The notes under the pieces: generated by a model
Seen by the model: the letters and a program-made list of their open reading frames with translations, nothing else
Told to the model about the DNA's origin: nothing
Database searches by the model: none
Part shown: one piece after another, positions 1 to 64,000 of the stretch
Numbering within the stretch: the stretch's first letter is position 1
Layout: every line of letters starts with the position of its first letter
Assembly (NCBI RefSeq): GCF_009600885.1
Contig: NZ_VCLA01000024.1
Location: 60,095 to 124,094 of the forward strand
Length of the DNA stretch: 64,000 nucleotides
Direction: 5' to 3'
Source of the DNA: Streptomyces jumonjinensis
GTDB taxonomy: Bacteria > Actinomycetota > Actinomycetes > Streptomycetales > Streptomycetaceae
Translations under genes and position numbers: made by a program

Positions 1-228
1 GCTGAAGGATCTGTGCCCTGGCCGCGAGCGCACGGGCTGACCAGAGCGCTCTCCCGTCCGGCTGGTGGGGCATGCCCGATCGACCTTCCTATGGGGAAGC
101 GGAACGCTGCATGCCCAGAGTGAGGTGCGGAAGACGGCCACGCATCCGGGGCGCGGGAGCGATCGGCCGGACGGGCGAAGAGCCAGGCGTACCGGAAGGA
201 CCGGCGCCCGGAGCAGAGCCGCCGGACC

Positions 229-1713
229 TCAGGTCTGCGCCATGTCGACGAACCGCGAGTAGTGGCCCTGGAACGCCACCGTGATCGTCGCCGTAGGACC
301 GTTACGGTGCTTGGCGACGATCAGGTCCGCCTCGCCGGCGCGGGGGGACTCCTTCTCGTACGCGTCCTCGCGGTGGAGCAGGATGACCATGTCCGCGTCC
401 TGCTCGATGGAGCCCGATTCACGCAGGTCGGAGACCATCGGCTTCTTGTCCGTGCGCTGTTCGGGGCCACGGTTCAGCTGGGAGAGCGCGATCACCGGGA
501 CCTCCAGCTCCTTCGCCAGCAGCTTGAGGTTCCGGGACATGTCCGAGACCTCCTGCTGACGGCTCTCGGCGCGCTTGGAGCCACCCGACTGCATCAGCTG
601 GAGATAGTCGATGACGACCAGCTTCAGATTGTTGCGCTGCTTGAGCCGTCGGCACTTCGCCCGGATCTCCATCATCGACAGATTGGGCGAGTCGTCGATG
701 TAGAGCGGCGCCTGGGAGACGTCCGGCATCCGGCGGGCCAGCCGGGTCCAGTCCTCATCGGTCATCGTGCCCGAGCGCATATGGTGCAGCGCGACCCTGG
801 CCTCGGCCGAGAGCAGACGCATCGCGATCTCGTTTCGCCCCATCTCCAGGGAGAAGATCACGCTGGGCAGATTGTTCTTGATCGAGCAGGCGCGGGCGAA
901 GTCCAGCGCGAGCGTCGACTTACCCATGGCGGGCCGGGCCGCGATGACGATCATCTGGCCGGGGTGCAGACCGTTGGTCAGTGAGTCGAAGTCCGTGAAG
1001 CCCGTGGGGACACCGGTCATCTCCCCGCTGCGGGAGCCGATCGCCTCGATCTCGTCGAGCGCGCCCTCCATGATCTCGCCGAGCGGCAGATAGTCCTCGC
1101 TGGTGCGCTGCTCGGTGACCGCGTAGATCTCGGCCTGGGCGGAGTTGACGATCTCGTCGACATCGCCGTCCGCCGCGTATCCCATTTGCGTGATCTTGGT
1201 GCCGGCCTCCACCAGCCGCCGGAGCACCGCCCGCTCATGGACGATCTCCGCGTAGTAGGAGGCGTTGGCCGCGGTCGGCACCGACTGGACCAGGGTGTGG
1301 AGATAGGGTGCGCCGCCGACCCGGGTGATCTCGCCGCGCTTGACCAGCTCCGCCGCGACGGTGATGGGGTCGGCCGGCTCGCCCTTGGCATAGAGGTCGA
1401 GAATGGCCGTATAGACCGTCTCATGCGCGGGCCGGTAGAAGTCATGACCCTTGATGATCTCGACGACATCGGCGATCGCGTCCTTGGACAGGAGCATGCC
1501 GCCGAGAACGGACTGCTCGGCGTCCAGATCCTGCGGAGGCACCCGCTCGAACCCGGGGGAGCCTCCCTCCCAGCCCCCGCTGTCCCTGCCGCGCTCGTGC
1601 TGATCCTCACGGCCGCCGCGGCTGTCGTTACGGCGCTGCCGTGAGACGGGAAGACGATCTCCGGGGCCGCCGTCGGCCGCCCACGGGTCGTCCAAGGGCT
1701 CGGAAATGCTCAC
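229..1713 (-). CDS. dnaB: Replicative DNA helicase DnaB
   Basis: Hexameric 5'-3' helicase that unwinds DNA ahead of the replisome. The 494-residue protein has a disordered N-terminal tail (about 1-55), the DnaB N-terminal domain (about 58-160), and a RecA-like C-terminal domain with Walker A ARPAMGKST (259-267) and Walker B VVIDYLQL (366-373). The GTG start at 1713 follows a strong GGAGGAGG ribosome site. There is no intein, although actinobacterial dnaB genes often carry one. It is separated from the rpsF-ssb-rplI operon by a divergent MATE gene, and its upstream region holds a cluster of DnaA boxes, which suggests DnaA-linked control (inference). Confidence 0.97.
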   Translation of the reverse strand: MSISEPLDDPWAADGGPGDRLPVSRQRRNDSRGGREDQHERGRDSGGWEGGSPGFERVPPQDLDAEQSVLGGMLLSKDAIADVVEIIKGHDFYRPAHETVYTAILDLYAKGEPADPITVAAELVKRGEITRVGGAPYLHTLVQSVPTAANASYYAEIVHERAVLRRLVEAGTKITQMGYAADGDVDEIVNSAQAEIYAVTEQRTSEDYLPLGEIMEGALDEIEAIGSRSGEMTGVPTGFTDFDSLTNGLHPGQMIVIAARPAMGKSTLALDFARACSIKNNLPSVIFSLEMGRNEIAMRLLSAEARVALHHMRSGTMTDEDWTRLARRMPDVSQAPLYIDDSPNLSMMEIRAKCRRLKQRNNLKLVVIDYLQLMQSGGSKRAESRQQEVSDMSRNLKLLAKELEVPVIALSQLNRGPEQRTDKKPMVSDLRESGSIEQDADMVILLHREDAYEKESPRAGEADLIVAKHRNGPTATITVAFQGHYSRFVDMAQT

Positions 1714-2138
1714 CCGGGCCCCCTCCTCCCGTCCGCTCAGCGGACCTCGCCATGCCTCCTCTTTCTACGGCACAGCACTGACAAAACGAGTGGCCCAACT
1801 CCAGTTCCGGCGCGTCGGGCGACGGTCCACGGTAGGCCCCCCGGCACCGTCAGCCAATCTGGTTATCCACAGGCCATGTGGACGAGCGACCAGATGCTGT
1901 GGAGAACCCGGCAGAACCTGTGCACGGACCGGGGGACAGCACTGTGGACAAAATCATGTCGAGCCAGATGCACCCGCTCTGACCTGCATCTTTTCCATCC
2001 ACTGGCTGTGGGGAAGAAAAACTTTCCCGCCCGGGCCAAGATCAGAACAAACGGCGCACACTCAAGCCGTCACCACCCGGTGATGTAAGAGTCACTCGGC
2101 AATTGCATCTCTTACCTGTGGAAGATTACATTGAGCCC
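1714..2138. promoter_or_regulatory. dnaB-MATE divergent intergenic region
   Basis: This 425-base gap between divergently transcribed genes contains five DnaA-box-like sequences (1863-2015, described separately). It also has a 7-bp inverted repeat GTAAGAG (2085-2091) / CTCTTAC (2109-2115) with a 17-base spacer just upstream of the transporter start, a possible operator. No convincing gene is seen here. Confidence 0.6.
1863..2015. promoter_or_regulatory. DnaA-box cluster upstream of dnaB
   Basis: Five boxes lie within 153 bp: TTATCCACA (1863-1871, + strand), and on the other strand TCGTCCACA (1877-1885), TTCTCCACA (1898-1906), TTGTCCACA (1943-1951) and TTCCCCACA (2007-2015). Two are perfect matches to the strongest consensus forms. 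The cluster lies about 35 kb from oriC. By analogy with known DnaA-titration clusters it could titrate DnaA or regulate dnaB; this is inference. Confidence 0.75.
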
Positions 2139-3476
2139 ATGACACAGGCCCCCGTGACGCCGAAGGCGCTCCGGCGAAGCCATGACCGGGAGATCATCGC
2201 ACTCGCTGTTCCCGCGTTCGGCGCACTCGTCGCCGAGCCGCTCTTTCTGATGGTCGACAGCGCCGTCGTCGGCCATCTCGGCACCCCGCAACTCGCGGGT
2301 CTCAGCATCGCCGCCGCCCTTCTGATGACCGCGGTGAGCGTCTTCGTCTTTCTGGCATACGCGACCACGGCGGCCGTCGCCCGCCGAGTCGGCGCGGGCG
2401 ATCTCACGGCGGCCATCCGCCAGGGCATGGACGGCATCTGGCTGGCGATCATCCTGGGCGCGGCCGTCGTCGCCGTCACCCTGCCCACGGCCCCCTGGCT
2501 GGTCCAGCTCTTCGGAGCGTCCGACACCGCCGCGCCCTATGCCATCACCTATCTGAAGATCTCCAGCCTCGGCATCCCCGCGATGCTGATCGTTCTCGCC
2601 GCGACCGGCGTGCTGCGCGGCCTCCAGGACACCAGGACCCCGCTGTATGTCGCCATCGGAGGATTCGCCGCCAACGCGATCCTCAATGTCGCACTCGTCT
2701 ACGGCGCCGGCCTGGGCATCGCCGGTTCCGCCTGGGGCACCGTCATCGCCCAGTACGCCATGGCCGCCGCCTATCTGATCGTGGTGGTACGCGGGGCCCG
2801 CCGCCACCGTGCCTCGCTCCGCCCCCACAGGGCAGGCATACTGGCCAGCGCCCAAGCCGGTGCGCCCCTTCTGGTGCGCACCCTCTCGCTGCGTGCCGTA
2901 CTGATGATCGCGACCGCCGTCGCGGCCCGCCTCGGGGACGCCGAAGTCGCCGCCCATCAGATCGCGCTCTCCCTCTGGACCCTGATGGCCTTCGCTCTCG
3001 ATGCCATCGCCATAGCCGGACAGTCGATCATCGGCCGCTATCTGGGAAGCGGTGACGCCGAAGGCGCCCGCCGGGTCTGCCGTCGGATGGTGCAGTGGGG
3101 CATCGTCTCCGGGGTGGTGCTCGGCCTTCTGGTAGTGATCTCCCGCCCCCTGTTCATCCCCTTGTTCAGCAATGACCCGGCGGTGCATGACACCCTGCTC
3201 CCCGCCCTGCTGGTGATCGCCTTCTCCCAGCCCATCGCCGGAGTGGTCTTCGTTCTCGACGGTGTGCTGATGGGAGCGGGGGACGGCCCCTATCTGGCAT
3301 GGGCGATGCTGGCGACCCTGGCGGTCTTCGCGCCTGTGGCGCTTCTCGTCCCGTCCCTGGGCGGCGGACTGACCGCCCTGTGGTGGGCCATGACGCTGAT
3401 GATGACCGTACGGATGGCGACCCTCTGGGCGCGCACCCGCTCCGGTCGCTGGATCGTCACCGGAGCCACCCGCTGA
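2139..3476 (+). CDS. MATE-family (DinF-like) multidrug/metabolite transporter
   Basis: Polytopic membrane protein of 445 residues with about 12 hydrophobic segments, the usual size for MATE/DinF proteins, which export organic cations or metabolites using an ion gradient. The N-terminal pattern of Ala/Phe/Gly helices starting LAVPAFGALVAEPLFLMVDS and the later AAHQIALSLW and GQSIIGRYLG segments are typical of the family. The ATG at 2139 is chosen because an in-frame TTG-type start at 2103 would put a non-conserved tail before it; its ribosome site is weak. The gene is divergent from dnaB and convergent with rplI. The substrate cannot be predicted. Confidence 0.9.
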   Translation: MTQAPVTPKALRRSHDREIIALAVPAFGALVAEPLFLMVDSAVVGHLGTPQLAGLSIAAALLMTAVSVFVFLAYATTAAVARRVGAGDLTAAIRQGMDGIWLAIILGAAVVAVTLPTAPWLVQLFGASDTAAPYAITYLKISSLGIPAMLIVLAATGVLRGLQDTRTPLYVAIGGFAANAILNVALVYGAGLGIAGSAWGTVIAQYAMAAAYLIVVVRGARRHRASLRPHRAGILASAQAGAPLLVRTLSLRAVLMIATAVAARLGDAEVAAHQIALSLWTLMAFALDAIAIAGQSIIGRYLGSGDAEGARRVCRRMVQWGIVSGVVLGLLVVISRPLFIPLFSNDPAVHDTLLPALLVIAFSQPIAGVVFVLDGVLMGAGDGPYLAWAMLATLAVFAPVALLVPSLGGGLTALWWAMTLMMTVRMATLWARTRSGRWIVTGATR

Positions 3477-3509
3477 TCCGGCTCGTAGCCGGGGTCCAGC
3501 GGGCTCCAT

Positions 3510-3523
3510 GTTTCACGTGAAAC
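3510..3523. other. parS: parS site 1
   Basis: Perfect 14-bp GTTTCACGTGAAAC. It sits in a longer palindrome with TCCAT/ATGGA arms (about 3505-3528) in the convergent gap between the MATE gene and rplI. Confidence 0.95.
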
Positions 3524-3544
3524 ATGGAACACCGTCTCTGACGG

Positions 3545-3579
3545 AGAAAGGGCCGCACCCGATGGGTGCGGCCCTTTCT
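3545..3579. terminator. Bidirectional terminator between MATE gene and rplI
   Basis: 16-bp perfect stem (3545-3560 paired with 3564-3579) with a 3-base loop GAT. The arms begin AGAAAGGG and end CCCTTTCT, so T-rich tracts lie on both sides. It serves two convergent genes. Confidence 0.88.
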
Positions 3580-3613
3580 TCAGCTCAGTCGAACAGCTCA
3601 GTCAACGCCACAC

Positions 3614-4060
3614 TCAGGCGGCGATGACCTCGATGCCGAACTTCGCGGCAACCTCGGGGTGCAGACGCACGGACACCTGGTGCGAGCCCAGGGTCTTGAT
3701 CGGCGCACCGAGCTCGACGCGACGCTTGTCGACCTCCGGGCCACCGGCGGACTTGATCGCCGTGGCGATGTCGGCCGGGGTGACGGAGCCGAAGAGACGG
3801 CCGGCGTCGCCGGAGCGAACAGCCAGACGCACCTTGACGGCCTCAAGCTTGGCCTTGACCTCGTTGGCCTGCTCGATGGTCGCGATCTCGTGGATCTTGC
3901 GGGCGCGGCGGATCTGCGCCACGTCCTTCTCGCCGCCCTTGGTCCAGCGGATCGCGAAACCACGCGGGACCAGGTAGTTGCGAGCGTAGCCGTCCTTGAC
4001 GTCAACGACGTCACCGGCAGTACCGAGGCCGGAGACCTCGTGGGTGAGGATGATCTTCAT
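3614..4060 (-). CDS. rplI: 50S ribosomal protein bL9
   Basis: The 148-residue protein matches the usual length of bL9. It has the conserved N-terminal 23S-binding domain ([23 protein letters not shown]), a long central helix (about 40-80) and the C-terminal RNA-binding domain. It binds domain V of 23S rRNA and helps keep the reading frame. It is the last gene of the leftward rpsF-ssb-rpsR-rplI operon, 18 bases after rpsR, and is followed by a strong terminator. Confidence 0.98.
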
Positions 4061-4078
4061 TATTCGGTCACCCTTCCC

Positions 4079-4315
4079 TTAGCGCGCGGTGGACGTGTAG
4101 GGCAGCAGCGCCATCTCACGGCTGTTCTTCACGGCCGTGGCGACGTCACGCTGGTGCTGCGTGCAGTTGCCGGTAACGCGGCGGGCACGGATCTTGCCGC
4201 GGTCGGAAATGAACTTCCGCAGCATGTTCGTGTCCTTGTAGTCCACGTATACGGTCTTGTCCTTGCAGAATGCGCAGACCTTCTTCTTCGGCTTGCGCAC
4301 AGGCGGCTTCGCCAT
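4079..4315 (-). CDS. rpsR: 30S ribosomal protein bS18 (Cys-containing form)
   Basis: 78 residues, with the conserved [15 protein letters not shown] and LLPYT blocks of bS18, which sits with bS6 on the 30S platform. CAFC near residues 15-18 and a further Cys in GNCTQ suggest the zinc-binding (C+) form. Streptomyces usually also has a Cys-free paralogue elsewhere, expressed when zinc is short. It lies between ssb and rplI in the rpsF operon. Confidence 0.97.
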
Positions 4316-4371
4316 GGTGATTCTCCTGTGTGATCAAGAAGTGGGGATGCGAGCACCCCAGGGAGCGATCC

Positions 4372-4977
4372 CTAGAAGGGGGGCTCGTCCGAGTAGCCGC
4401 CGCCGGAGCCGCCGGAGCCGCTGGAGCCGCCGGAGTTTCCACCCCAGCTGCCTCCGCCGCCCTGCTGCTGACCGCCGGAAGGCGCGCTGGTGGCCCACGG
4501 GTCGTCGGCGGGTGCACCGCCGCCGCCCTGCTGGCCGCCGCCGGAGTTTCCACCCCAGCTGCCTCCGCCGCCCTGCTGCTGTCCGCCGCCGTAACCACCC
4601 TGGCCGCCGCGACCGGTGGTCTTGGTGACCTTGGCCGTGGCGTTCTTGAGGCTGGGGCCGACTTCCTCGACGTCCAGCTCGTAGACCGTGCGCTTGACGC
4701 CCTCGCGGTCCTCATAGGACCGCTGCTTCAGACGGCCCTGCACGACGACACGCATGCCGCGCTGGAGCGACTCGGCGACGTTCTCCGCCGCCTGACGCCA
4801 GACCGAGCAGGTCAGGAAGAGGCTTTCGCCGTCCTTCCACTCATTGGTCTGACGGTCGAAGGTGCGGGGGGTGGACGCGACACGGAACTTCGCGACCGCC
4901 GCACCGGACGGGGTGAAGCGCAGCTCGGGGTCGTCGACAAGATTGCCGATGACCGTGATGACGGTCTCGCCTGCCAT
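4372..4977 (-). CDS. ssb: Single-stranded DNA-binding protein
   Basis: 201 residues: an N-terminal OB fold (about 1-115) followed by a Gly/Gln/Ser-rich linker and the acidic tip ending DEPPF that recruits replication and repair partners. It coats ssDNA at forks and recombination sites. The linker carries a perfect 45-bp direct repeat (4426-4470 and 4537-4581), which encodes two copies of a [21 protein letters not shown] segment. It sits between rpsF and rpsR, the standard bacterial arrangement that couples SSB to ribosomal protein supply. Confidence 0.97.
4426..4581. repeat. 45-bp perfect direct repeat inside ssb
   Basis: The 45 bases at 4426-4470 recur exactly at 4537-4581. Both copies are in the same reading frame of the Gly-rich SSB linker, a likely product of slippage or recombination. 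Confidence 0.9.
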
Positions 4978-5051
4978 GGGTGAACCTCTCGGCGGGGATT
5001 GCTTCTGGCTGCTTGCTGCTACTCAAACCCGATGACCTCTGAGCGGGAAGC

Positions 5052-5342
5052 TCAGTGGGTCTCGGGACGGAGGACCTTGGTCCGGAGGACCGACTCGTTC
5101 AGGTTCATCTGGCGGTCGAGCTCCTTGACGACCGCAGGCTCGGCCTGAAGGTCGATGACCGAGTAGATGCCCTCGGGCTTCTTCTTGATCTCGTAAGAGA
5201 GACGACGACGGCCCCAGGTGTCGACCTTCTCAACCTTTCCGTTGCCCTCGCGGACGACGGAGAGGAAGTTCTCGATCAGGGGAGAGACAGCGCGCTCCTC
5301 CAGATCGGGGTCGAGGATGACCATCACCTCGTAGTGACGCAT
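5052..5342 (-). CDS. rpsF: 30S ribosomal protein bS6
   Basis: 96 residues with the bS6 fold: [12 protein letters not shown] at the start, the [10 protein letters not shown] motif in the middle and [12 protein letters not shown] at the C-terminus. It binds bS18 in the 30S platform. The ATG at 5342 is preceded by a perfect AAAGGAGGTG ribosome site; upstream in-frame codons are not needed. It is the first gene of the operon rpsF-ssb-rpsR-rplI. Confidence 0.98.
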
Positions 5343-5612
5343 GTGGAACCCACCTCCTTTGGACTCAGCGGCCACGGTCGTTCCGTGGCAGGAGGGTCGT
5401 GATGCGTAAGCAACGGTGTCCGAGTAGACCAGCCGCCACTGACAGCGGCGGACGATCCGGCTTCAGCCTGAGCAGACACCGGTGCAGACCGTACACAGTA
5501 CCCGCAGAGGTGCTTCCGGTTGAAATCCGGAGGCCGGGGGCCGCAATCTGTACACATCGGGTGTGCGCGGCACTACGATGCGCCGCGCTCCGGCAACGCC
5601 AGGAGGTGCCCT

Positions 5613-5921
5613 ATGGCACAGGCAGTGCGACGTCAGACCTCCCTCTTCGCCACGGACGGCAAGCCTCATCCCCTCCAGGACACCCTGGTCGCGGTGACGC
5701 TGGCCATGGGCGTCATCGCCTTCGTCTCGTCGATGTTCGCCCATCTGCATCTGCTCAGCTCATGGGCGGGGCTCGTGGGGATCCTCACGGGCGGCTACGG
5801 ACAGTTCATCTCGGTGACGACGCGCGAGCGCACCGCACTGATCATCGGGCTCGGCGCCTCCGGCTTCGGGTTCTTCCTCGGCATGGCCCACGGCGGTCTC
5901 TTCGGCGGCCTCATCGGCTGA
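5613..5921 (+). CDS. Small conserved membrane protein
   Basis: 102 residues, with a short basic N-terminus and three hydrophobic segments (about 23-42, 47-63, 73-100); the last is very Gly/Phe-rich (GLGASGFGFFLGMAHGGLFGGLIG). The ATG at 5613 follows AGGAGGTG at ideal spacing. Streptomyces have a small membrane protein gene at this place between rpsF and the femX-like gene. I do not recognise a function. It is transcribed divergently from the rpsF operon. Confidence 0.8.
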   Translation: MAQAVRRQTSLFATDGKPHPLQDTLVAVTLAMGVIAFVSSMFAHLHLLSSWAGLVGILTGGYGQFISVTTRERTALIIGLGASGFGFFLGMAHGGLFGGLIG

Positions 5922-6114
5922 TCCGGAGGCCCTCGCGGCCGACCGGGTGAGCCGGGCGGGGGTCTCTTGAGCCGGCGGCGACCGCCTCAGAGGCGTTCAG
6001 CCGCCGGTCCAAGGGCCCTGCGCCCATTTGGGGCGCTCCCCAAGCCCAGTAGGCTTCGGCGCGAGAGCCGGAGCCCCTGACCCATGGGGACACACCTGCC
6101 GAGGAGCGCCCCGC

Positions 6115-7233
6115 ATGAGCCTGACCCTGAGGACCATCAGCCGAGAGCAGCATCTGGCGTATATCCAGTCCCTGCCATCGGCAAGTCACTGCCAGGTTCC
6201 GGCATGGGCCGATGTGAAGACGGAATGGCGCTCGGAGAACCTGGGTTGGTTCGACAAGACGGGCCAGCTCGTCGGCGCGGGTCTGGTGCTCTACCGTCAG
6301 CTGCCCAAGATCAAGCGGTATCTCGCGTATCTGCCCGAGGGCCCGGTGATCAACTGGTACGCGCCGAACCTGGACGACTGGCTCCAGCCGATGCTCGCCC
6401 ACCTGAAGCAACAGGGCGCGTTCTCCGTGAAGATGGGCCCCCCGGTGGTCATCCGCCGCTGGGACGCCCCCGCGATCAAGTCCGGTATCCAGGACCCGGA
6501 TGTGAAGCGTCTGCGGGACGTCGAGGCGACCCATATCGAGCCGCGTGCCTTCGAAGTGGCCGACCGGCTGCGGAAGATGGGCTGGCAGCAGGGCGAGGAC
6601 GGCGGTGCCGGCTTCGGTGACGTCCAGCCGCGGTACGTCTACCAGGTGCCGCTGGCGAACCGCTCGCTCGACGATGTCCACAAGGGCTTCAACCAGCTGT
6701 GGCGACGCAATATCAAGAAGGCCGAGAAGGCCGGTGTCGAGGTCGTCCAGGGCGGCTACTACGACCTTGAGGAGTGGCAGCGGCTCTACGAGATCACCGC
6801 GGTGCGCGACCGTTTCCGCCCCCGCCCGCTCTCGTACTTCCAGCGCATGTGGTCGGTGCTCAACACCGAGGACCCCAATCGGATGCGGCTGTACTTCGCG
6901 CGCCACAACGGAGTGAACCTCTCCGCGGCGACGATGCTCGTCGTCGGCGGGCACGTCTGGTACTCCTACGGCGCCTCGGACAACATCGGCCGTGAGGTGC
7001 GCCCCTCGAACGCGATGCAGTGGCGGATGCTCCGGGACGCGTACGCCATGGGCGCGACCGTCTACGACCTGCGCGGCATCAGCGACTCGCTCGATGAGAC
7101 CGACCATCTCTTCGGTCTCATCCAGTTCAAGGTCGGCACCGGCGGCGAGGCCGTCGAGTACGTCGGAGAGTGGGACTTCCCGCTCAACAAGCTGCTGCAC
7201 AAGGCCCTCGACATGTATATGTCGCGCCGCTGA
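6115..7233 (+). CDS. femX: FemX-like lipid II:amino-acid peptidyltransferase
   Basis: 372-residue FemABX-family protein with two GNAT-like halves. Recognisable parts are VPAWADVKTEW near the start, the central RNIKKAEKAGVEV, and the C-terminal YGASDNIGREVRPSNAMQWRMLRDAYAMGATVYDLRG, the family signature. In Streptomyces the FemX at this locus adds the first glycine to the stem peptide of peptidoglycan from glycyl-tRNA; this function is taken from family and synteny. The ATG at 6115 follows GAGGAG. It is probably co-transcribed with the alanine-racemase-like gene 137 bases on. Confidence 0.88.
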   Translation: MSLTLRTISREQHLAYIQSLPSASHCQVPAWADVKTEWRSENLGWFDKTGQLVGAGLVLYRQLPKIKRYLAYLPEGPVINWYAPNLDDWLQPMLAHLKQQGAFSVKMGPPVVIRRWDAPAIKSGIQDPDVKRLRDVEATHIEPRAFEVADRLRKMGWQQGEDGGAGFGDVQPRYVYQVPLANRSLDDVHKGFNQLWRRNIKKAEKAGVEVVQGGYYDLEEWQRLYEITAVRDRFRPRPLSYFQRMWSVLNTEDPNRMRLYFARHNGVNLSAATMLVVGGHVWYSYGASDNIGREVRPSNAMQWRMLRDAYAMGATVYDLRGISDSLDETDHLFGLIQFKVGTGGEAVEYVGEWDFPLNKLLHKALDMYMSRR

Positions 7234-7369
7234 CGGTGGCCGTGACGCCGGACGGGCGATGCGCACAGCGTTGCTGACGCCGCGCCCGTCCACGCCGTAA
7301 CCTCGTAGATCTCGTATCTGTTCTGTCCCCGACGCACACCACAGCCACCAGAAAGGTCCCGGGCCGGCC

Positions 7370-8401
7370 ATGGCGCTCTCCCTCTACGTCGACACCACGC
7401 GCTGGCGGGCGCATCAGAAGTCCGTGATCGACCAGTTCCCCGGACTGGTCCCGGTCTGCAAGGGGAACGGTTACGGCTTCGGCCATGAGCGGCTCTCCGA
7501 GGAGACCTCCCGCTTCGGCTCCGACATGCTGGCCGTGGGCACCACCTACGAAGCGGCCCGGATCAAGGACTGGTTCGGCGGTGACCTCCTTGTCCTCACC
7601 CCCTTCCGCCGGGGCGAGGAGCCGGTTCCGCTGCCCGACCGCGTCATCCGCTCGGTCTCCTCGGTCGACGGGGTGTACGCCCTGGTCGGCGCGCGTGTCG
7701 TCATCGAGTGCATGAGCTCCATGAAGCGTCATGGGGTGTCGGAGCAGGATCTGAGCCAGCTGACCGGGGCCATCGACGACGTACGGCTGGAAGGCTTCGC
7801 CCTCCATCTGCCGCTGGACCGCACGGACGGCTCCGACGCGGTCGAGGAGGTCATCGGCTGGATGGACCGGCTGCGGGCCGCCCGGCTGCCGCTGCACACC
7901 ATGTTCGTCAGCCATCTGCGGGCCGAGGAGCTGAGCCGGCTCCAGCAGCAGTTCCCGCAGACCCGCTTCCGTGCCCGTATCGGCACCCGGCTGTGGCTCG
8001 GCGACCATGAGGCGACCGAGTACCGGGGGGCGGTGCTCGATGTGACCCGGGTGTCCAAGGGGGACCGCTTCGGCTACCGCCAGCAGAAGGCCGCGTCCGA
8101 CGGCTGGCTGGTCGTCGTCGCCGGCGGCACCTCCCATGGCGTGGGCCTGGAGGCCCCCAAGGCGCTCCATGGGGTGATGCCGCGCGCGAAGGGGGTCGCC
8201 CGGGCCGGTCTGGCGACCGTCAACCGCAATCTCTCGCCGTTCGTCTGGGCGGGTAAGCAGCGCTGGTTCGCCGAGCCGCCGCATATGCAGGTCTCGATCC
8301 TGTTCGTACCGTCGGACGCGCAGGAGCCGAGGGTCGGTGACGAGCTGGTGGCGCATCTGCGGCACACCACGACCCAGTTCGACCGCCTGGTGGACCGCTA
8401 G
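7370..8401 (+). CDS. Alanine-racemase-like PLP protein (TIM-barrel domain)
   Basis: 343 residues related to the N-terminal PLP-binding barrel of fold-type III enzymes. The PVCKGNGYGFG motif carries the lysine that would hold PLP. The order N-terminal beta-strand LYVDTTRW, then VGTTYEA and later FRARIGTRLW and GDRFGYRQQ fits the alanine racemase fold. Position after femX points to a role in cell-wall amino-acid metabolism; whether it is a true racemase is not shown, because vegetative alr lies elsewhere in Streptomyces. A 13-bp-stem terminator follows. Confidence 0.75.
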   Translation: MALSLYVDTTRWRAHQKSVIDQFPGLVPVCKGNGYGFGHERLSEETSRFGSDMLAVGTTYEAARIKDWFGGDLLVLTPFRRGEEPVPLPDRVIRSVSSVDGVYALVGARVVIECMSSMKRHGVSEQDLSQLTGAIDDVRLEGFALHLPLDRTDGSDAVEEVIGWMDRLRAARLPLHTMFVSHLRAEELSRLQQQFPQTRFRARIGTRLWLGDHEATEYRGAVLDVTRVSKGDRFGYRQQKAASDGWLVVVAGGTSHGVGLEAPKALHGVMPRAKGVARAGLATVNRNLSPFVWAGKQRWFAEPPHMQVSILFVPSDAQEPRVGDELVAHLRHTTTQFDRLVDR

Positions 8402-8412
8402 GCCGCTTCTGA

Positions 8413-8447
8413 CGGATCAGGCCGGGGCAGTGAGCCGGCCTGATCCG
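8413..8447. terminator. Terminator between racemase-like gene and GT87-like gene
   Basis: 13-bp perfect inverted repeat (8413-8425 with 8435-8447) between convergent genes, so probably used from both sides. No clear T-tract, as is common in Streptomyces. Confidence 0.75.
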
Positions 8448-8465
8448 AACGGAAGACCCTGGGGC

Positions 8466-9968
8466 CTACCGGTCCGAGGCCGTCCCGGAGGGCGGGGTGC
8501 CCCATTCCACCCTGGGGCCGTCCGCCGGGAAGCCGTCGTCGGCGGCCGTCCGCCCCAGCACGAAGACGTCATCGGCCCCGTCGAGCACACCGCCCGACGG
8601 GTCGTCCGAGCCGTCCCGTCGTACCTCGTCCCGCTCCGGCATCAGGATGTCGCGGACGACCATCGCGCACAGATACAGCGTCCCGGCCAGATGCAGCGCG
8701 ATCGCCAGGTAGTAGCCGTCGGCCGGGAGTCCCTGGTTCTTCCCCCCGGTCGTGTACGCGAGGTACATCCAGATCCCGAGGAAGTACATGACCTCGCACG
8801 CCTGCCAGATCAGGAAGTCGCGCCAGCGGGGCCGGGCCAGCGCGGCGAGCGGGATGAGCCAGAGCACGTACTGCGGCGAGTAGACCTTGTTGGTCAGGAT
8901 GAACGCGGCGACGATCAGAAACACGAGCTGGGCGAAGCGCGGCCGGCGGGGAGCGTACAGCGTGAGCGCCGCCATCCCCAGGAAGATCAGGACCATCAGC
9001 AGCATCGCGTAGTTGTTCGCCGTCTCCGGCTCGATGGCCACGCCCGCGCGATTCTTGATGATCAGCCAGAACGATCCGAAGTCGACCTGGCGTTCCTGGC
9101 TGAAGGTGTAGAACTTCTTCCACCCCTCGGGCGCCAGCACCATCACGGGCAGATTCACCGCGAGCCAGGTGCTCGCCGCCGCGAAGGACGCCGTGGTGAA
9201 CTCGCGCCACTTCCCCGACCGCCAGCACAGCAGCAGCAGGGGAGCGAGCAGCAGGCCGGGATAGAGCTTGGCCGCGGTCGCCAGCCCGATGAGCACACCG
9301 AAGGCCACGACCCGGCCGCGCGACCACATCAGCATCGCGGCGGCGGTGAGCGCCACGGCGAGCAGATCCCAGTTGATGGTGGCGGTGAGCGCGAACGCGG
9401 GGGCCAGCGCCACCAGGAGCGCGTCCCAGGGGCGGCGGCGGTGGGTACGGGTCACACAGACGGCGATGACCGCGGTACAGATCATCAGCATGCCCGCGTT
9501 GATCAGCCAGTAGACCTGCTGCTGATTCTGGAGGGATCCGCCCGCGAGATCGAGCCAGGAGGCGATCTGCATGAAGAGCCCCGTCAGCACGGGGTACTCC
9601 AGATAGGCCATATCGCCGGGGAGCCGGTCGAAGTACGGCACGAGCCCTTCCGAGAAGCCGCGTCCCACGAACAGATGCGGGATATCGGAGTAGCAGGCGT
9701 GGGTGTACTGCGAATTGACGCCCCTGAACCATGCCCAGTTGTAGCAGGGCATCTTCTGCACCATGCCCAGCGCGAACATCCCGATGGCGACCAGTGCCAC
9801 GACGCGTACGGGCGTGAGACGGCCGCCGGGGGCGCGCAGGGCGCGGCGGCCGGCCGGGCCGCCGATCAGCTCGCTGCCGGATGCGGCGATGGAATCCCGC
9901 CGGGTGGGCCGTACATCCGGCCGGTCCTGGTGCACGCTCGTCTTCTCTGCGCTGGGCATGGTGCTCAT
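8466..9968 (-). CDS. GT87-like polyprenol-phosphate mannosyltransferase, membrane protein
   Basis: About 500 residues with roughly 10 transmembrane helices after a cytoplasmic N-tail (about 1-50). After the first helix there is an extracytoplasmic loop with YSDIPHLFVGRGFSEGLVPYFDR and later LEYPVLTG, typical of GT-C glycosyltransferases of the GT87/DUF2029 group. These use polyprenol-phosphate sugars outside the membrane. A C-terminal cytoplasmic tail is acidic. The ATG at 9968 or at 9959 could be the start. It is followed downstream by the convergent racemase-like gene and preceded by the PBP gene on the same strand. Confidence 0.8.
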   Translation of the reverse strand: MSTMPSAEKTSVHQDRPDVRPTRRDSIAASGSELIGGPAGRRALRAPGGRLTPVRVVALVAIGMFALGMVQKMPCYNWAWFRGVNSQYTHACYSDIPHLFVGRGFSEGLVPYFDRLPGDMAYLEYPVLTGLFMQIASWLDLAGGSLQNQQQVYWLINAGMLMICTAVIAVCVTRTHRRRPWDALLVALAPAFALTATINWDLLAVALTAAAMLMWSRGRVVAFGVLIGLATAAKLYPGLLLAPLLLLCWRSGKWREFTTASFAAASTWLAVNLPVMVLAPEGWKKFYTFSQERQVDFGSFWLIIKNRAGVAIEPETANNYAMLLMVLIFLGMAALTLYAPRRPRFAQLVFLIVAAFILTNKVYSPQYVLWLIPLAALARPRWRDFLIWQACEVMYFLGIWMYLAYTTGGKNQGLPADGYYLAIALHLAGTLYLCAMVVRDILMPERDEVRRDGSDDPSGGVLDGADDVFVLGRTAADDGFPADGPRVEWGTPPSGTASDR

Positions 9969-10103
9969 CCTGCCGTACGGAAAGGGGTACGCAGCGAGGG
10001 CCGCCGCATCGGTACGCGCAGCCGTCTGTCGTGTCCAGGCTGTGCGTACCGGGTGCGGCGGCCCTCGTGGCCGGTCCAGCCGGTGGGGTGCGGATAGGCG
10101 GCT

Positions 10104-12914
10104 CTAGCGCCTGGCGCCCCCTACGGGGTTTCCGTTTGCGGCTCCTTCGCTTGCCGCGCCTTCGCTTGCGGCTCCTTCGCTTGCCGCGCCTTCGCTTGCC
10201 GCGCCTTCGCTTGCCGCGCCTTCGCTTGCGGCTCCTTCGCTTGCCGCGCCTTCGTTGGCCGCGCCTTCGTTTCCGGAGCCTCCCGGCTTTCCTCCGTCGG
10301 AGCCTCCTGGCTTTCCTCCGTCGGAGCCTCCTGGCTTTCCTCCGTCGGAGCCGCCCGGGTCACCACAGGACCAGTCCTCCCACGGGTCACAGCTCTCGGA
10401 CGGGGTCTCGGAAGGCTCGTCGGACGGGGTCTCGGAAGGCTCCTCGGAGGGGGGCTCGGAGGAAGGCGTCTCGGAAGGCTCCTCGGACGGGGTGGGGGGC
10501 GGGCTCACCGCTCCGCCGCCCCAGACGGCTTCGCCGATCGGCTCCGGCTTCGGGAACTGCTTCACCGGCTCGCCCTCAAGCACGTCCGACATGTACAACT
10601 TCCAGATGTCGGACGGGAACGATGCACCATGGATCTTCTGCTGGCCGCCCGTGCCGAACATCTTGAGGAACTCACGGTTCTTCTTGCTGTCGTCGTCGTC
10701 GAAGCGGTACATGTCGATGGCGGTCGACAGCTGCGGCGTGTAGCCGACGAACCACGCCGACCTGTTTCCATCGGTCGTACCGGTCTTCCCGGCGACCGGG
10801 CGGCCGGGGATCTCCGCGTTGCCGCCGGTTCCGTTCGGGGCCTCGACGACATCCTTGAGCACATCGGTCACATTGTCCGCGACGGCCTGGGTGAAGGCCC
10901 CCTTGGGCGCGTCCTTGTGCTTGAAGATCGTCTTGCCGTTCTTCTTCGCATGGGTCACGGAGTACGGATCGCGCTGCTCTCCACGGGCCGCGAAGGTCGC
11001 GTACGAGCTCGCCATGCGAATGGCGCTGGGGCTGGAGATGCCGATCGAGAACGACGGAACTTCCGCCCGGGTGAGCGAGTCCTCCAGCAGGCCCGCGTCC
11101 ACGGCCGCCTGGCGCACCTGGGGGATGCCGATATCCATGCCCAGCTGCACATACGGCGAGTTCGCGGAGACGATCATGGCTTCGCGCAGATCCATGTCGG
11201 GATACGACTGATCACCGTCATTGACCTGCCGGTGATCCTTGCCGGTGTCGTCCCGCCACACCTCACCGTCGTATCTGTTGATCCTGAGCAGGTTCTTGCC
11301 GTTGTAGATCGCCTCGTCGGGGTTGATGAGGGTGCGCTGCTTCAGCGACTGCTCGGGCCCCAGCTCGGGGTCGCGTACGCCGTCACGCATCGCGGCGGCC
11401 AGAACGAACGGCTTGAAGGTCGATCCGACCTGGGCTCCGGTCACATCCGCGTTGTTGGTGAAGTGCTTGGTCGCGTCCTCACCGCCGTAGATGGCCACGA
11501 TCTTCCCCGTCGCCGGCTCCACCGACGCGCCGCCGAACTGAACGTGCGTATCGGTGTCCGGGCGCTTCTTGGGGTCGATGTTCTCCTTCTGGATCTTGGT
11601 GACGGCCTTTTCCAGCTTCTTGATCTTCTCCTTGTTGAAGGTCGTGTGGATCTCATAGCCGCCCTGGGCGAGATCGTCGGCGTCGACGCCCAGGTCGTTG
11701 TTGCTGAGGAAGTTCTGCTTGGCGACGTCCACCAGGTAGCCGATCTGACCGCCGAGCTTGGCGCCCTTCTTGACCGGGTCGGGCATGGGGAAGCCCTCCT
11801 GGACGAATTTGTCGCGCTCGGCGGCGTCCAGGTGCCCGTCCTTGACCATCTCGTCGAGGATCCAGTTCCAGCGGTCCTTCGCCCGCTTGTAGTTCCCCTC
11901 CGGGGTCGCGCGGGGGTGGATGTCTGTGGCGCCCGCCGGGTCGAACCAGGTCGCCCCCTTCAGCAGCGAGGCGAGAACGGCGCACTCACTGGCGTTCAGC
12001 TTCTTGGCGTCCTTGCCGTAGTACGTACGGGCCGCGGCCTGGATTCCATGCGCGCCCCGGCCGTAGTACGAGGTGTTCAGATAGCCGGCCATGATGTCCG
12101 GCTTCTCCACATTGCTATCGATCTTGATAGAGATGAAGAGTTCCTTGAACTTACGGCTCAGGGTCTGCGACTGGTCGTTGAGTCGCGCGTTCTTCACATA
12201 CTGCTGGGTGATGGTGGAGCCGCCCTGGGTGTCCTCGCCCTTGGCCATATTGAGCAGAGCGCGGCCGATGCCCACCGGGTCGACACCCGAGTCATTCCAG
12301 AAATCCTTGTTCTCCGCCGAGATCACGGCGTTCTGCATATCCATCGGGATCTGGCTGAGCTCGATGTTCTGCCGGTTTCGCTCACCACCGGTGGCGGCCA
12401 TCTGGGTGCCGTCGTCCCAGTAGTAGACGTTGTTCTCCGCCTCGGCCATCTTGTCGGGGTCCGGCACTCCCACCATCGCGTAGGCGATGGTGGCGGCGGT
12501 CATCAGCGCTCCGAAGAAGCCCAGGCAGAGGCCCGAGACCAGCTTCCAGGACGGCATCCAGCGCCGCCATCCGTACTTGCCGCGGCGCGGGTAGTCGATC
12601 AGGCGCTTTCTGCCCGGCTGCCCACCGCCCCCCTCATGGCCCCCGCCCCCGCCGCCACGGCGTCCGCCGCCACGGCCGCCGTGGCCGGAGCCCGCACCGC
12701 CGTCCATACGCCGACGACTGCCGCCGCGCTGTGCGGCACGGCGGGCCTCGGCCCGGCCTCCATAAGGCCGCTCATCACTGTGCGGAACGGAAGCAGAACT
12801 CATGGTGGTTTCTCTGGGGGGGGTTGTATGGCCGACAGAGGGCTGCTGGGCGGCACGTCTGGCAGCCGTACGCCCGCCGTCTTGCTGCGGCGGTTTGCGA
12901 CGGTGCTCGCTCAT
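10104..12914 (-). CDS. Class A penicillin-binding protein (transglycosylase/transpeptidase)
   Basis: 936 residues from the ATG at 12914 (GAGGAG ribosome site). Order: disordered basic Gly-rich cytoplasmic tail (1-124), one transmembrane anchor (125-147), a GT51 glycosyltransferase domain with the ENKDFW catalytic-Glu motif, and a transpeptidase domain with STFK (SxxK), SANS (SxN) and KTGTT. It polymerises lipid II and cross-links peptidoglycan outside the cell. The C-terminus is a long Pro/Ser/Glu then Gly-rich tail ending in about nine EGAAS-type pentapeptides, which is unusual. It is divergent from padR. Confidence 0.93.
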   Translation of the reverse strand: MSEHRRKPPQQDGGRTAARRAAQQPSVGHTTPPRETTMSSASVPHSDERPYGGRAEARRAAQRGGSRRRMDGGAGSGHGGRGGGRRGGGGGGHEGGGGQPGRKRLIDYPRRGKYGWRRWMPSWKLVSGLCLGFFGALMTAATIAYAMVGVPDPDKMAEAENNVYYWDDGTQMAATGGERNRQNIELSQIPMDMQNAVISAENKDFWNDSGVDPVGIGRALLNMAKGEDTQGGSTITQQYVKNARLNDQSQTLSRKFKELFISIKIDSNVEKPDIMAGYLNTSYYGRGAHGIQAAARTYYGKDAKKLNASECAVLASLLKGATWFDPAGATDIHPRATPEGNYKRAKDRWNWILDEMVKDGHLDAAERDKFVQEGFPMPDPVKKGAKLGGQIGYLVDVAKQNFLSNNDLGVDADDLAQGGYEIHTTFNKEKIKKLEKAVTKIQKENIDPKKRPDTDTHVQFGGASVEPATGKIVAIYGGEDATKHFTNNADVTGAQVGSTFKPFVLAAAMRDGVRDPELGPEQSLKQRTLINPDEAIYNGKNLLRINRYDGEVWRDDTGKDHRQVNDGDQSYPDMDLREAMIVSANSPYVQLGMDIGIPQVRQAAVDAGLLEDSLTRAEVPSFSIGISSPSAIRMASSYATFAARGEQRDPYSVTHAKKNGKTIFKHKDAPKGAFTQAVADNVTDVLKDVVEAPNGTGGNAEIPGRPVAGKTGTTDGNRSAWFVGYTPQLSTAIDMYRFDDDDSKKNREFLKMFGTGGQQKIHGASFPSDIWKLYMSDVLEGEPVKQFPKPEPIGEAVWGGGAVSPPPTPSEEPSETPSSEPPSEEPSETPSDEPSETPSESCDPWEDWSCGDPGGSDGGKPGGSDGGKPGGSDGGKPGGSGNEGAANEGAASEGAASEGAASEGAASEGAASEGAASEGAASEGAANGNPVGGARR
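10137..10350. repeat. Tandem repeats encoding the PBP C-terminal tail
   Basis: Two repeat arrays. 10137-10262 has about nine 15-bp units (CTTGCCGCGCCTTCG and the variant CTTGCGGCTCCTTCG), encoding EGAAS/KARQA-like pentapeptides read as EGAAS on the coding strand. 10276-10350 has three 24-bp units encoding SDGGKPGG. Such arrays change length by slippage. Confidence 0.9.
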
Positions 12915-13273
12915 CGAACGACTACTCCTCGGGCAGGCGAGACGCCTGGAAGCGGCAGTGGTGTTCCGGTCCCCCCGACATGGATACGGACCGGCCCCGC
13001 AAGGGCCCCATCCGCTGTGCATCCACTGCGAGGACGCCTGAAGGCGTCGCGTGGTTCCCGGTGGTCTGCATCCGCACAGACTACGCAGGCTCAAAATATC
13101 CGTAGAGCCGAAGTTCACCCCAAAACAGGCAAGTTGCACGACATCCATTGCCGATGTGACGCCGTTCACCTTGACCCCTCTTGTCGCAGCAGGAACACCG
13201 TCCTATCGTGCTGATGTATCGAGTCGATACATCAGTCCGGCATAGGCGGCTGAGACGGCGAAGGAGGGCGATG
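12915..13273. promoter_or_regulatory. PBP-padR divergent promoter region
   Basis: This gap of about 360 bases between divergent genes has an AT-richer centre (13080-13210). For padR, a likely promoter is TTGTCG (13181-13186), 17 bases, TATCGT (13204-13209). The PadR operator palindrome lies just after it. No gene is seen. Confidence 0.6.
13211..13235. promoter_or_regulatory. Perfect 25-bp palindrome, likely PadR operator
   Basis: Arms CTGATGTATCGA and TCGATACATCAG around a single central G. PadR-family sites typically read ATGT...ACAT, as here (ATGTAT...ATACAT). It lies about 38 bases before the padR start and directly after its predicted -10, so PadR would repress itself; it could also affect the divergent PBP gene. 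Confidence 0.8.
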
Positions 13274-13990
13274 GTGAGCAGACGCTCGGGCATCCTTGAG
13301 TTCGCCGTGCTCGGTCTGCTCCGTGAGGCCCCGATGCACGGGTATGAGCTGCGGAAACGGCTCAATACCTCGCTGGGGATCTTCCGAGCCTTCAGCTACG
13401 GAACCCTCTACCCCTGCCTGAAGACGCTGGTCGCCAACGGCCGGTTGATCGAGGAACCGGGAAGCGCTCCCGAGGACGCCCTCGCCGCTTCACTCGCGGG
13501 GCGCCGCGCCAAGATCGTCTACCGGTTGACGGCGGAAGGCAGAGAACACTTCGAGGAACTGCTCTCGCACACGGGTCCGGACAGCTGGGAGGACGAGCAC
13601 TTCGCGGCTCGCTTCGCCTTCTTCGGACAGACCGAGCGCGAGGTACGCATGCGGGTGCTGGAAGGCCGGCGCAGCCGGCTGGAGGAGCGCCTGGAGAAGA
13701 TGCGTGCCTCCCTGGCCCGGACCCGGGAGCGTCTCGACGACTACACCCTTGAGCTTCAGCGACACGGAATGGAGTCCGTGGAGCGCGAAGTGCGCTGGCT
13801 GAACGAGCTCATCGAAAGCGAGCGGGCGGGGCGGGATCAGCGACAGTCCGCCACCGACGGCTCGGCTCAGCAGGACAACACCACTGGTTCGTCGGGCGGC
13901 CTGCCCCGGCACAGGGATGTCGGGCCCACCGGGGACACCTCCCCCGGGCCTTTCACCCCGCCGGATCCGCCCGACGACACCGTCAACTGA
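13274..13990 (+). CDS. PadR-family transcriptional regulator
   Basis: 238 residues. The N-terminal winged helix (about 5-90) has the PadR signature ILEFAVLGLLREAPMHGYELRKRL and TLYPCLKTL, and the C-terminal helical domain (about 100-185) carries the dimerising helix. The tail (about 190-238) is disordered. The GTG at 13274 gives a better distance to AAGGAGGG than the ATG at 13271. It lies 51 bases before ino1, so it may be co-transcribed or may regulate ino1. The adjoining perfect palindrome is the probable binding site. Ligand unknown. Confidence 0.88.
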   Translation: MSRRSGILEFAVLGLLREAPMHGYELRKRLNTSLGIFRAFSYGTLYPCLKTLVANGRLIEEPGSAPEDALAASLAGRRAKIVYRLTAEGREHFEELLSHTGPDSWEDEHFAARFAFFGQTEREVRMRVLEGRRSRLEERLEKMRASLARTRERLDDYTLELQRHGMESVEREVRWLNELIESERAGRDQRQSATDGSAQQDNTTGSSGGLPRHRDVGPTGDTSPGPFTPPDPPDDTVN

Positions 13991-14041
13991 GACCCCGCGG
14001 TCCGCAGGGCCTCATCCGAGATCACACAGGGAGCAACCGGA

Positions 14042-15124
14042 ATGGGTTCGGTTCGCGTAGCCATCGTAGGCGTGGGCAACTGCGCCGCCTCACTGGTGCA
14101 GGGCGTCGAGTACTACAAGGACGCCGACCCGGACGGCAAGGTGCCGGGTCTGATGCACGTCCAGTTCGGCGACTACCACGTCCGTGACGTCGAGTTCGTG
14201 GCCGCCTTCGACGTGGACGCCAAGAAGGTCGGCCTCGACCTCTCGGACGCCATCGGCGCCAGCGAGAACAACACCATCAAGATCTGCGATGTGCCGAACA
14301 GCGGTGTCACCGTGCAGCGCGGCCACACCCTCGACGGTCTGGGCAAGTACTACCGCGAGACCATCGAGGAGTCCGCCGAGGCCCCGGTCGACATCGTCCA
14401 GGTCCTCAAGGACAAGCAGGTCGACGTTCTGGTCTGCTACCTGCCCGTGGGCTCCGAGGACGCCGCGAAGTTCTACGCGCAGTGCGCCATCGACGCCAAG
14501 GTCGGCTTCGTCAACGCCCTTCCGGTCTTCATCGCCGGCACCAAGGAGTGGGCGGACAAGTTCACCGAGGCGGGCGTTCCGATCGTCGGTGACGACATCA
14601 AGTCGCAGGTCGGCGCGACCATCACGCACCGTGTGATGGCGAAGCTCTTCGAGGACCGGGGCGTCATCCTGGACCGCACGATGCAGCTGAACGTCGGCGG
14701 CAACATGGACTTCAAGAACATGCTGGAGCGCGACCGGCTGGAGTCCAAGAAGATCTCCAAGACTCAGGCCGTCACCTCGCAGATCCCCGACCGCGACCTC
14801 GGCGAGAAGAACGTCCACATCGGCCCGTCCGACTATGTGGCCTGGCTGGACGACCGCAAGTGGGCGTATGTCCGTCTTGAGGGCCGTGCCTTCGGCGATG
14901 TCCCGCTGAACCTGGAGTACAAGCTGGAGGTCTGGGACTCCCCGAACTCCGCGGGTGTCATCATCGACGCGCTCCGCGCTGCGAAGATCGCCAAGGACCG
15001 CGGCATCGGGGGCCCGATCCTCTCCGCGTCCTCGTACTTCATGAAGTCCCCGCCGGTGCAGTACTTCGACGACAAGGCCCGCGACCAGGTCGAGAAGTTC
15101 ATCAAGGGCGAGGTCGAGCGCTAA
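14042..15124 (+). CDS. ino1: Inositol-3-phosphate synthase
   Basis: Converts glucose 6-phosphate to 1D-myo-inositol 3-phosphate with NAD+, feeding phosphatidylinositol and mycothiol in actinobacteria. The 360-residue protein has the N-terminal Rossmann motif [40 protein letters not shown] and [12 protein letters not shown], all typical of the bacterial Ino1 clade. It lies behind padR with its own GGGAG ribosome site and ends at a strong terminator. Confidence 0.96.
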
Positions 15125-15194
15125 GCATCCGCTCCACCGGTTCGGTCCAGGCGTCCGCGTGAAGCCTGGTCCACCGGCGTTCAGCCGATCGACC

Positions 15195-15233
15195 GCGGAG
15201 GGTCCCCGGGTCATGCACCCGGGGACCCTCCGC
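15195..15233. terminator. Terminator after ino1
   Basis: 17-bp perfect GC-rich stem (15195-15211 with 15217-15233), loop CATGC. It separates ino1 from the MFS gene, which starts 20 bases later. Confidence 0.9.
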
Positions 15234-15252
15234 GTATGTGACGCTTGATCGC

Positions 15253-16521
15253 ATGCCTGCCGTGCGTGACCTGCGCGTACTCCTGCGTCTGACCGACTTC
15301 CGACGACTGCTGACGGTCCGGCTGCTCTCCCAGTCGGCCGATGGCGTCTATCAGGTCGCGCTCGCCTCCTATGTGGTGTTCTCCCCGGAGAAGCAGACCT
15401 CACCGGCGGCCATCGCCTCGGCCATGGCCGTACTGCTGCTGCCCTACTCCGTGATCGGCCCCTTCGCCGGTGTTCTGCTGGACCGCTGGCAGCGACGGCA
15501 GGTCTTCCTCTACGGGAATCTCCTGCGGGCCCTCCTCGCGATCTGCACCGCTCTGCTGATCGCGGCATCCGTGCCCGACTGGCTCTTCTATGTCTCGGCC
15601 CTGTCCGTCACCGCGGTCAATCGCTTTGTGCTGGCCGGTCTGTCCGCCGCACTGCCCCGGGTCGTCGACCAGGACCGACTCGTCATGGCGAACTCCCTCT
15701 CGCCGACGGCCGGCACACTGGCCGCGACCGCGGGCGGCGGGCTCGCCTTCGTGGTGCGTCTGGCCTCGGAGGATTCCGATGCCGCGGTGGTGCTTCTCGG
15801 CGCGGCGCTCTATCTCTGCTCGGCACTGGCCTCGCTCAGAATGGGCCGTCATCTCCTCGGCCCCGACAGCGCACCGGTGCGGCCGGGAGTGATCAGCGTC
15901 ATCGCCTCCACAGCGCGCGGCCTGGCCGACGGTCTGCGGCATCTGAGGGAACGCCCGGCGGCAGCCAGGGTCCTGGTCGCGATGACCCTGATGCGCTTCA
16001 ACTATGGAGCGCTGACGGTCATGCTCCTGATGCTCTGCCGCTATGCCTGGTACGACAACGAACAGGACGGTCTCGCTCTTCTCGGGCTGGCCGTCGCGGT
16101 CTCCGGCGCCGGGTTCTTCGCCGCGGCGGTGGTGACCCCCTGGGCGATCGGGCGGTTCGGCCGATTCGGCTGGCTGGTGGTCTGCGCGGGAGCGGCCGCG
16201 GTCCTCGAACCCGCTCTGGGCCTGCCATTCGCCCCAGGGCCGATGCTGGTCGCCGCCTTCGTGCTGGGGTTCATCACCCAAGGATCGAAGATCACCACGG
16301 ATACCGTGGTGCAGACCTCGGTGGACGACGCCTACCGCGGCAGAGTCTTCTCCCTCTACGACGTGCTGTTCAATGTCGCGTTCGTGGGAGCGGCGGGAGC
16401 GGCGGCCCTGATGCTCCCGCCGGACGGACGGTCGGTTCAGCTGGTTGTCGTCGTCGCTCTGATCTATGCGGGGATCGCCGTGACCATGGCCCGATGGCGC
16501 CGGATGAGCACCGCTCGATAG
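15253..16521 (+). CDS. MFS transporter
   Basis: About 422 residues with 12 predicted helices. The loop 2-3 motif FAGVLLDRWQRRQVFLYGN is the MFS A-motif, and the central cytoplasmic loop lies near residues 195-215. This layout resembles DHA3-like efflux permeases (macrolide exporter type). The ATG at 15253 is likely; a GTG at 15238 would begin inside the terminator's tail. The gene is convergent with cca and is followed by two parS hairpins. Substrate unknown. Confidence 0.85.
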   Translation: MPAVRDLRVLLRLTDFRRLLTVRLLSQSADGVYQVALASYVVFSPEKQTSPAAIASAMAVLLLPYSVIGPFAGVLLDRWQRRQVFLYGNLLRALLAICTALLIAASVPDWLFYVSALSVTAVNRFVLAGLSAALPRVVDQDRLVMANSLSPTAGTLAATAGGGLAFVVRLASEDSDAAVVLLGAALYLCSALASLRMGRHLLGPDSAPVRPGVISVIASTARGLADGLRHLRERPAAARVLVAMTLMRFNYGALTVMLLMLCRYAWYDNEQDGLALLGLAVAVSGAGFFAAAVVTPWAIGRFGRFGWLVVCAGAAAVLEPALGLPFAPGPMLVAAFVLGFITQGSKITTDTVVQTSVDDAYRGRVFSLYDVLFNVAFVGAAGAAALMLPPDGRSVQLVVVVALIYAGIAVTMARWRRMSTAR

Positions 16522-16534
16522 CGATGAGGGCGAT

Positions 16535-16548
16535 GTTTCACGTGAAAC
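16535..16548. other. parS: parS site 2
   Basis: Perfect GTTTCACGTGAAAC. It is the centre of a 28-bp perfect palindrome (16528-16555) directly after the MFS stop codon. Confidence 0.96.
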
Positions 16549-16575
16549 ATCGCCCCTCGCTGCTTCCGCCGCCAT

Positions 16576-16589
16576 GTTTCACGTGAAAC
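16576..16589. other. parS: parS site 3
   Basis: Perfect GTTTCACGTGAAAC. It is the centre of a 32-bp perfect palindrome (16567-16598) with CGCCGCCAT arms. It lies 41 bp from site 2; a half-site GTTTCACG follows at about 16598. Confidence 0.96.
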
Positions 16590-16641
16590 ATGGCGGCGTT
16601 TCACGACCGGCCCCACCGACTCGCAACGGAGCCCGCGTGCC

Positions 16642-18090
16642 CTACTCCGACTCCTGCGCCGCCCACCACGCCTTCAGCGCCGCGACCGCATCGTCCTGCT
16701 CCATGGGCCCGTTCTCCAGGCGCAGCTCCAGCAGGAAGGCATACGCCTTGCCGATCACCGGGCCGGGCCCCACGCCCAGGACCGTCTGGATCTGGTTGCC
16801 GTCTAGGTCGGGCCTGATGGCGTCGAGCTCTTCCTGCTCCTTCAGCTGGGCGATGCGGTCCTCAAGCCCGTCGTAGGCCCGGGAGAGGGCGCTCGCCTTG
16901 CGCTTATTACGCGTGGTGCAGTCCGAGCGGGTCAGCTTGTGGAGGCGGCTCAGCAGCGGACCCCCATCGCGCACATAGCGTCGAACGGCCGAGTCGGTCC
17001 ACTCCCCGGTCCCATAACCGTGGAACCGCAGATGGAGCTCCACCAGTCGTGAGACGTCTTTGACCATCTCGTTGGAGTACTTGAGCGCGGCCATCCGCTT
17101 CTTGGTCATCTTCGCCCCCACCATCTCGTGATGGTGGAAGGAGACTCGCCCGTCGCTCTCGAAGCGCCGTGTCTTCGGCTTGCCGATGTCATGGAGGAGC
17201 GCGGCCAGCCGGAGCACGAGGTCCGGGCCGTCCTCCTCCAGGTCGATGGCCTGCTCCAGAACGGTCAGGGAGTGCTCGTACACGTCCTTGTGCCGGTGGT
17301 GCTCATCGCTCTCCAGACGGAGCGCGGGCAGCTCGGGAAGCACATGTGCGGCAAGGCCGGAGCCGACCAGCAGGGCCAGTCCCTTGCGGGGGTTGGCGGA
17401 GAGGATCAGCTTGTTCAGCTCGTCACGCACTCGCTCGGCGGAGACGATCTCGATGCGCTCCGCCATCCCCTTCATCGCCGTGACGACCTCGGGCGCCACC
17501 TCGAAGTCCAGCTGGGCGGCGAACCGGGCGGCGCGCATCATCCGCAGGGGGTCGTCGGAGAAGGATTCCTCGGGCGTACCGGGCGTCCGCAGCACCCGGG
17601 CGGCGAGATCCTCCAGGCCCTGATGCGGATCGATGAATTCCTTCTCGGGCAGGGCGACGGCCATCGCGTTGACCGTGAAATCACGGCGGACGAGATCCTC
17701 CTCGATGGTGTCGCCGTAGGACACCTCGGGCTTCCGGGACGTTCTGTCATACGCCTCGGAGCGATAGGTGGTGACCTCGATCTGATAGCCGTCCTTCTGG
17801 CAGCCGACCGTGCCGAAGGCGATGCCCACATCCCATACCGAGTCCGCCCATGGACGGATGATCTTCAATACGTCCTGGGGGCGGGCATCCGTCGTGAAGT
17901 CCAGATCATTGCCGAGCCGGCCGAGCAGGGCATCCCGGACCGAGCCTCCGACCAGGGCGAGACTGAATCCCGCTCCCTGGAAGCGGCGGGCGAGATCATC
18001 GGCAACGGGCGCTACACGGAGTAGTTCCGCAACCGCACGGCGTTGCACCTGGCTCAGTGCGGTGGGGTTGTCTTCATTGGCGTTCGGCAC
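16642..18090 (-). CDS. cca: CCA tRNA nucleotidyltransferase with HD domain
   Basis: Adds or repairs the 3' CCA of tRNAs. The N-terminal nucleotidyltransferase head has GGSVRDALLG and the metal pair in DLDFTT, followed by RRDFTVNAMA; the HD domain has HDIGKPKTRRF. About 482 residues, close to family size (mycobacterial PcnA about 486). The GTG at 18090 (PNANEDNP start) is chosen; GTGs at 18117 and 18132 are alternatives, and no clear ribosome site is seen. It is relevant here because the tRNA-Ala at 57466 lacks an encoded CCA. Divergent from the DUF6049 gene. Confidence 0.93.
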   Translation of the reverse strand: MPNANEDNPTALSQVQRRAVAELLRVAPVADDLARRFQGAGFSLALVGGSVRDALLGRLGNDLDFTTDARPQDVLKIIRPWADSVWDVGIAFGTVGCQKDGYQIEVTTYRSEAYDRTSRKPEVSYGDTIEEDLVRRDFTVNAMAVALPEKEFIDPHQGLEDLAARVLRTPGTPEESFSDDPLRMMRAARFAAQLDFEVAPEVVTAMKGMAERIEIVSAERVRDELNKLILSANPRKGLALLVGSGLAAHVLPELPALRLESDEHHRHKDVYEHSLTVLEQAIDLEEDGPDLVLRLAALLHDIGKPKTRRFESDGRVSFHHHEMVGAKMTKKRMAALKYSNEMVKDVSRLVELHLRFHGYGTGEWTDSAVRRYVRDGGPLLSRLHKLTRSDCTTRNKRKASALSRAYDGLEDRIAQLKEQEELDAIRPDLDGNQIQTVLGVGPGPVIGKAYAFLLELRLENGPMEQDDAVAALKAWWAAQESE

Positions 18091-18308
18091 AACAGAAAAG
18101 GGTACGTGCCCCCGCACTCCCAAGCGTCCCACTTCACAGCCGCCCCACGGCCCGTTTCGCGGCGGCGCCGAAGCCCGCCGCCCGGAGGATCAAGGATCCT
18201 TGCGATCTTGTGAGGCGGTCCGCGGCACTTCGGCCCCGCGCATCTCGTTACCATGCGTGGACGCAACTAGCGACAGCGACCAACGGCAACAGACGACGAA
18301 GGACGGAC

Positions 18309-20681
18309 GTGCGCGTGGCCGAGGCGGCAGACTTCCACGGGACGTCCCCTTCTCCTGCCCGACGGTGGCTCCGCCGCACAGCCTCCCTGCTGATCGGGGC
18401 GCCGCTGGTGGCCGGTCTGCTGGGCGGGCCGGCCGTGACTCCCGCCCATGCGGCCGTCGACAAGGCTTCCTCGGACTCCCGCACGGTGGATGTGTCCCTC
18501 AACACACTGACGCCCGCCGCGCCGGTGAAGGGCGACACGCTCACCGTCAGCGGCACGGTGGTCAATGAGGGCAAGCAGACCATCCATGACGCGGAGATCG
18601 ATCTGCGGGTGGGCCCGCAGGTATTCGGCAGGACCGGAATCGACCGCGCCACCGAGCGCGACGGCTTCAATGCCGCTCTCGACGGTTCGTCCATCGACGA
18701 CAAGTTCGGTGTGGAGCTGCCGAAGCTCGTGCCCGGCGTCAGCCGGGACTTCTCGCTCACGGTCCCGGTCTCCGAGCTCGGCCTCGGCGCGGACGGTGTG
18801 TACCAGCTGGGTGTGACCCTGTCGGGCCGGACGTCCCAGCAGTCGTTCGAGCAGGTGCTGGGCATCGAGCGGACGTTTCTGCCCTGGCAGCCCGAGGACC
18901 TGGAGAAGAAGACCCGGATCACCTATCTCTGGCCGCTGATCTCCTCGACCCACCTCACCTCGGAGACGGGTTCGGACGAACGGCAGACTCCGGTCTTCGA
19001 GGACGAGTCGCTGGCCGAGGAGCTCAAGCCGGAGGGAAGGCTCGGCCAGCTGGTCTCCCTCGGCCGCGATCTGCCCGTCACCTGGGTGATCGACCCCGAT
19101 CTGCTCTCCACCGTCGACGCCATGACCGGCGACTACAAGGTGAAGAGCGGCGACGATGTCGTCGCCGGCAAGAATCAGGAGATCGCCAAGGCGTGGCTGA
19201 GCTCCGTCCAGTCGGCCGTCCAGGGGGAGAAAGTGATCGCGCTGCCGTTCGCCGACCCCGATCTGGCTTCGCTGGCGCACCGCGGCAAGGATGTCTCCGG
19301 CTCTCTCCGCCATCTGCAGCAGGCCACCGCGGTCGCCGCGTCGACCGTTGAGACGATCATCCATGAGAAGCCGTCCACCGACTTCGCCTGGCCCGTGAAC
19401 GGGGCGATCGACTCCTCCATCGTGGACGTCGCCACCTCGGCCGGCGCCGACAAGGTGATCGCCCGGAGTGACAGCCTGCGGGACGACCTCGACTACACGG
19501 CCAGTGCGGCCCGCCCCATCGGCGGCGGGACGACGGCCGTGGTCGCCGACGTCCGGCTCTCCAGGGCCTTCGAGGGCGACATGCTGCGGGCCGGCCGCTC
19601 GACCCTCGCGGTCCAGGAGTTCCTGGCCCAGACGCTGGCGGTGACCCTTCAGGGCACCGATGAGCAGCGCAGCCTTGTCGTCGCCCCTCAGCGGACGCCG
19701 AGCGTCTCCCAGGCGCAGTCCATGGCCCGGGCGCTGGAAGCGCTGGAGCCGCAGCGCTGGACCGAGCCGCAGGACCTGATCGCGGCCTCGGCGGCCAAGC
19801 CCGACGACAACGCGAACACCAGAGTGCCCCCCGCCTCTCGCTACCCCGCCGAGCTGCGCAAGCAGGAACTGCCGGTCCAGGCGTTCCAGGACATCCGCAC
19901 CACCCAGAACGAGCTCGACAACTTCACGGTCATCCTGACCCAGCGGGACCGGGTGGAGACGCCCTTCGGCCGGGCCATCGACCGGGAGATGTCCACCTCC
20001 TGGCGGGGGAACCCCGAGGCGGCCCAGCTGTACCGCGACAGTGTGCGGAGCAACCTGGACGTCCTCACCCGGCAAGTGAAACTGATCGAGAAATCGCAGA
20101 TCACCCTGTCGGGGCGGAGTGCGACGATCCCGGTCACCGTGCAGAACCAGCTGGTGCAAGGGGTCGACCATCTCGTACTGCGGCTGAGTTCCGACAACGC
20201 CGCCCGGCTCAGCCTCGGCGACGGCGACCGCATCGCCGATCAGCCGATCCAGGTGCAGGGCGGTCACAGCCAGTCCGTGAAGTTCGACGCTCTGGCGAAC
20301 GCCAACGGCCAGGTGCGGATGACGGCCCAGCTCCTCACCGAGGACGGAAAGCCGTACGGCGAGCCGATGCAGTTCACGGTGAAGGTCTCCGAGATCACCC
20401 CGACCGTGATGCTCGTCCTCGCGGGCGGCGTCCTGCTGCTCGTCCTCGCGGGTATCCGGATGTACACCCAGCGCAAGCGCTCGGCCGCTGCCCAGGGGCA
20501 GCCGGCGGATACCGAAGCGGACGGGACCGCCCCCGACGGAGACGACTCATCGAACGGCGGAACAGAACGCCCCGAGGGTGACATCGACGGCCCTGATCCC
20601 GGGCAGGCGAGTGACCTGACACCGGACACCGGACCGGAAAGCGACAACCCGTCGGGCACGGGTGAGAAAGTGGACCGTTGA
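18309..20681 (+). CDS. DUF6049 secreted/membrane glycoprotein
   Basis: 790 residues from the GTG at 18309 (AAGGA site). An N-terminal signal peptide has basic RRWLRR, a hydrophobic core (about 24-45) and the cleavage motif AHA-AV. A large extracytoplasmic region follows, with two beta-rich segments: one near 55-160 (TVSGTVVNEGKQTI) and one near 590-700. A transmembrane helix (about TPTVMLVLAGGVLLLVLAGI) leads to a short acidic cytoplasmic tail. It is followed 46 bases on by murJ and is conserved next to murJ in Streptomyces and mycobacteria, so a role in cell-wall export is likely (inference). Confidence 0.85.
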   Translation: MRVAEAADFHGTSPSPARRWLRRTASLLIGAPLVAGLLGGPAVTPAHAAVDKASSDSRTVDVSLNTLTPAAPVKGDTLTVSGTVVNEGKQTIHDAEIDLRVGPQVFGRTGIDRATERDGFNAALDGSSIDDKFGVELPKLVPGVSRDFSLTVPVSELGLGADGVYQLGVTLSGRTSQQSFEQVLGIERTFLPWQPEDLEKKTRITYLWPLISSTHLTSETGSDERQTPVFEDESLAEELKPEGRLGQLVSLGRDLPVTWVIDPDLLSTVDAMTGDYKVKSGDDVVAGKNQEIAKAWLSSVQSAVQGEKVIALPFADPDLASLAHRGKDVSGSLRHLQQATAVAASTVETIIHEKPSTDFAWPVNGAIDSSIVDVATSAGADKVIARSDSLRDDLDYTASAARPIGGGTTAVVADVRLSRAFEGDMLRAGRSTLAVQEFLAQTLAVTLQGTDEQRSLVVAPQRTPSVSQAQSMARALEALEPQRWTEPQDLIAASAAKPDDNANTRVPPASRYPAELRKQELPVQAFQDIRTTQNELDNFTVILTQRDRVETPFGRAIDREMSTSWRGNPEAAQLYRDSVRSNLDVLTRQVKLIEKSQITLSGRSATIPVTVQNQLVQGVDHLVLRLSSDNAARLSLGDGDRIADQPIQVQGGHSQSVKFDALANANGQVRMTAQLLTEDGKPYGEPMQFTVKVSEITPTVMLVLAGGVLLLVLAGIRMYTQRKRSAAAQGQPADTEADGTAPDGDDSSNGGTERPEGDIDGPDPGQASDLTPDTGPESDNPSGTGEKVDR

Positions 20682-20727
20682 GCGATGTCGTGGCCGGCCG
20701 GCCCGGGGACGATGAGGTGGGGTAGCA

Positions 20728-22989
20728 ATGAACGCGCCGTACGACGGTGACCGCGGTCAGGGCGCGGGCACGGACCCGGCAGGCCAGGTTCCGCCGCAGC
20801 CCGTCCCCGACCCCGTCGCGCACGATCCATACGCGCAGGACGCCTATGCGCACGATCTGTACGCCCACGAGCAGCCGGTCCAGGATCAGCACCTCCAGGG
20901 CCCCTATGCACAGGGGCCCTATGGTCAGGACCCGTATCTTCAGGACGCCTACACACAGGACCCGTACCGGGCCCAGGATCTGTCCGCCCAGGACCCGGTG
21001 GCCGAGGCGCTCTACGACCGCGCCTCCCACCCACCGCCGCCCCCGGGCACCTACCAGGAGCCGCAGGCGCTGTACCAGCAGCCGCCCGCGCCCCAGTACG
21101 CCCCCGACCCCCGGGTCTGGGCCCAGACGCCGCCTCCCGAGCCCGCGGGACCGTCCCGGCATCTGCCCTACGGCGACGACGTCAGGACCACTCAGTACAC
21201 GGGCGTCGACGAGCTGGTCACCCGGGCCGGCGAGCAGGAGCCCGAGCCGGACGCGTTCGCCCATCTCTTCCGGGACCAGCAGGGCGCCACCCAGACCGTG
21301 CCCGCTCCCGCGCCGGAACCCGCTCCGGCCCCACCGGCGCCCAAGAGCTCCGGCGGCAGATCCACCAGCCTGCTCAAATCCAGCGCCGTGATGGCGGCGG
21401 GCACGATCGTTTCGCGGATCACCGGCTTCCTCCGCACGCTGGTCATGGCCGCGGCGATCGGCGTCGGCACCCTGAACGACTCCTACCAGGTCGCCAATGT
21501 GCTGCCCACGATGATCTATGTGCTGGTCGGCGGCGGCGCGCTGAACGCGGTCTTCATCCCGCAGCTCGTTCGCGCCATGAAGAACGACGACGACGGCGGC
21601 GAAGCCTATGCCAACCGCCTGCTGACACTTGTCGTGGTGCTGCTCGCCGGAGTCACCACAGTCTGTGTCCTGGCGGCGCCGCTCCTCATCCGCATGCTGT
21701 CGGCGCCGATCGCCGCCGACCCGGAGCGGATGGAGGTGGCCGTCACCTTCGCGCGCTACTGTCTGCCCGCCATGTTCTTCATGGGCATTCATGTGGTGCT
21801 CGGCCAGATCCTCAACGCACGAGGCCGCTTCGGCGCGATGATGTGGACCCCGGTCCTCAACAACATCGTGACCATCGTGACCTTCGGCGCCTTCATCTGG
21901 GCGTTCGGCAGCTTCACCGACTCCAACGCCAGCGAGTCCACCATCACCCCCGAGGGCGTCCGGCTGCTCGCCATCGGCACCCTGCTGGGCCTGGTGGTCC
22001 AGGCGCTGGCGATGATCCCGTATCTGCGGGACGCGGGCTTCAAGATCCGGCTGCGCTTCGACTGGAAGGGCCAGGGGCTCGGCAAGGCGCTGGGGCTGGC
22101 GAAGTGGACCTTCTTCTTCGTGCTCGCCAACCAGCTCGGCATGATCGTCGTCACTCAGCTGGCCACCTGGGCCGGATCCGAGGCCGCCGAGGACAACATC
22201 CAGGGCGCGGGCATCACCGCCTTCAACTACGCGCTGCTTCTGTGGCAGATGCCGCAGGCCATCATCACGGTCTCGGTGATGACCGCCGTACTGCCCAGGA
22301 TCTCCCGCGCCGCCCATGACGGCGACCCCGCCGCGGTCCGCGACGACATCTCCTACGGACTGCGCACCTCGGCCGTCGCCATCGTGCCCTGCGCCTTCGC
22401 CTTCCTCGCGCTCGGTGTGCCCATGGCGACCCTGCTCTACGCGGGCTCGGGGCCGGGCGCGCTCGGCATCGGATTCACCCTGATGGCCTTCGGACTGGGC
22501 CTGATCCCGTACTCCGTGCAGTACGTCGTACTCCGCGGTTTCTACGCGTACGAAGACACCAGGACGCCGTTCTACAACACGGTGATCGTCGCGATCGCCA
22601 ACGCCTCCGGATCCACGGTCGCCTTCCTGCTGCTCCCCGCCCGCTGGGCGGTCGTCGGAATGGCGGCGTCCTACGGTCTGGCCTATATGGTCGGCGTGGG
22701 TGTGGCCTGGCGCAGGCTGAAGAAGCGGCTGGGCGGCGATCTGGACGGTTCCCATGTCATGCGCACCTACGCCCGTCTCTGCATCGCCTCACTGCCCGCC
22801 GCGGCTCTCGCGGGCGGAGTGGCCTACATGATCATCAAGGCTCTCGGCAGCGATGCCCTCGGCTCCCTCGCCGCTCTCCTGGGCGGCGGGATCGTGCTGC
22901 TGGGCGTCTTCTTCGTGGCCGCGAAGCGGATGCGCATCGAGGAGTTGAACTCCATCGTCGGCATGGTGCGCGGGCGGCTGGGCCGCTAG
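20728..22989 (+). CDS. murJ: Lipid II flippase MurJ
   Basis: 753 residues: a disordered, Tyr/Gln/Pro-rich cytoplasmic N-tail (about 1-210, with repeated DPYAQD/GPYGQD-like units) precedes the MviN/MurJ core with about 14 helices starting SSAVMAAGTIVSRITGFLRT. MurJ moves lipid II across the membrane for peptidoglycan synthesis. The PSVQYVVLRGFYAYEDTRTP-type segment late in the protein is a family mark (here YSVQYVVLRGFYAYEDTRTP). It is followed by the pseudokinase gene, which in mycobacteria is fused to the MurJ C-terminus. Confidence 0.95.
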   Translation: MNAPYDGDRGQGAGTDPAGQVPPQPVPDPVAHDPYAQDAYAHDLYAHEQPVQDQHLQGPYAQGPYGQDPYLQDAYTQDPYRAQDLSAQDPVAEALYDRASHPPPPPGTYQEPQALYQQPPAPQYAPDPRVWAQTPPPEPAGPSRHLPYGDDVRTTQYTGVDELVTRAGEQEPEPDAFAHLFRDQQGATQTVPAPAPEPAPAPPAPKSSGGRSTSLLKSSAVMAAGTIVSRITGFLRTLVMAAAIGVGTLNDSYQVANVLPTMIYVLVGGGALNAVFIPQLVRAMKNDDDGGEAYANRLLTLVVVLLAGVTTVCVLAAPLLIRMLSAPIAADPERMEVAVTFARYCLPAMFFMGIHVVLGQILNARGRFGAMMWTPVLNNIVTIVTFGAFIWAFGSFTDSNASESTITPEGVRLLAIGTLLGLVVQALAMIPYLRDAGFKIRLRFDWKGQGLGKALGLAKWTFFFVLANQLGMIVVTQLATWAGSEAAEDNIQGAGITAFNYALLLWQMPQAIITVSVMTAVLPRISRAAHDGDPAAVRDDISYGLRTSAVAIVPCAFAFLALGVPMATLLYAGSGPGALGIGFTLMAFGLGLIPYSVQYVVLRGFYAYEDTRTPFYNTVIVAIANASGSTVAFLLLPARWAVVGMAASYGLAYMVGVGVAWRRLKKRLGGDLDGSHVMRTYARLCIASLPAAALAGGVAYMIIKALGSDALGSLAALLGGGIVLLGVFFVAAKRMRIEELNSIVGMVRGRLGR

Positions 22990-23106
22990 CCCGCCGCACT
23001 CCGCACAACCATCGTCCGCGGCCGTGTGTCGTGCATAGCAGCGGACTGTGGGCACAATTGGCTTGGCTGTTGGTTATGCGCAACGGATGGGGAGGCAGGA
23101 ACGACG

Positions 23107-24822
23107 GTGGCGGAACGTAGCACGGCCGCCGTCGACGTGGCCGACAACAGCGGAGACGAACCGCTGACCGCCCAGGCGGACAAGGCCACGGCCGACGGGG
23201 CGGCTCAGACTCAGGAAACGGCGGATATGAAGACGCCGGACACGGGCAGCGAGCGCACGGGCACCGAGCCCGCCATCGCCACGCCCGAGCTGCACAGCGG
23301 CCATAAGCTCGCCAGACGCTACCGACTCGAAGAGTGCATCACCCGTCTGGACGGTTTCAGCAGCTGGCGAGCCGTGGACGAGAAGCTGCGCCGCGCCGTC
23401 GGAGTCCATCTGCTGCCCGCCGACCACCCCCGGGCCCGTTCCGTGCTCGCGGCGGCCCGCTCCGCCGCCCTCCTCGGCGACCCGCGTTTCGTTCAGGTGC
23501 TGGACGCCGTCGAGGAGAACGACCTCGTCTATGTGGTCCATGAGTGGCTGCCGGACGCCACCGAGCTGACCACCCTGCTCGCCATGGGCCCCATGGAGCC
23601 GCACGACGCCTATCAGCTGGTCGACCAGCTCGCCCAGGCCATGGCGGCGGCGCACCGTGAGGGCCTCGCCCATCTCAGGCTCACCCCTGGCGCCGTGCTG
23701 CGGACCTCCACCGGCCAGTACCGCATCCGTGGACTCGCGGTGAGCGCCGCCCTGCGCGGCATCACGGCCGATCGTCCACAGCGCACCGACACCGAGGCGA
23801 TCGGCGCACTGCTGTACGCCGCTCTCACCCAGCGCTGGCCGTACGAGAGCGCCGCGCACGGTCTGTCCGGACTGCCCAAGGGGACCGGTCTGCTCCCCCC
23901 CGACCAGGTCCGGGCCGGCGTCCACCGCAGGCTCTCGGAGCTGGCCATGCGCGCCCTGGTCAACGACGGCGCCACCGCCTCCCGCCAGGAACCTCCCTGC
24001 ACCACCCCCGATGAGCTGGCCAGGGCTGTGGCGGCGATGCCGCGTATCCGCCCGCCGGAGCCCGCCTTCGCGTCACCGCCCGAGTATCAGCCCACCAGCT
24101 ATCAGCAGGGCAGCTACGGCCGTGCGATCTCCCGCCCGGGACCGGGGGTCACCCAGCTGACTCCCGCGCCTCCGGCGCCGCTGGAGAGCCGCACGGGCAG
24201 GGTTCTCAAATGGGGAGTGGCCGCGCTGCTGATCGCCGCGCTGGGGCTCGGCAGCTGGCAGATCGCGGACAAGATGATCGGCCGCGACAACAACCGGACG
24301 AACGACCCCGGCCTCTCCCAGCCGGAAGACGATGAGAAGAACAAGGACAAGAAGGCGACTCCCCCTTCCGGGAAGCCGGTCTCCATCGTCTCCGCCGTCG
24401 ACTTCGACCCCTACGGCCAGCCACCCTCGGAGAAGCCCGCCGAAATAGGGAACACCTACGACGGCGACCTCAGCACCTCCTGGACCACCAACTGGTACGG
24501 GAGCCCCGACTTCGGCAACTTGAAGGCGGGACTCGGCGTCGTTCTGGATCTCGGCGAGGTTCAGCAGATCGGCACGGTCGATGTGTCCTTCCTCGGCGGC
24601 TCGACAAGCGTCGAGCTGCGCACCGCACCCGAGAACGCCGACGGCCAGCCCGCATCGCACACGGGATTCACCAAAGTCGCCGAAGGCACCGGGACCCAAG
24701 TGGCCCTCAAGCCCGACAAGGTGGTGCGGTCGCGATACGTTCTGGTCTGGCTGACCCATCTCCCGCCATCCGGGCCGGACCAGTTCCGGGGCAAGGTCGC
24801 AGAGATCAAAATCAAAAGCTGA
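23107..24822 (+). CDS. Membrane pseudokinase with extracytoplasmic F5/8-type domain
   Basis: 571 residues. A kinase-like domain (about 70-310) keeps the fold, with RRYRLEECITRLDG in the N-lobe and VVHEWLP in the hinge. It lacks catalysis: the HRD-equivalent is HLRLTPGAVL and the DFG-equivalent is RGL, so it should be inactive. A transmembrane helix (about 370-388) leads to a C-terminal beta-sandwich (about 430-571) with NTYDGDLSTSWTT, like F5/8-type carbohydrate-binding domains. The mycobacterial MviN has this same pseudokinase plus sugar-binding arrangement at its C-terminus, where phosphorylation recruits FhaA. The GTG start at 23107 is preceded by GGGGAGG. Confidence 0.85.
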   Translation: MAERSTAAVDVADNSGDEPLTAQADKATADGAAQTQETADMKTPDTGSERTGTEPAIATPELHSGHKLARRYRLEECITRLDGFSSWRAVDEKLRRAVGVHLLPADHPRARSVLAAARSAALLGDPRFVQVLDAVEENDLVYVVHEWLPDATELTTLLAMGPMEPHDAYQLVDQLAQAMAAAHREGLAHLRLTPGAVLRTSTGQYRIRGLAVSAALRGITADRPQRTDTEAIGALLYAALTQRWPYESAAHGLSGLPKGTGLLPPDQVRAGVHRRLSELAMRALVNDGATASRQEPPCTTPDELARAVAAMPRIRPPEPAFASPPEYQPTSYQQGSYGRAISRPGPGVTQLTPAPPAPLESRTGRVLKWGVAALLIAALGLGSWQIADKMIGRDNNRTNDPGLSQPEDDEKNKDKKATPPSGKPVSIVSAVDFDPYGQPPSEKPAEIGNTYDGDLSTSWTTNWYGSPDFGNLKAGLGVVLDLGEVQQIGTVDVSFLGGSTSVELRTAPENADGQPASHTGFTKVAEGTGTQVALKPDKVVRSRYVLVWLTHLPPSGPDQFRGKVAEIKIKS

Positions 24823-24847
24823 CGGCAGCAGGGGAGGGGGCTCACCG

Positions 24848-25552
24848 TTGGACGAGGCGACATTCCGTGACACAAGCGATCAGGAACTGCTGGACCGCCA
24901 TGTCGAGGGACATCCGAATGCCTTCGGTGAGCTGGTCCGGCGGCATCGCGACAGACTCTGGGCCGTGGCCCGGCGCACGCTGGGCGACCGCGAAGAGGCG
25001 GCGGACGCCGTCCAGGACGCGCTCGTCTCCGCTTTCAGGGCCGCTCACACCTTCCGTGGGCAGTCCGCCGTCACCACATGGCTGCATCGCATCACCGTGA
25101 ACGCCTGTCTCGACCGGGCCCGCAAAGCGGCCTCCCGCAAGACATCGCCCATCGATGACACCGAGCGCCTGGAACAGCTCCTTGAGCCGCATGAGTCGGC
25201 CGAGGCCCCGGCCGAACGGCAGGACCTCCACCGTGAGCTCCTGGCCGCGCTCACCCATCTCCCCGCCGATCAGCGGGCCGCACTGATCCTGGTGGACATG
25301 CAGGGATATCCGGTGGCGGAGGCGGCCCGCATCCTGGATATACCGACCGGGACCGTCAAAAGCCGCTGCGCCAGAGGCCGGGCCCGGCTGCTGCCCATGC
25401 TCACTCATCTGCGCGGTGATGCCGGGGGTAACGGCAAGCTCAGCGGGGGAAGGAACCGGACACCGGGGGATTCCGTCCCACCGGCGTCGGGGCAAAGGGA
25501 TGCGGGGCCCAGTGGCCCCGCCGCTGTGAAGGGCGGAGGTGGGCGCACATGA
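24848..25552 (+). CDS. sigM: ECF sigma factor SigM
   Basis: 234-residue ECF sigma factor. Region 2 (about 14-80) has LVRRHRDRLWAVARRTLGD and the FRGQSAVTTWLHRI motif, and region 4 (about 115-175) has AALILVDMQGYPVAEAARIL followed by GTVKSRCARGRARL. The start is a TTG at 24848 behind GGGGAGGGGG. The last 60 residues are extra and disordered. It overlaps the anti-sigma gene by 4 bases (ATGA), so the pair is co-translated. The sigM name follows its position beside trxBA and the anti-sigma factor in Streptomyces and mycobacteria. Confidence 0.93.
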   Translation: MDEATFRDTSDQELLDRHVEGHPNAFGELVRRHRDRLWAVARRTLGDREEAADAVQDALVSAFRAAHTFRGQSAVTTWLHRITVNACLDRARKAASRKTSPIDDTERLEQLLEPHESAEAPAERQDLHRELLAALTHLPADQRAALILVDMQGYPVAEAARILDIPTGTVKSRCARGRARLLPMLTHLRGDAGGNGKLSGGRNRTPGDSVPPASGQRDAGPSGPAAVKGGGGRT

Positions 25553-26451
25553 CATCCACGGCCGGTATGACCCAGCACCCGGATGTCTCGGAGATCTCTG
25601 ATCTCGCCGAGGGACTGCTCCCTCCCTCACGGAGTGCCGAACTCAGGCGGCACCTCGACGACTGCGCACTCTGTGCCGATGTCCATGCGTCCCTGGAAGA
25701 GATCCGGGGATTGCTCGGCACGCTGCCCGGGGCCGCCCGGATGCCGGCGGACATCACCGAGCGCATCGACGCGGCGCTGGCGGCCGAGGCTCTGCTGGAC
25801 TCCACCTCGCCCGCTGCCGACGTACATGTTTCACGTGAAACATCGCCTGTGGCGGGGCGGGAGAAGCCCGGAGCACCCAGTCGGCCCGCGGGACACACAC
25901 GCGGTACCACCGGCCCCGGCCGGGTCCGCCGTACAGGACGACGGCGTGCCACCGTCCTGGGTGCCGTCCTCACCCTGGCCGCCGTCGGAGCAGGGGGTCT
26001 GCTCTTCCTTGCACAGCAGTCCGGCAGCGACCCCGGAGCATCGGCGGCGCAGGATGTGAGCAGCCAGTCCAAGAGCGCGCTGACCAAGGATTTCTCCGGC
26101 TCCGACCTCGAAGCCCAGGTGAAGAACCTGATCACCGGTGCCCAGGACACCAAGAGCACCCGAGAGACCCGGGCGGCGGCCGGCTCGTCGTTCGAGGCCG
26201 AGAAGGCGCCACAACCGATGAACGGGGCGACGACGCTCCCCCCCTGTGTCCAGCGGGCCACCAGCCGCCCGGACACCCCGATCGCGGTCGAAGAAGGCGC
26301 CTACCAGGGAGAAACCGCCTTTCTCGCGGTCTTCCCGCACAGCACCGACAGTCACCGGGTCCAGGCGTTTGTGATCGCGGAGAACTGTGTCTCAGCCGCT
26401 CCCTCATCGACCGGAGAAGTCCTGCGCACAGAGACCTTCCTCCGGCACTGA
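25549..26451 (+). CDS. rsmA: Membrane anti-sigma factor with zinc motif (RsmA-like)
   Basis: 300 residues. The N-terminal anti-sigma domain (about 10-70) has the zinc motif H35-x3-C39-x2-C42 (HLDDCALC), one transmembrane helix (about 135-156), and an external C-terminal domain (about 160-300). It should hold SigM at the membrane. parS site 4 lies inside the reading frame and is translated as HVSRET at 93-98, in the disordered region before the membrane. The gene overlaps sigM by 4 bases. The name is by position; function is inferred. Confidence 0.88.
   Translation: MTSTAGMTQHPDVSEISDLAEGLLPPSRSAELRRHLDDCALCADVHASLEEIRGLLGTLPGAARMPADITERIDAALAAEALLDSTSPAADVHVSRETSPVAGREKPGAPSRPAGHTRGTTGPGRVRRTGRRRATVLGAVLTLAAVGAGGLLFLAQQSGSDPGASAAQDVSSQSKSALTKDFSGSDLEAQVKNLITGAQDTKSTRETRAAAGSSFEAEKAPQPMNGATTLPPCVQRATSRPDTPIAVEEGAYQGETAFLAVFPHSTDSHRVQAFVIAENCVSAAPSSTGEVLRTETFLRH
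25828..25841. other. parS: parS site 4, inside the anti-sigma gene
   Basis: Perfect GTTTCACGTGAAAC. The reading frame crosses it as VSRET. It shows that parS can be tolerated in coding DNA. Confidence 0.96.
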
Positions 26452-26480
26452 CACGTTCCTCAGCGCTGCGCTGCACTCCC

Positions 26481-26508
26481 GGGAATGCGGGCCCTTTAGG
26501 ATCCGTTG
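26481..26508 (+). promoter_or_regulatory. Sigma-R type promoter of trxB-trxA
   Basis: GGGAAT (26481-26486), then 18 bases, then GTTG (26505-26508). This matches the S. coelicolor sigma-R consensus (GGAAT, 18-19 bases, GTT), which controls the disulphide-stress regulon including trxBA. The start codon is 70 bases downstream. Confidence 0.85.
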
Positions 26509-26577
26509 GGTTGGGTGAAAGACATTGACCCGGCCCAGTAGACAGCAGCGCAGTCTTCAGAGACGAGGAATCAACCC

Positions 26578-27552
26578 GTGAGCGACGTCCGTAACGTGAT
26601 CATCATCGGCTCCGGGCCGGCCGGCTACACGGCGGCGCTCTACACGGCGCGCGCCTCGTTGAACCCGCTGGTCTTCGAGGGTGCTGTCACCGCCGGTGGC
26701 GCGCTGATGAACACCACCGACGTGGAGAACTTCCCCGGCTTCCGCGACGGCATCATGGGCCCGGACCTCATGGACAATATGCGGGCCCAGGCCGAGCGGT
26801 TCGGTGCCGAGCTGGTGCCGGACGACGCGGTCTCCGTCGACCTCACGGGTGAGATCAAGACCGTCACCGACACGGCGGGCACGGTGCACCGGGCGAAGGC
26901 CGTGATCGTCACCACCGGCTCGCAGCACCGCAAGCTCGGACTCCCCCGTGAAGACGCGCTCTCCGGCCGCGGTGTCTCCTGGTGCGCGACCTGCGACGGG
27001 TTCTTCTTCAAGGACCAGGACATCGCCGTGATCGGCGGCGGAGACACCGCCATGGAAGAGGCGACCTTCCTCTCCCGTTTCGCCAAGTCCGTGACCATCG
27101 TCCACCGCCGGGACACCCTCCGTGCCTCGAAGGCCATGCAGGACCGCGCCTTCGCCGACCCGAAGATCTCCTTCGCCTGGGACAGCGAGGTCGCGGAGAT
27201 CCATGGCGAGCAGAAGCTCACCGGACTGACCCTGCGGAACACCAAGTCGGGTGAGACGTCCGAGCTGGCGGTCACCGGGCTGTTCATCGCCGTGGGCCAC
27301 GACCCGCGGACCGAGCTCTTCAAGGGTCAGCTCGACCTGGACGACGAGGGCTATCTGCAGGTCGCGGCACCGTCGACCCGTACCAACGTCAGCGGTGTCT
27401 TCGCCGCGGGCGATGTGGTCGACCACACCTACCGTCAGGCCATCACCGCCGCCGGCACGGGCTGCTCCGCCGCCCTCGACGCCGAACGCTATCTGGCCGC
27501 GCTCGCCGACGCCGAGCAGGCCACCGAGGCCGAGAAGGCCCCCGCGGTCTGA
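26578..27552 (+). CDS. trxB: Thioredoxin reductase
   Basis: 324-residue low-molecular-weight flavoprotein that reduces thioredoxin with NADPH. It has FAD site [15 protein letters not shown] at 8-22, the redox pair CATC (136-139) followed by DGFFF, the NADPH site [12 protein letters not shown] (about 151-162), and the FAD-binding AAGDV near the end. The GTG at 26578 has a GAGGA ribosome site. It forms an operon with trxA, 43 bases downstream. Confidence 0.98.
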
Positions 27553-27595
27553 TTTCCCCTCTCCCGCCCACCCCCCAAGTCAGAAGGAGGCCGCC

Positions 27596-27925
27596 GTGGC
27601 CGGCGCGCTGAAGAACGTTACCGATGCCAGTTTCGACGAGGATGTCCTCAAGAGCGACAAGCCCGTGCTCGTGGACTTCTGGGCCCCCTGGTGCGGCCCG
27701 TGCCGCCAGATCGCTCCGTCCCTTGAGGCCATCGCGAGCGAGCACGGCGACAAGATCGAGATCGTCAAGCTCAACATCGACGAGAACCCGACCATCGCCG
27801 CCAAGTACGGCGTCATGTCCATCCCGACGCTGAACGTCTACCAGAACGGTGAGGTCGCCAAGACGATCGTCGGCGCCAAGCCCAAGGCCGCTCTCGTCCG
27901 CGACCTTGAGCCTTTCATCGGCTAG
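27596..27925 (+). CDS. trxA: Thioredoxin
   Basis: 109 residues with active site WCGPC and the conserved FWAPWCGPC, DENPTIAAKYGVMSIPTL and GAKPKAALV motifs. It reduces cytoplasmic disulphides and is recycled by TrxB. GTG at 27596 follows AGAAGGAGG. It is the second gene of trxB-trxA and is followed by parS and a strong terminator. Confidence 0.98.
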   Translation: MAGALKNVTDASFDEDVLKSDKPVLVDFWAPWCGPCRQIAPSLEAIASEHGDKIEIVKLNIDENPTIAAKYGVMSIPTLNVYQNGEVAKTIVGAKPKAALVRDLEPFIG

Positions 27926-27981
27926 TAAGCACAGAGAGCGCAGCGGGCAGCCGTAGTAGCGCCGCCCGGGCGGAAGGCGAT

Positions 27982-27995
27982 GTTTCACGTGAAAC
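27982..27995. other. parS: parS site 5
   Basis: Perfect GTTTCACGTGAAAC within a 24-bp palindrome (about 27977-28000) with GCGAT/ATCGC arms, between trxA and the next terminator. Confidence 0.96.
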
Positions 27996-28000
27996 ATCGC

Positions 28001-28033
28001 AGGGGCTCATCCCTCGTCGGGGGATGAGCCCCT
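28001..28033. terminator. Terminator between trxA and the convergent GNAT gene
   Basis: 13-bp perfect stem (28001-28013 with 28021-28033), 7-base loop, then TTTC. Confidence 0.9.
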
Positions 28034-28046
28034 TTCCATGAATGCG

Positions 28047-28664
28047 TCAGAGCGGTCTGAGCGCCGGCTCTTTCTGGACTGCCCCCAGCAGACGGTCCAG
28101 GGCCAGTTCCACATCTTCCTTCCAGGAGAGAGTGGTACGCAGCTCCAGTCTCAGTCGTGGAGAGGTGGGATGCGGACGCACGGTCTTGAAGCCCACCGCC
28201 AGCAGATGATCCGCCGGAAGCACACAGGCGGGATCCTTCCAGCGGGCGTCTCCGAACGCCTCGATCGCCCGGAAGCCCCGCCGCAGCAGATCCTTCGCCA
28301 CGGTCTGCACCATGACCCTGCCGAGCCCTTGTCCCTGGTAGCCGGGATTGATCCAGGCCGTCATCAGCTGTACGGCGTCCACCGACACCGGGCTGGTCGG
28401 AAAGGCGGTGGATCGTGGCACATAGGCCGGGGGAGCGTAGAGAACGAAGCCCACCGGCGCATCATCGACATAGACGACCCGGCCGCAGGAGCCCCACTCC
28501 AGCAGCACGGCGGAGATCCATGCCTCCTTCTCCAGCTCCGGGTGGCCCGCCTTGACCGCCGCGTCCCCACTGACCGGGTCGAGCTCCCAGAAGACGCACG
28601 CCCGGCAGCGTCTGGGCAGATCCGACAGGTTGTCCAGTGTGAGGGGTACAAGCCGACGCCCCAT
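28047..28664 (-). CDS. GNAT-family N-acetyltransferase
   Basis: 205 residues. The acetyl-CoA-binding signature lies in the middle: AWINPGYQGQGLGRVMVQTVAK (V-x-x-x-x-GxG-GR type), followed by GFRAIEAFG. A possible zinc-like CRACVF segment sits near residues 20-25. The ATG at 28664 has a GAGGA site at correct distance. The gene stands alone, convergent with trxA, and upstream of parB on the same strand after a palindromic terminator. The target is unknown. Confidence 0.85.
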   Translation of the reverse strand: MGRRLVPLTLDNLSDLPRRCRACVFWELDPVSGDAAVKAGHPELEKEAWISAVLLEWGSCGRVVYVDDAPVGFVLYAPPAYVPRSTAFPTSPVSVDAVQLMTAWINPGYQGQGLGRVMVQTVAKDLLRRGFRAIEAFGDARWKDPACVLPADHLLAVGFKTVRPHPTSPRLRLELRTTLSWKEDVELALDRLLGAVQKEPALRPL

Positions 28665-28784
28665 GAAGGCCGTTCCTCGCTTCCTTCTCACGCCGCATAC
28701 CGCCGACGCACTCCGCACGGTGGCTGCGCGTCGGCGGAACGATCGTATCGATCCGCTCTTGGGGCGGATACCAAGTCGGCAAAA

Positions 28785-28826
28785 GGGCGGGCCGTGTCCG
28801 GGCAGCTGCCCGGACACGGCCCGCCC
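28785..28826. terminator. 42-bp palindromic terminator after parB
   Basis: Perfect inverted repeat of 21 bp per arm with almost no loop (28785-28805 / 28806-28826). It lies just after the parB stop, between parB and the GNAT gene. Confidence 0.88.
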
Positions 28827-28843
28827 TGCCGCTGTCGAAGGTC

Positions 28844-29899
28844 TCAGACCTCGTCGTCCGCGGTGTCGTCGGAGGGGAGCCCCTTCTCCAGCACCCTGCC
28901 CTCACCCGGAGCAAGAGTGCCGAGGATCCGCTCCAGATCGTCCATCGAAGCGAACTCGACGACGATCTTTCCCTTCTTCTGGCCGAGGTCGACCTTCACC
29001 CGCGTCTCAAAGCGGTCCGAGAGACGGGAGGCGAGATCGGAGAGAGCCGGCGAGAGTCGTGCACCAGCTCGCGGGCCCTTGGGCTTGACGGTGTCCTGGG
29101 GACCGGAGTTGATCAATGTGACGATCTCCTCCACCGCCCGCACCGACAGCCCCTCGGCCACGATCCGATGGGCGAGGCGGTTCTGCTCCTCCGGGTCCTC
29201 CACCGAGAGCAAGGCGCGCGCATGACCGGCTGACAGCACTCCGGCGGCGACCCTGCGCTGGACCGGAGGCGAAAGCCTCAGCAGCCGGAGCGTATTGGAG
29301 ACCTGGGGACGTGAGCGCCCGATCCGGTCGGCCAGTTGGTCATGAGTGCAGCTGAAGTCCTTGAGCAGCTGGTCGTAGGCGGCGGCCTCTTCCAGCGGGT
29401 TCAGCTGGGCGCGGTGCAGATTCTCCAGCAACGCGTCCAGCAGAAGCTTCTCGTCCTCCGTATGCCGGACGATGGCGGGGATCCGCTCAAGACCGGCCTC
29501 ACGGCAGGCCCGCCAGCGGCGCTCCCCCATGACCAGCTCATAGCGCTCGGGACCCAGTTGCCGGACGACGACCGGCTGAAGAAGCCCCACCTCCTTGATG
29601 GAGGTGACGAGCTCGGCAAGGGCGTCCTCGTCGAACACCTCACGGGGCTGACGCGGGTTGGGGGTGATGGCGTCGATCGGCACTTCAGCGAAGTGCGCCC
29701 CGGACGGTGACGCCTCGGGGACAGCAGCCGCGGTCGGCAGCGATGTCACCTTGGCCGCCGCCACACCGCGTTCCGCGGTCAGCAGCGGAGTCGCTCCCGA
29801 GGAGCCCGAGGCCCCGCTGGGAGGCACCTGCCTCTCCTGGGGAGCGGCAGGGATCAAGGCACCGAGCCCACGCCCCAACCCTCTACGTCGCTCGCTCAC
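28844..29899 (-). CDS. parB: Chromosome-partitioning protein ParB
   Basis: 351-residue CTPase that binds parS and spreads as a sliding clamp. An N-terminal basic tail ([11 protein letters not shown]) is a likely ParA contact. The CTP-binding motif GERRWR is at 125-130 and ENLHR at 159-163, the HTH (about 185-207, [20 protein letters not shown]) reads parS, and a C-terminal dimer domain ends the protein. GTG start at 29899 overlaps the parA stop by 4 bases. Seven parS sites in this window lie on the same side of oriC as parAB. Confidence 0.98.
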
Positions 29900-30972
29900 T
29901 GGATCGCCTCCGAGATGTTCTGCTGGCTTTTCTGTGCGCCCAGATGGGCATGCTGCGGGTCGTACTGGACCCCGACCCCCCGCAGGGCGATCTCACGGGC
30001 CGCCTCCAGATACGACAGGGCTCCACTGGAGCCCGGATCGTAGGTCAGCACCGTCTGCCCATAGCTCGGGGCCTCCGAGATACGGACCGATCGAGGAATG
30101 CTCGTCCGCAGCACCTCCTCACCGAAGTGACTGCGGACCTCCTCCGCCACCTGTGAGGCGAGCCTGGTCCGGCCGTCATACATGGTGAGAAGGATCGTGG
30201 ACACATGGAGAGCGGGGTTGAGATGCCCGCGCACCAAGTCCACATTCCTCAGCAACTGCCCCAGGCCCTCCAGCGCGTAGTACTCGCACTGCATGGGGAT
30301 GAGCACCTCCGCACCGGCCACCATCGCATTGACGGTCAGCAGACCGAGCGATGGAGGGCAGTCGATGAGGATGTAGTCCAAGGGCTGCTCATAAGCCTGG
30401 ATGGCCCGCTGCAGTCTGCTCTCCCGCGCCACCAGCGACACCAACTCGATCTCCGCACCGGCGAGATCGATGGTGGCCGGGGCGCAGAAGAGACCTTCGA
30501 CGTCCTGGACCGGCTGGACCACATCGGAGAGCGGCCTGCTCTCCACCAGGACGTCATAGATAGAGGGAACGTCGGCATGGTGGTCGATGCCCAGCGCCGT
30601 GGAGGCGTTGCCCTGTGGATCCAGGTCGACCACGAGAACGCGGGCGCCATGGAGTGCGAGGGAGGCGGCGATATTCACCGTGGTGGTGGTCTTGCCTACG
30701 CCGCCCTTCTGGTTGGCAACCACCATGACGCGTGTCTGCTCAGGTCGGGGCAGGCCCTCACCGGCACGCCCCAGGGCCTCCATGGCCAGCTGGGCAGCTC
30801 GGCCGATGGGGGTGTCGTCGAGCGGGGGCGGTGTTTCACGTGAAACATCGTCTCCCGCCGACTCGGTACGGGGGCCGGGGACCGGATCGGTCATCGGTCC
30901 CGCGATGTTGGCGTCGGACCGCAAGGATTCACTCTCCTCGACTTCAGGCTCGCGATGAACAGAGCCTGCCAT
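29896..30972 (-). CDS. parA: Chromosome-partitioning ATPase ParA
   Basis: 358 residues from the ATG at 30972. Walker A KGGVGKTT (89-96) is in [17 protein letters not shown], and DCPPSLG carries the Walker B region. In Streptomyces ParA forms filaments in hyphal tips and positions ParB-parS complexes. A disordered N-tail (about 1-75) includes parS-encoded VSRET at 43-47. The start is uncertain: ATG at 30894 or GTG at 31050 are alternatives, since codon use is AT-rich between 31050 and 30895. Overlaps parB (GTGA). Confidence 0.93.
30833..30846. other. parS: parS site 6, inside parA
   Basis: Perfect GTTTCACGTGAAAC, translated as VSRET near the ParA N-terminus (in the same frame as in the anti-sigma gene). 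Confidence 0.95.
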
Positions 30973-31026
30973 GCTTTCGGGTTCATGAACCAGCGGGGCC
31001 TGTGCTTCTGTGGATGAATCCACTTC

Positions 31027-31035
31027 TGTGGACAA
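31027..31035 (-). promoter_or_regulatory. DnaA box upstream of parA
   Basis: TGTGGACAA, i.e. TTGTCCACA on the minus strand, a perfect strong box. A weaker box TTCATCCACA lies at about 31008-31017. Both fall between the alternative parA starts. Confidence 0.6.
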
Positions 31036-31121
31036 CTCCGTAGCCCGCACGAGGGGCTTCCGGCTCCGAATCGGGGCGGCAGCGCGCCCGCGGCTGATGA
31101 TTCCGTGCAGCAGTGAGCGAC

Positions 31122-31135
31122 GTTTCACGTGAAAC
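31122..31135. other. parS: parS site 7, between parA and rsmG
   Basis: Perfect GTTTCACGTGAAAC just upstream of parA. ParB binding here could touch parAB expression (inference). Confidence 0.95.
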
Positions 31136-31245
31136 ACGATGCACGGGCCCACGGACTACATCCGTGCGACACTCCGCGCTCTGTGCGTACGCCAGCTTGT
31201 ATGGAGCATTCCGACCGGAGGCCGGAGAGGCCGGACTCAACCGGA

Positions 31246-31962
31246 TCAGCGACGACGGCGGGTACGGCTTGAACGGGCAGCCTTGGCCCGCTTCGCCGCG
31301 AAGCGCACTCCGCCGGGGCTCTCTCCGACCTCGACCCGTACCACCGTGGAGAGCGGGTCGACCAGCCCTTCGCCGACATGCAGTACCGAGGTCTGCACCA
31401 CTCCGAGCTTGCTCAGCGCGGCCCTGGCCCCCACGAGCTCCTCCTCCGCTGTGTCGCCCTTGAGCGCCAGCATCTCCCCGTAGGGACGGAGCAGAGGAAC
31501 TCCCCAGCCGGCCAGCCGGTCCAGTGGCGCCACGGCACGAGCCGTCACCACATGCACCGGGGTGAGCGAGCCGAGCACCTCCTCGGCCCGGCCACGGACC
31601 ACGGTCACATGGTCCAGCCCCAGCAGCTCGACCACTTCCTGGAGGAAGTTCGTCCGACGCAGCAACGGCTCCAGGAGCGTGATCTTCAGATCCGGCCGTA
31701 CCAGCGCCAGCGGGATGCCCGGCAGGCCGGCGCCCGAACCCACATCGCAGACCGTGACACCCTCGGGGACCACCTCGGAGAGCACCGCACAGTTGAGCAG
31801 ATGGCGCTCCCACAGCCGCGGTACCTCACGCGGCCCGATCAGGCCGCGCTTGACTCCGGCATCAGCCAGCAGTTCCGCATACCGAACGGCCTCCGGAAAG
31901 AAATCTCCGAAGATCGTCTGTGCCGCGTCGGGCGCCTGGGGAAGCTCTGCTGCCTCCGTCAC
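31246..31962 (-). CDS. rsmG: 16S rRNA (guanine-N7) methyltransferase RsmG
   Basis: 238 residues from the GTG at 31962 (GGAAGGA site); an in-frame start at 31986 is an alternative. SAM-binding motif CDVGSGAGLPG (72-82), RARAVAPL-like segment (TARAVAPLDRL) and a final basic tail. It methylates G527 of 16S rRNA; loss gives low-level streptomycin resistance and, in Streptomyces, raised antibiotic production. It is upstream of parAB and downstream of jag in a conserved block. Formerly gidB. Confidence 0.95.
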   Translation of the reverse strand: MTEAAELPQAPDAAQTIFGDFFPEAVRYAELLADAGVKRGLIGPREVPRLWERHLLNCAVLSEVVPEGVTVCDVGSGAGLPGIPLALVRPDLKITLLEPLLRRTNFLQEVVELLGLDHVTVVRGRAEEVLGSLTPVHVVTARAVAPLDRLAGWGVPLLRPYGEMLALKGDTAEEELVGARAALSKLGVVQTSVLHVGEGLVDPLSTVVRVEVGESPGGVRFAAKRAKAARSSRTRRRR

Positions 31963-32030
31963 GGGGACCGTCCTTCCGTACCGCACTATCGCAATGTGGA
32001 CCTGGTGGCTGACTATCAGGCTGACAAAGA

Positions 32031-32060
32031 TCGGCCCCGCCTGCGCACAGACGGGGCCGA
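32031..32060. terminator. Hairpin between jag and rsmG
   Basis: 9-bp stem (32031-32039 with 32052-32060), 12-base loop, directly after the jag stop on the minus strand. It may end or weaken transcription from the jag-yidC operon. Confidence 0.6.
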
Positions 32061-32075
32061 GGAAACAATGATGGA

Positions 32076-32588
32076 TCAGGCGGGGAGCACGACGACGAAG
32101 CGCTGCGGCTCCTCGCCCTCGGACTCACTGCGCAGACCAGCGGCGGCGACCGCGTCATGCACGACCTTGCGCTCGAAGGGAGTCATCGGCTTCATCTTCA
32201 CCGGCTCTCCGCTGCTCTTCACCTCGTCGGCGGCCTGAGCGCCCAGCTGGGCGAGCTCCGTACGCTTCTGGGCCCGGAAGCCCGCGATGTCCAGCATCAG
32301 CCGGCTGCGGTCGCCGGTCTCCCGGTGCACGGCGAGACGGGTCAGCTCCTGGAGGGCTTCCAGAACCTCGCCGTCCCGGCCGACGAGCTTCTGGAGATCG
32401 CGGCCGCCCGGCTCGCTGACGATCGAGACAGCGGCCCGGTCGGCCTCGACGTCCATGTCGATGTCACCGTCGAGATCGGCGATGTCGAGCAGACCTTCGA
32501 GGTAGTCGGCGGCGATCTCCCCCTCCTGCTCAAGGCGGGTAAGGGTGTCGCCTTCCTCGGCGGCGGCGGGGATGGTGCCTTCCGTCAC
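32076..32588 (-). CDS. jag: KH/R3H RNA-binding protein Jag (KhpB)
   Basis: 170 residues. N-terminal acidic helix region, a KH domain (about 55-110, KLVGRDGEVLEALQELTRLAV), and a C-terminal R3H domain (about 115-170, MTPFERKVVHDAVAAAGL). It binds RNA and, with KhpA in other bacteria, affects cell division and wall growth. GTG start at 32588 with AAGGAG. It follows yidC by 14 bases, the conserved order yidC-jag. Confidence 0.95.
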   Translation of the reverse strand: MTEGTIPAAAEEGDTLTRLEQEGEIAADYLEGLLDIADLDGDIDMDVEADRAAVSIVSEPGGRDLQKLVGRDGEVLEALQELTRLAVHRETGDRSRLMLDIAGFRAQKRTELAQLGAQAADEVKSSGEPVKMKPMTPFERKVVHDAVAAAGLRSESEGEEPQRFVVVLPA

Positions 32589-32602
32589 GGACTGACTCCT
32601 TC

Positions 32603-33832
32603 TTACTTCTTGGACGACGGGTGCTTGGGCCGCTGCTGACCCTTGCGCTGTCCCGCCTTGGGCTGCTGCCGGGCGGCGGGCTTGCCGGCCTGCTTCGGCT
32701 TGGTCTCCTTCTCCAGGGAGAGCTTGGAGTCGGACTCGTCGCCGGCGGTCTTGGCCGTGGCCTGGGAACGCTTCGCCTTGGTCTGACGCTTGGGCTGCTG
32801 CCGCCTGCCCTGGGCGCCGCTCTCGGTCTCGGCGGCGACCGTCTCGCTCTTGGCCACCGTCCCGTCCGCCTGAGCGGCGAATCCGGCCTTGGCCAGACCG
32901 CTGATGAACTTGCGCTCGTTGTCATTGCGGTCCGGGCCCTTGGCGACGATGGCCTGGACGACATTGCGCTTACGGCGCGACCGGACCTCGCCACGGACGC
33001 CGACGGACTTCAGCAGACGCTGGAGGTACTCGTCCTGAGCCTTGCTGCCGGGGGTCGGGTTCTGGTTGATCACATACATCTGCTGGCCCATGGTCCACAC
33101 GTTGGTGGTCAGCCAGTAGACGAGAACGCCGACGGGGAAGTTGATGCCCATCACGGCGAAGATCACCGGGAAGATGTACATCATCATCTTCTGCTGCTGC
33201 ATATACGGCGTCTTGACCGTGAGGTCGACGTTCTTCTGCATCAGCTGGCGCTGCGTGTAGAACTGCGACGCCGACATCAGGACGATCATGATCGCCGTGA
33301 CGATGCGCACGCTGTTCAGCGAGGCGTCGAGAGAAGCGACCTTCTCCGGGCTGTCCATGAACTTGGCAGCGAGCGGGGCACCGAAGATATGGGCCTGCCG
33401 GGCGCTGTCGAGCAGCTGCTCATTGATCACGCCGACCGTGTTGCCGGAGGCGATGTTGGAGAGCACGTAGTACAGGGCGAAGAAGAACGGCGACTGCGCC
33501 AGAATCGGCAGACACGAGGAGAGCGGGTTGGTGCCCGTCTCCTTGTACAGCTTCATCATCTCTTCGGACTGACGCTGCTTGTCGCTCTTGTAGCGCTCCT
33601 GGATCGCCTTCATCTTCGGCTGGAGCGCCTGCATGTTCCGCATCGACTTGATCTGCTTCACAAAAAGCGGGATCAGACAGATGCGGATGAGGATCACCAG
33701 CGAAACGATCGACAGTCCCCAGGCCCAGCCCGTGTCAGGACCGAAGATCGCCCCGTAGAGCTTGTGGAACTGGACAATGATCCACGAAACAGGTGTGGTG
33801 ATAAAGCTGAAGAGACTGGCAATCGTGTCCAC
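32603..33832 (-). CDS. yidC: Membrane protein insertase YidC
   Basis: 409 residues. It has five hydrophobic segments, the conserved cytoplasmic loop [47 protein letters not shown] in parts, and the late segment with [21 protein letters not shown]. It inserts proteins into the membrane alone or with Sec. The C-terminal basic, Lys/Gln-rich tail (about 300-409) probably contacts ribosomes. GTG at 33832 follows AAGGAG, 3 bases after the yidD stop. Confidence 0.97.
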
Positions 33833-33835
33833 TAA

Positions 33836-34195
33836 TCAGGCTCCTTGAGCATTGGGCGAGGTCTCTGCGGCCGGACTCGGGGTTTCGGCGACCGAACCCC
33901 GGGAAGGCACATCGGCGGCGGAGTTCCCGCCCTTGCTGCCGCGTACGGCGTCACGCAGCATTTCGTGCCACCGCGGACGCTTGCGGGGCGGGACATGGTC
34001 CACTCCGCCCGGCGACCACGGATTGCACCGCAGAATGCGCCAGGCGGTGAGCACTGTGCCCTTGACCGCACCGTGCCGGTCGATGGCCGTGTATCCGTAG
34101 TGGGAACACGACGGGTAGTACCTGCAGACAGGCCCCAGCATGGGACTGATCGTCCACTGATACAGCTTGATCAGAGCCAGCAGCGGGTACTTCAT
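33836..34195 (-). CDS. yidD: YidD membrane protein insertion factor
   Basis: 119 residues. The YidD core (1-80) has [20 protein letters not shown] and [11 protein letters not shown], with the conserved Cys pair; it has an N-terminal membrane-associated helix. It assists YidC in membrane insertion. A disordered tail follows. It overlaps rnpA by 4 bases, so translation is coupled. Confidence 0.95.
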
Positions 34196-34563
34196 CGCGC
34201 GCCCCCTCCCAGCAGCCGCTGGAGGGCGGCATCCAGGTCTCGGGCCAGCTGTGCATGATCGGCGTCGCCCGCACCGGGCAGCGCTCGTACGACCACCAGG
34301 CTACCGGGGGGCAGCTCGCCCAGGCGGTCGCGTATCAGATGCCTCAGCCTGCGCTTGACCTGGTTGCGCACGACCGCTCCGCCCACTGCCTTGCTCACGA
34401 CGAAACCCGCACACGTCGGGGAAGCGCTCTCCCCAGGCGCGTGCGGGTCCGGTGAACCGCTGCGTAGATGGACGACGAGAAGCGGGCGTCCGGCCCGGCG
34501 GCCTCGTCGTACCGCGGTCGCGAAGTCCTCGCGCCGCCTCAGCCGATTCTCGGTAGGCAGCAC
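34192..34563 (-). CDS. rnpA: Ribonuclease P protein component
   Basis: 123 residues with the RnpA motif [15 protein letters not shown] and [14 protein letters not shown]. It is the protein subunit of RNase P, which matures tRNA 5' ends. The start is GTG at 34563. It lies in the universal order rpmH-rnpA-yidD-yidC and overlaps yidD. Confidence 0.96.
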
Positions 34564-34581
34564 GTCATGACCTGTACGCGG

Positions 34582-34719
34582 TCAGGCGGACAGGCGGGCG
34601 CGACCCTTGGTGCGGCGAGACGCGAGAATCGCGCGGCCGGCACGGGTGCGCATGCGCAGACGGAAGCCGTGGGTCTTCGCACGACGACGGTTGTTCGGCT
34701 GGAAGGTGCGCTTGCTCAC
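34582..34719 (-). CDS. rpmH: 50S ribosomal protein bL34
   Basis: 45-residue protein beginning (M)[17 protein letters not shown] and continuing with [12 protein letters not shown] and LASRR-like [13 protein letters not shown]. It is the usual size of bL34. GTG start at 34719 follows GGAG. It was too short for an ordinary ORF list, but its position between rnpA and dnaA, transcribed away from dnaA, and its sequence make it certain. Confidence 0.97.
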
Positions 34720-35089
34720 TCGGGGGCTCCAGAAATGACTCGTAGATGGCGGGACATCGCCTGGCTGTCACCGTGCGCCCACGAGAAGCTCGCGTTCACG
34801 CCCGAGTGCACCGCTTCATAATCACGGAGAGTGATCTTTGCCCATCGGAGGCAGGCGGCAGCAGCCATCGACAACTCGACCTGGTCACGGTACGCGCGGC
34901 TACGCCATCCGGTCAAACCAGAGCGTCGGCGGGGTCCACTGTGCACAGGCTGTGGACAACAACTTGAACCTCGCGGCCCGCCCTGACTACCGTGGATGGA
35001 CTTCGAACCTTTTCCTTTCTGTTCTTGCCTGTCCTTCCATCCCGTCCCGAGAACCACACATTCGTGGGACCTGCGAGAGAGCGTGCCCT
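34720..35089. promoter_or_regulatory. rpmH-dnaA divergent promoter region
   Basis: 370 bases between two divergently read genes. A perfect DnaA box TGTGGACAA (34951-34959, i.e. TTGTCCACA reversed) lies about 130 bp before dnaA, in keeping with known autoregulation of Streptomyces dnaA. No further gene is seen. Confidence 0.75.
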
Positions 35090-36835
35090 GTGGCTGACGT
35101 ACCTGCCGATCTTGCCGCAGTGTGGCCACGAGTGCTGGAACAGCTCCTCGCCGAGGGCCCGCAGGGCATCGAGTCGAAGGACAAGCAGTGGATCGAACGC
35201 TGCCAGCCGCTCGCGCTGGTCGCCGACACCGCACTGCTCGCCGTCCCCAACGAATGGGGCAAGCGGGTCCTGGAGGGCCGGCTCGCCCCGCTGATCAGCG
35301 ACACGCTGAGCCGTGAGTGCGGCCGTCCCATCCGGATCGCGATCACCGTGGACGACTCCGTGGGCGAGCCCCCGGCCCAGCAGCCGCCCGCCTCGCAGCA
35401 GCCCTATCAGGGGCAGCAGCACGACGAGCACCAGGGCTATCAGCGGGAGGCCCCCTACGGGGGGTACGGGCACCGGACCCCGGACGACGGGCTGCCGGAG
35501 GCGCGTCCCGCGTACCCGGAGTACCAGCAGCGCCACGAGCCCGGTTCCTGGCCGCGCGGCCAGGAGGATCTCTCCTGGCAGCAGCCGCGGCTCGGCGGCT
35601 TCCAGGACCGCGATCCGTACGCCTCTCCCCGGTCCCAGCCCGACTACCACTCCCCGCAGCAGTCCGACCGGTCGGGCTATGAGTCCCGGCCGGAGCGGCG
35701 GGAGCTGCCCGAGTCCGCCCCGCAGCACCGCGGCGGCTCCACGGGCGGCGCACCCGGACCGCTGGGGGCGCAGCCCTCCCCGGCCGGCGGCCCCGGCGAG
35801 CCGCACGCGCGGCTGAACCCGAAGTACCTCTTCGACACCTTCGTCATCGGCGCCTCCAACCGGTTCGCCCACGCGGCGGCCGTGGCGGTCGCGGAGGCCC
35901 CGGCCAAGGCGTACAACCCCCTGTTCATCTATGGGGAGTCCGGTCTCGGCAAGACGCATCTGCTCCATGCCATCGGGCACTACGCGCGCAGCCTCTACCC
36001 CGGGACCCGGGTGCGGTACGTGAGCTCGGAGGAGTTCACCAACGAGTTCATCAACTCGATCCGCGACGGCAAGGGCGACACCTTCCGCAAGCGCTACCGC
36101 GATGTGGACATCCTGCTGGTCGACGACATCCAGTTCCTGGCGAGCAAGGAGTCGACGCAGGAGGAGTTCTTCCACACCTTCAACACGCTCCACAACGCCA
36201 ACAAGCAGATCGTGCTCTCCTCCGACCGGCCGCCCAAGCAGCTGATGACCCTGGAGGACCGGCTCCGCAACCGCTTCGAGTGGGGGCTGACCACCGATGT
36301 GCAGCCCCCGGAGCTGGAGACCCGGATCGCGATCCTGCGGAAGAAGGCGGTCCAGGAGCAGCTGAACGCCCCGCCGGAGGTGCTGGAGTTCATCGCGTCC
36401 CGGATCTCGCGCAACATCCGTGAGCTGGAGGGCGCGCTGATCCGGGTGACGGCGTTCGCCTCGCTCAACCGGCAGCCCGTCGACCTCGGCCTCACCGAGA
36501 TCGTGCTGAAGGATCTGATCCCCGGCGGCGAGGACAGCGCTCCCGAGATCACCGCGGGCGCGATCATGGCGGCGACCGCCGACTACTTCGGGCTGACGGT
36601 GGAGGATCTCTGCGGCTCCTCGCGCAGCCGGGTGCTGGTCACGGCCCGGCAGATCGCGATGTACCTCTGCCGTGAGCTGACCGATCTCTCACTGCCGAAG
36701 ATCGGCGCGCAGTTCGGTGGGCGCGACCATACGACGGTGATGCACGCGGACCGGAAGATCCGGGCGCTGATGGCCGAGCGGCGGTCCATCTACAACCAGG
36801 TCACGGAGCTCACCAACCGCATCAAGAACGGCTGA
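35090..36835 (+). CDS. dnaA: Chromosomal replication initiator DnaA
   Basis: 581 residues from GTG 35090. Domain I (about 1-85, [13 protein letters not shown]), a very long, disordered, Gln/Tyr/Pro-rich domain II (about 85-240), AAA+ domain III with Walker A GESGLGKT (282-289) and Walker [11 protein letters not shown], then domain IV with the DNA-reading signature [10 protein letters not shown]. It binds the DnaA boxes and opens oriC. The long domain II is a Streptomyces trait. It is followed by a terminator and then oriC. Confidence 0.98.
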
Positions 36836-36894
36836 CACAGCGCCGCTCAGCCCCTCTCAGCCTCAGCCCGCTCAGCCCGCTCAGAAGCCCAAGG

Positions 36895-36929
36895 AAGCGC
36901 CCCGGGAGTGTCCCTGTCCCGGGGCGCTT
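36895..36929. terminator. Terminator after dnaA
   Basis: 13-bp perfect stem (36895-36907 with 36917-36929), 9-base loop, arms AAGCGCCCCGGGA and its complement; a T-rich CTTCTC follows. Confidence 0.88.
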
Positions 36930-37055
36930 CTCGCTCTCCGTGGGGCTCCCGGCGGGCCTCCGCGGACGCCTGCCGGGGTCCGGAGTACGCCGCGTACGCC
37001 GGAGAGGCCGAAGCGCCGGGTGCCTGGAGTAGCCCGGAGAGGACTGCTGAAGAGA

Positions 37056-37100
37056 CCCGTCCAGAGGCTCCGAGAGGCCCTTCCGGAGCCTCTGGACGGG
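37056..37100. repeat. 17-bp inverted repeat at the left edge of oriC
   Basis: CCCGTCCAGAGGCTCCG (37056-37072) pairs perfectly with 37084-37100 around an 11-base loop. It lies between the dnaA terminator and the first DnaA box. Role unknown. Confidence 0.8.
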
Positions 37101-37189
37101 CTTCCGCGGGCTTCGCCGGGCCCGCGGGAGGCCCGCCGGGCCGATCCGGGCGCTACGACGTTGTTCGAATAGGGGTCTGTGTCACCGTG

Positions 37190-37752
37190 TTCTCCACAGG
37201 TTCGGGGAGAACACGCCGTCCACAGCCTGGGGACCGCGAAGTTTTCCAGACGGTGTCCACAGGCGACGCGATGCGTTGATCATCTCAGCAGGTCAGGTGC
37301 CTGTGGAATTGTGGCCAACCGCTGTCCACAGGCTGTGGACAGCGGATTCGTCCACAGGGCGTGATCACCGTTGTCCACCGGCGGCCCACAGGCCGGGGAG
37401 GGTTTCCCACAGCTTCTCCACACCGCTGTCCACTGTTCGGCAACATGAACCGCGCTCTCACCGTGTCGAGTGAAAGCCGTCACACCAAGATGCTGGATTG
37501 GGCTGTGGGGAACCTGGGTAAAGCTGGGGACAGGGCTGGGGAAAACTGCCCGCTGCCTGTGCATGGGGTGTGCAGAACTTTTCGGTGTCCACAGACACCC
37601 CCGGTTATCCACCGGTCCCACCCACAGGCACGGTGGATAAAAAACCGGGGTTGACCTGCGAAAACGACGTTATCCACCGTTTCCACAGGCCCTACTACTA
37701 CTCCCACCTAGAGTTACCGGGGAATTCGCTTCGAAGTGGGTCCTGTGCACAA
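37190..37752. other. oriC: Replication origin oriC with about 19 DnaA boxes
   Basis: The non-coding stretch from 36836 to 37899 lies between dnaA and dnaN. Boxes (one mismatch or less from TTGTCCACA or TTATCCACA unless noted) are at 37190, 37216, 37253, 37322, 37334 (reverse), 37348, 37371, 37403 (weak), 37414, 37426 (weak), 37504 (reverse, weak), 37585, 37605, 37632 (reverse), 37670, 37679 (weak) and 37744 (reverse, weak). A weak AATTCCACA-type site lies at about 37302. The dense, loosely matched array is what is known of Streptomyces oriC. An AT-richer stretch with CTA trios at 37692 follows the last strong box. Confidence 0.95.
37670..37703 (+). promoter_or_regulatory. Candidate basal unwinding element: DnaA boxes, GC spacer, DnaA-trios
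   Basis: TTATCCACC (37670-37678) and GTTTCCACA (37679-37687) abut each other. GGCC (37688-37691) follows, then CTACTACTACTC (37692-37703). The CTA steps are the 3'-GAT-5' DnaA-trio motif on the opposite strand. This box-spacer-trio order is the reported strand-opening layout of B. subtilis oriC. Match is by sequence only. Confidence 0.6.
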
Positions 37753-37899
37753 CTCGGCTCCGCGGACCCCGGCAGCCTTGGTCACGACTTGACCGCGACC
37801 CGCGCCGACTGTCAGTGCGGTGCGTCAGACTGGTCCCCGGCGACACAGCCGACGACGAAGGCCAGCAAGGCGAGCCAGCAACAGCAGGAGGCGGTTCCG

Positions 37900-39030
37900 G
37901 TGAAGATCCGGGTTGAGCGCGATGTACTCGCGGAGGCGGTGGCCTGGGTGGCCAGGAGCCTCCCGGCCCGTCCGCCGGCGCCCGTGCTCGCAGGCCTGCT
38001 TCTGAAGGCCGAGGACGGCGCGCTCAGCTTCTCCAGCTTCGACTACGAGGTCTCCGCCAAGGTCTCCGTCGAGGCCGAGGTCGACGAGACCGGCACCGTT
38101 CTCGTCTCCGGCCGGCTGCTGGCGGACATCTGCCGCGCCCTCCCCAACCGCCCGGTGGAGATTTCCACAGACGGTGTACGGGCGACCGTGGTCTGCGGCT
38201 CCTCCCGCTTCACCCTCCACACCCTTCCGGTGGAGGAGTACCCGGCGCTGCCGCAGATGCCGACCGCGACCGGCACCGTGCCCGGCGAGGTCTTCGCCGC
38301 CGCCGCCGCCCAGGTCGCCATCGCGGCGGGCCGCGACGACACCCTCCCCGTCCTCACCGGCGTACGGATCGAGATCGAGGGCGACAGCGTCACCCTGGCC
38401 TCCACCGACCGCTACCGCTTCGCGGTCCGCGAGTTCCTGTGGAAGCCGGAGAACCCGGACGCCTCCGCCGTCGCGCTGGTGCCCGCCAAGACATTGCTGG
38501 ACACCGCCAAGGCCCTGACCAGCGGTGACACCGTCACCCTGGCGCTCTCCGGCTCTGGTGCCGGAGAGGGCCTCATCGGCTTCGAGGGCGCGGGACGGCG
38601 GACCACCACCCGGCTGCTCGAAGGCGATCTGCCGAAGTACCGCACGCTCTTCCCCACCGAGTTCAACTCGGTGGCGGTGATCGAGACCGCGCCGTTCGTC
38701 GAGGCCGTCAAGCGGGTGGCCCTCGTCGCCGAGCGGAACACCCCGGTCCGGCTGAGCTTCGAGCAGGGCGTGCTGATCCTGGAAGCCGGCTCCAGCGACG
38801 ACGCACAGGCTGTGGAGCGCGTCGACGCCCAGCTGGAGGGCGATGACATCTCCATCGCCTTCAACCCCACCTTCCTGCTCGACGGTCTGAGCGCGATCGA
38901 CTCCCCGGTCGCCCAGCTGTCGTTCACCACCTCCACCAAGCCCGCGCTGCTCAGCGGCAAGCCGGGCATGGACGCCGAGGCCGACGAGGCGTACAAGTAC
39001 CTGATCATGCCGGTGCGGCTCTCGGGCTGA
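37900..39030 (+). CDS. dnaN: DNA polymerase III beta sliding clamp
   Basis: 376 residues with three repeated clamp domains (about 1-120, 128-245, 248-376), ending MPVRLSG, a typical clamp terminus. Conserved RVERDVLAEAVAWVARSL at the start. It encircles DNA and tethers PolIII and repair enzymes. GTG at 37900 follows AGGAGG; an upstream frame extension is not coding. First gene after oriC; followed by a strong terminator. Confidence 0.97.
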   Translation: MKIRVERDVLAEAVAWVARSLPARPPAPVLAGLLLKAEDGALSFSSFDYEVSAKVSVEAEVDETGTVLVSGRLLADICRALPNRPVEISTDGVRATVVCGSSRFTLHTLPVEEYPALPQMPTATGTVPGEVFAAAAAQVAIAAGRDDTLPVLTGVRIEIEGDSVTLASTDRYRFAVREFLWKPENPDASAVALVPAKTLLDTAKALTSGDTVTLALSGSGAGEGLIGFEGAGRRTTTRLLEGDLPKYRTLFPTEFNSVAVIETAPFVEAVKRVALVAERNTPVRLSFEQGVLILEAGSSDDAQAVERVDAQLEGDDISIAFNPTFLLDGLSAIDSPVAQLSFTTSTKPALLSGKPGMDAEADEAYKYLIMPVRLSG

Positions 39031-39060
39031 GCCCGCTCCGGGCCGCCGGACCGTGATCGC

Positions 39061-39092
39061 GACGGGCCCGCTCGTACCCGAGCGGGCCCGTC
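39061..39092. terminator. Terminator after dnaN
   Basis: 14-bp perfect stem (39061-39074 with 39079-39092), 4-base loop, between dnaN and gnd. Confidence 0.88.
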
Positions 39093-39167
39093 GGGCTGTA
39101 CGCCGCACTCCGGCGTAGGCTCGGATTCGGTTCATGAATCGGCTTTACGACGCTTAAGGACACTCAG

Positions 39168-40046
39168 ATGGAGCTCGGCCTCGTCGGCCTCGGCAAAATG
39201 GGCGGCAACATGCGCGAGCGCATCCGCCGCGCGGGCCACACCGTCATCGGCTACGACCGGAACCCGGACGTCGCCGATGTCCACAGCCTCAAGGAGCTTG
39301 TGGACAGCCTGGAGGGTCCCCGGGTGGTGTGGGTGATGGTTCCGGCCGGAGCCGCGACCCAGTCCACCATCGATGAGCTGGCCGAGCTGCTCTCCCCCGG
39401 CGACATCGTCGTGGACGGCGGGAACTCGCGCTGGACCGACGACGAGCGGCACGCCGTCGAGCTGGGCATCAAGGGCATCGGCTTCGTGGACTGCGGAGTC
39501 TCCGGCGGCGTCTGGGGCCTGGAGAACGGCTACGCGCTGATGTACGGCGGCACCGCCGAGCATGTCGCCCGGGTGCAGCCGATCTTCGACGCGCTCAAGC
39601 CCGTGGGCGAGTTCGGCTCGGTCCACGCGGGCAAGGTGGGCGCGGGCCACTTCGCCAAGATGGTCCACAACGGCATCGAGTACGCCATGATGCAGGCCTA
39701 CGCCGAGGGCTGGGAGCTGCTGGAGAAGGTCGACTCGGTCACCGATGTGCGCGAGGTCTTCCGCTCCTGGCAGGAGGGCACCGTCATCCGCTCCTGGCTG
39801 CTCGACCTCGCGGTCAACGCCCTGGACGAGGACGAGCACCTGGACAAGCTGCGCGGCTTCGCACAGGACAGCGGCGAGGGCCGGTGGACGGGGGAGGCCG
39901 CCATCGACAACGCCGTACCGCTGCCCGCGATCACCGCTTCGCTCTTCGCCCGCTTCGCCTCCCGTCAGGACGACTCCCCGCAGATGAAGATGATCGCCGC
40001 GCTGCGCAACCAGTTCGGCGGCCACGCGGTGGAGAACAAGAAGTAA
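39168..40046 (+). CDS. gnd: 6-phosphogluconate dehydrogenase, short (NAD-type) form
   Basis: 292 residues, the short Gnd/YqeC class rather than the 470-residue form. N-terminal Rossmann motif [12 protein letters not shown] (4-15), VDGGNSRW and [22 protein letters not shown], and [22 protein letters not shown] holding catalytic Lys and the substrate His/Asn. It makes ribulose 5-phosphate, CO2 and NAD(P)H. AAGGA precedes the ATG. Its place between dnaN and recF is typical of Streptomyces. Confidence 0.93.
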
Positions 40047-40075
40047 ACCTTTCAGCCGGAGGTCGGCCCGTACCC

Positions 40076-41209
40076 ATGCATGTCACGCATCTGTCGCTGG
40101 CCGACTTCCGCTCGTACGCCCGGGTCGAGGTGCCGCTCGATCCGGGCGTCACCTCGTTCGTGGGGGCGAACGGGCAGGGCAAGACGAATCTGGTCGAGGC
40201 GGTCGGCTATCTGGCCACTCTCGCCAGCCACCGGGTCTCATCGGATGCGCCGCTGGTACGGGTGGGAGCGCAGCGCGCGGTGATCAGGGCGGCCGTCGCC
40301 CAGGGCGAGCGCTCCCAGCTGGTGGAGCTCGAACTCAACCCGGGGAAGGCGAACCGCGCCCGTATCAATAGATCGTCGCAGGTCAGACCGCGTGACGTGC
40401 TGGGGATCATACGGACGGTGCTCTTCGCCCCGGAGGATCTGGCGCTGGTCAAGGGCGACCCCGGCGACCGCCGGCGTTTTCTGGACGAGCTGGTCACGGC
40501 GCGTTCGCCGCGGATGGCGGGGGTGCGCTCGGACTATGAGCGGGTGCTCAAGCAGCGCAACACTCTGCTGAAGTCGGCGGCGATGGCGCGGCGGCACGGC
40601 GCGGCGAAGTCCGGGGCCGATCTGTCGACGCTGGATGTGTGGGACCAGCATCTGGCGCGGACCGGCGCGGAGCTGCTGGCGCGGCGTCTGGAGCTGATCA
40701 CGGCGCTGCGACCGCTGACCGACAAGGCGTATGAATCACTGGCCCCGGGCGGCGGTCCGATCGGGCTGGACTATCGCTGTTCGGCCGGTGAGGTCGACGG
40801 CGCGCTGGGACGTGAGGAGCTCGGGGCCCTGCTGCTGGAAGCCCTGGGCGAGGCGCGGAAGCAGGAGATCGAACGGGGGGTCACGCTGGTCGGTCCGCAC
40901 CGTGACGAGCTGACGCTGAAGCTGGGAGAGCTGCCCGCGAAGGGGTACGCCAGCCATGGCGAGTCCTGGTCGTACGCGCTGGCGCTGCGGCTGGCCTCGT
41001 ACGACCTGCTGCGGGCGGAGGGCAATGAGCCCGTGCTCGTGCTGGACGACGTCTTCGCGGAGCTGGACGCCCGGCGGCGCGAGCGGCTGGCGGAGCTGGT
41101 GGCGCCGGGCGAGCAGGTCCTGGTGACCGCGGCGGTCGACGACGATGTTCCCGGGGTGCTGGCCGGGGCGCGGTACAAGGTGTCCGGAGGAGAGGTGGCA
41201 CGGGTATGA
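40076..41209 (+). CDS. recF: DNA replication and repair protein RecF
   Basis: 377 residues. SMC/ABC-like ATPase with Walker [10 protein letters not shown] (about 32-40), the Q-loop region and signature LSRGE-equivalent in the C-half ([12 protein letters not shown], with [12 protein letters not shown] as Walker B and D-loop). It loads RecA at gaps with RecOR. ATG at 40076 follows GGAGG at a somewhat long distance. It overlaps the DciA-like gene by 4 bases. Confidence 0.96.
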
Positions 41210-41889
41210 ACGAGCCTCTCGGCCCTGGTGTGGGCCGTTCCGGTACGAGCCGTTCCGGTACGAGCCGTTCCGGTGCGAACCGTGCGAGTGCGAGCGGTCC
41301 GGGGGCGGACGGCCCCGGCGCGGGCGCCCTGCCCGGCACCGGTCCGGCCGCCGACGCCGCCCCCGCAGCCGGTGCCGTTCCGGAGCCCTCGGGGGTCGAT
41401 CTGGCCCGGGTCGCGCTGCGCGCGGCCAAGGAGCAGGCTCGTGCCCGTGGCGCGGCGGCTCAGGAGAAGAAGCAGGCCAGGCGGGGTGGAGGACTTCGCT
41501 CCGGGGCCCGTGCGGATGGCCGGGACCCCCTGGCGCTCGGGGCCGCGATCAACCGGCTGATCACCGAGCGGGGCTGGGAGACCCCGGCCGCGGTGGGCGG
41601 GGTGATGGGCCGCTGGCCGCAGATCGTGGGCGACGATCTGGCCAAGCACTGTGTGCCGCTGAGGTACGACGAGGATCCCGAGGAGCGGGTGCTCACCGTG
41701 CAGTGCGATTCGACGGCGTGGGCGACGCAGCTGCGGCTGCTGGCGCCGAGGCTGGTGGCGCGGCTGAACGAGGACCTGGGCCAGGGGACGGTCAGGCTGA
41801 TCCGGGTGCTGGGTCCGGGCGGGCCCCGGAGGGGATACGGACCGCTGCGGGCGCCGGGGAGCGTGGGCCCGGGGGACACCTACGGATGA
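41206..41889 (+). CDS. dciA: DciA-like protein (DUF721), probable DnaB operator
   Basis: 227 residues. A disordered Gly/Ala/Ser-rich N-half (about 1-95, with the GTSRS repeats) precedes the DUF721/DciA domain (about 105-205, [34 protein letters not shown] and [24 protein letters not shown]). DciA is the ancestral factor needed for DnaB action in bacteria lacking DnaC; mycobacterial DciA interacts with DnaB. It overlaps recF, and gyrB follows after a 503-base gap. dnaB is 40 kb away in the same window. Confidence 0.92.
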
Positions 41890-44432
<2,543 letters not shown>

Positions 44433-44473
44433 GTCGGCCTCAGCTGACCGCACGAAAGGACTGAAGACCAGCA

Positions 44474-47083
44474 ATGGCCGACGAGACACCCACCCCTGCC
44501 ACCACCGACGAAGAGCCCCAGGCGCGGATCGAGCCCGTCGGGCTCGAAACCGAGATGCAGCGCTCGTATCTCGACTACGCGATGTCCGTCATCGTCTCGC
44601 GCGCGCTGCCCGATGTACGGGACGGTCTCAAGCCCGTACACCGGCGTGTGCTGTACGCGATGTACGACGGCGGATACCGCCCCGAGAAGGGCTTCTACAA
44701 GTGCGCCCGCGTCGTCGGCGACGTCATGGGCACCTACCACCCGCACGGCGACACCTCGATCTACGACGCCCTGGTGCGGCTGGCCCAGCCGTGGTCCATG
44801 CGGCTGCCGCTGGTCGACTCCAACGGAAACTTCGGCTCCCCGGGCAATGACCCGGCCGCCGCCATGCGCTACACCGAGTGCAAGATGGCGCCGCTCTCCA
44901 TGGAGATGCTCCGGGACATCGACGAGGAGACCGTCGACTTCCAGGACAACTACGACGGCCGTAACCAGGAGCCGACCGTCCTCCCGGCGCGCTTCCCGAA
45001 CCTGCTGGTCAACGGCTCGGCGGGCATCGCGGTCGGTATGGCGACCAATATCCCGCCGCACAATCTGCGCGAGGTCGCGTCCGGCGCCCAGTGGGCGCTG
45101 GAGCACCCCGAGGCCACCCATGAGGAGCTGCTCGACGCGCTGATCGAGCGGATCAAGGGCCCGGACTTCCCGACCGGCGCGCTCGTCGTGGGCCGCAAGG
45201 GCATCGAAGAGGCGTACCGCACCGGCCGCGGCTCCATCACCATGCGCGCGGTCGTCGAGGTCGAGGAGATCCAGAACCGCCAGTGCCTGGTGGTCACGGA
45301 GCTTCCCTACCAGGTCAACCCGGACAACCTCGCGCAGAAGATCGCCGACCTGGTGAAGGACGGCAAGATCGGCGGCATCGCGGACGTACGCGATGAGACG
45401 TCCTCCCGTACCGGACAGCGACTGGTCATCGTCCTCAAGCGGGACGCCGTCGCCAAGGTCGTGCTGAACAACCTCTACAAGCACACCGACCTCCAGACCA
45501 ACTTCGGCGCGAACATGCTGGCGCTGGTCGACGGGGTGCCGCGCACGCTGTCGCTGGACGCCTTCATCCGCCACTGGGTGCACCACCAGATCGAGGTCAT
45601 CGTCCGGCGTACCCGCTTCCGGCTGCGCAAGGCCGAGGAGCGGGCGCACATCCTGCGCGGACTGCTCAAGGCGCTGGACTCCATCGACGAGGTCATCGCG
45701 CTGATCCGGCGCAGTGACACGGTCGAGATCGCCCGTACGGGCCTGATGGGTCTGCTGGAGATCGACGAGATCCAGGCGAACGCCATCCTGGAGATGCAGC
45801 TGCGCCGGCTGGCCGCCCTGGAGCGCCAGAAGATCGTCGCGGAGCACGACGAGCTCCAGGCGAAGATCAACGAGTACAACGCGATCCTCGCGTCGCCCGA
45901 GAAGCAGCGCGGGATCGTCAGCGACGAGCTGGCCGTCCTGGTGGAGAAGTTCGGCGACGACCGGCGCTCCCAGCTGGTGCCCTTCGACGGCGACATGTCC
46001 ATGGAGGACCTGATCGCCGAGGAGGACATCGTCGTCACCATCACGCGTGGCGGCTATGTGAAGCGCACGAAGACGGACGACTACCGTTCGCAGAAGCGCG
46101 GCGGCAAGGGCGTCCGGGGCACGAAGCTCAAGGAAGACGACATCGTCGACCACTTCTTCGTCTCCACCACCCACCACTGGCTGCTCTTCTTCACCAACAA
46201 GGGCCGGGTCTACCGCGCCAAGGCGTATGAGCTGCCGGACGCCGGACGGGACGCCCGCGGCCAGCACGTGGCCAATCTGCTGGCCTTCCAGCCGGACGAG
46301 CAGATCGCCGAGATCCTCGCCGTCCGCGACTACGAGGCCGCGCCCTATCTGGTGCTCGCCACCAAGGGCGGCCTGGTCAAGAAGACCCCCCTGAAGGACT
46401 ACGACTCGCCGCGATCGGGTGGCGTCATCGCGATCAACCTCCGGGAGACGGAGGCCGGCGGCGATGACGAGCTGATCGGCGCCGAGCTGGTCTCGGCCGA
46501 GGACGATCTGCTGCTCATCAGCAAGAAGGCCCAGTCGATCCGGTTCACCGCCACGGACGACGCCCTTCGTCCGATGGGACGCGCGACATCCGGCGTCAAG
46601 GGGATGAGTTTCCGCGAAGGGGACGAGCTCCTGTCGATGAATGTCGTCCGGCCGGGTACGTTCGTCTTCACCGCTACAGATGGCGGGTACGCAAAGCGAA
46701 CCGCGGTGGACGAATATCGCGTCCAAGGTCGTGGTGGCCTCGGAATCAAGGCCGCCAAGATCGTGGAGGACCGTGGATCGCTCGTCGGCGCGCTCGTGGT
46801 CGAGCAGACGGACGAGATTCTGGCCATCACCCTCGGCGGCGGTGTGATTCGTACGCGAGTCAACGAAGTCAGGGAGACGGGCCGTGACACCATGGGCGTC
46901 CAGCTGATCAATCTGGGCAAGCGCGATGCCGTCGTCGGCATCGCACGGAACGCCGAGGCAGGGCGTGAGGCCGAAGAGGTCGACGGGGCCGATGAGGCTG
47001 CTGGGACCGACGAGGCCGACACCGGTCTGGCCGAAGCGGCAGTCGAGGGCACGGAGTCCTCGGCCGGGGAGCACGAGGAGTAG
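44474..47083 (+). CDS. gyrA: DNA gyrase subunit A
   Basis: 869 residues. The breakage-reunion domain has the active-site AAMRYTE Tyr and the quinolone region [13 protein letters not shown]; the position equal to E. coli Ser83 is Thr, followed by Ser. The C-terminal beta-pinwheel carries the GyrA box [10 protein letters not shown]. An acidic, Ala/Glu-rich tail follows. It overlaps no gene and is followed by the DUF3566 gene 4 bases on. Confidence 0.98.
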
Positions 47084-47087
47084 AAGC

Positions 47088-47732
47088 GTGAGTGGAGCCA
47101 CGGGCGCCGGTTCGGCCGCAGGAGCGGCCAAAGCTGCTGGAAAGAGCGGTGCCCGTGGCTCTGCCGCGGACTCCCAGGGGGGTACGGTGACGGAGACCAG
47201 GGGGCCCAAGCCTCCGTACGAGATGTTCGGCGGTGACCGGCCGGGCGGCAAGCAGACCGCGCAGCCCTACCGCCCGCCGCAGGCCTACCCGTCGCCTCAG
47301 GGCGACGAGGACGCCGAGCCGGGCGCCCGGCTGCCGCGGACCGGCGCACGCACGACCCCGCGCACCCGCAAGGCACGGCTGCGGGTGGCCAAGGCCGACC
47401 CGTGGTCGGTGATGAAGGTCAGTTTCCTGCTGTCGATCGCGCTGGGCATCTGCACGGTGATCGCCGCCGCGGTGCTGTGGATGGTCATGGACGCCATGGG
47501 CGTCTTCTCCACGGTCGGCGGGACGATCAGCGAGGCCACCGGCTCGACGGAGAGCAATGGATTCGATCTCCAGTCGTTCCTGTCGCTGCCGCGGGTGCTG
47601 ATCTTCACCTCGGTCGTCGCGGTCATCGATGTGGTCCTCGCCACGGCGCTGGCCACGCTCGGAGCCTTCATCTACAACCTCTCCGCCGGTTTCGTGGGCG
47701 GGGTCGAGCTGACGCTGGCGGAGGACGAGTAA
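47088..47732 (+). CDS. DUF3566 membrane protein
   Basis: 214 residues. A disordered Gly/Ala/Pro-rich cytoplasmic N-tail (about 1-100) precedes two transmembrane helices (about 108-135 and 163-195) of the DUF3566 family. GTG at 47088 follows GAGGAG. It is found directly after gyrA in Streptomyces and mycobacteria (Rv0007 class). Its function is not established; conservation beside gyrase and cell-division genes suggests a role at the cell pole or division site. Confidence 0.88.
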   Translation: MSGATGAGSAAGAAKAAGKSGARGSAADSQGGTVTETRGPKPPYEMFGGDRPGGKQTAQPYRPPQAYPSPQGDEDAEPGARLPRTGARTTPRTRKARLRVAKADPWSVMKVSFLLSIALGICTVIAAAVLWMVMDAMGVFSTVGGTISEATGSTESNGFDLQSFLSLPRVLIFTSVVAVIDVVLATALATLGAFIYNLSAGFVGGVELTLAEDE

Positions 47733-47815
47733 CCCGTCCGCCGGCCCCCGGGGAACGGATTTGGGAGCTGCGCCCCACGTGCGCTAATCTTCAGAGGTCA
47801 GCGCACGAGCGCGGC

Positions 47816-47892
47816 GGGGCTATAGCTCAGTTGGTTAGAGCGCATCCCTGATAAGGATGAGGCCACAGGTTCAAATCCTGTTAGCCCCACCA
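47816..47892 (+). tRNA. tRNA-Ile (GAT)
   Basis: 77 nt, cloverleaf complete: acceptor GGGGCTA with TAGCCCC, D-arm GCTC/GAGC, anticodon loop CTGATAA with anticodon GAT, T-loop TTCAAAT, and an encoded CCA. A terminator follows. Position after gyrA is standard in Streptomyces. Confidence 0.98.
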
Positions 47893-47900
47893 GCACAAAG

Positions 47901-47930
47901 ACCCCCAGGCTGTTAAGCCCGGGGGTTTTT
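47901..47930 (+). terminator. Rho-independent terminator after tRNA-Ile
   Basis: Stem ACCCCC-GGCT with AGCC-GGGGGT (one A/G mismatch), 4-base loop, and a TTTTT tail ending at 47930. Confidence 0.88.
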
Positions 47931-48013
47931 GACGTCTACGGCTGACATCAGCCGATAAGCGGGTCCTCCCATAGCTCCGCGAGCATGGAGACGGCCTCCC
48001 GTACGCCGTCGCC

Positions 48014-49207
48014 TCAGGTCGCGTTCAGCGCCACCGTCGGGTGGACACGGGAGGCGCGGATGGCCGGATAGAGGCCCGCGATCACGCCGATCAGGAGGGT
48101 GGCGGCCAGGCCGCCCGCCAGGGACCAGGGCGGGACCACCGGCGTCCACCCCTGGACGCGTGCGAAGCCGTAGGTCGCCGCCGCGCCCAGCAGTGCGCCC
48201 GTCGCCCCGCCCAGTGCCGACAGCAGCAGCGACTCGGTCAGGAACTGGAGCCGGATCGCGCTGCGGGTCGCGCCCAGTGAGCGGCGCAGGCCGATCTCCT
48301 GGCGGCGTTCCAGGACGGAGATGACCATGGTGTTGGCGACGCCCACACCGCCGACCAGGAGGGCCACCGCGCCCAGGCCGAGCATCAGGGCCGTCAGGCC
48401 CTCGTCGGTGGCGGCTTTGGCGGCCAGTGCGTCCGAGGGGCGGGAGACCCTGACGCTCGCCTCGTTGCCGGGGCTGATGGTGCGGGCCAGGATCGCCCGT
48501 ACATCCTCCACCGAGGCGTCCGTGGAGCGCTCGAAGACGGTGGTGGGGTGGCCGTCGAAGCCGAAGTAGCGCTCGGCGGCGGGGAATCCGACCAGGGCGA
48601 CCCGGTCCAGGGTGGGGGCCAGTTCGATCGGTCGGAGGATGCCGACGACGACCACGCGGGTGTCGTTCATCATGATCGTCTCGCCGGTGCGGGCGATGCC
48701 GAGGCGGTCCGCCGCCACCGCGCCGAGGACCGTCGCCGGGAGGCGTTCGCCGGCCCGGTCCAGCCAGGCGCCCTTCGCGACCTCGCCGCCGAGTGTGGAG
48801 AGCAGATCGGTGCGGGCCGCCTGGGCGCTGACGCCGGCGGTGCGCTCCTCGGGGACCAGGTCGCTGCGGCGGATGCGGGCGTCGATGTCGGCGGTGGCCG
48901 TGGCGTGCTGCACCGGGCCGATGCGCTCGACCATCGCGACCGCGTTCTCGGGGAGCTTGACCGGCTTCCCCAGGGGGTCCTCGCCCACCTCGGCGGTGAG
49001 GAGATTGGTGCCGAGGCGGTCGAGCCGGGCCATCAGGTCCGCGCGGCTCGACTCGGACAGGCCGACGACCGCGACCATGGTCGCGATCCCGATGGCGATG
49101 CCGAGCGCCGAGAGCACCACGCGCGCGCGGCGTGCCCGGAGGCCGACCGCGCCGACGCGGAGGACGTCGCGGGGGGAGAGCCGGGAGGGCTTGAGGTCGT
49201 TCCTCAT
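48014..49207 (-). CDS. MacB-like ABC transporter permease
   Basis: 397 residues with the MacB/FtsX topology: one N-terminal helix (about 25-48), a large external domain (about 60-265), and three C-terminal helices (about 275-300, 320-345, 355-385). The KRRQEIGLRRSLGATRSAIRLQFL motif is the coupling helix (here LERRQEIGLRRSLGATRSAI). It works with the ATPase upstream and the adaptor gene. Overlaps the ATPase gene by 4 bases. Confidence 0.9.
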   Translation of the reverse strand: MRNDLKPSRLSPRDVLRVGAVGLRARRARVVLSALGIAIGIATMVAVVGLSESSRADLMARLDRLGTNLLTAEVGEDPLGKPVKLPENAVAMVERIGPVQHATATADIDARIRRSDLVPEERTAGVSAQAARTDLLSTLGGEVAKGAWLDRAGERLPATVLGAVAADRLGIARTGETIMMNDTRVVVVGILRPIELAPTLDRVALVGFPAAERYFGFDGHPTTVFERSTDASVEDVRAILARTISPGNEASVRVSRPSDALAAKAATDEGLTALMLGLGAVALLVGGVGVANTMVISVLERRQEIGLRRSLGATRSAIRLQFLTESLLLSALGGATGALLGAAATYGFARVQGWTPVVPPWSLAGGLAATLLIGVIAGLYPAIRASRVHPTVALNAT

Positions 49208-50055
49208 GAACCGGCCTCTTCCGTACGGGAGGCGGAGCGCGTGCCGGGGCGCGCGCCGGAAGGCGTGTCGGAGCGCGTGCCGGAACGTGTGCCGGAACGC
49301 GAGTCCGAGACGATCTCGCCGTCCTTGAAACGGACCCGGCGCGGCAGCGAGTCCGCGATCCCGTTGTCGTGGGTGATCACACAGATGGTGGTGCCGGACG
49401 CGTTCAGCTCGTGCAGCAGCGCCATGACGATCTCGCCGGACGCGGTGTCCAGCGCCCCGGTCGGTTCGTCCGCCAGCAGCAGCCGGGGGTCTCCCACCAG
49501 GGCGCGGGCGATGGCCACGCGCTGCTTCTCGCCGCCGGACAGCTCGTTCGGCGTATGCGAGCGGCGGTGGTCGAGCCGTACCTTGGCGAGGGCCTCGCGC
49601 GCTCGCGTACGCCGTTCCCGCAGCGGTACGCCCGCGTACAGCAGTCCGTCGGCGACGTTGTCCACCGCGTCGCGGCCCGCCGCCAGGTGGAAATGCTGGA
49701 ACACGAAGCCGATGTGGCGGGCGCGCAGTGCGGAGAGCCGGGAGTCGGAGAGCTCGGACACGTCGTATCCGGCGACCCGGACGGTGCCCGTGGTGGGCTT
49801 GTCGAGGGTGCCCATGATGTTGAGCATCGTGGACTTGCCGGAGCCGGACGGGCCGACGACGGCGACCAGTTCGCCCTCCTCGACGGTGAGATTCACGCCG
49901 CGCAGGGCGTGGACGCCGCCGGGGTACGACTTGGCGGCGTCCCGCAGTTCGATCACCGGGGGCGGCCTCGTGCCGGCGGCATCCCTCGGTTCGGTCACCG
50001 GAGCCGGCGCAGTGCCGGCGGCGTTCCGCGGTTCGATCACCGGGTCCCGCCTCAT
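49204..50055 (-). CDS. MacB/LolD-like ABC transporter ATPase
   Basis: 283 residues. Walker A GPSGSGKST, Q-loop FVFQHF, signature LSGGEKQRVAIARAL and Walker B LLLADEPTGALD. The N-terminus has two and a half tandem copies of a PVIEPRNAAGT-like unit (42 bp each), the last being the usual VIELRDAAKSY start of the ABC fold. A Ser/Thr/Arg-rich repeat (SGTRSGTRS) forms the tail. It powers a mechanotransmission-type permease. Start ATG at 50055 overlaps the adaptor stop. Confidence 0.9.
   Translation of the reverse strand: MRRDPVIEPRNAAGTAPAPVTEPRDAAGTRPPPVIELRDAAKSYPGGVHALRGVNLTVEEGELVAVVGPSGSGKSTMLNIMGTLDKPTTGTVRVAGYDVSELSDSRLSALRARHIGFVFQHFHLAAGRDAVDNVADGLLYAGVPLRERRTRAREALAKVRLDHRRSHTPNELSGGEKQRVAIARALVGDPRLLLADEPTGALDTASGEIVMALLHELNASGTTICVITHDNGIADSLPRRVRFKDGEIVSDSRSGTRSGTRSDTPSGARPGTRSASRTEEAGS
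49947..50050. repeat. 42-bp tandem repeat at the ABC ATPase N-terminus
   Basis: Units 49947-49988 and 49989-50030 are near-identical, and a partial third unit ends at 50050. Each encodes a copy of the first strand of the ABC domain. Confidence 0.85.
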
Positions 50056-51131
50056 GACTTCGCCACTCCGACCTTCAGGCCCTCGCGCAGATCCGGGCCG
50101 CTGACCTCGATCTGCCCGTCGGCGGTCATGCCCGTCTCCACCCGCACGATCTTCGAGGCGGAGCCCTGGACGACCTGGAGGCCGTAGCCGCCGTTCTCGC
50201 CGCGCAGGGCGACGATCGCCTCGACGGGGACCGCGAGGACCCCCTCGCGCGCCTCGCTGACGAACTTCACGCTCGCCGTCGCCTTGGCATCCTCGCCGGA
50301 CGCGGCGTTCACCCCGCCGTCCAGGACGACCTCGACGACGATGCCCTCCGAGGCGCCCGCGCCGCCCCCGGCGTCGGACTCCTCGGGGCGCACCGTCCCG
50401 GCGACCTCGCCGGCCACGGTCTTCCCGCTCGGCAGGGTGACCTCGACCTCGGTGCCCTTCGAGGTGAGCGCGCCGTCGGTCTGGTCCAGTTCCGCCCGTA
50501 CGACGGGTTTGGTGGAGGCGATCGTCATAACCGGCGTGTCCGGGCCGACCTGGTCGGCGAGCGCCGCGTCGGCGGAGACCACCTTGACCTGGCCGGGCTG
50601 GAAGACGACATCGCCCCTGCCGACCTTGCCGCTGGTGACGCGGTTCAGGGACTTCTGCCACTGCTTGACGGCGGCCTCGGTGTCGTCGTCGTACCAGACG
50701 TCGACGTACAGACCAGCGCCGTATCCCAGGTCGCGCAGATTGCGCTCCAGCTGGAGTACGTCGCTGCCCCGGTCGCCCGTCTTCATCTCGCGGAACATCG
50801 GGACCGGACCGTAGAGGAGGGTGACCGGCTTGTCGTTCAGCTCGTACAGCGGCTGCCCCATGGTCAGCGTCTTCCCTTCGGAGGCGGCCACCGTGACGGT
50901 GCCCTCGACGGCCGACTTGACGGCGCGGGGCTGCGCGAAGTCGAGCTTGCCGTCGACCGTCTTCGACTGCACCAGGTCGGTGCGGACGACGCTCGCGACG
51001 GCGGGCGGCAGTTCGCCGCCCCGCCCGGGGGCGTCCGCGCCGCCGCCGTCGCCGAGGAACAGGACGCCCCCGGTGACGGCGGCGGCAGCGGTCGCCGCGC
51101 CGAGCGTGAGAAAGACGGTGCGGCGCTTCAC
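50052..51131 (-). CDS. Efflux adaptor (membrane fusion protein) with peptidoglycan-binding domain
   Basis: 359 residues from GTG 51131. A signal anchor (about 1-25), a barrel and lipoyl-like part (about 60-110, VEGTVTVAASEGKTLTMGQPLYELNDKPV), an inserted peptidoglycan-binding domain (about 125-175, DRGSDVLQLERNLRDLGYG and VKQWQKSL), and a beta-barrel C-half. In Gram-positive bacteria such adaptors serve MacB-type exporters. It overlaps the lipoprotein gene stop (GTGA). Confidence 0.88.
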   Translation of the reverse strand: MKRRTVFLTLGAATAAAAVTGGVLFLGDGGGADAPGRGGELPPAVASVVRTDLVQSKTVDGKLDFAQPRAVKSAVEGTVTVAASEGKTLTMGQPLYELNDKPVTLLYGPVPMFREMKTGDRGSDVLQLERNLRDLGYGAGLYVDVWYDDDTEAAVKQWQKSLNRVTSGKVGRGDVVFQPGQVKVVSADAALADQVGPDTPVMTIASTKPVVRAELDQTDGALTSKGTEVEVTLPSGKTVAGEVAGTVRPEESDAGGGAGASEGIVVEVVLDGGVNAASGEDAKATASVKFVSEAREGVLAVPVEAIVALRGENGGYGLQVVQGSASKIVRVETGMTADGQIEVSGPDLREGLKVGVAKS

Positions 51132-51811
51132 TGCATGCCGTCCAGGCCGTCGAGCAGCTTCGTCTTGCACGCCTCGCGGGCCTGCTTGTACGCCGGCGAC
51201 TCCTGGTCGATGGTCGGGGACCCCGGGCTCGGGTCGCCGCCCGGCACGGCGTTTCCGCCGCTCATGACCGGGTTGGTGAACTGGGAGACGCCGTTGTCCC
51301 GCATGCACTTGGCGTGCGCGAGCATCGATTCGTAGGACTTCTGCTGGTCGCGCTTGGGCTCGGCCGCCATCACGGCCTTGAGCTCGTCGACGCAGACATT
51401 GTCCTTGCCGGCCTTGATGCCGGCGTTGCGGCCGGGCTGGGAGCCGAGCTCGCCGACCTTCGACCAGTCGGGGTAGCCGCTGAGCTTGGGGTCGGGGTAC
51501 TCCGGGTAGCCGCCCTTGGCGCGCATGCACTGGACGAACGTCATCTGCGCGTCGTAGAAGGCGCTCTTCCCGGCGGGCTGAGTGCTCGGCTTGTCCTTCG
51601 CGGACTTCGCGGACTTCGCGGGGTTCGCATCCTCCGCGGGCTGTGATGTTGACGAGGTGTCCGGTGCCTCGGCGATGCCATGGCTCTTCGCGCCGCCGCC
51701 GCCGTCGTCGTCACCGCCGCCGCAGGCCGCTGAGAAGACGAGCACGGGGACCGCCGCGAGCGCGGTCAGGCGCAGCCGGGCAGCAGCACGGGAGGTCATC
51801 TTGAGGATCAT
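51128..51811 (-). CDS. Putative lipoprotein of the efflux operon
   Basis: 227 residues from ATG 51811 (GAGGG site; ATG 51799 also possible). Signal peptide with VFSAAC as a weak lipobox (Cys about 29), then a Gly/Asp-rich spacer and a Cys-containing domain with FVQCMRAKGGYPEYPDP and AHAKCMRDNGVSQF, which looks like two copies of the same Cys-Met-Arg-x-x-Gly unit. Conserved function unknown. It opens the lipoprotein-adaptor-ATPase-permease operon divergent from the two-component system. Confidence 0.8.
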   Translation of the reverse strand: MILKMTSRAAARLRLTALAAVPVLVFSAACGGGDDDGGGGAKSHGIAEAPDTSSTSQPAEDANPAKSAKSAKDKPSTQPAGKSAFYDAQMTFVQCMRAKGGYPEYPDPKLSGYPDWSKVGELGSQPGRNAGIKAGKDNVCVDELKAVMAAEPKRDQQKSYESMLAHAKCMRDNGVSQFTNPVMSGGNAVPGGDPSPGSPTIDQESPAYKQAREACKTKLLDGLDGMQ

Positions 51812-51945
51812 GACCGCAACCCTCGCCACGCCACATGACGGCCCTTCCATGGCCACATGATGAGAACGTAACAATGCCCCCGACCTGCATATCGGTCCCC
51901 GTACGGGGCGGTGGAACGGCGGTCGTGGCGCCCATAATCGAACGC
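51812..51945. promoter_or_regulatory. Efflux-operon / response-regulator divergent promoter
   Basis: 134 bases between divergent genes. CATAAT (51933-51938) is a -10-like hexamer ending 7 bases before the regulator ATG, so that mRNA may be leaderless. Direct regulation of the efflux operon by the regulator is likely. Confidence 0.6.
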
Positions 51946-52662
51946 ATGCCGCATGTGCTGCTCATCGAGGACGACGCGTCCGTACGGGACGGAATGGAGC
52001 TCGTGCTGCGCCGGCACGGGTACGGCGTCGACACGGCGGCCACCGGCGAGCAGGCCCTCGCCCTGCTGGACGGCCCGGGCGGCGGGCGGGTCGAGCTGGC
52101 CGTGCTGGATCTGATGCTGCCCGGCATGGACGGCTTCGAGGTGTGCCGCCGTATCCGCGCCAGGACCACCGCGCTGCCGGTCATCATGCTGACCGCGCGC
52201 GGCGACGACCACGACATCGTGACCGGCCTGGAGGCGGGTGCGGATGACTACGTCGTCAAGCCGGTCACCGCGCCCGTGCTGGAGGCCCGCATCCGGGCCG
52301 CGCTGCGGCGCGCGGAACCGTCCGGGCAGGCGCCGGGAGCGTCCGGGCAGACGCCGGGGGCGCCCGCCGATCTCGCCGGGCTGGTGATCGACCGCGCCGG
52401 GCTGACCGTCACCAAGCACGGCGTCCCGGTCGCGCTGCCGCCCACCGAACTGCGGCTGCTGCTGGAGCTCTCGGCCTCCCCCTGCCGGGTCTTCAGCCGT
52501 GAGCAGCTCCTCGAATCCGTCTGGGACCACAGCTTCCTGGGGGACTCCCGGCTGGTGGACGCGGCGGTCGGACGGCTGCGGGCCAAGCTGGAGGACGTGC
52601 CGGCGAAGCCGCGGTACGTCCAGACGGTGCGGGGCTTCGGCTACCGCTTCGGGCCGCTGTGA
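51946..52662 (+). CDS. OmpR-family response regulator
   Basis: 238 residues. Receiver with D9/D10, phosphorylated D55 (AVLDLMLPGMDGFE), T83 and K105 (VVKPV). The winged-helix effector domain (about 135-235) has LTPTELRLLLEL-like LPPTELRLLLELSAS and the RVF-REQLLESVW recognition region, ending RGFGYRF. ATG at 51946 has no ribosome site and may be leaderless. It overlaps the kinase gene by 4 bases. Probably controls the divergent efflux operon. Confidence 0.92.
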   Translation: MPHVLLIEDDASVRDGMELVLRRHGYGVDTAATGEQALALLDGPGGGRVELAVLDLMLPGMDGFEVCRRIRARTTALPVIMLTARGDDHDIVTGLEAGADDYVVKPVTAPVLEARIRAALRRAEPSGQAPGASGQTPGAPADLAGLVIDRAGLTVTKHGVPVALPPTELRLLLELSASPCRVFSREQLLESVWDHSFLGDSRLVDAAVGRLRAKLEDVPAKPRYVQTVRGFGYRFGPL

Positions 52663-54206
52663 ACCGTACGGACGGAGGCCGGCACGGCACGACTGTGAAC
52701 CGTACGGGCAAAGGCGGCCACGCCGCCGCCGTGAAGCGGCGCACCCGGCGGCTCGTCGGCGGGCTGCGCATCCGGCTCGTGGTCGTCTTCGTCGCGGTCG
52801 CCCTCATCAGCGCGGTGACCGCGACCGCCCTCGCCTACCGGGACGCCCGCACCGCCGTCCTCCAGCGCACCCAGAACACCGCCGTGAACGACCTCCGGGA
52901 GCAGGTCGCCGAGGTCGCCGCGGACTTCGACGTACCACCCGACCAGCGGTCGCTCGCCCGGTTCGCGGCGGAGGTCTCGGAGGGCATCGGCGCCCGCATC
53001 GTGGTCGCCCGCCATCAGGATCTCGTCGCGGTCTCCGACTCGCTCGCCGACACGGAGAGCCGGATCACCGCCGAGCTGCGCGCCGCCGTGCGCGCCGGGG
53101 ACGAGGCCCGGTTCCAGCGGGTGGAGTGGCGGGGCGAGCCCTATCTGGTCGTCGGCATGCCCGTGACATACGCGGACGGGGACCGCCGCACCTCCGGCCT
53201 GGAGGTCTTCGCGATCACCGATCTGCGGGCCGAGCGCGACGACACCGCCGCCCTGCTGGACTCCGTACGGGCGGGCATCGTGCCGGTGGTGCTGCTGGCC
53301 GCCGTCCTGGCGCTGCTGGCCGCGGGGACGGTCCTGCGTCCGGTACGGAAGCTGGGCCGGGCCACCCGTGAGCTCGCGGCCGGGGACCTCGGCAGCCGGA
53401 CCGCCGTCACCGGGCACGATGAACTCGCCGATCTGGCGCGGACGTTCAACGAGACCGCCGACGCGCTCCAGGCGTCCGACGCGGAGCTGCGCGAGCAGGA
53501 GGCGAAGGCCCGCCGCTTCGTGGCGGACGTGTCGCACGAACTGCGCACGCCCCTCGCGGCGATGACGATGGTGGCGACCGTGCTGGAGGAGGACGCCGAC
53601 CAACTGCCGCCGGACGCGGCGCGGGCGGCCCGTACCGTCGGCGCGGAGACGGCCCGGCTGGCCCGGCTGGTCGAGGATCTGATGGAGATCTCCCGCTTCG
53701 ACGCCAAGGCGGTACGGCTGAACGCGGCCGAGACCGACCTCGCCGAGACGGTACGGGCGTCGCTGGCGCTGCGCGGCTGGACGGGCCGGGTGCGGACACG
53801 CCTCCCGGAGGGCGTACGGGCGGCGGTCGACCGGCGCCGTATCGATGTGATCGTCGCGAACCTGGTGGGCAACGCGCTGCGGCACGGGGCCCCGCCGGTC
53901 ACCGTGACCCTCCGGACGGTCCGCGCGGCGGACGGGGAGTGGGTGACGCTGGAGGTCGCCGACCATGGGCCCGGACTGCCGCCGGGGGCCCGGGAGCGGG
54001 TCTTCGACCGGTTCTACAAGGCGGACGAGTCCCGTACCCGGGGCGCGAGCGACGACAGCGGACAGGGCAGCGGTCTCGGCACGGCGATCGCGCTGGAGAA
54101 CGCACGGCTGCACGGCGGCACGATCGACGTGGCGGGCGGGTCTCAAGGCGGCGCGGTGTTCACGCTGCGGCTGCCCCTGCGACGTACGGAAGAGGGCATG
54201 GAGTGA
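52659..54206 (+). CDS. Sensor histidine kinase
   Basis: 515 residues. TM1 (about 37-59), an external sensor loop (about 60-205), TM2 (about 206-225), HAMP (about 226-280), dimerisation domain with H293 in DVSHELRTPLA, and an ATPase domain with NLVGNALRHG (N-box), DHGPGLP (G1) and GSGLGTAIA (G2). GTG start overlaps the regulator stop. Adjacent repeats of GTGAACCGTACGG at 52659 and 52694 give two possible starts. It pairs with the OmpR-type regulator. Confidence 0.93.
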   Translation: MNRTDGGRHGTTVNRTGKGGHAAAVKRRTRRLVGGLRIRLVVVFVAVALISAVTATALAYRDARTAVLQRTQNTAVNDLREQVAEVAADFDVPPDQRSLARFAAEVSEGIGARIVVARHQDLVAVSDSLADTESRITAELRAAVRAGDEARFQRVEWRGEPYLVVGMPVTYADGDRRTSGLEVFAITDLRAERDDTAALLDSVRAGIVPVVLLAAVLALLAAGTVLRPVRKLGRATRELAAGDLGSRTAVTGHDELADLARTFNETADALQASDAELREQEAKARRFVADVSHELRTPLAAMTMVATVLEEDADQLPPDAARAARTVGAETARLARLVEDLMEISRFDAKAVRLNAAETDLAETVRASLALRGWTGRVRTRLPEGVRAAVDRRRIDVIVANLVGNALRHGAPPVTVTLRTVRAADGEWVTLEVADHGPGLPPGARERVFDRFYKADESRTRGASDDSGQGSGLGTAIALENARLHGGTIDVAGGSQGGAVFTLRLPLRRTEEGME

Positions 54207-54697
54207 AGGTCCGGCAGCATGCCGCGGTCGCCGCGCTGGGGATCGCCCTCCTGGGCTGCGGCGTCCAGCCGACCGGGGTGATAGCCGCGGGCGAGCCCGC
54301 GTCCGGGCTGACGCGCGGGATACGGCTGTACTACGCGTCCGACAGCGGACTGCGCGCGGTGCCCGTGATCGACGCGAAGGTCAGGGACCTCGACTCGGTG
54401 CTCAAGCTGCTGCTGGTCCACGGACAGCCGGAGACGCTGCCCGACGGGCTCACCACTCTCGTCGACTTCGGCGGCTTCTCGGCGACCGGAACGGGCGCCC
54501 GCGTCACGGTGCGTCTTGAGGACCCCTATCCGGCGTCGGGGCGCGACCAGGGCACGGGGCAGCTGGTGTGCACGCTGGCGCGGGCCCAGTCCGTACTCGA
54601 CCCGAAGGTCAGGACCGACGACGTCGAGGTCACCCTGCGCCCGCCCGAGGGCGCTGAGCTGGGGCCCTACCGGTGTGCGGAGTTCCTCAACGGGTGA
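54203..54697 (+). CDS. Lipoprotein with GerMN-like domain
   Basis: 164 residues. Signal peptide with lipobox LLGCG (Cys about 19), then one domain with GIRLYYASDSGLRAVPV and LDSVLKLLLVHGQPETLPDGL, resembling GerMN domains found in spore-coat and lipoprotein LpqB-type proteins. It overlaps the kinase by 4 bases, so it belongs to the two-component operon and may be the external sensory partner. Function not known. Confidence 0.75.
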   Translation: MKVRQHAAVAALGIALLGCGVQPTGVIAAGEPASGLTRGIRLYYASDSGLRAVPVIDAKVRDLDSVLKLLLVHGQPETLPDGLTTLVDFGGFSATGTGARVTVRLEDPYPASGRDQGTGQLVCTLARAQSVLDPKVRTDDVEVTLRPPEGAELGPYRCAEFLNG

Positions 54698-54722
54698 GAA
54701 CGGGTGAGAACGGGTGAGGACG
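54690..54722. repeat. Short tandem GAACGGGTGA repeat at a stop codon
   Basis: Three near copies of a 10-bp unit (AACGGGTGAG) cover the lipoprotein stop codon. They may slip and change its C-terminus. Confidence 0.7.
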
Positions 54723-54870
54723 TGCCAAGGACGCGGCCAGAGGGCTGGATTCCGTTAGCCCCACGGTTGGGAATCGGTGTGTACGACGTGACTTCGTACG
54801 GGCCGATCGCGTTGGGCGTCGCGTCGGTTCGGGACGATCGCCGGGGCCGAGAGCAAGAGGCAGACAGGTC

Positions 54871-54899
54871 ACCGATCGGTATCGGTCGGTGTGTATAGT
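54871..54899 (+). promoter_or_regulatory. Promoter/operator of the DLW-39 gene
   Basis: TATAGT (54894-54899) is a good -10. It follows ACCGATCGGT (54871-54880) and ATCGGTCGGT (54881-54890), a palindromic pair that may be a repressor site. Confidence 0.5.
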
Positions 54900-54945
54900 C
54901 GAGCGGCAGAAGTCCTCATACGTCAAGGAAAGACGAGGTCGCGCG

Positions 54946-55080
54946 GTGAAGAAGCTTCTCCTGGTCGCACTGGCCGCCATCGGCGGGCTCCTCGTGTACC
55001 GCCAGATCCAGGCGGATCGCGCCGAGCAGGATCTGTGGACGGAGGCAACTGACTCCGTGCCCGCGGGTTCGGGTGTGTGA
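54946..55080 (+). CDS. DLW-39 family small membrane protein
   Basis: 44 residues, (M)KKLLLVALAAIGGLLVYRQ then QADRAEQDLWTEA with the conserved DLW triplet. One membrane helix at the N-terminus. GTG at 54946 follows GAGGT. The family (DLW-39) is conserved in actinobacteria near the gyrA/tRNA locus; function unknown. A 15-bp-stem terminator follows. Confidence 0.85.
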   Translation: MKKLLLVALAAIGGLLVYRQIQADRAEQDLWTEATDSVPAGSGV

Positions 55081-55098
55081 GACGCAGCAGCGCTTGAC

Positions 55099-55131
55099 GG
55101 AGCCCCGGTCGCTTTGAGCGGCCGGGGCTCC
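55099..55131 (+). terminator. Terminator after the DLW-39 gene
   Basis: 15-bp stem (55099-55113 with 55117-55131, one G-T pair), loop TTG, ending between the convergent kinase gene and DLW-39. Confidence 0.88.
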
Positions 55132-55166
55132 GTGCTGTCCGGGGCCGGGGTGCTTCCCGGGGGGAA

Positions 55167-56672
55167 TCAGGTCTGGGACAGGGCCCAGAAGCCGACGGCG
55201 TAGCAGATCGCCGCCAGGATCAGCACCGGGATCACGACCTTCGGCGCCGGTCCGCGTCTTCGGCGGGACGACCGTGCGGCCCGTGCGGCCCGCGCCGGGG
55301 CAGTTGGAACGGCCGGGGCACTCGGGGCAGCCGGGGCGGCCGGGACAGGCAGGGTCTGTGGGCTCAGCGTGGTGTAGGCGCCGGTGACGGGCGTCTGATA
55401 CGACACCGGCGCGGTGACGGCGGTCGGAGTCGGCGGCTCCCCGGGCGCGAACGGATACGGGGCGACGCCGTGCGCCGGTACGGCGGCGGGGGCCTGCGCG
55501 GGGGCGGGCTCCGAGCCGGCCGCCGGCGGAGGGGCGACCGGCCGGGCCGGATGCGCCGGCGGAGTGGGCGGCTGCTGCGGCGGCGGGGGCACGGAGAAGC
55601 CGCTCGTCGGCGGGTGCGCCGGCGGTATGGGAACGGCGGGGCCCGGGGCCGGCGCTACGGCCGAGGAGGTCTGCGCGGCCTCGAACGCCGGTGATTCCCG
55701 TGGGGCCGGCGGTACGGCCGGAAGGCTCTGGGACGCGTCCCCGGGCGGTACGGCGCCCGGCGCGGGGTCACCGGGAACGGGCGCTGGAGCACGCTCGGGC
55801 CCGTCCGGGCCGAAGCCCGGTGGAAGCGGACCCAGTTGGTCGAAGATCTCCACCGGCTCGTCGTCGGGACCGGTCTCCGGAAGCAGCTCGACGGCCGCCG
55901 AGAGCGCCTTGCGCGCCCCGGTGGCGGTCCGGAAGCGGGACTCGGGATCCGGCTTGAGCAGACCGGCCAGTACCTGCCAGAGCGGCTCCGGAATGCCCTG
56001 CGGCGCTCCCGGGGTGCCATGGCTGGTGAAGTACTCCACCAGCGCCACGGAGTCGGGCTTCTGGCCTTCGAGCAGATAGAGCGCGACCAGGCCGACGGCG
56101 AAGAGATCGGCGGGGAAGTCCGGCTCCGCGCCGTCCATCTGCTCGGGAGCGAAGTAACCGGGCGTGCCCACCACATAGTTGGTCTCGGTGAGCCGGGGCT
56201 CGCCCTTGCGCAGCGAGATCCCGAAGTCCGAGAGCCGCAGATGCGGGCGGCCGGTCCCGGTGGCCTCCAGCAGGACGTTCGCCGGTTTGATGTCCCGGTG
56301 CACCACACCCTCCGCGTGCACCGCCGTGAGACCGGCGAGCAACTGGTCGAGCAGAGTGCACACATAGCGGGGCGGTAGCGGACCGTAGTCGCCGATCACA
56401 TGCGCCAGCGAGCCGCCGCCCACCAGATCCATGGTGAACAGCACCTTGTCGTCGTCCGCGGCGAAACTGGCCGGGGCGAGGACATGCGGATGGTCGATCC
56501 GCAGGGCCTGCTCGCGGACGAAGCGCAGCAGGGTGTGGGCGTCGCTCTGCTGGAGCACCTTGGCCGCCACATAACGCCGCCGCCGCTGATCCCAGGCACG
56601 CCAGACCGCGCCCACCCCACCGCGCCCGATCGGGTCGACCAGCTCGTACCGACCGGCGAAGACCTCACCCAT
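55167..56672 (-). CDS. Membrane Ser/Thr protein kinase
   Basis: 501 residues. Active Hanks-type kinase: GRGGVGAVW (Gly loop), AAK (K38), HRDIKPAN (125-132), DFG (149-151), APE (175-177). After the kinase domain a long Pro/Ala-rich linker (about 275-480) ends in one membrane helix near the C-terminus, with only a few residues beyond it, so there is no external sensor domain. It may phosphorylate cell-division or wall proteins. Confidence 0.9.
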   Translation of the reverse strand: MGEVFAGRYELVDPIGRGGVGAVWRAWDQRRRRYVAAKVLQQSDAHTLLRFVREQALRIDHPHVLAPASFAADDDKVLFTMDLVGGGSLAHVIGDYGPLPPRYVCTLLDQLLAGLTAVHAEGVVHRDIKPANVLLEATGTGRPHLRLSDFGISLRKGEPRLTETNYVVGTPGYFAPEQMDGAEPDFPADLFAVGLVALYLLEGQKPDSVALVEYFTSHGTPGAPQGIPEPLWQVLAGLLKPDPESRFRTATGARKALSAAVELLPETGPDDEPVEIFDQLGPLPPGFGPDGPERAPAPVPGDPAPGAVPPGDASQSLPAVPPAPRESPAFEAAQTSSAVAPAPGPAVPIPPAHPPTSGFSVPPPPQQPPTPPAHPARPVAPPPAAGSEPAPAQAPAAVPAHGVAPYPFAPGEPPTPTAVTAPVSYQTPVTGAYTTLSPQTLPVPAAPAAPSAPAVPTAPARAARAARSSRRRRGPAPKVVIPVLILAAICYAVGFWALSQT

Positions 56673-56735
56673 GGCGCTGCGCCCGCTCCCCGTCCTTTGT
56701 GAGGCCTCGGCTCCGCTCCGGTTCGGCCTCGGTGG

Positions 56736-57284
56736 TCAGCTCTGGTGCGACTCGTAGTGCGCGACGGCTTCCGCGGTGCGCCCGGCTCCGTACACCCTGA
56801 GGAACTCTGCCAGCTCCGGATGGGTCGGGGCGAGCGAGTCGGCCGCATCGATGATGTCCCCGGCGGCGGCCACGGACCGCAGCAGCGACTGGATCTCCCG
56901 CACGACCCGGCGCACCGTGGGCGCGCCCGAGCTGTTGGTGGTCTGGCTGGTCGCGGTCAGTACGGACCCCCCCTGGGACTTCTTGATCTCCGCCATGCGG
57001 TCGGTCGCCTCGGCGGCGCTGACGCTGCCGTCGGCCACCTGGCTCGCCAGCTCCTGGAGCGCCTGCACCCGCTGCACCACGGCGGGATTGCCGATCTTGG
57101 CGCGCTGCCCGCTCATCAGCTGCGAGAGCATGGGAGCCGACAGCCCGAGAACGGCGGCGAGACGGGCCTGATTCAGGCCCAGGTCGTCTATCAGCCGACG
57201 GAACAGCGCACCCAGGGGCTCCCCGTACCAGCTGCGCTGCAGCTCCCTGGCTCTTGCGGTCGTCTCCTGCTGAGCGGCGTCCAT
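56736..57284 (-). CDS. HTH transcriptional regulator (XRE-type)
   Basis: 182 residues from ATG 57284 (GGGGAGA site). The HTH is near 25-60 (FRRLIDDLGLNQARLAAVLGLSAPMLSQLMSGQR), followed by a helical region and a C-terminal segment with IQSLLRSVAAAGDIIDAADSL. It ends 64 bases before the kinase start, and probably shares an operon with it. Conserved next to the Ser/Thr kinase in Streptomyces; target unknown. Confidence 0.8.
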   Translation of the reverse strand: MDAAQQETTARARELQRSWYGEPLGALFRRLIDDLGLNQARLAAVLGLSAPMLSQLMSGQRAKIGNPAVVQRVQALQELASQVADGSVSAAEATDRMAEIKKSQGGSVLTATSQTTNSSGAPTVRRVVREIQSLLRSVAAAGDIIDAADSLAPTHPELAEFLRVYGAGRTAEAVAHYESHQS

Positions 57285-57465
57285 GCGCGTCTCCCCATCG
57301 CTTCCCCGAGCGGGCTTCGCTGCTGCGAACCACGACGAGCATCTTACGGAGAGTGGTCGCCCAGAGGGAGTCCCCATCCTTTTGGAGGATAGGCGGGAGA
57401 ACCCGGTACTCTGGTCTCCGGCAGCGACCGGGACGCGAAGCGCATCCGGCTGTGCCGACCCTTTC

Positions 57466-57538
57466 GGGGCCTTAGCTCAGTTGGTAGAGCGCTGTCTTTG
57501 CATGGCAGATGTCAGGGGTTCGACTCCCCTAGGCTCCA
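57466..57538 (+). tRNA. tRNA-Ala (TGC)
   Basis: 73 nt, no encoded CCA. Acceptor GGGGCCT with AGGCTCC gives the G3-U70 alanine identity pair; anticodon loop TTTGCAT with anticodon TGC; T-loop GTTCGACTC. The recombinase gene begins about 100 bases downstream, so its 3' end is a likely attachment site. Confidence 0.97.
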
Positions 57539-57545
57539 CATCCAG

Positions 57546-57587
57546 AGAGGTGCTCTGACCTGCGGAAACGCGGGACAGAGCACCTCT
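57546..57587 (+). terminator. Hairpin after tRNA-Ala
   Basis: 12-bp stem AGAGGTGCTCTG / CAGAGCACCTCT (57546-57557 with 57576-57587), 18-base loop, T-rich sequence after it. Confidence 0.75.
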
Positions 57588-57642
57588 TCGTGTTTATAAC
57601 GTCCACACCGCGTCCGCACGCCTCTGGCATAGCGTGCCCTTC

Positions 57643-59499
57643 GTGGCATCCATTAAAAATCGTGAGAATCGGGACGGATCGATCACCTATATGGTGCGCT
57701 GGCGGAGTGCCGGCGGAGGCAGGGGGGCGAAGGAGGACACCGAGAACTTCCGCGATGAGCGGTCGGCCGAGAAGTTCCGTGATCTCGTGAATGCTCACGG
57801 TCAAAGCTGGCCTCCGGGCTGGATCCGTGGCCAAGGCTTCATCGCGGACCAGCGGCGGCCTGGGACCATGTTCGAGCCGTACGCCCTGGCTCATATCGAC
57901 CGGCTTACCGGCGTCCAGGGCGACACCAAGGCCAAGTACCGGAAGCTCGTCCTCGAAAACATGTCCCCCTGGTTCAAGCCGTACACCGTAGAGGATGGCG
58001 AGGGCTCCATCGTCCGGGAGATGGTTCAGGACTGGATCAACGATCTCGCGGCAGGCAATGCGGCCCCCCTGGACCCCTCGGACCGCAAGCCGCGGAAGAA
58101 GTACGCGGCCAAGACGATAGCCAACCAGCACGGACTTCTCTCGGCGATCCTGCAAGCCGCCGTCGATGCAGTGCCCTCCCTTCGGACCGCCAATCCATGT
58201 GCCAAGAACAGACTCCCCCGGCTGGACACCGACGAGGTCGAAGACGAGATCTGCCCGCTGGAACGGGAGGAGTGGGCGTGGGTTCACGAGTGCCTCGGCG
58301 AGCTGGACACCGAGGCACAGGAGCTGGGAGAGGTGATAGCGGAGACCGGCTTCCGCTGGGGTGAGTCCACCGCGCTCCAGCCCCGTGATCTACAGATGCG
58401 CAACGGCCGGCCCGCTCTCCGGGTCCAGCGCGCGTGGAAGCGGGACGAGGACGGGCAGCCCTATCTGGGGGCCCCGAAGTCCAAGAAGTCCCGCCGGACC
58501 GTGGTCGTCCGGTGGGGCCTGTGGAACAAGCTGAAGCGCCGTGCCAAGGGCCTCAAGCCCACGGATCTCCTCTTCACCGGTCCCATGGGCGGACGCTGGG
58601 ATGCAGGAACGTTCCGCCGCCTCCGCTGGGTCCCCGCGATCGAACTCGCGGCGGAGAGGTTCGGGCTGACCAAGCGCCCGAGGATCCATGACCTCCGGCA
58701 CTCGCACGCGGCCTGGCTGATCGCCGCGAAGGTGCCGCTCCCGGCGATCCAGGCCCGTCTCGGCCATGAGTCGATCACCACGACGATCGATGTGTACGGC
58801 CATCTTCTCGACGCGCTGGACGACGAGGTCGTGGCCGCGGTCGAGTGGGCGATGGACCCCATGGCGCCACTGCCCGGTTTCCTGGTCCACTCCGGCCTGG
58901 CGCAGCTGCCACATCAGCGCGGGTGGGTGGCCCCGGGCGGTTGGACGGACCCGGGAGGCACTCCGGGGGCGCCCGGCGACTCCGAGACCGTCTTCGTCAT
59001 CACCGCAGGGAGCAGAAGAGTCCCGTTCGCCGAACGGCAGCACGCCCAGGACGTCGCCGATCAGTGGAACAACGACCGGGCGGAGACGATCACCAAGCTG
59101 AAGGAGGCCGGCTGGACGGAGGACGGGCTCAATCGGGTTCGCGCCCTCGGCCCGGAGGAACGCGAGCGCTGGACGGGCGCGGGACCTGTCTGGAGGCGGA
59201 AGCCGGACCGCCGGTTGGTGTACCACCGGGTGGCCACCTTCCGGCCGGACGGCACACTCGCCCACGAGCCCGAGCCCATGGCCGACGGGTGGGTCTGGGA
59301 GTTCGAGACGGACCTCTACACCGATGCTGCGGCCCAGATGCGCACGGAGTTCCGGCCCGGCCCGAGCGCCCTCACGGAGGCATTCGCCCGCGGGATCGAC
59401 AAGGAAGCCGTCTCCCGGGCCTATGACGAGGTGTGCGCGAAGGCCCAGGAAGTGTGCGGGCATAGCCCGTACCTCGAACCCCTGATAACCGGGGCCTGA
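57643..59499 (+). CDS. int: Tyrosine recombinase (integrase) with long C-terminal extension
   Basis: 618 residues from GTG 57643 (57634 also possible); no clear ribosome site, -10-like TATAAC at 57595-57600. N-terminal arm-type DNA-binding part (KNRENRDGSITYMVRWR), core-binding domain (about 75-200), then the catalytic domain with R238 (TGFRWGE), HDLRH (349-353, H-x-x-R), H375 (LGHES) and nucleophile Y385 (TIDVYGH). The catalytic part ends near residue 405, and a further ~210 residues of unassigned, Trp-rich sequence follow, which is rare. Located directly after tRNA-Ala, so it most likely integrated there. Confidence 0.92.
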   Translation: MASIKNRENRDGSITYMVRWRSAGGGRGAKEDTENFRDERSAEKFRDLVNAHGQSWPPGWIRGQGFIADQRRPGTMFEPYALAHIDRLTGVQGDTKAKYRKLVLENMSPWFKPYTVEDGEGSIVREMVQDWINDLAAGNAAPLDPSDRKPRKKYAAKTIANQHGLLSAILQAAVDAVPSLRTANPCAKNRLPRLDTDEVEDEICPLEREEWAWVHECLGELDTEAQELGEVIAETGFRWGESTALQPRDLQMRNGRPALRVQRAWKRDEDGQPYLGAPKSKKSRRTVVVRWGLWNKLKRRAKGLKPTDLLFTGPMGGRWDAGTFRRLRWVPAIELAAERFGLTKRPRIHDLRHSHAAWLIAAKVPLPAIQARLGHESITTTIDVYGHLLDALDDEVVAAVEWAMDPMAPLPGFLVHSGLAQLPHQRGWVAPGGWTDPGGTPGAPGDSETVFVITAGSRRVPFAERQHAQDVADQWNNDRAETITKLKEAGWTEDGLNRVRALGPEERERWTGAGPVWRRKPDRRLVYHRVATFRPDGTLAHEPEPMADGWVWEFETDLYTDAAAQMRTEFRPGPSALTEAFARGIDKEAVSRAYDEVCAKAQEVCGHSPYLEPLITGA

Positions 59500-59506
59500 C
59501 GACGAC

Positions 59507-59542
59507 GGGGCTCGGAGGAACGAACCCGTTCCTCCGAGCCCC
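59507..59542 (+). terminator. Terminator after the integrase
   Basis: 16-bp perfect stem (59507-59522 with 59527-59542), 4-base loop, right after the integrase stop. Confidence 0.88.
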
Positions 59543-59647
59543 GGGCGTACGAGGATGCCTCCGCGTGCGGTCAGGCGGCTTCTGCACCGTGAACCGCCAT
59601 TTGACACCCCTAGCGGGTGAGTCCCGTCCTTGAACGCGCTGGCGGAC

Positions 59648-60403
59648 TCACCCGGCTGGGGCACCGTTCGGCGAAGCACTCTGGGACGGAATCCTTTCGA
59701 GCGGTACAACGCCACGTTCGCGCACTTCGGTGAGCGTCGCTCCGGAGAGCCTGAGGATCAGAGCCGCCTGGAGCTCTGCCTTCAGTTCGGGAGAATCCAC
59801 CTCACTCACCAACCGAATAGCCGTTTCCGTCTCCCGCTCCCGCTTCATGTCTTGCCGCAGGTCCTCGGTCTGTCGTTGCATGTGCCGCATGGCAGTGTCC
59901 GCACGACGATGAGCCAACTGTCCGATGATCGCAGCTACGAGGCCAGCAATGCCCGCTACAGCAGACAGGTACAGGTCTCCGGTGGTCTCGGACTTCCAGA
60001 GCCCGACAACCACACCTCCCAGCAACACCGCAATGCCCAGAGCGGAGCACGAAAGACTGAGCGCAGTACTAAGCCTCGCCTGGGTCAGGCCCCAGGCGTA
60101 ATACTCGATCAAAAGTTCGGCAAACCGGTCGTCGTCAACACGCTGCTCCCCGGCCTTCACACCAGGAACGGATCCATCAGAGCCGACGCGAAGATCACCA
60201 TTCACGTTGATGACTCGCGATTCGGAATCGCCCAAGATTGTCGACCGCAGTCGAACGCGCTCTTCCGAGGTGTCCTTCCGTAGCGTTCGCATGAAGAGGC
60301 CAGCCAGCACGGTCAAGCTACCAAGGCCTGACACCACTGCGGCTGCCACTGGTCCTAGCTCGGAAAATGCCGCCCCAGGCATCAGATAGTCCACTACCGC
60401 CAC
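59648..60403 (-). CDS. Membrane protein resembling the TRADD-N-associated (cyanoTRADDas) family
   Basis: 251 residues from GTG 60403 (GAAGGGG). One N-terminal helix (17-37), then an external/cytoplasmic Arg-rich segment with VINVNGDL, then YYAWGLTQARLSTALSLS leading into two more helices (113-135 and 146-163), and a C-terminal helical region (170-240). The two-helix unit with a preceding YY.GL.QAR segment and following KR.E repeats matches the described cyano-type TRADD-associated membrane proteins, often linked to conflict systems. GC is about 60%, below its neighbours. Not a confirmed assignment. Confidence 0.55.
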   Translation of the reverse strand: MAVVDYLMPGAAFSELGPVAAAVVSGLGSLTVLAGLFMRTLRKDTSEERVRLRSTILGDSESRVINVNGDLRVGSDGSVPGVKAGEQRVDDDRFAELLIEYYAWGLTQARLSTALSLSCSALGIAVLLGGVVVGLWKSETTGDLYLSAVAGIAGLVAAIIGQLAHRRADTAMRHMQRQTEDLRQDMKRERETETAIRLVSEVDSPELKAELQAALILRLSGATLTEVRERGVVPLERIPSQSASPNGAPAG

Positions 60404-60598
60404 GCTCTCAAACCCCTTCAGTGCACGCGCCGTTGAGCGGCCTAGACTGCCCGAGGCTATGCCTCCGTGGCTAACCGTGCTGGTTGCGCAAACGAGGCAT
60501 TGGGGCGGTCGCGCTGAGTGTATGGGCGGAACCCCCGCTAAGAGGGGCCAGAGGCCCTCAGCGTGAACCAGTACGGGGCTGGTCTCGCAAGAGGGCGT
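60404..60598. other. Gap after the HNH gene
   Basis: 195 bases with no supported gene. It holds a short GGGGCCAGAGGCCCTC hairpin near 60545. Confidence 0.4.
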
Positions 60599-61246
60599 TC
60601 ACCAGAGGCTTAGGGGTCGCCCTGCCGCCGCCGCGGCTTCGACGCGGCGTTTGATTGCCGCAGCGGGCTCGCCAGCTGCCCGTCCGGCCCGGATAGCCGC
60701 GCTGATCGCGCGGGAGCGTCCCGCCGCCCCCCGAAGGTCCGCCAGCGGGCCACCGGGGTCCCGGCGGCGGGCGAGCCATTCGGCGCGGTTCTCGGCAGCG
60801 GTGCCGAGACGAAGGTGCGCCGGCTGCTGGCAGGAGTGGTTGTCGCAGGTGTGACAGACGGTTGGGCTGTCCGGGCCCTTCCAGCCCAGGCGGGGTATGA
60901 CGCCGTGGGCGAGCTGGTAGCCGTAGAGGTGGGCTGGGACAGTCCCGCGCCGGGTCCGACCCGGGAGGGAGGCGGCCCGGAAGCTCCCGTGCCCCGTCCC
61001 GGAGATCGCGCCGAAGAAGAACCAGCACTCCGAGGTGGACGGCGTCCGGTGGACCTTGGCCCAGTACCGGGCCTGCACCGTGGGCCCGGTCAGCCAGGCC
61101 GACCACTCGGTTGCCGTGATCCGGACCGGGGCCGGCTCGCCCAGGAGAGCGAGCTGCTCGGCTCCCTCGCCGACCGGGGCGGGCCCGGAGCCGGCCGCCG
61201 CGAACAGCGGAGCCTGCCCGGACCTCTTGCCCTTCTCACCCGACAT
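60599..61246 (-). CDS. HNH_3-family endonuclease
   Basis: 215 residues from ATG 61246. Layout typical of HNH_3: SECWFFFGAISGTGHGS at 73-88 (the CW..GxxxxxGxG motif), AHLYGYQLAHG (the HxxxYE-like stretch), then VCHTCDNHSCQQPAHLRLGTAAENR (130-154) with the zinc/metal-binding His and Cys. Such nucleases are mostly homing or phage-linked. It overlaps the upstream helical protein gene by 11 bases, so the two are co-translated. Function beyond nuclease not known. Confidence 0.8.
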   Translation of the reverse strand: MSGEKGKRSGQAPLFAAAGSGPAPVGEGAEQLALLGEPAPVRITATEWSAWLTGPTVQARYWAKVHRTPSTSECWFFFGAISGTGHGSFRAASLPGRTRRGTVPAHLYGYQLAHGVIPRLGWKGPDSPTVCHTCDNHSCQQPAHLRLGTAAENRAEWLARRRDPGGPLADLRGAAGRSRAISAAIRAGRAAGEPAAAIKRRVEAAAAAGRPLSLW

Positions 61247-61688
61247 CGGCGATGCCGGTGGCAGCCACCGGCCGCGAGGTGTCCGCAGCCTCGCTCGTCC
61301 TGGGCTCGGCGGCATCCGTCGGCGTCGCCGTGGGACGGGTTCGACGTGTCCGCGGCCGGGACGCGTGCGCACGGAGCGACTCGATGACCTCTTTCGCCCG
61401 CGCAGCGGTAACGGCCTTCGCCTCACGCTCCAGCTCGTCCGCCGGTACGTCGAGGAGCCCGGCGACGAGGTCCGTGTCGCCGAACAGCCGGAGAGCCACG
61501 GCGGCGGCTTCCCGCGCCTCCAGGTCTGCCTTCTCCTTCGCGCGGGCCGCCGCGGCGGCGGCTTCCCGGGAGGTGAGGACCTGCTCCGCCGCCAGCTCCC
61601 GAACCTTCATCTGGAGCGCTGCGGAGTCGCGTACTCGTCGCCGAAGCTCAGCGGGGGTCACCGGTGCCGGCGTCGGGCTCATCGGCAC
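61236..61688 (-). CDS. Ala/Glu-rich helical protein of the island
   Basis: 150 residues (GTG 61688 or ATG 61682). Almost all helical: REAAAAAARAKEKADLEAREAAAV (about 41-64) is a coiled-coil-like stretch, with a Pro/Thr-rich tail. No family is recognised. It overlaps the HNH gene by 11 bases and may be its partner. Codon use is GC-rich like the host. Confidence 0.65.
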   Translation of the reverse strand: MPMSPTPAPVTPAELRRRVRDSAALQMKVRELAAEQVLTSREAAAAAARAKEKADLEAREAAAVALRLFGDTDLVAGLLDVPADELEREAKAVTAARAKEVIESLRAHASRPRTRRTRPTATPTDAAEPRTSEAADTSRPVAATGIADVG

Positions 61689-62113
61689 ACCCCGTGCGGG
61701 GCCGGGCGCTGATTCCGTATCTCCAGGGTGGGCAGGTCCAGATCGGCTGTCAGCCGCGTGTTCGACTTCATGGTTCGCACCGTAAGTGCAGGTCCCCAGA
61801 CATTGCGACCTAGATCATTTTCATTGGGTCAATGGCTCTGTTCACGAGAAGTGCCAGCAGATGTTCACTGCTTTGGGAGGTGCCACGGTCAGCGACCGTT
61901 CGATTTCGTATCCGTAGGGCAGGGCGGCTCTCCGCTGAGGGGCAGCAGGCGCCGATCCGTGATGGCTTCTCTGTCACGGCGACGTCAACGGCGCCTTCCC
62001 GGCGGCGGGTGCTGTCACGGCTGGGTACCGAAACCTCCAGCTCTGCCCTTGGGCGTGTAGTGGTGGGCATTCTCGTCGTACCGGGACGGGCGACGGGTAC
62101 GGAGGTTACCGAC
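61689..62113. promoter_or_regulatory. Divergent promoter region of the island
   Basis: 425 bases between the leftward Ala/Glu-rich gene and the rightward STAND gene. GC drops to about 50% at 61780-61860. A small repeat CATTG-GGT-CAATG sits at 61822-61834, possibly an operator. No gene is supported. Confidence 0.5.
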
Positions 62114-64000
62114 GTGGTAGGTGGGCATGTGGGGCGGGGCCGGTGGCGATGGACGCTTGGCCGACTTCTGTGGGCGCCAACAGGCGCTGCGGTAGCGGGC
62201 GGGATTGCGTGGGCGGTCGCGCGGGTCGGGCTGGAGACGGCGGACCAGCTCTCCAGCGTGATCGGCGGGACCGCTGGCCTGCTCGGCCTCGCCGTCGCCC
62301 TGGTCGCCTTGCGCTCTCCTGCCCCGGTCGCGCCTCCGGTCGCGGGCGGTGGGGCGGGTGGGCGTTGGGTGCGGGCGGCTGCCGCCAACGCCTCCTACCG
62401 TGCTCCCGCTGTCCAGGCACCCGTCCGCGGCCGTGACAGCGAACTCGCCGATCTTCAGAGCCTGGTAGCCGGCCGGGACGGCGGCCTCGTCGTGGTCTGC
62501 GGAACAGGCGGGCTGGGCAAGACCACCCTCGCCGCCCAGGCCGCCCAACAGGCCGAGACGGAGAGGCGGGCGGTGTTCTGGGTGCGGTGGCAGGACGATG
62601 CCGCCCGCCTCGCCCACGACCTCACCCGCATTGCCCAAGCCCTGGGACTCCCCGAAACCCGTCTCCACGACGCCCAGAACGGCCGGGCCGCGCTCGTCGA
62701 TGTGGTGTGGGAGCAGCTGGCGGCGGTGCGCGGGTGGATGATCGTGATCGACAACGTCGACACCCCCCGCAACCTCGGCCCCGGCAGCGAGCCACCGGGC
62801 TCCTACCGCGGGTGGGTGCGCCCCGACGGTGGCGGACTCCTCCTGGTCACCACCCGCGACACCGCGCGCGGCACCTGGGGACCGAGGGCGCACCTCGTCC
62901 CCCTCGAACCCCTGGCCGCCGATCCCTCGGGTGCGGTGCTGCGTGACGCCGCACCCGCCGCCGGCACCACGGTGGAGGCCGCCGCGCTCGGGGAACGGCT
63001 CGGGGGGCTCCCTCTCGCCCTGGACACCGCGGGCCGCTACCTCGCCAACCCGACCAGCCGCTACCGCACCTTCACCGCTTACCAGCACGCCCTCCCCACC
63101 GAGTTCGGTGACCTCGTCGGTGCCGAACACCCGCAGGCCACCGACCCGGAGGTCGCCCGCACGGTGGTGCGGCACACCTTCGACCTCTCCCTCGCCCAAC
63201 TCCACACCGACGGCTACACCCTCGCCCGCCCCGCTCTGTTCCTCCTCGCCCTCCTCGCTCCCGCACCCGTCCCCCGCGCTTTCCTCACCCCCGCCCTCCT
63301 CGCCGACGCCACCGGGCAGAGGGTCACTGCGTCCGAACTCGATGCCTCCTTCGCCGCACTCCACCAGTACGGCCTCATCAGCACCCCCGCCGTGCCACCG
63401 GCGGACAGCGGCGGCGGGGATGCGCTCACGGTCGGGCAGGTCGCCATGCACCCCCTGGTCCACGACGTCATCGCCCTCACCGCCCCACCCGGCACCGACC
63501 ACACCACCTGTCACACCGCCCTCGACACCCACCTCACCCAGACCGTTCGCGACACCACCAGCGCGGGCCGCGCCGGCTGGCCCACCGCACGTCTCCTCGC
63601 CCCACACCTCCCGCCCCTCCTCCACCGCACATCCCACGCCGACTTCACCGCCACCCGCAACCTGCTGACCAACCTCGCCAGCACCCTCCAGGACGCGGGC
63701 GCCACAGCCGAAGAACACCTTCTGAGCCAGTGCGTCCTCGACGCCGAGACTCACCACCTCGGCCCGGACCATCCCGACACACTCACCAGCCGCAACAACC
63801 TCGCCGTCGCCCTCGACAATCTCGGCCGTCATCAGGAGGCCGCCGACCTCCACCGGCAGAACCTCACCGACCGCGAACGCGCCCTGGGCCCCAATCAGCC
63901 CGACACCCTCAGCAGCCGCAACAACCTCGCCGTCGCCCTCGACGATCTCGGCCGTCATCAGGAGGCTGCCGACCTCCACCGGCAGAACCTCACCGACCGC
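62114..64000 (+). CDS. NB-ARC-like STAND ATPase with TPRs (incomplete)
   Basis: At least 629 residues; runs off the window. GTG at 62114 follows GGAGG. Two hydrophobic helices at the N-terminus (about 18-35 and 46-66) precede the NTPase: Walker A GTGGLGKTT (130-138), Walker B MIVIDNVD (209-216), LLLVTTRD (about 242-249) and GLPLA (298-302), the plant-NB-ARC order. A winged-helix part (about 330-440) is followed by 42-residue TPRs, NNLAVALDNLGRHQEAADLHRQN. Such proteins act as ligand-triggered switches and are frequent in bacterial immunity; here the N-terminal membrane hairpin could be the effector. Confidence 0.85.
   Translation, partial: MVGGHVGRGRWRWTLGRLLWAPTGAAVAGGIAWAVARVGLETADQLSSVIGGTAGLLGLAVALVALRSPAPVAPPVAGGGAGGRWVRAAAANASYRAPAVQAPVRGRDSELADLQSLVAGRDGGLVVVCGTGGLGKTTLAAQAAQQAETERRAVFWVRWQDDAARLAHDLTRIAQALGLPETRLHDAQNGRAALVDVVWEQLAAVRGWMIVIDNVDTPRNLGPGSEPPGSYRGWVRPDGGGLLLVTTRDTARGTWGPRAHLVPLEPLAADPSGAVLRDAAPAAGTTVEAAALGERLGGLPLALDTAGRYLANPTSRYRTFTAYQHALPTEFGDLVGAEHPQATDPEVARTVVRHTFDLSLAQLHTDGYTLARPALFLLALLAPAPVPRAFLTPALLADATGQRVTASELDASFAALHQYGLISTPAVPPADSGGGDALTVGQVAMHPLVHDVIALTAPPGTDHTTCHTALDTHLTQTVRDTTSAGRAGWPTARLLAPHLPPLLHRTSHADFTATRNLLTNLASTLQDAGATAEEHLLSQCVLDAETHHLGPDHPDTLTSRNNLAVALDNLGRHQEAADLHRQNLTDRERALGPNQPDTLSSRNNLAVALDDLGRHQEAADLHRQNLTDR
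63773..64000 (+). repeat. 126-bp tandem repeat coding for TPRs
   Basis: Copy 1 starts at 63773 and copy 2 at 63899, 126 bp (42 codons) apart, with near-identical sequence. The array continues past the window edge. Confidence 0.9.

Follow-up and report, generated by a model that had tools for sequence, protein, structure and literature searches.

Do the genes that follow tRNA-Ala(TGC) at the right end of the window, by which we mean the whole 64,000-nucleotide stretch of Streptomyces DNA analysed here, form a self-standing immunity island, as a preliminary description proposed, or do they belong to a larger mobile element? Below, C1 is the contig that holds the window, C10 a second scaffold of the same genome, and G006 another genome with a collinear element.

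Gene content at the right end of the window

The previously named genes are all present at the locus:

57466..57539 (+), tRNA-Ala(TGC), target of integration, still whole (ARAGORN, Rfam)
57516..57540 (+), attL, 25-bp repeat; the attR copy is C10:104925-104949 (-)
57634..59499 (+), tyrosine recombinase (integrase, int), 621 aa (PF00589, PHROG; 65% identical to the G006 copy at the same tRNA)
59648..60403 (-), TRADDTM, CyanoTRADDas_TM membrane protein, 248-251 aa, accessory (PF20712, 4.9e-16)
60599..61246 (-), HNH endonuclease-like protein, 215 aa, backbone (PHROG, 8e-16)
61236..61688 (-), HEL, helical partner, 150 aa, backbone (tblastn homologues near HNH)
61832..64000 (+), STAND (NB-ARC-like) ATPase with TPRs, accessory (Pfam; probable start GTG 62009; cut by the contig end)

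The tyrosine recombinase, placed earlier at about 100 bases past the tRNA, starts 94 bases beyond it and matches PF00589 (1.8e-14, 54.3 bits against a cutoff of 27.1) as well as a PHROG integrase (5.5e-47). The assignment of a TRADD-N-associated-type membrane protein holds, with PF20712 above its cutoff, and the supposed HNH_3 nuclease is clearly an HNH protein in PHROGs, HNH_3 itself being a sub-cutoff Pfam match (E 0.0021). AAA_22/NB-ARC and TPR matches agree with the description of a STAND ATPase, the frame of which opens at 61832, its probable start being set by comparison with the homologue P0050. Membrane helices had been noted in two proteins; by hydropathy, TRADDTM has three hydrophobic helices, and one N-terminal and one internal stretch of STAND pass the threshold. 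The HNH and HEL reading frames overlap by 11 bases, and HEL has no match in Pfam, NCBIfam, PADLOC or PHROGs. The window ends at 64000 because C1 stops there, within a 126-bp tandem repeat that corresponds to the STAND TPR repeats, so that the assembly truncates the STAND gene as well as the element.

The element is bounded by direct repeats and very likely continues on a second scaffold

The proposed integration at tRNA-Ala is supported by the attachment repeat, the second copy of which, sought to the right, was located on C10. The repeat could be extended from a 23-bp core to 25 bp, and the end of tRNA-Ala is copied exactly at attR. In a search allowing up to 2 mismatches the core has exactly two copies in the genome; the same core lies at both element ends in G006. 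Against this, only one of the four further tRNA-Ala loci with an HNH gene has the exact core. Integration is also supported by a comparison with relatives, as had been proposed: in 19 of 20 the integrase is not found in the 15-16 kb after the tRNA.

The part of the element missing from the window is, judging from sequence, very likely on scaffold C10, where the exact 25-bp attR lies together with the C-terminal end of STAND and a 65.6-kb stretch free of gaps. The STAND C-terminus very likely runs from C10:180694 downward (-), in agreement with the ends of the close homologues P0051 and P0052; it sits on a 1.6-kb piece flanked by N gaps. Below 90.6 kb, C10 maps downstream of the same tRNA in 16 of 20 relatives, within the stretch read, and farther on in G006. 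Beyond ~182 kb its genes are found 0.7-3.9 Mb away from tRNA-Ala in nine of ten relatives and on another contig in the tenth, and the scaffold is therefore misjoined or the chromosome rearranged. An end-to-end join of C10 after C1 is ruled out by this placement of its high-end genes elsewhere in relatives. C1 and C10 were assembled apart, which speaks against one element, as does the gapped piece with the STAND C-terminus; we infer both their link and the join point, C10:180694. The element is likely about 80 kb long (72-82 kb). In G006 the collinear element is whole on one contig, with 77.7 kb from attL to attR and no further match of at least 19 of the 23 core bases within the 117 kb read. 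Sizes given in PMC9513070 for Streptomyces IMEs/ICEs are 86.0-99.7 kb.

Conjugation genes point to a probable T4SS-based ICE

We examined relaxase and type IV secretion (T4SS) genes in C10 and in G006. The C10 genes are as follows:

C10:127543-128982, VirD4/TraG coupling protein (T4CP), PF02534 58.7 bits (cutoff 20.1), PF12696 9.7e-22
C10:125445-126881, VirB4/TraC-like ATPase, PF12846 28.3 bits (cutoff 27.5), a narrow pass
C10:141787-146172, MOBF (TrwC) relaxase, PF08751 3.9e-39, 135.4 bits (cutoff 25), NF041492 109.9 bits (cutoff 100)

The VirB4-like ATPase also matches TIGR02746 (TraC, 1.3e-11), far under the cutoff of that model. ParB and lanthipeptide dehydratase genes lie in the same 65.6-kb stretch, and neither an FtsK/SpoIIIE-type TraB nor a Rep, as in AICEs of the pSAM2 type, occurs among the 30 C10 proteins scanned with Pfam.

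ICEs that use a T4SS have been described in Actinobacteria (Ghinet et al. 2011, PMC3218068). The integrase, VirD4-like T4CP, VirB4-like ATPase and MOBF relaxase shared by these elements in that description, and the direct end repeats by which it also recognizes an ICE, are all found here, counted across the presumed C10 join. By the same description the likeness extends to a tRNA target, a flanking direct repeat, a similar size and other remnants at the site, and one published Frankia ICE has a lantibiotic dehydratase gene. Set against that description, and again across the presumed join, the present element differs in its tRNA-Ala(TGC) target and in its TRADDTM and STAND-TPR cargo.

We therefore hold with high confidence that a T4SS/MOBF ICE at tRNA-Ala(TGC) has its left end in this part of the window and continues on C10, and this ICE likely belongs to an already described kind. 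It is predicted from its genes to be conjugative, with excision and self-transfer. A self-standing immunity island, against which the preliminary description itself would have counted a known integrative element beyond 64000, is not supported: an ICE of known type very likely follows, the element very likely runs on into conjugation genes, and a whole collinear copy exists in G006.

int, HNH and HEL recur as a backbone in sister elements

HNH was found in 30 of 392 Streptomyces genomes and in 101 plasmid records. HEL homologues detected by tblastn (59-71% identity) adjoin or neighbour HNH in G006 and in nine of 12 further HNH loci. Because int, HNH and HEL all recur in seven of these 12 loci (four at tRNA-Ala, three at tRNA-Met), the three genes are, by sequence comparison, the backbone of the ICE, common to sister elements. 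A ParB gene, as on C10, follows the left-end genes in six of the 12.

These loci bear on whether the site grew by accretion, with a small island (int, TRADDTM, HNH, HEL and STAND) lying beside another element, an ICE to which the conjugation genes belong. Accretion is seen at this site in a second, damaged integrase immediately beyond attR, and the N gaps that break up the sequence from the C1 end to C10:170.5k would fit such a history. However, G006 holds int, HNH, HEL and the conjugation genes within one attL-attR pair on one contig, and the passage from left-end genes to ParB in half of the further loci likewise speaks for one element, so that we consider accretion very improbable.

TRADDTM and STAND are accessory to the element

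Neither TRADDTM nor STAND was found in the 12 further HNH loci or in the parts of G006 searched, and TRADDTM as an ICE backbone gene is ruled out (0/12). TRADDTM has 48 homologues among the matches listed, with up to 68% identity excluding itself; a scan of genome contigs with its single sequence gave one locus (L108, Streptomyces sp. BR123), and the phage collection gave no match at E 1e-5. Its Pfam matches at E up to 0.1 are PF20712, a 2-TM domain, and three weak unrelated models, with no TRADD-N domain reported from this collection, which may hold no bacterial TRADD-N model. A fold search with a predicted model (mean pLDDT 73.4, pTM 0.47) returned no match (best E 1.6), and the literature searched has no mention of 'CyanoTRADDas', 'PF20712' or 'TRADD-N-associated membrane'.

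Several STAND homologues are named FxSxx-COOH system TPR protein (NF040586, fxsT), and STAND shares with this model a match of 180 bits (7.4e-53) but differs in falling under the curated cutoff of 300, the protein being shortened by the contig end. Solved structures match STAND in its TPR part only (kinesin light chains).

Could the five genes nonetheless make up one dedicated conflict or immunity system on a genomic island, with membrane effector, nuclease, partner and STAND sensor? Two membrane proteins and a STAND ATPase do cluster at the locus, one plasmid TRADDTM adjoins a TIR-WD40 gene, and PMC8195603 describes TRADD-N proteins next to AP-ATPase-TPR genes, to which the present locus is similar in having a gene named for TRADD-N association and a STAND-TPR gene within 2 kb. 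It differs from that description in having PF20712 alone and a pairing that is not repeated across the loci read. A search for the same gene set elsewhere had been proposed: among the 12 further HNH loci, int, HNH and HEL appear with neither TRADDTM nor STAND, and TRADDTM recurs without int, HNH and HEL in 30 loci (10 plus 17 fetched loci and 3 plasmids, counting L107, whose copy was missed by tblastn at 1e-4 and found by Pfam). With STAND matches shorter than 60 aa dropped, just one of the 30 has a STAND-like gene, and a distant one (L188, 28%); none of five TRADDTM plasmids is among the 23 STAND plasmids. A conserved TRADDTM-STAND pairing is ruled out by these locus and plasmid sets, and PADLOC gave no match better than E 0.0035. 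A single dedicated system thus seems to us a very slim prospect, and it is likely that TRADDTM and STAND ride on the element as separate passengers and do not make up a single new defence system.

Discussion

In the ICE that we favour, the tyrosine recombinase would have inserted the element into the 3' end of tRNA-Ala(TGC), keeping the tRNA whole. Going by protein families, the element would be cut out as a circle by the integrase and nicked by the TrwC-like relaxase, and its transfer to a new cell would fall to the VirD4/TraG coupling protein and the VirB4-like ATPase. The HNH-HEL pair would serve DNA processing or upkeep of the ICE. The gene that separates int from HNH, TRADDTM, and the one past HEL, STAND-TPR, would be accessory genes that the sister loci read do not carry. 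Either may be a defence or exclusion cargo gene. A lone STAND guard gene is plausible: its N-terminal hydrophobic segment and TPR sensor would most likely make STAND a membrane-linked switch that works on its own against phages or competing elements. It is improbable, if slightly less so than the rival histories above, that in this tRNA-Ala/tRNA-Met ICE family cargo slots flanking HNH-HEL have their membrane-acting guard genes swapped and that, in this strain, TRADDTM works with a membrane-anchored STAND-TPR protein as an exclusion or anti-phage module, borne on the ICE and protecting element and host.

What appeared to be an immunity island thus becomes a mobile element with defined ends and a known logic of transfer, and a contig end within TPR repeats can make an ICE resemble a stand-alone defence island. 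The backbone (int, HNH, HEL, ParB, relaxase and T4SS) is set apart from the cargo (TRADDTM, STAND and lanthipeptide genes). A Streptomyces ICE family is seen at two tRNA targets, and the split between backbone and cargo aids the mining of defence genes at ICE ends.

An element at tRNA-Ala, probably divided between two scaffolds

We read the window as holding the left end of a T4SS/MOBF ICE, the right part of which would lie on C10, another scaffold of the same genome; the preliminary description had proposed a conflict or immunity island. The genes it named after tRNA-Ala (integrase, membrane protein, HNH protein, helical partner and STAND-TPR protein) are all present.

Genes at tRNA-Ala in the window
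57466-57539, tRNA-Ala(TGC)
57634-59499, plus strand, tyrosine integrase (int)
59648-60403, minus strand, membrane protein with Pfam CyanoTRADDas_TM (TRADDTM)
60599-61246, minus strand, HNH protein
61236-61688, minus strand, 150-aa helical protein (HEL)
61832 to window end, STAND ATPase with TPRs (STAND)

The HNH and HEL genes share 11 bases. TRADDTM has three hydrophobic helices, and STAND, with a probable start at GTG 62009 by comparison with its homologue P0050, has one N-terminal and one internal stretch above the hydropathy threshold.

Allowing up to two mismatches, the genome has two copies of a 23-bp segment from the tRNA 3' end, and both are exact. The proposed search for an attachment repeat to the right thus found its second copy on C10 (attR), and the repeat shared with the window (attL) is 25 bp once extended. 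We chose 20 relatives and read the DNA after their tRNA-Ala. Sequence of C10 below 90.6 kb was matched within ~1.1 kb of tRNA-Ala in 10 and 2.8-10.4 kb after it in six, with no match in the stretch read in three; only one of the 20 (G006) had a copy of this integrase after tRNA-Ala, with C10-type chromosomal DNA reached ~96 kb further on. Because relatives' DNA after tRNA-Ala matches C10, this scaffold, reversed, is the right-hand chromosome. Just beyond attR (C10:104046-104949; L009:8047-8950) is a second integrase copy, its N- and C-terminal pieces 66% identical and its middle part missing; it is what is left of an earlier element at this tRNA.

From attR to 170,524 C10 has no gaps. A Pfam scan covered 30 C10 proteins, a subset of those called on the scaffold.

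Features on C10
104926-104948, minus strand, second 23-bp copy
119182-120513, NlpC/P60-transglycosylase
125445-126881, VirB4-like ATPase
127543-128982, VirD4/TraG coupling protein
134035-140616, LanB dehydratase and LanB-C/PCMT protein
141787-146172, TrwC/MOBF relaxase-helicase
166216-167955, ParB

Ghinet et al. (PMC3218068) took integrase, coupling protein, VirB4-like ATPase and MOBF relaxase as markers for T4SS ICEs of Actinobacteria, and all four also occur in the element on C10 and the window's contig, C1, whose join we infer. Lanthipeptide-type genes (C10:134035-155016) encode a LanB dehydratase, a LanB-C/PCMT fusion, a P450, a pre-ATP-grasp protein, an Asp/Asn hydroxylase and a methyltransferase.

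That no transfer genes are visible holds for the window, but not as a trait of the element: they are missing because the assembly breaks at the end of C1. The window covers C1:60095-124094, and the C1 terminus at its right edge (124094) falls within a 126-bp tandem repeat coding for TPRs. The C10 stretch read (80,000-204,382) is interrupted eight times by 10-N gaps, from 170,525 onwards. Directly below the gap at 180,695 its minus strand encodes ...TDRERVLGPDHPDTLTSRNNLAAARAAVARTQRLRFPWQHSRY-stop; P0051 and P0052, close homologues of STAND, end in ...LVSRNNLAAARAAVARTQRRRLPWQRSRR and ...LTSRNNLAAAQAAIARTQRLRFPWQRSRR, respectively. Judged from these sequences, this stretch of C10 very likely encodes the missing STAND C-terminus. 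P0049, on a 36-kb contig, matches STAND at 100% and extends further into the TPRs. Among the eight gaps (C10:170525-182182) lie short glycine-rich and TPR gene pieces and an IS4/5-type transposase.

Above ~182 kb, C10 continues into an ABC transporter pair, so named from its sequence. In nine of 10 relatives this pair is 0.7-3.9 Mb away from tRNA-Ala, and in the tenth it is on a different contig; therefore either C10 contains a misjoin or the chromosome was rearranged. The element measures at least 6.5 kb (C1) plus 65.6 kb (C10), or ~82 kb if C10 up to 180,694 is all included. Streptomyces IMEs/ICEs of 86.0-99.7 kb, with tRNA targets and single-site accretion, are described in PMC9513070.

A whole copy and related elements

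In G006 a 77.7-kb element lies on a single contig between attL (234130) and attR (311845), and includes homologues of int (65% identical), HNH (78%) and HEL (65%). It is collinear, with gaps, with C10 from 169.8 kb down to 109 kb, conjugation genes included, and the region just inside attR is alike in both genomes. It also has a 37% identical LanB and related pieces. Neither TRADDTM nor STAND had a match in the G006 stretches searched (L071, L093), which cover part of the element.

HNH occurs in 30 of 392 Streptomyces genomes, our own counted (E 1e-10). Plasmid records with it number 101, including 46 from Rhodococcus and 26 from Streptomyces; on one Rhodococcus plasmid it adjoins a ParB gene and is 2 kb from mobC. 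We compared 12 further HNH neighbourhoods, discarding STAND matches below 120 aa. Both int and HEL accompany HNH in seven: four at tRNA-Ala (G257, G085, G365, G383; int 64-66% identical), one of which (L145) has the exact 23-bp core, and three at tRNA-Met (G025, G387, G023; int 50-51%). HNH copies are fragmented in G023, with HEL 9 kb away. In two neighbourhoods HNH is accompanied by HEL but the stretch shows no int, and in three HNH is alone; a ParB gene is present in six of the 12, and neither TRADDTM nor STAND was seen in any. The tRNA-Met elements (L146, L147, L150) sit directly downstream of tRNA-Met(CAT), not tRNA-Ala, their target having likely switched along with the integrase.

TRADDTM and STAND as probably separate genes

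TRADDTM homologues occur at 29 places in 27 of 392 Streptomyces genomes, our own counted. We compared 30 neighbourhoods, including three of five plasmid records and leaving out G417. Half (L099-L102, L104, L106, L190-L196, L198, L199) are one conserved chromosomal locus with a PhoD-like gene, where the gene beside TRADDTM is presumably DUF2277-like; therefore the majority of the copies compared lie outside mobile elements of this ICE kind. Weak integrase matches appeared in four of the 30 and a distant STAND-like match in one (L188, 28%), while HNH, HEL and ParB of the ICE had no match in any. The 23 plasmid records with a STAND homologue include none of the five carrying TRADDTM, and STAND lay near ParA/ParB genes in both plasmid regions examined. 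These neighbourhood and plasmid comparisons therefore do not support a single joint TRADDTM-STAND system. TRADD-N proteins adjoining AP-ATPase-TPR genes are described in PMC8195603; unlike those, the window's TRADDTM has no reported TRADD-N domain (Pfam).

Among individual loci, a TRADDTM homologue precedes a TIR-WD40 protein on a Streptomyces longwoodensis plasmid (L112:7785-11605), adjoins an annotated phage terminase large-subunit gene on an S. canus plasmid (L111:6166-8504) and, judged by eye, lies ahead of terminase- and portal-like genes in L105:8175-12293.

Proposed working of the element

The proposed working builds on the observed repeat, gene order and collinear copy. Going by their protein families, Int would excise the element, the relaxase would nick its DNA, the T4SS would export it to a new cell, and tRNA-Ala would be the site of reintegration. 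HNH-HEL probably has a role in the element's own DNA. TRADDTM would be a putative solitary membrane protein, and STAND a putative membrane-located sensor switch acting alone.
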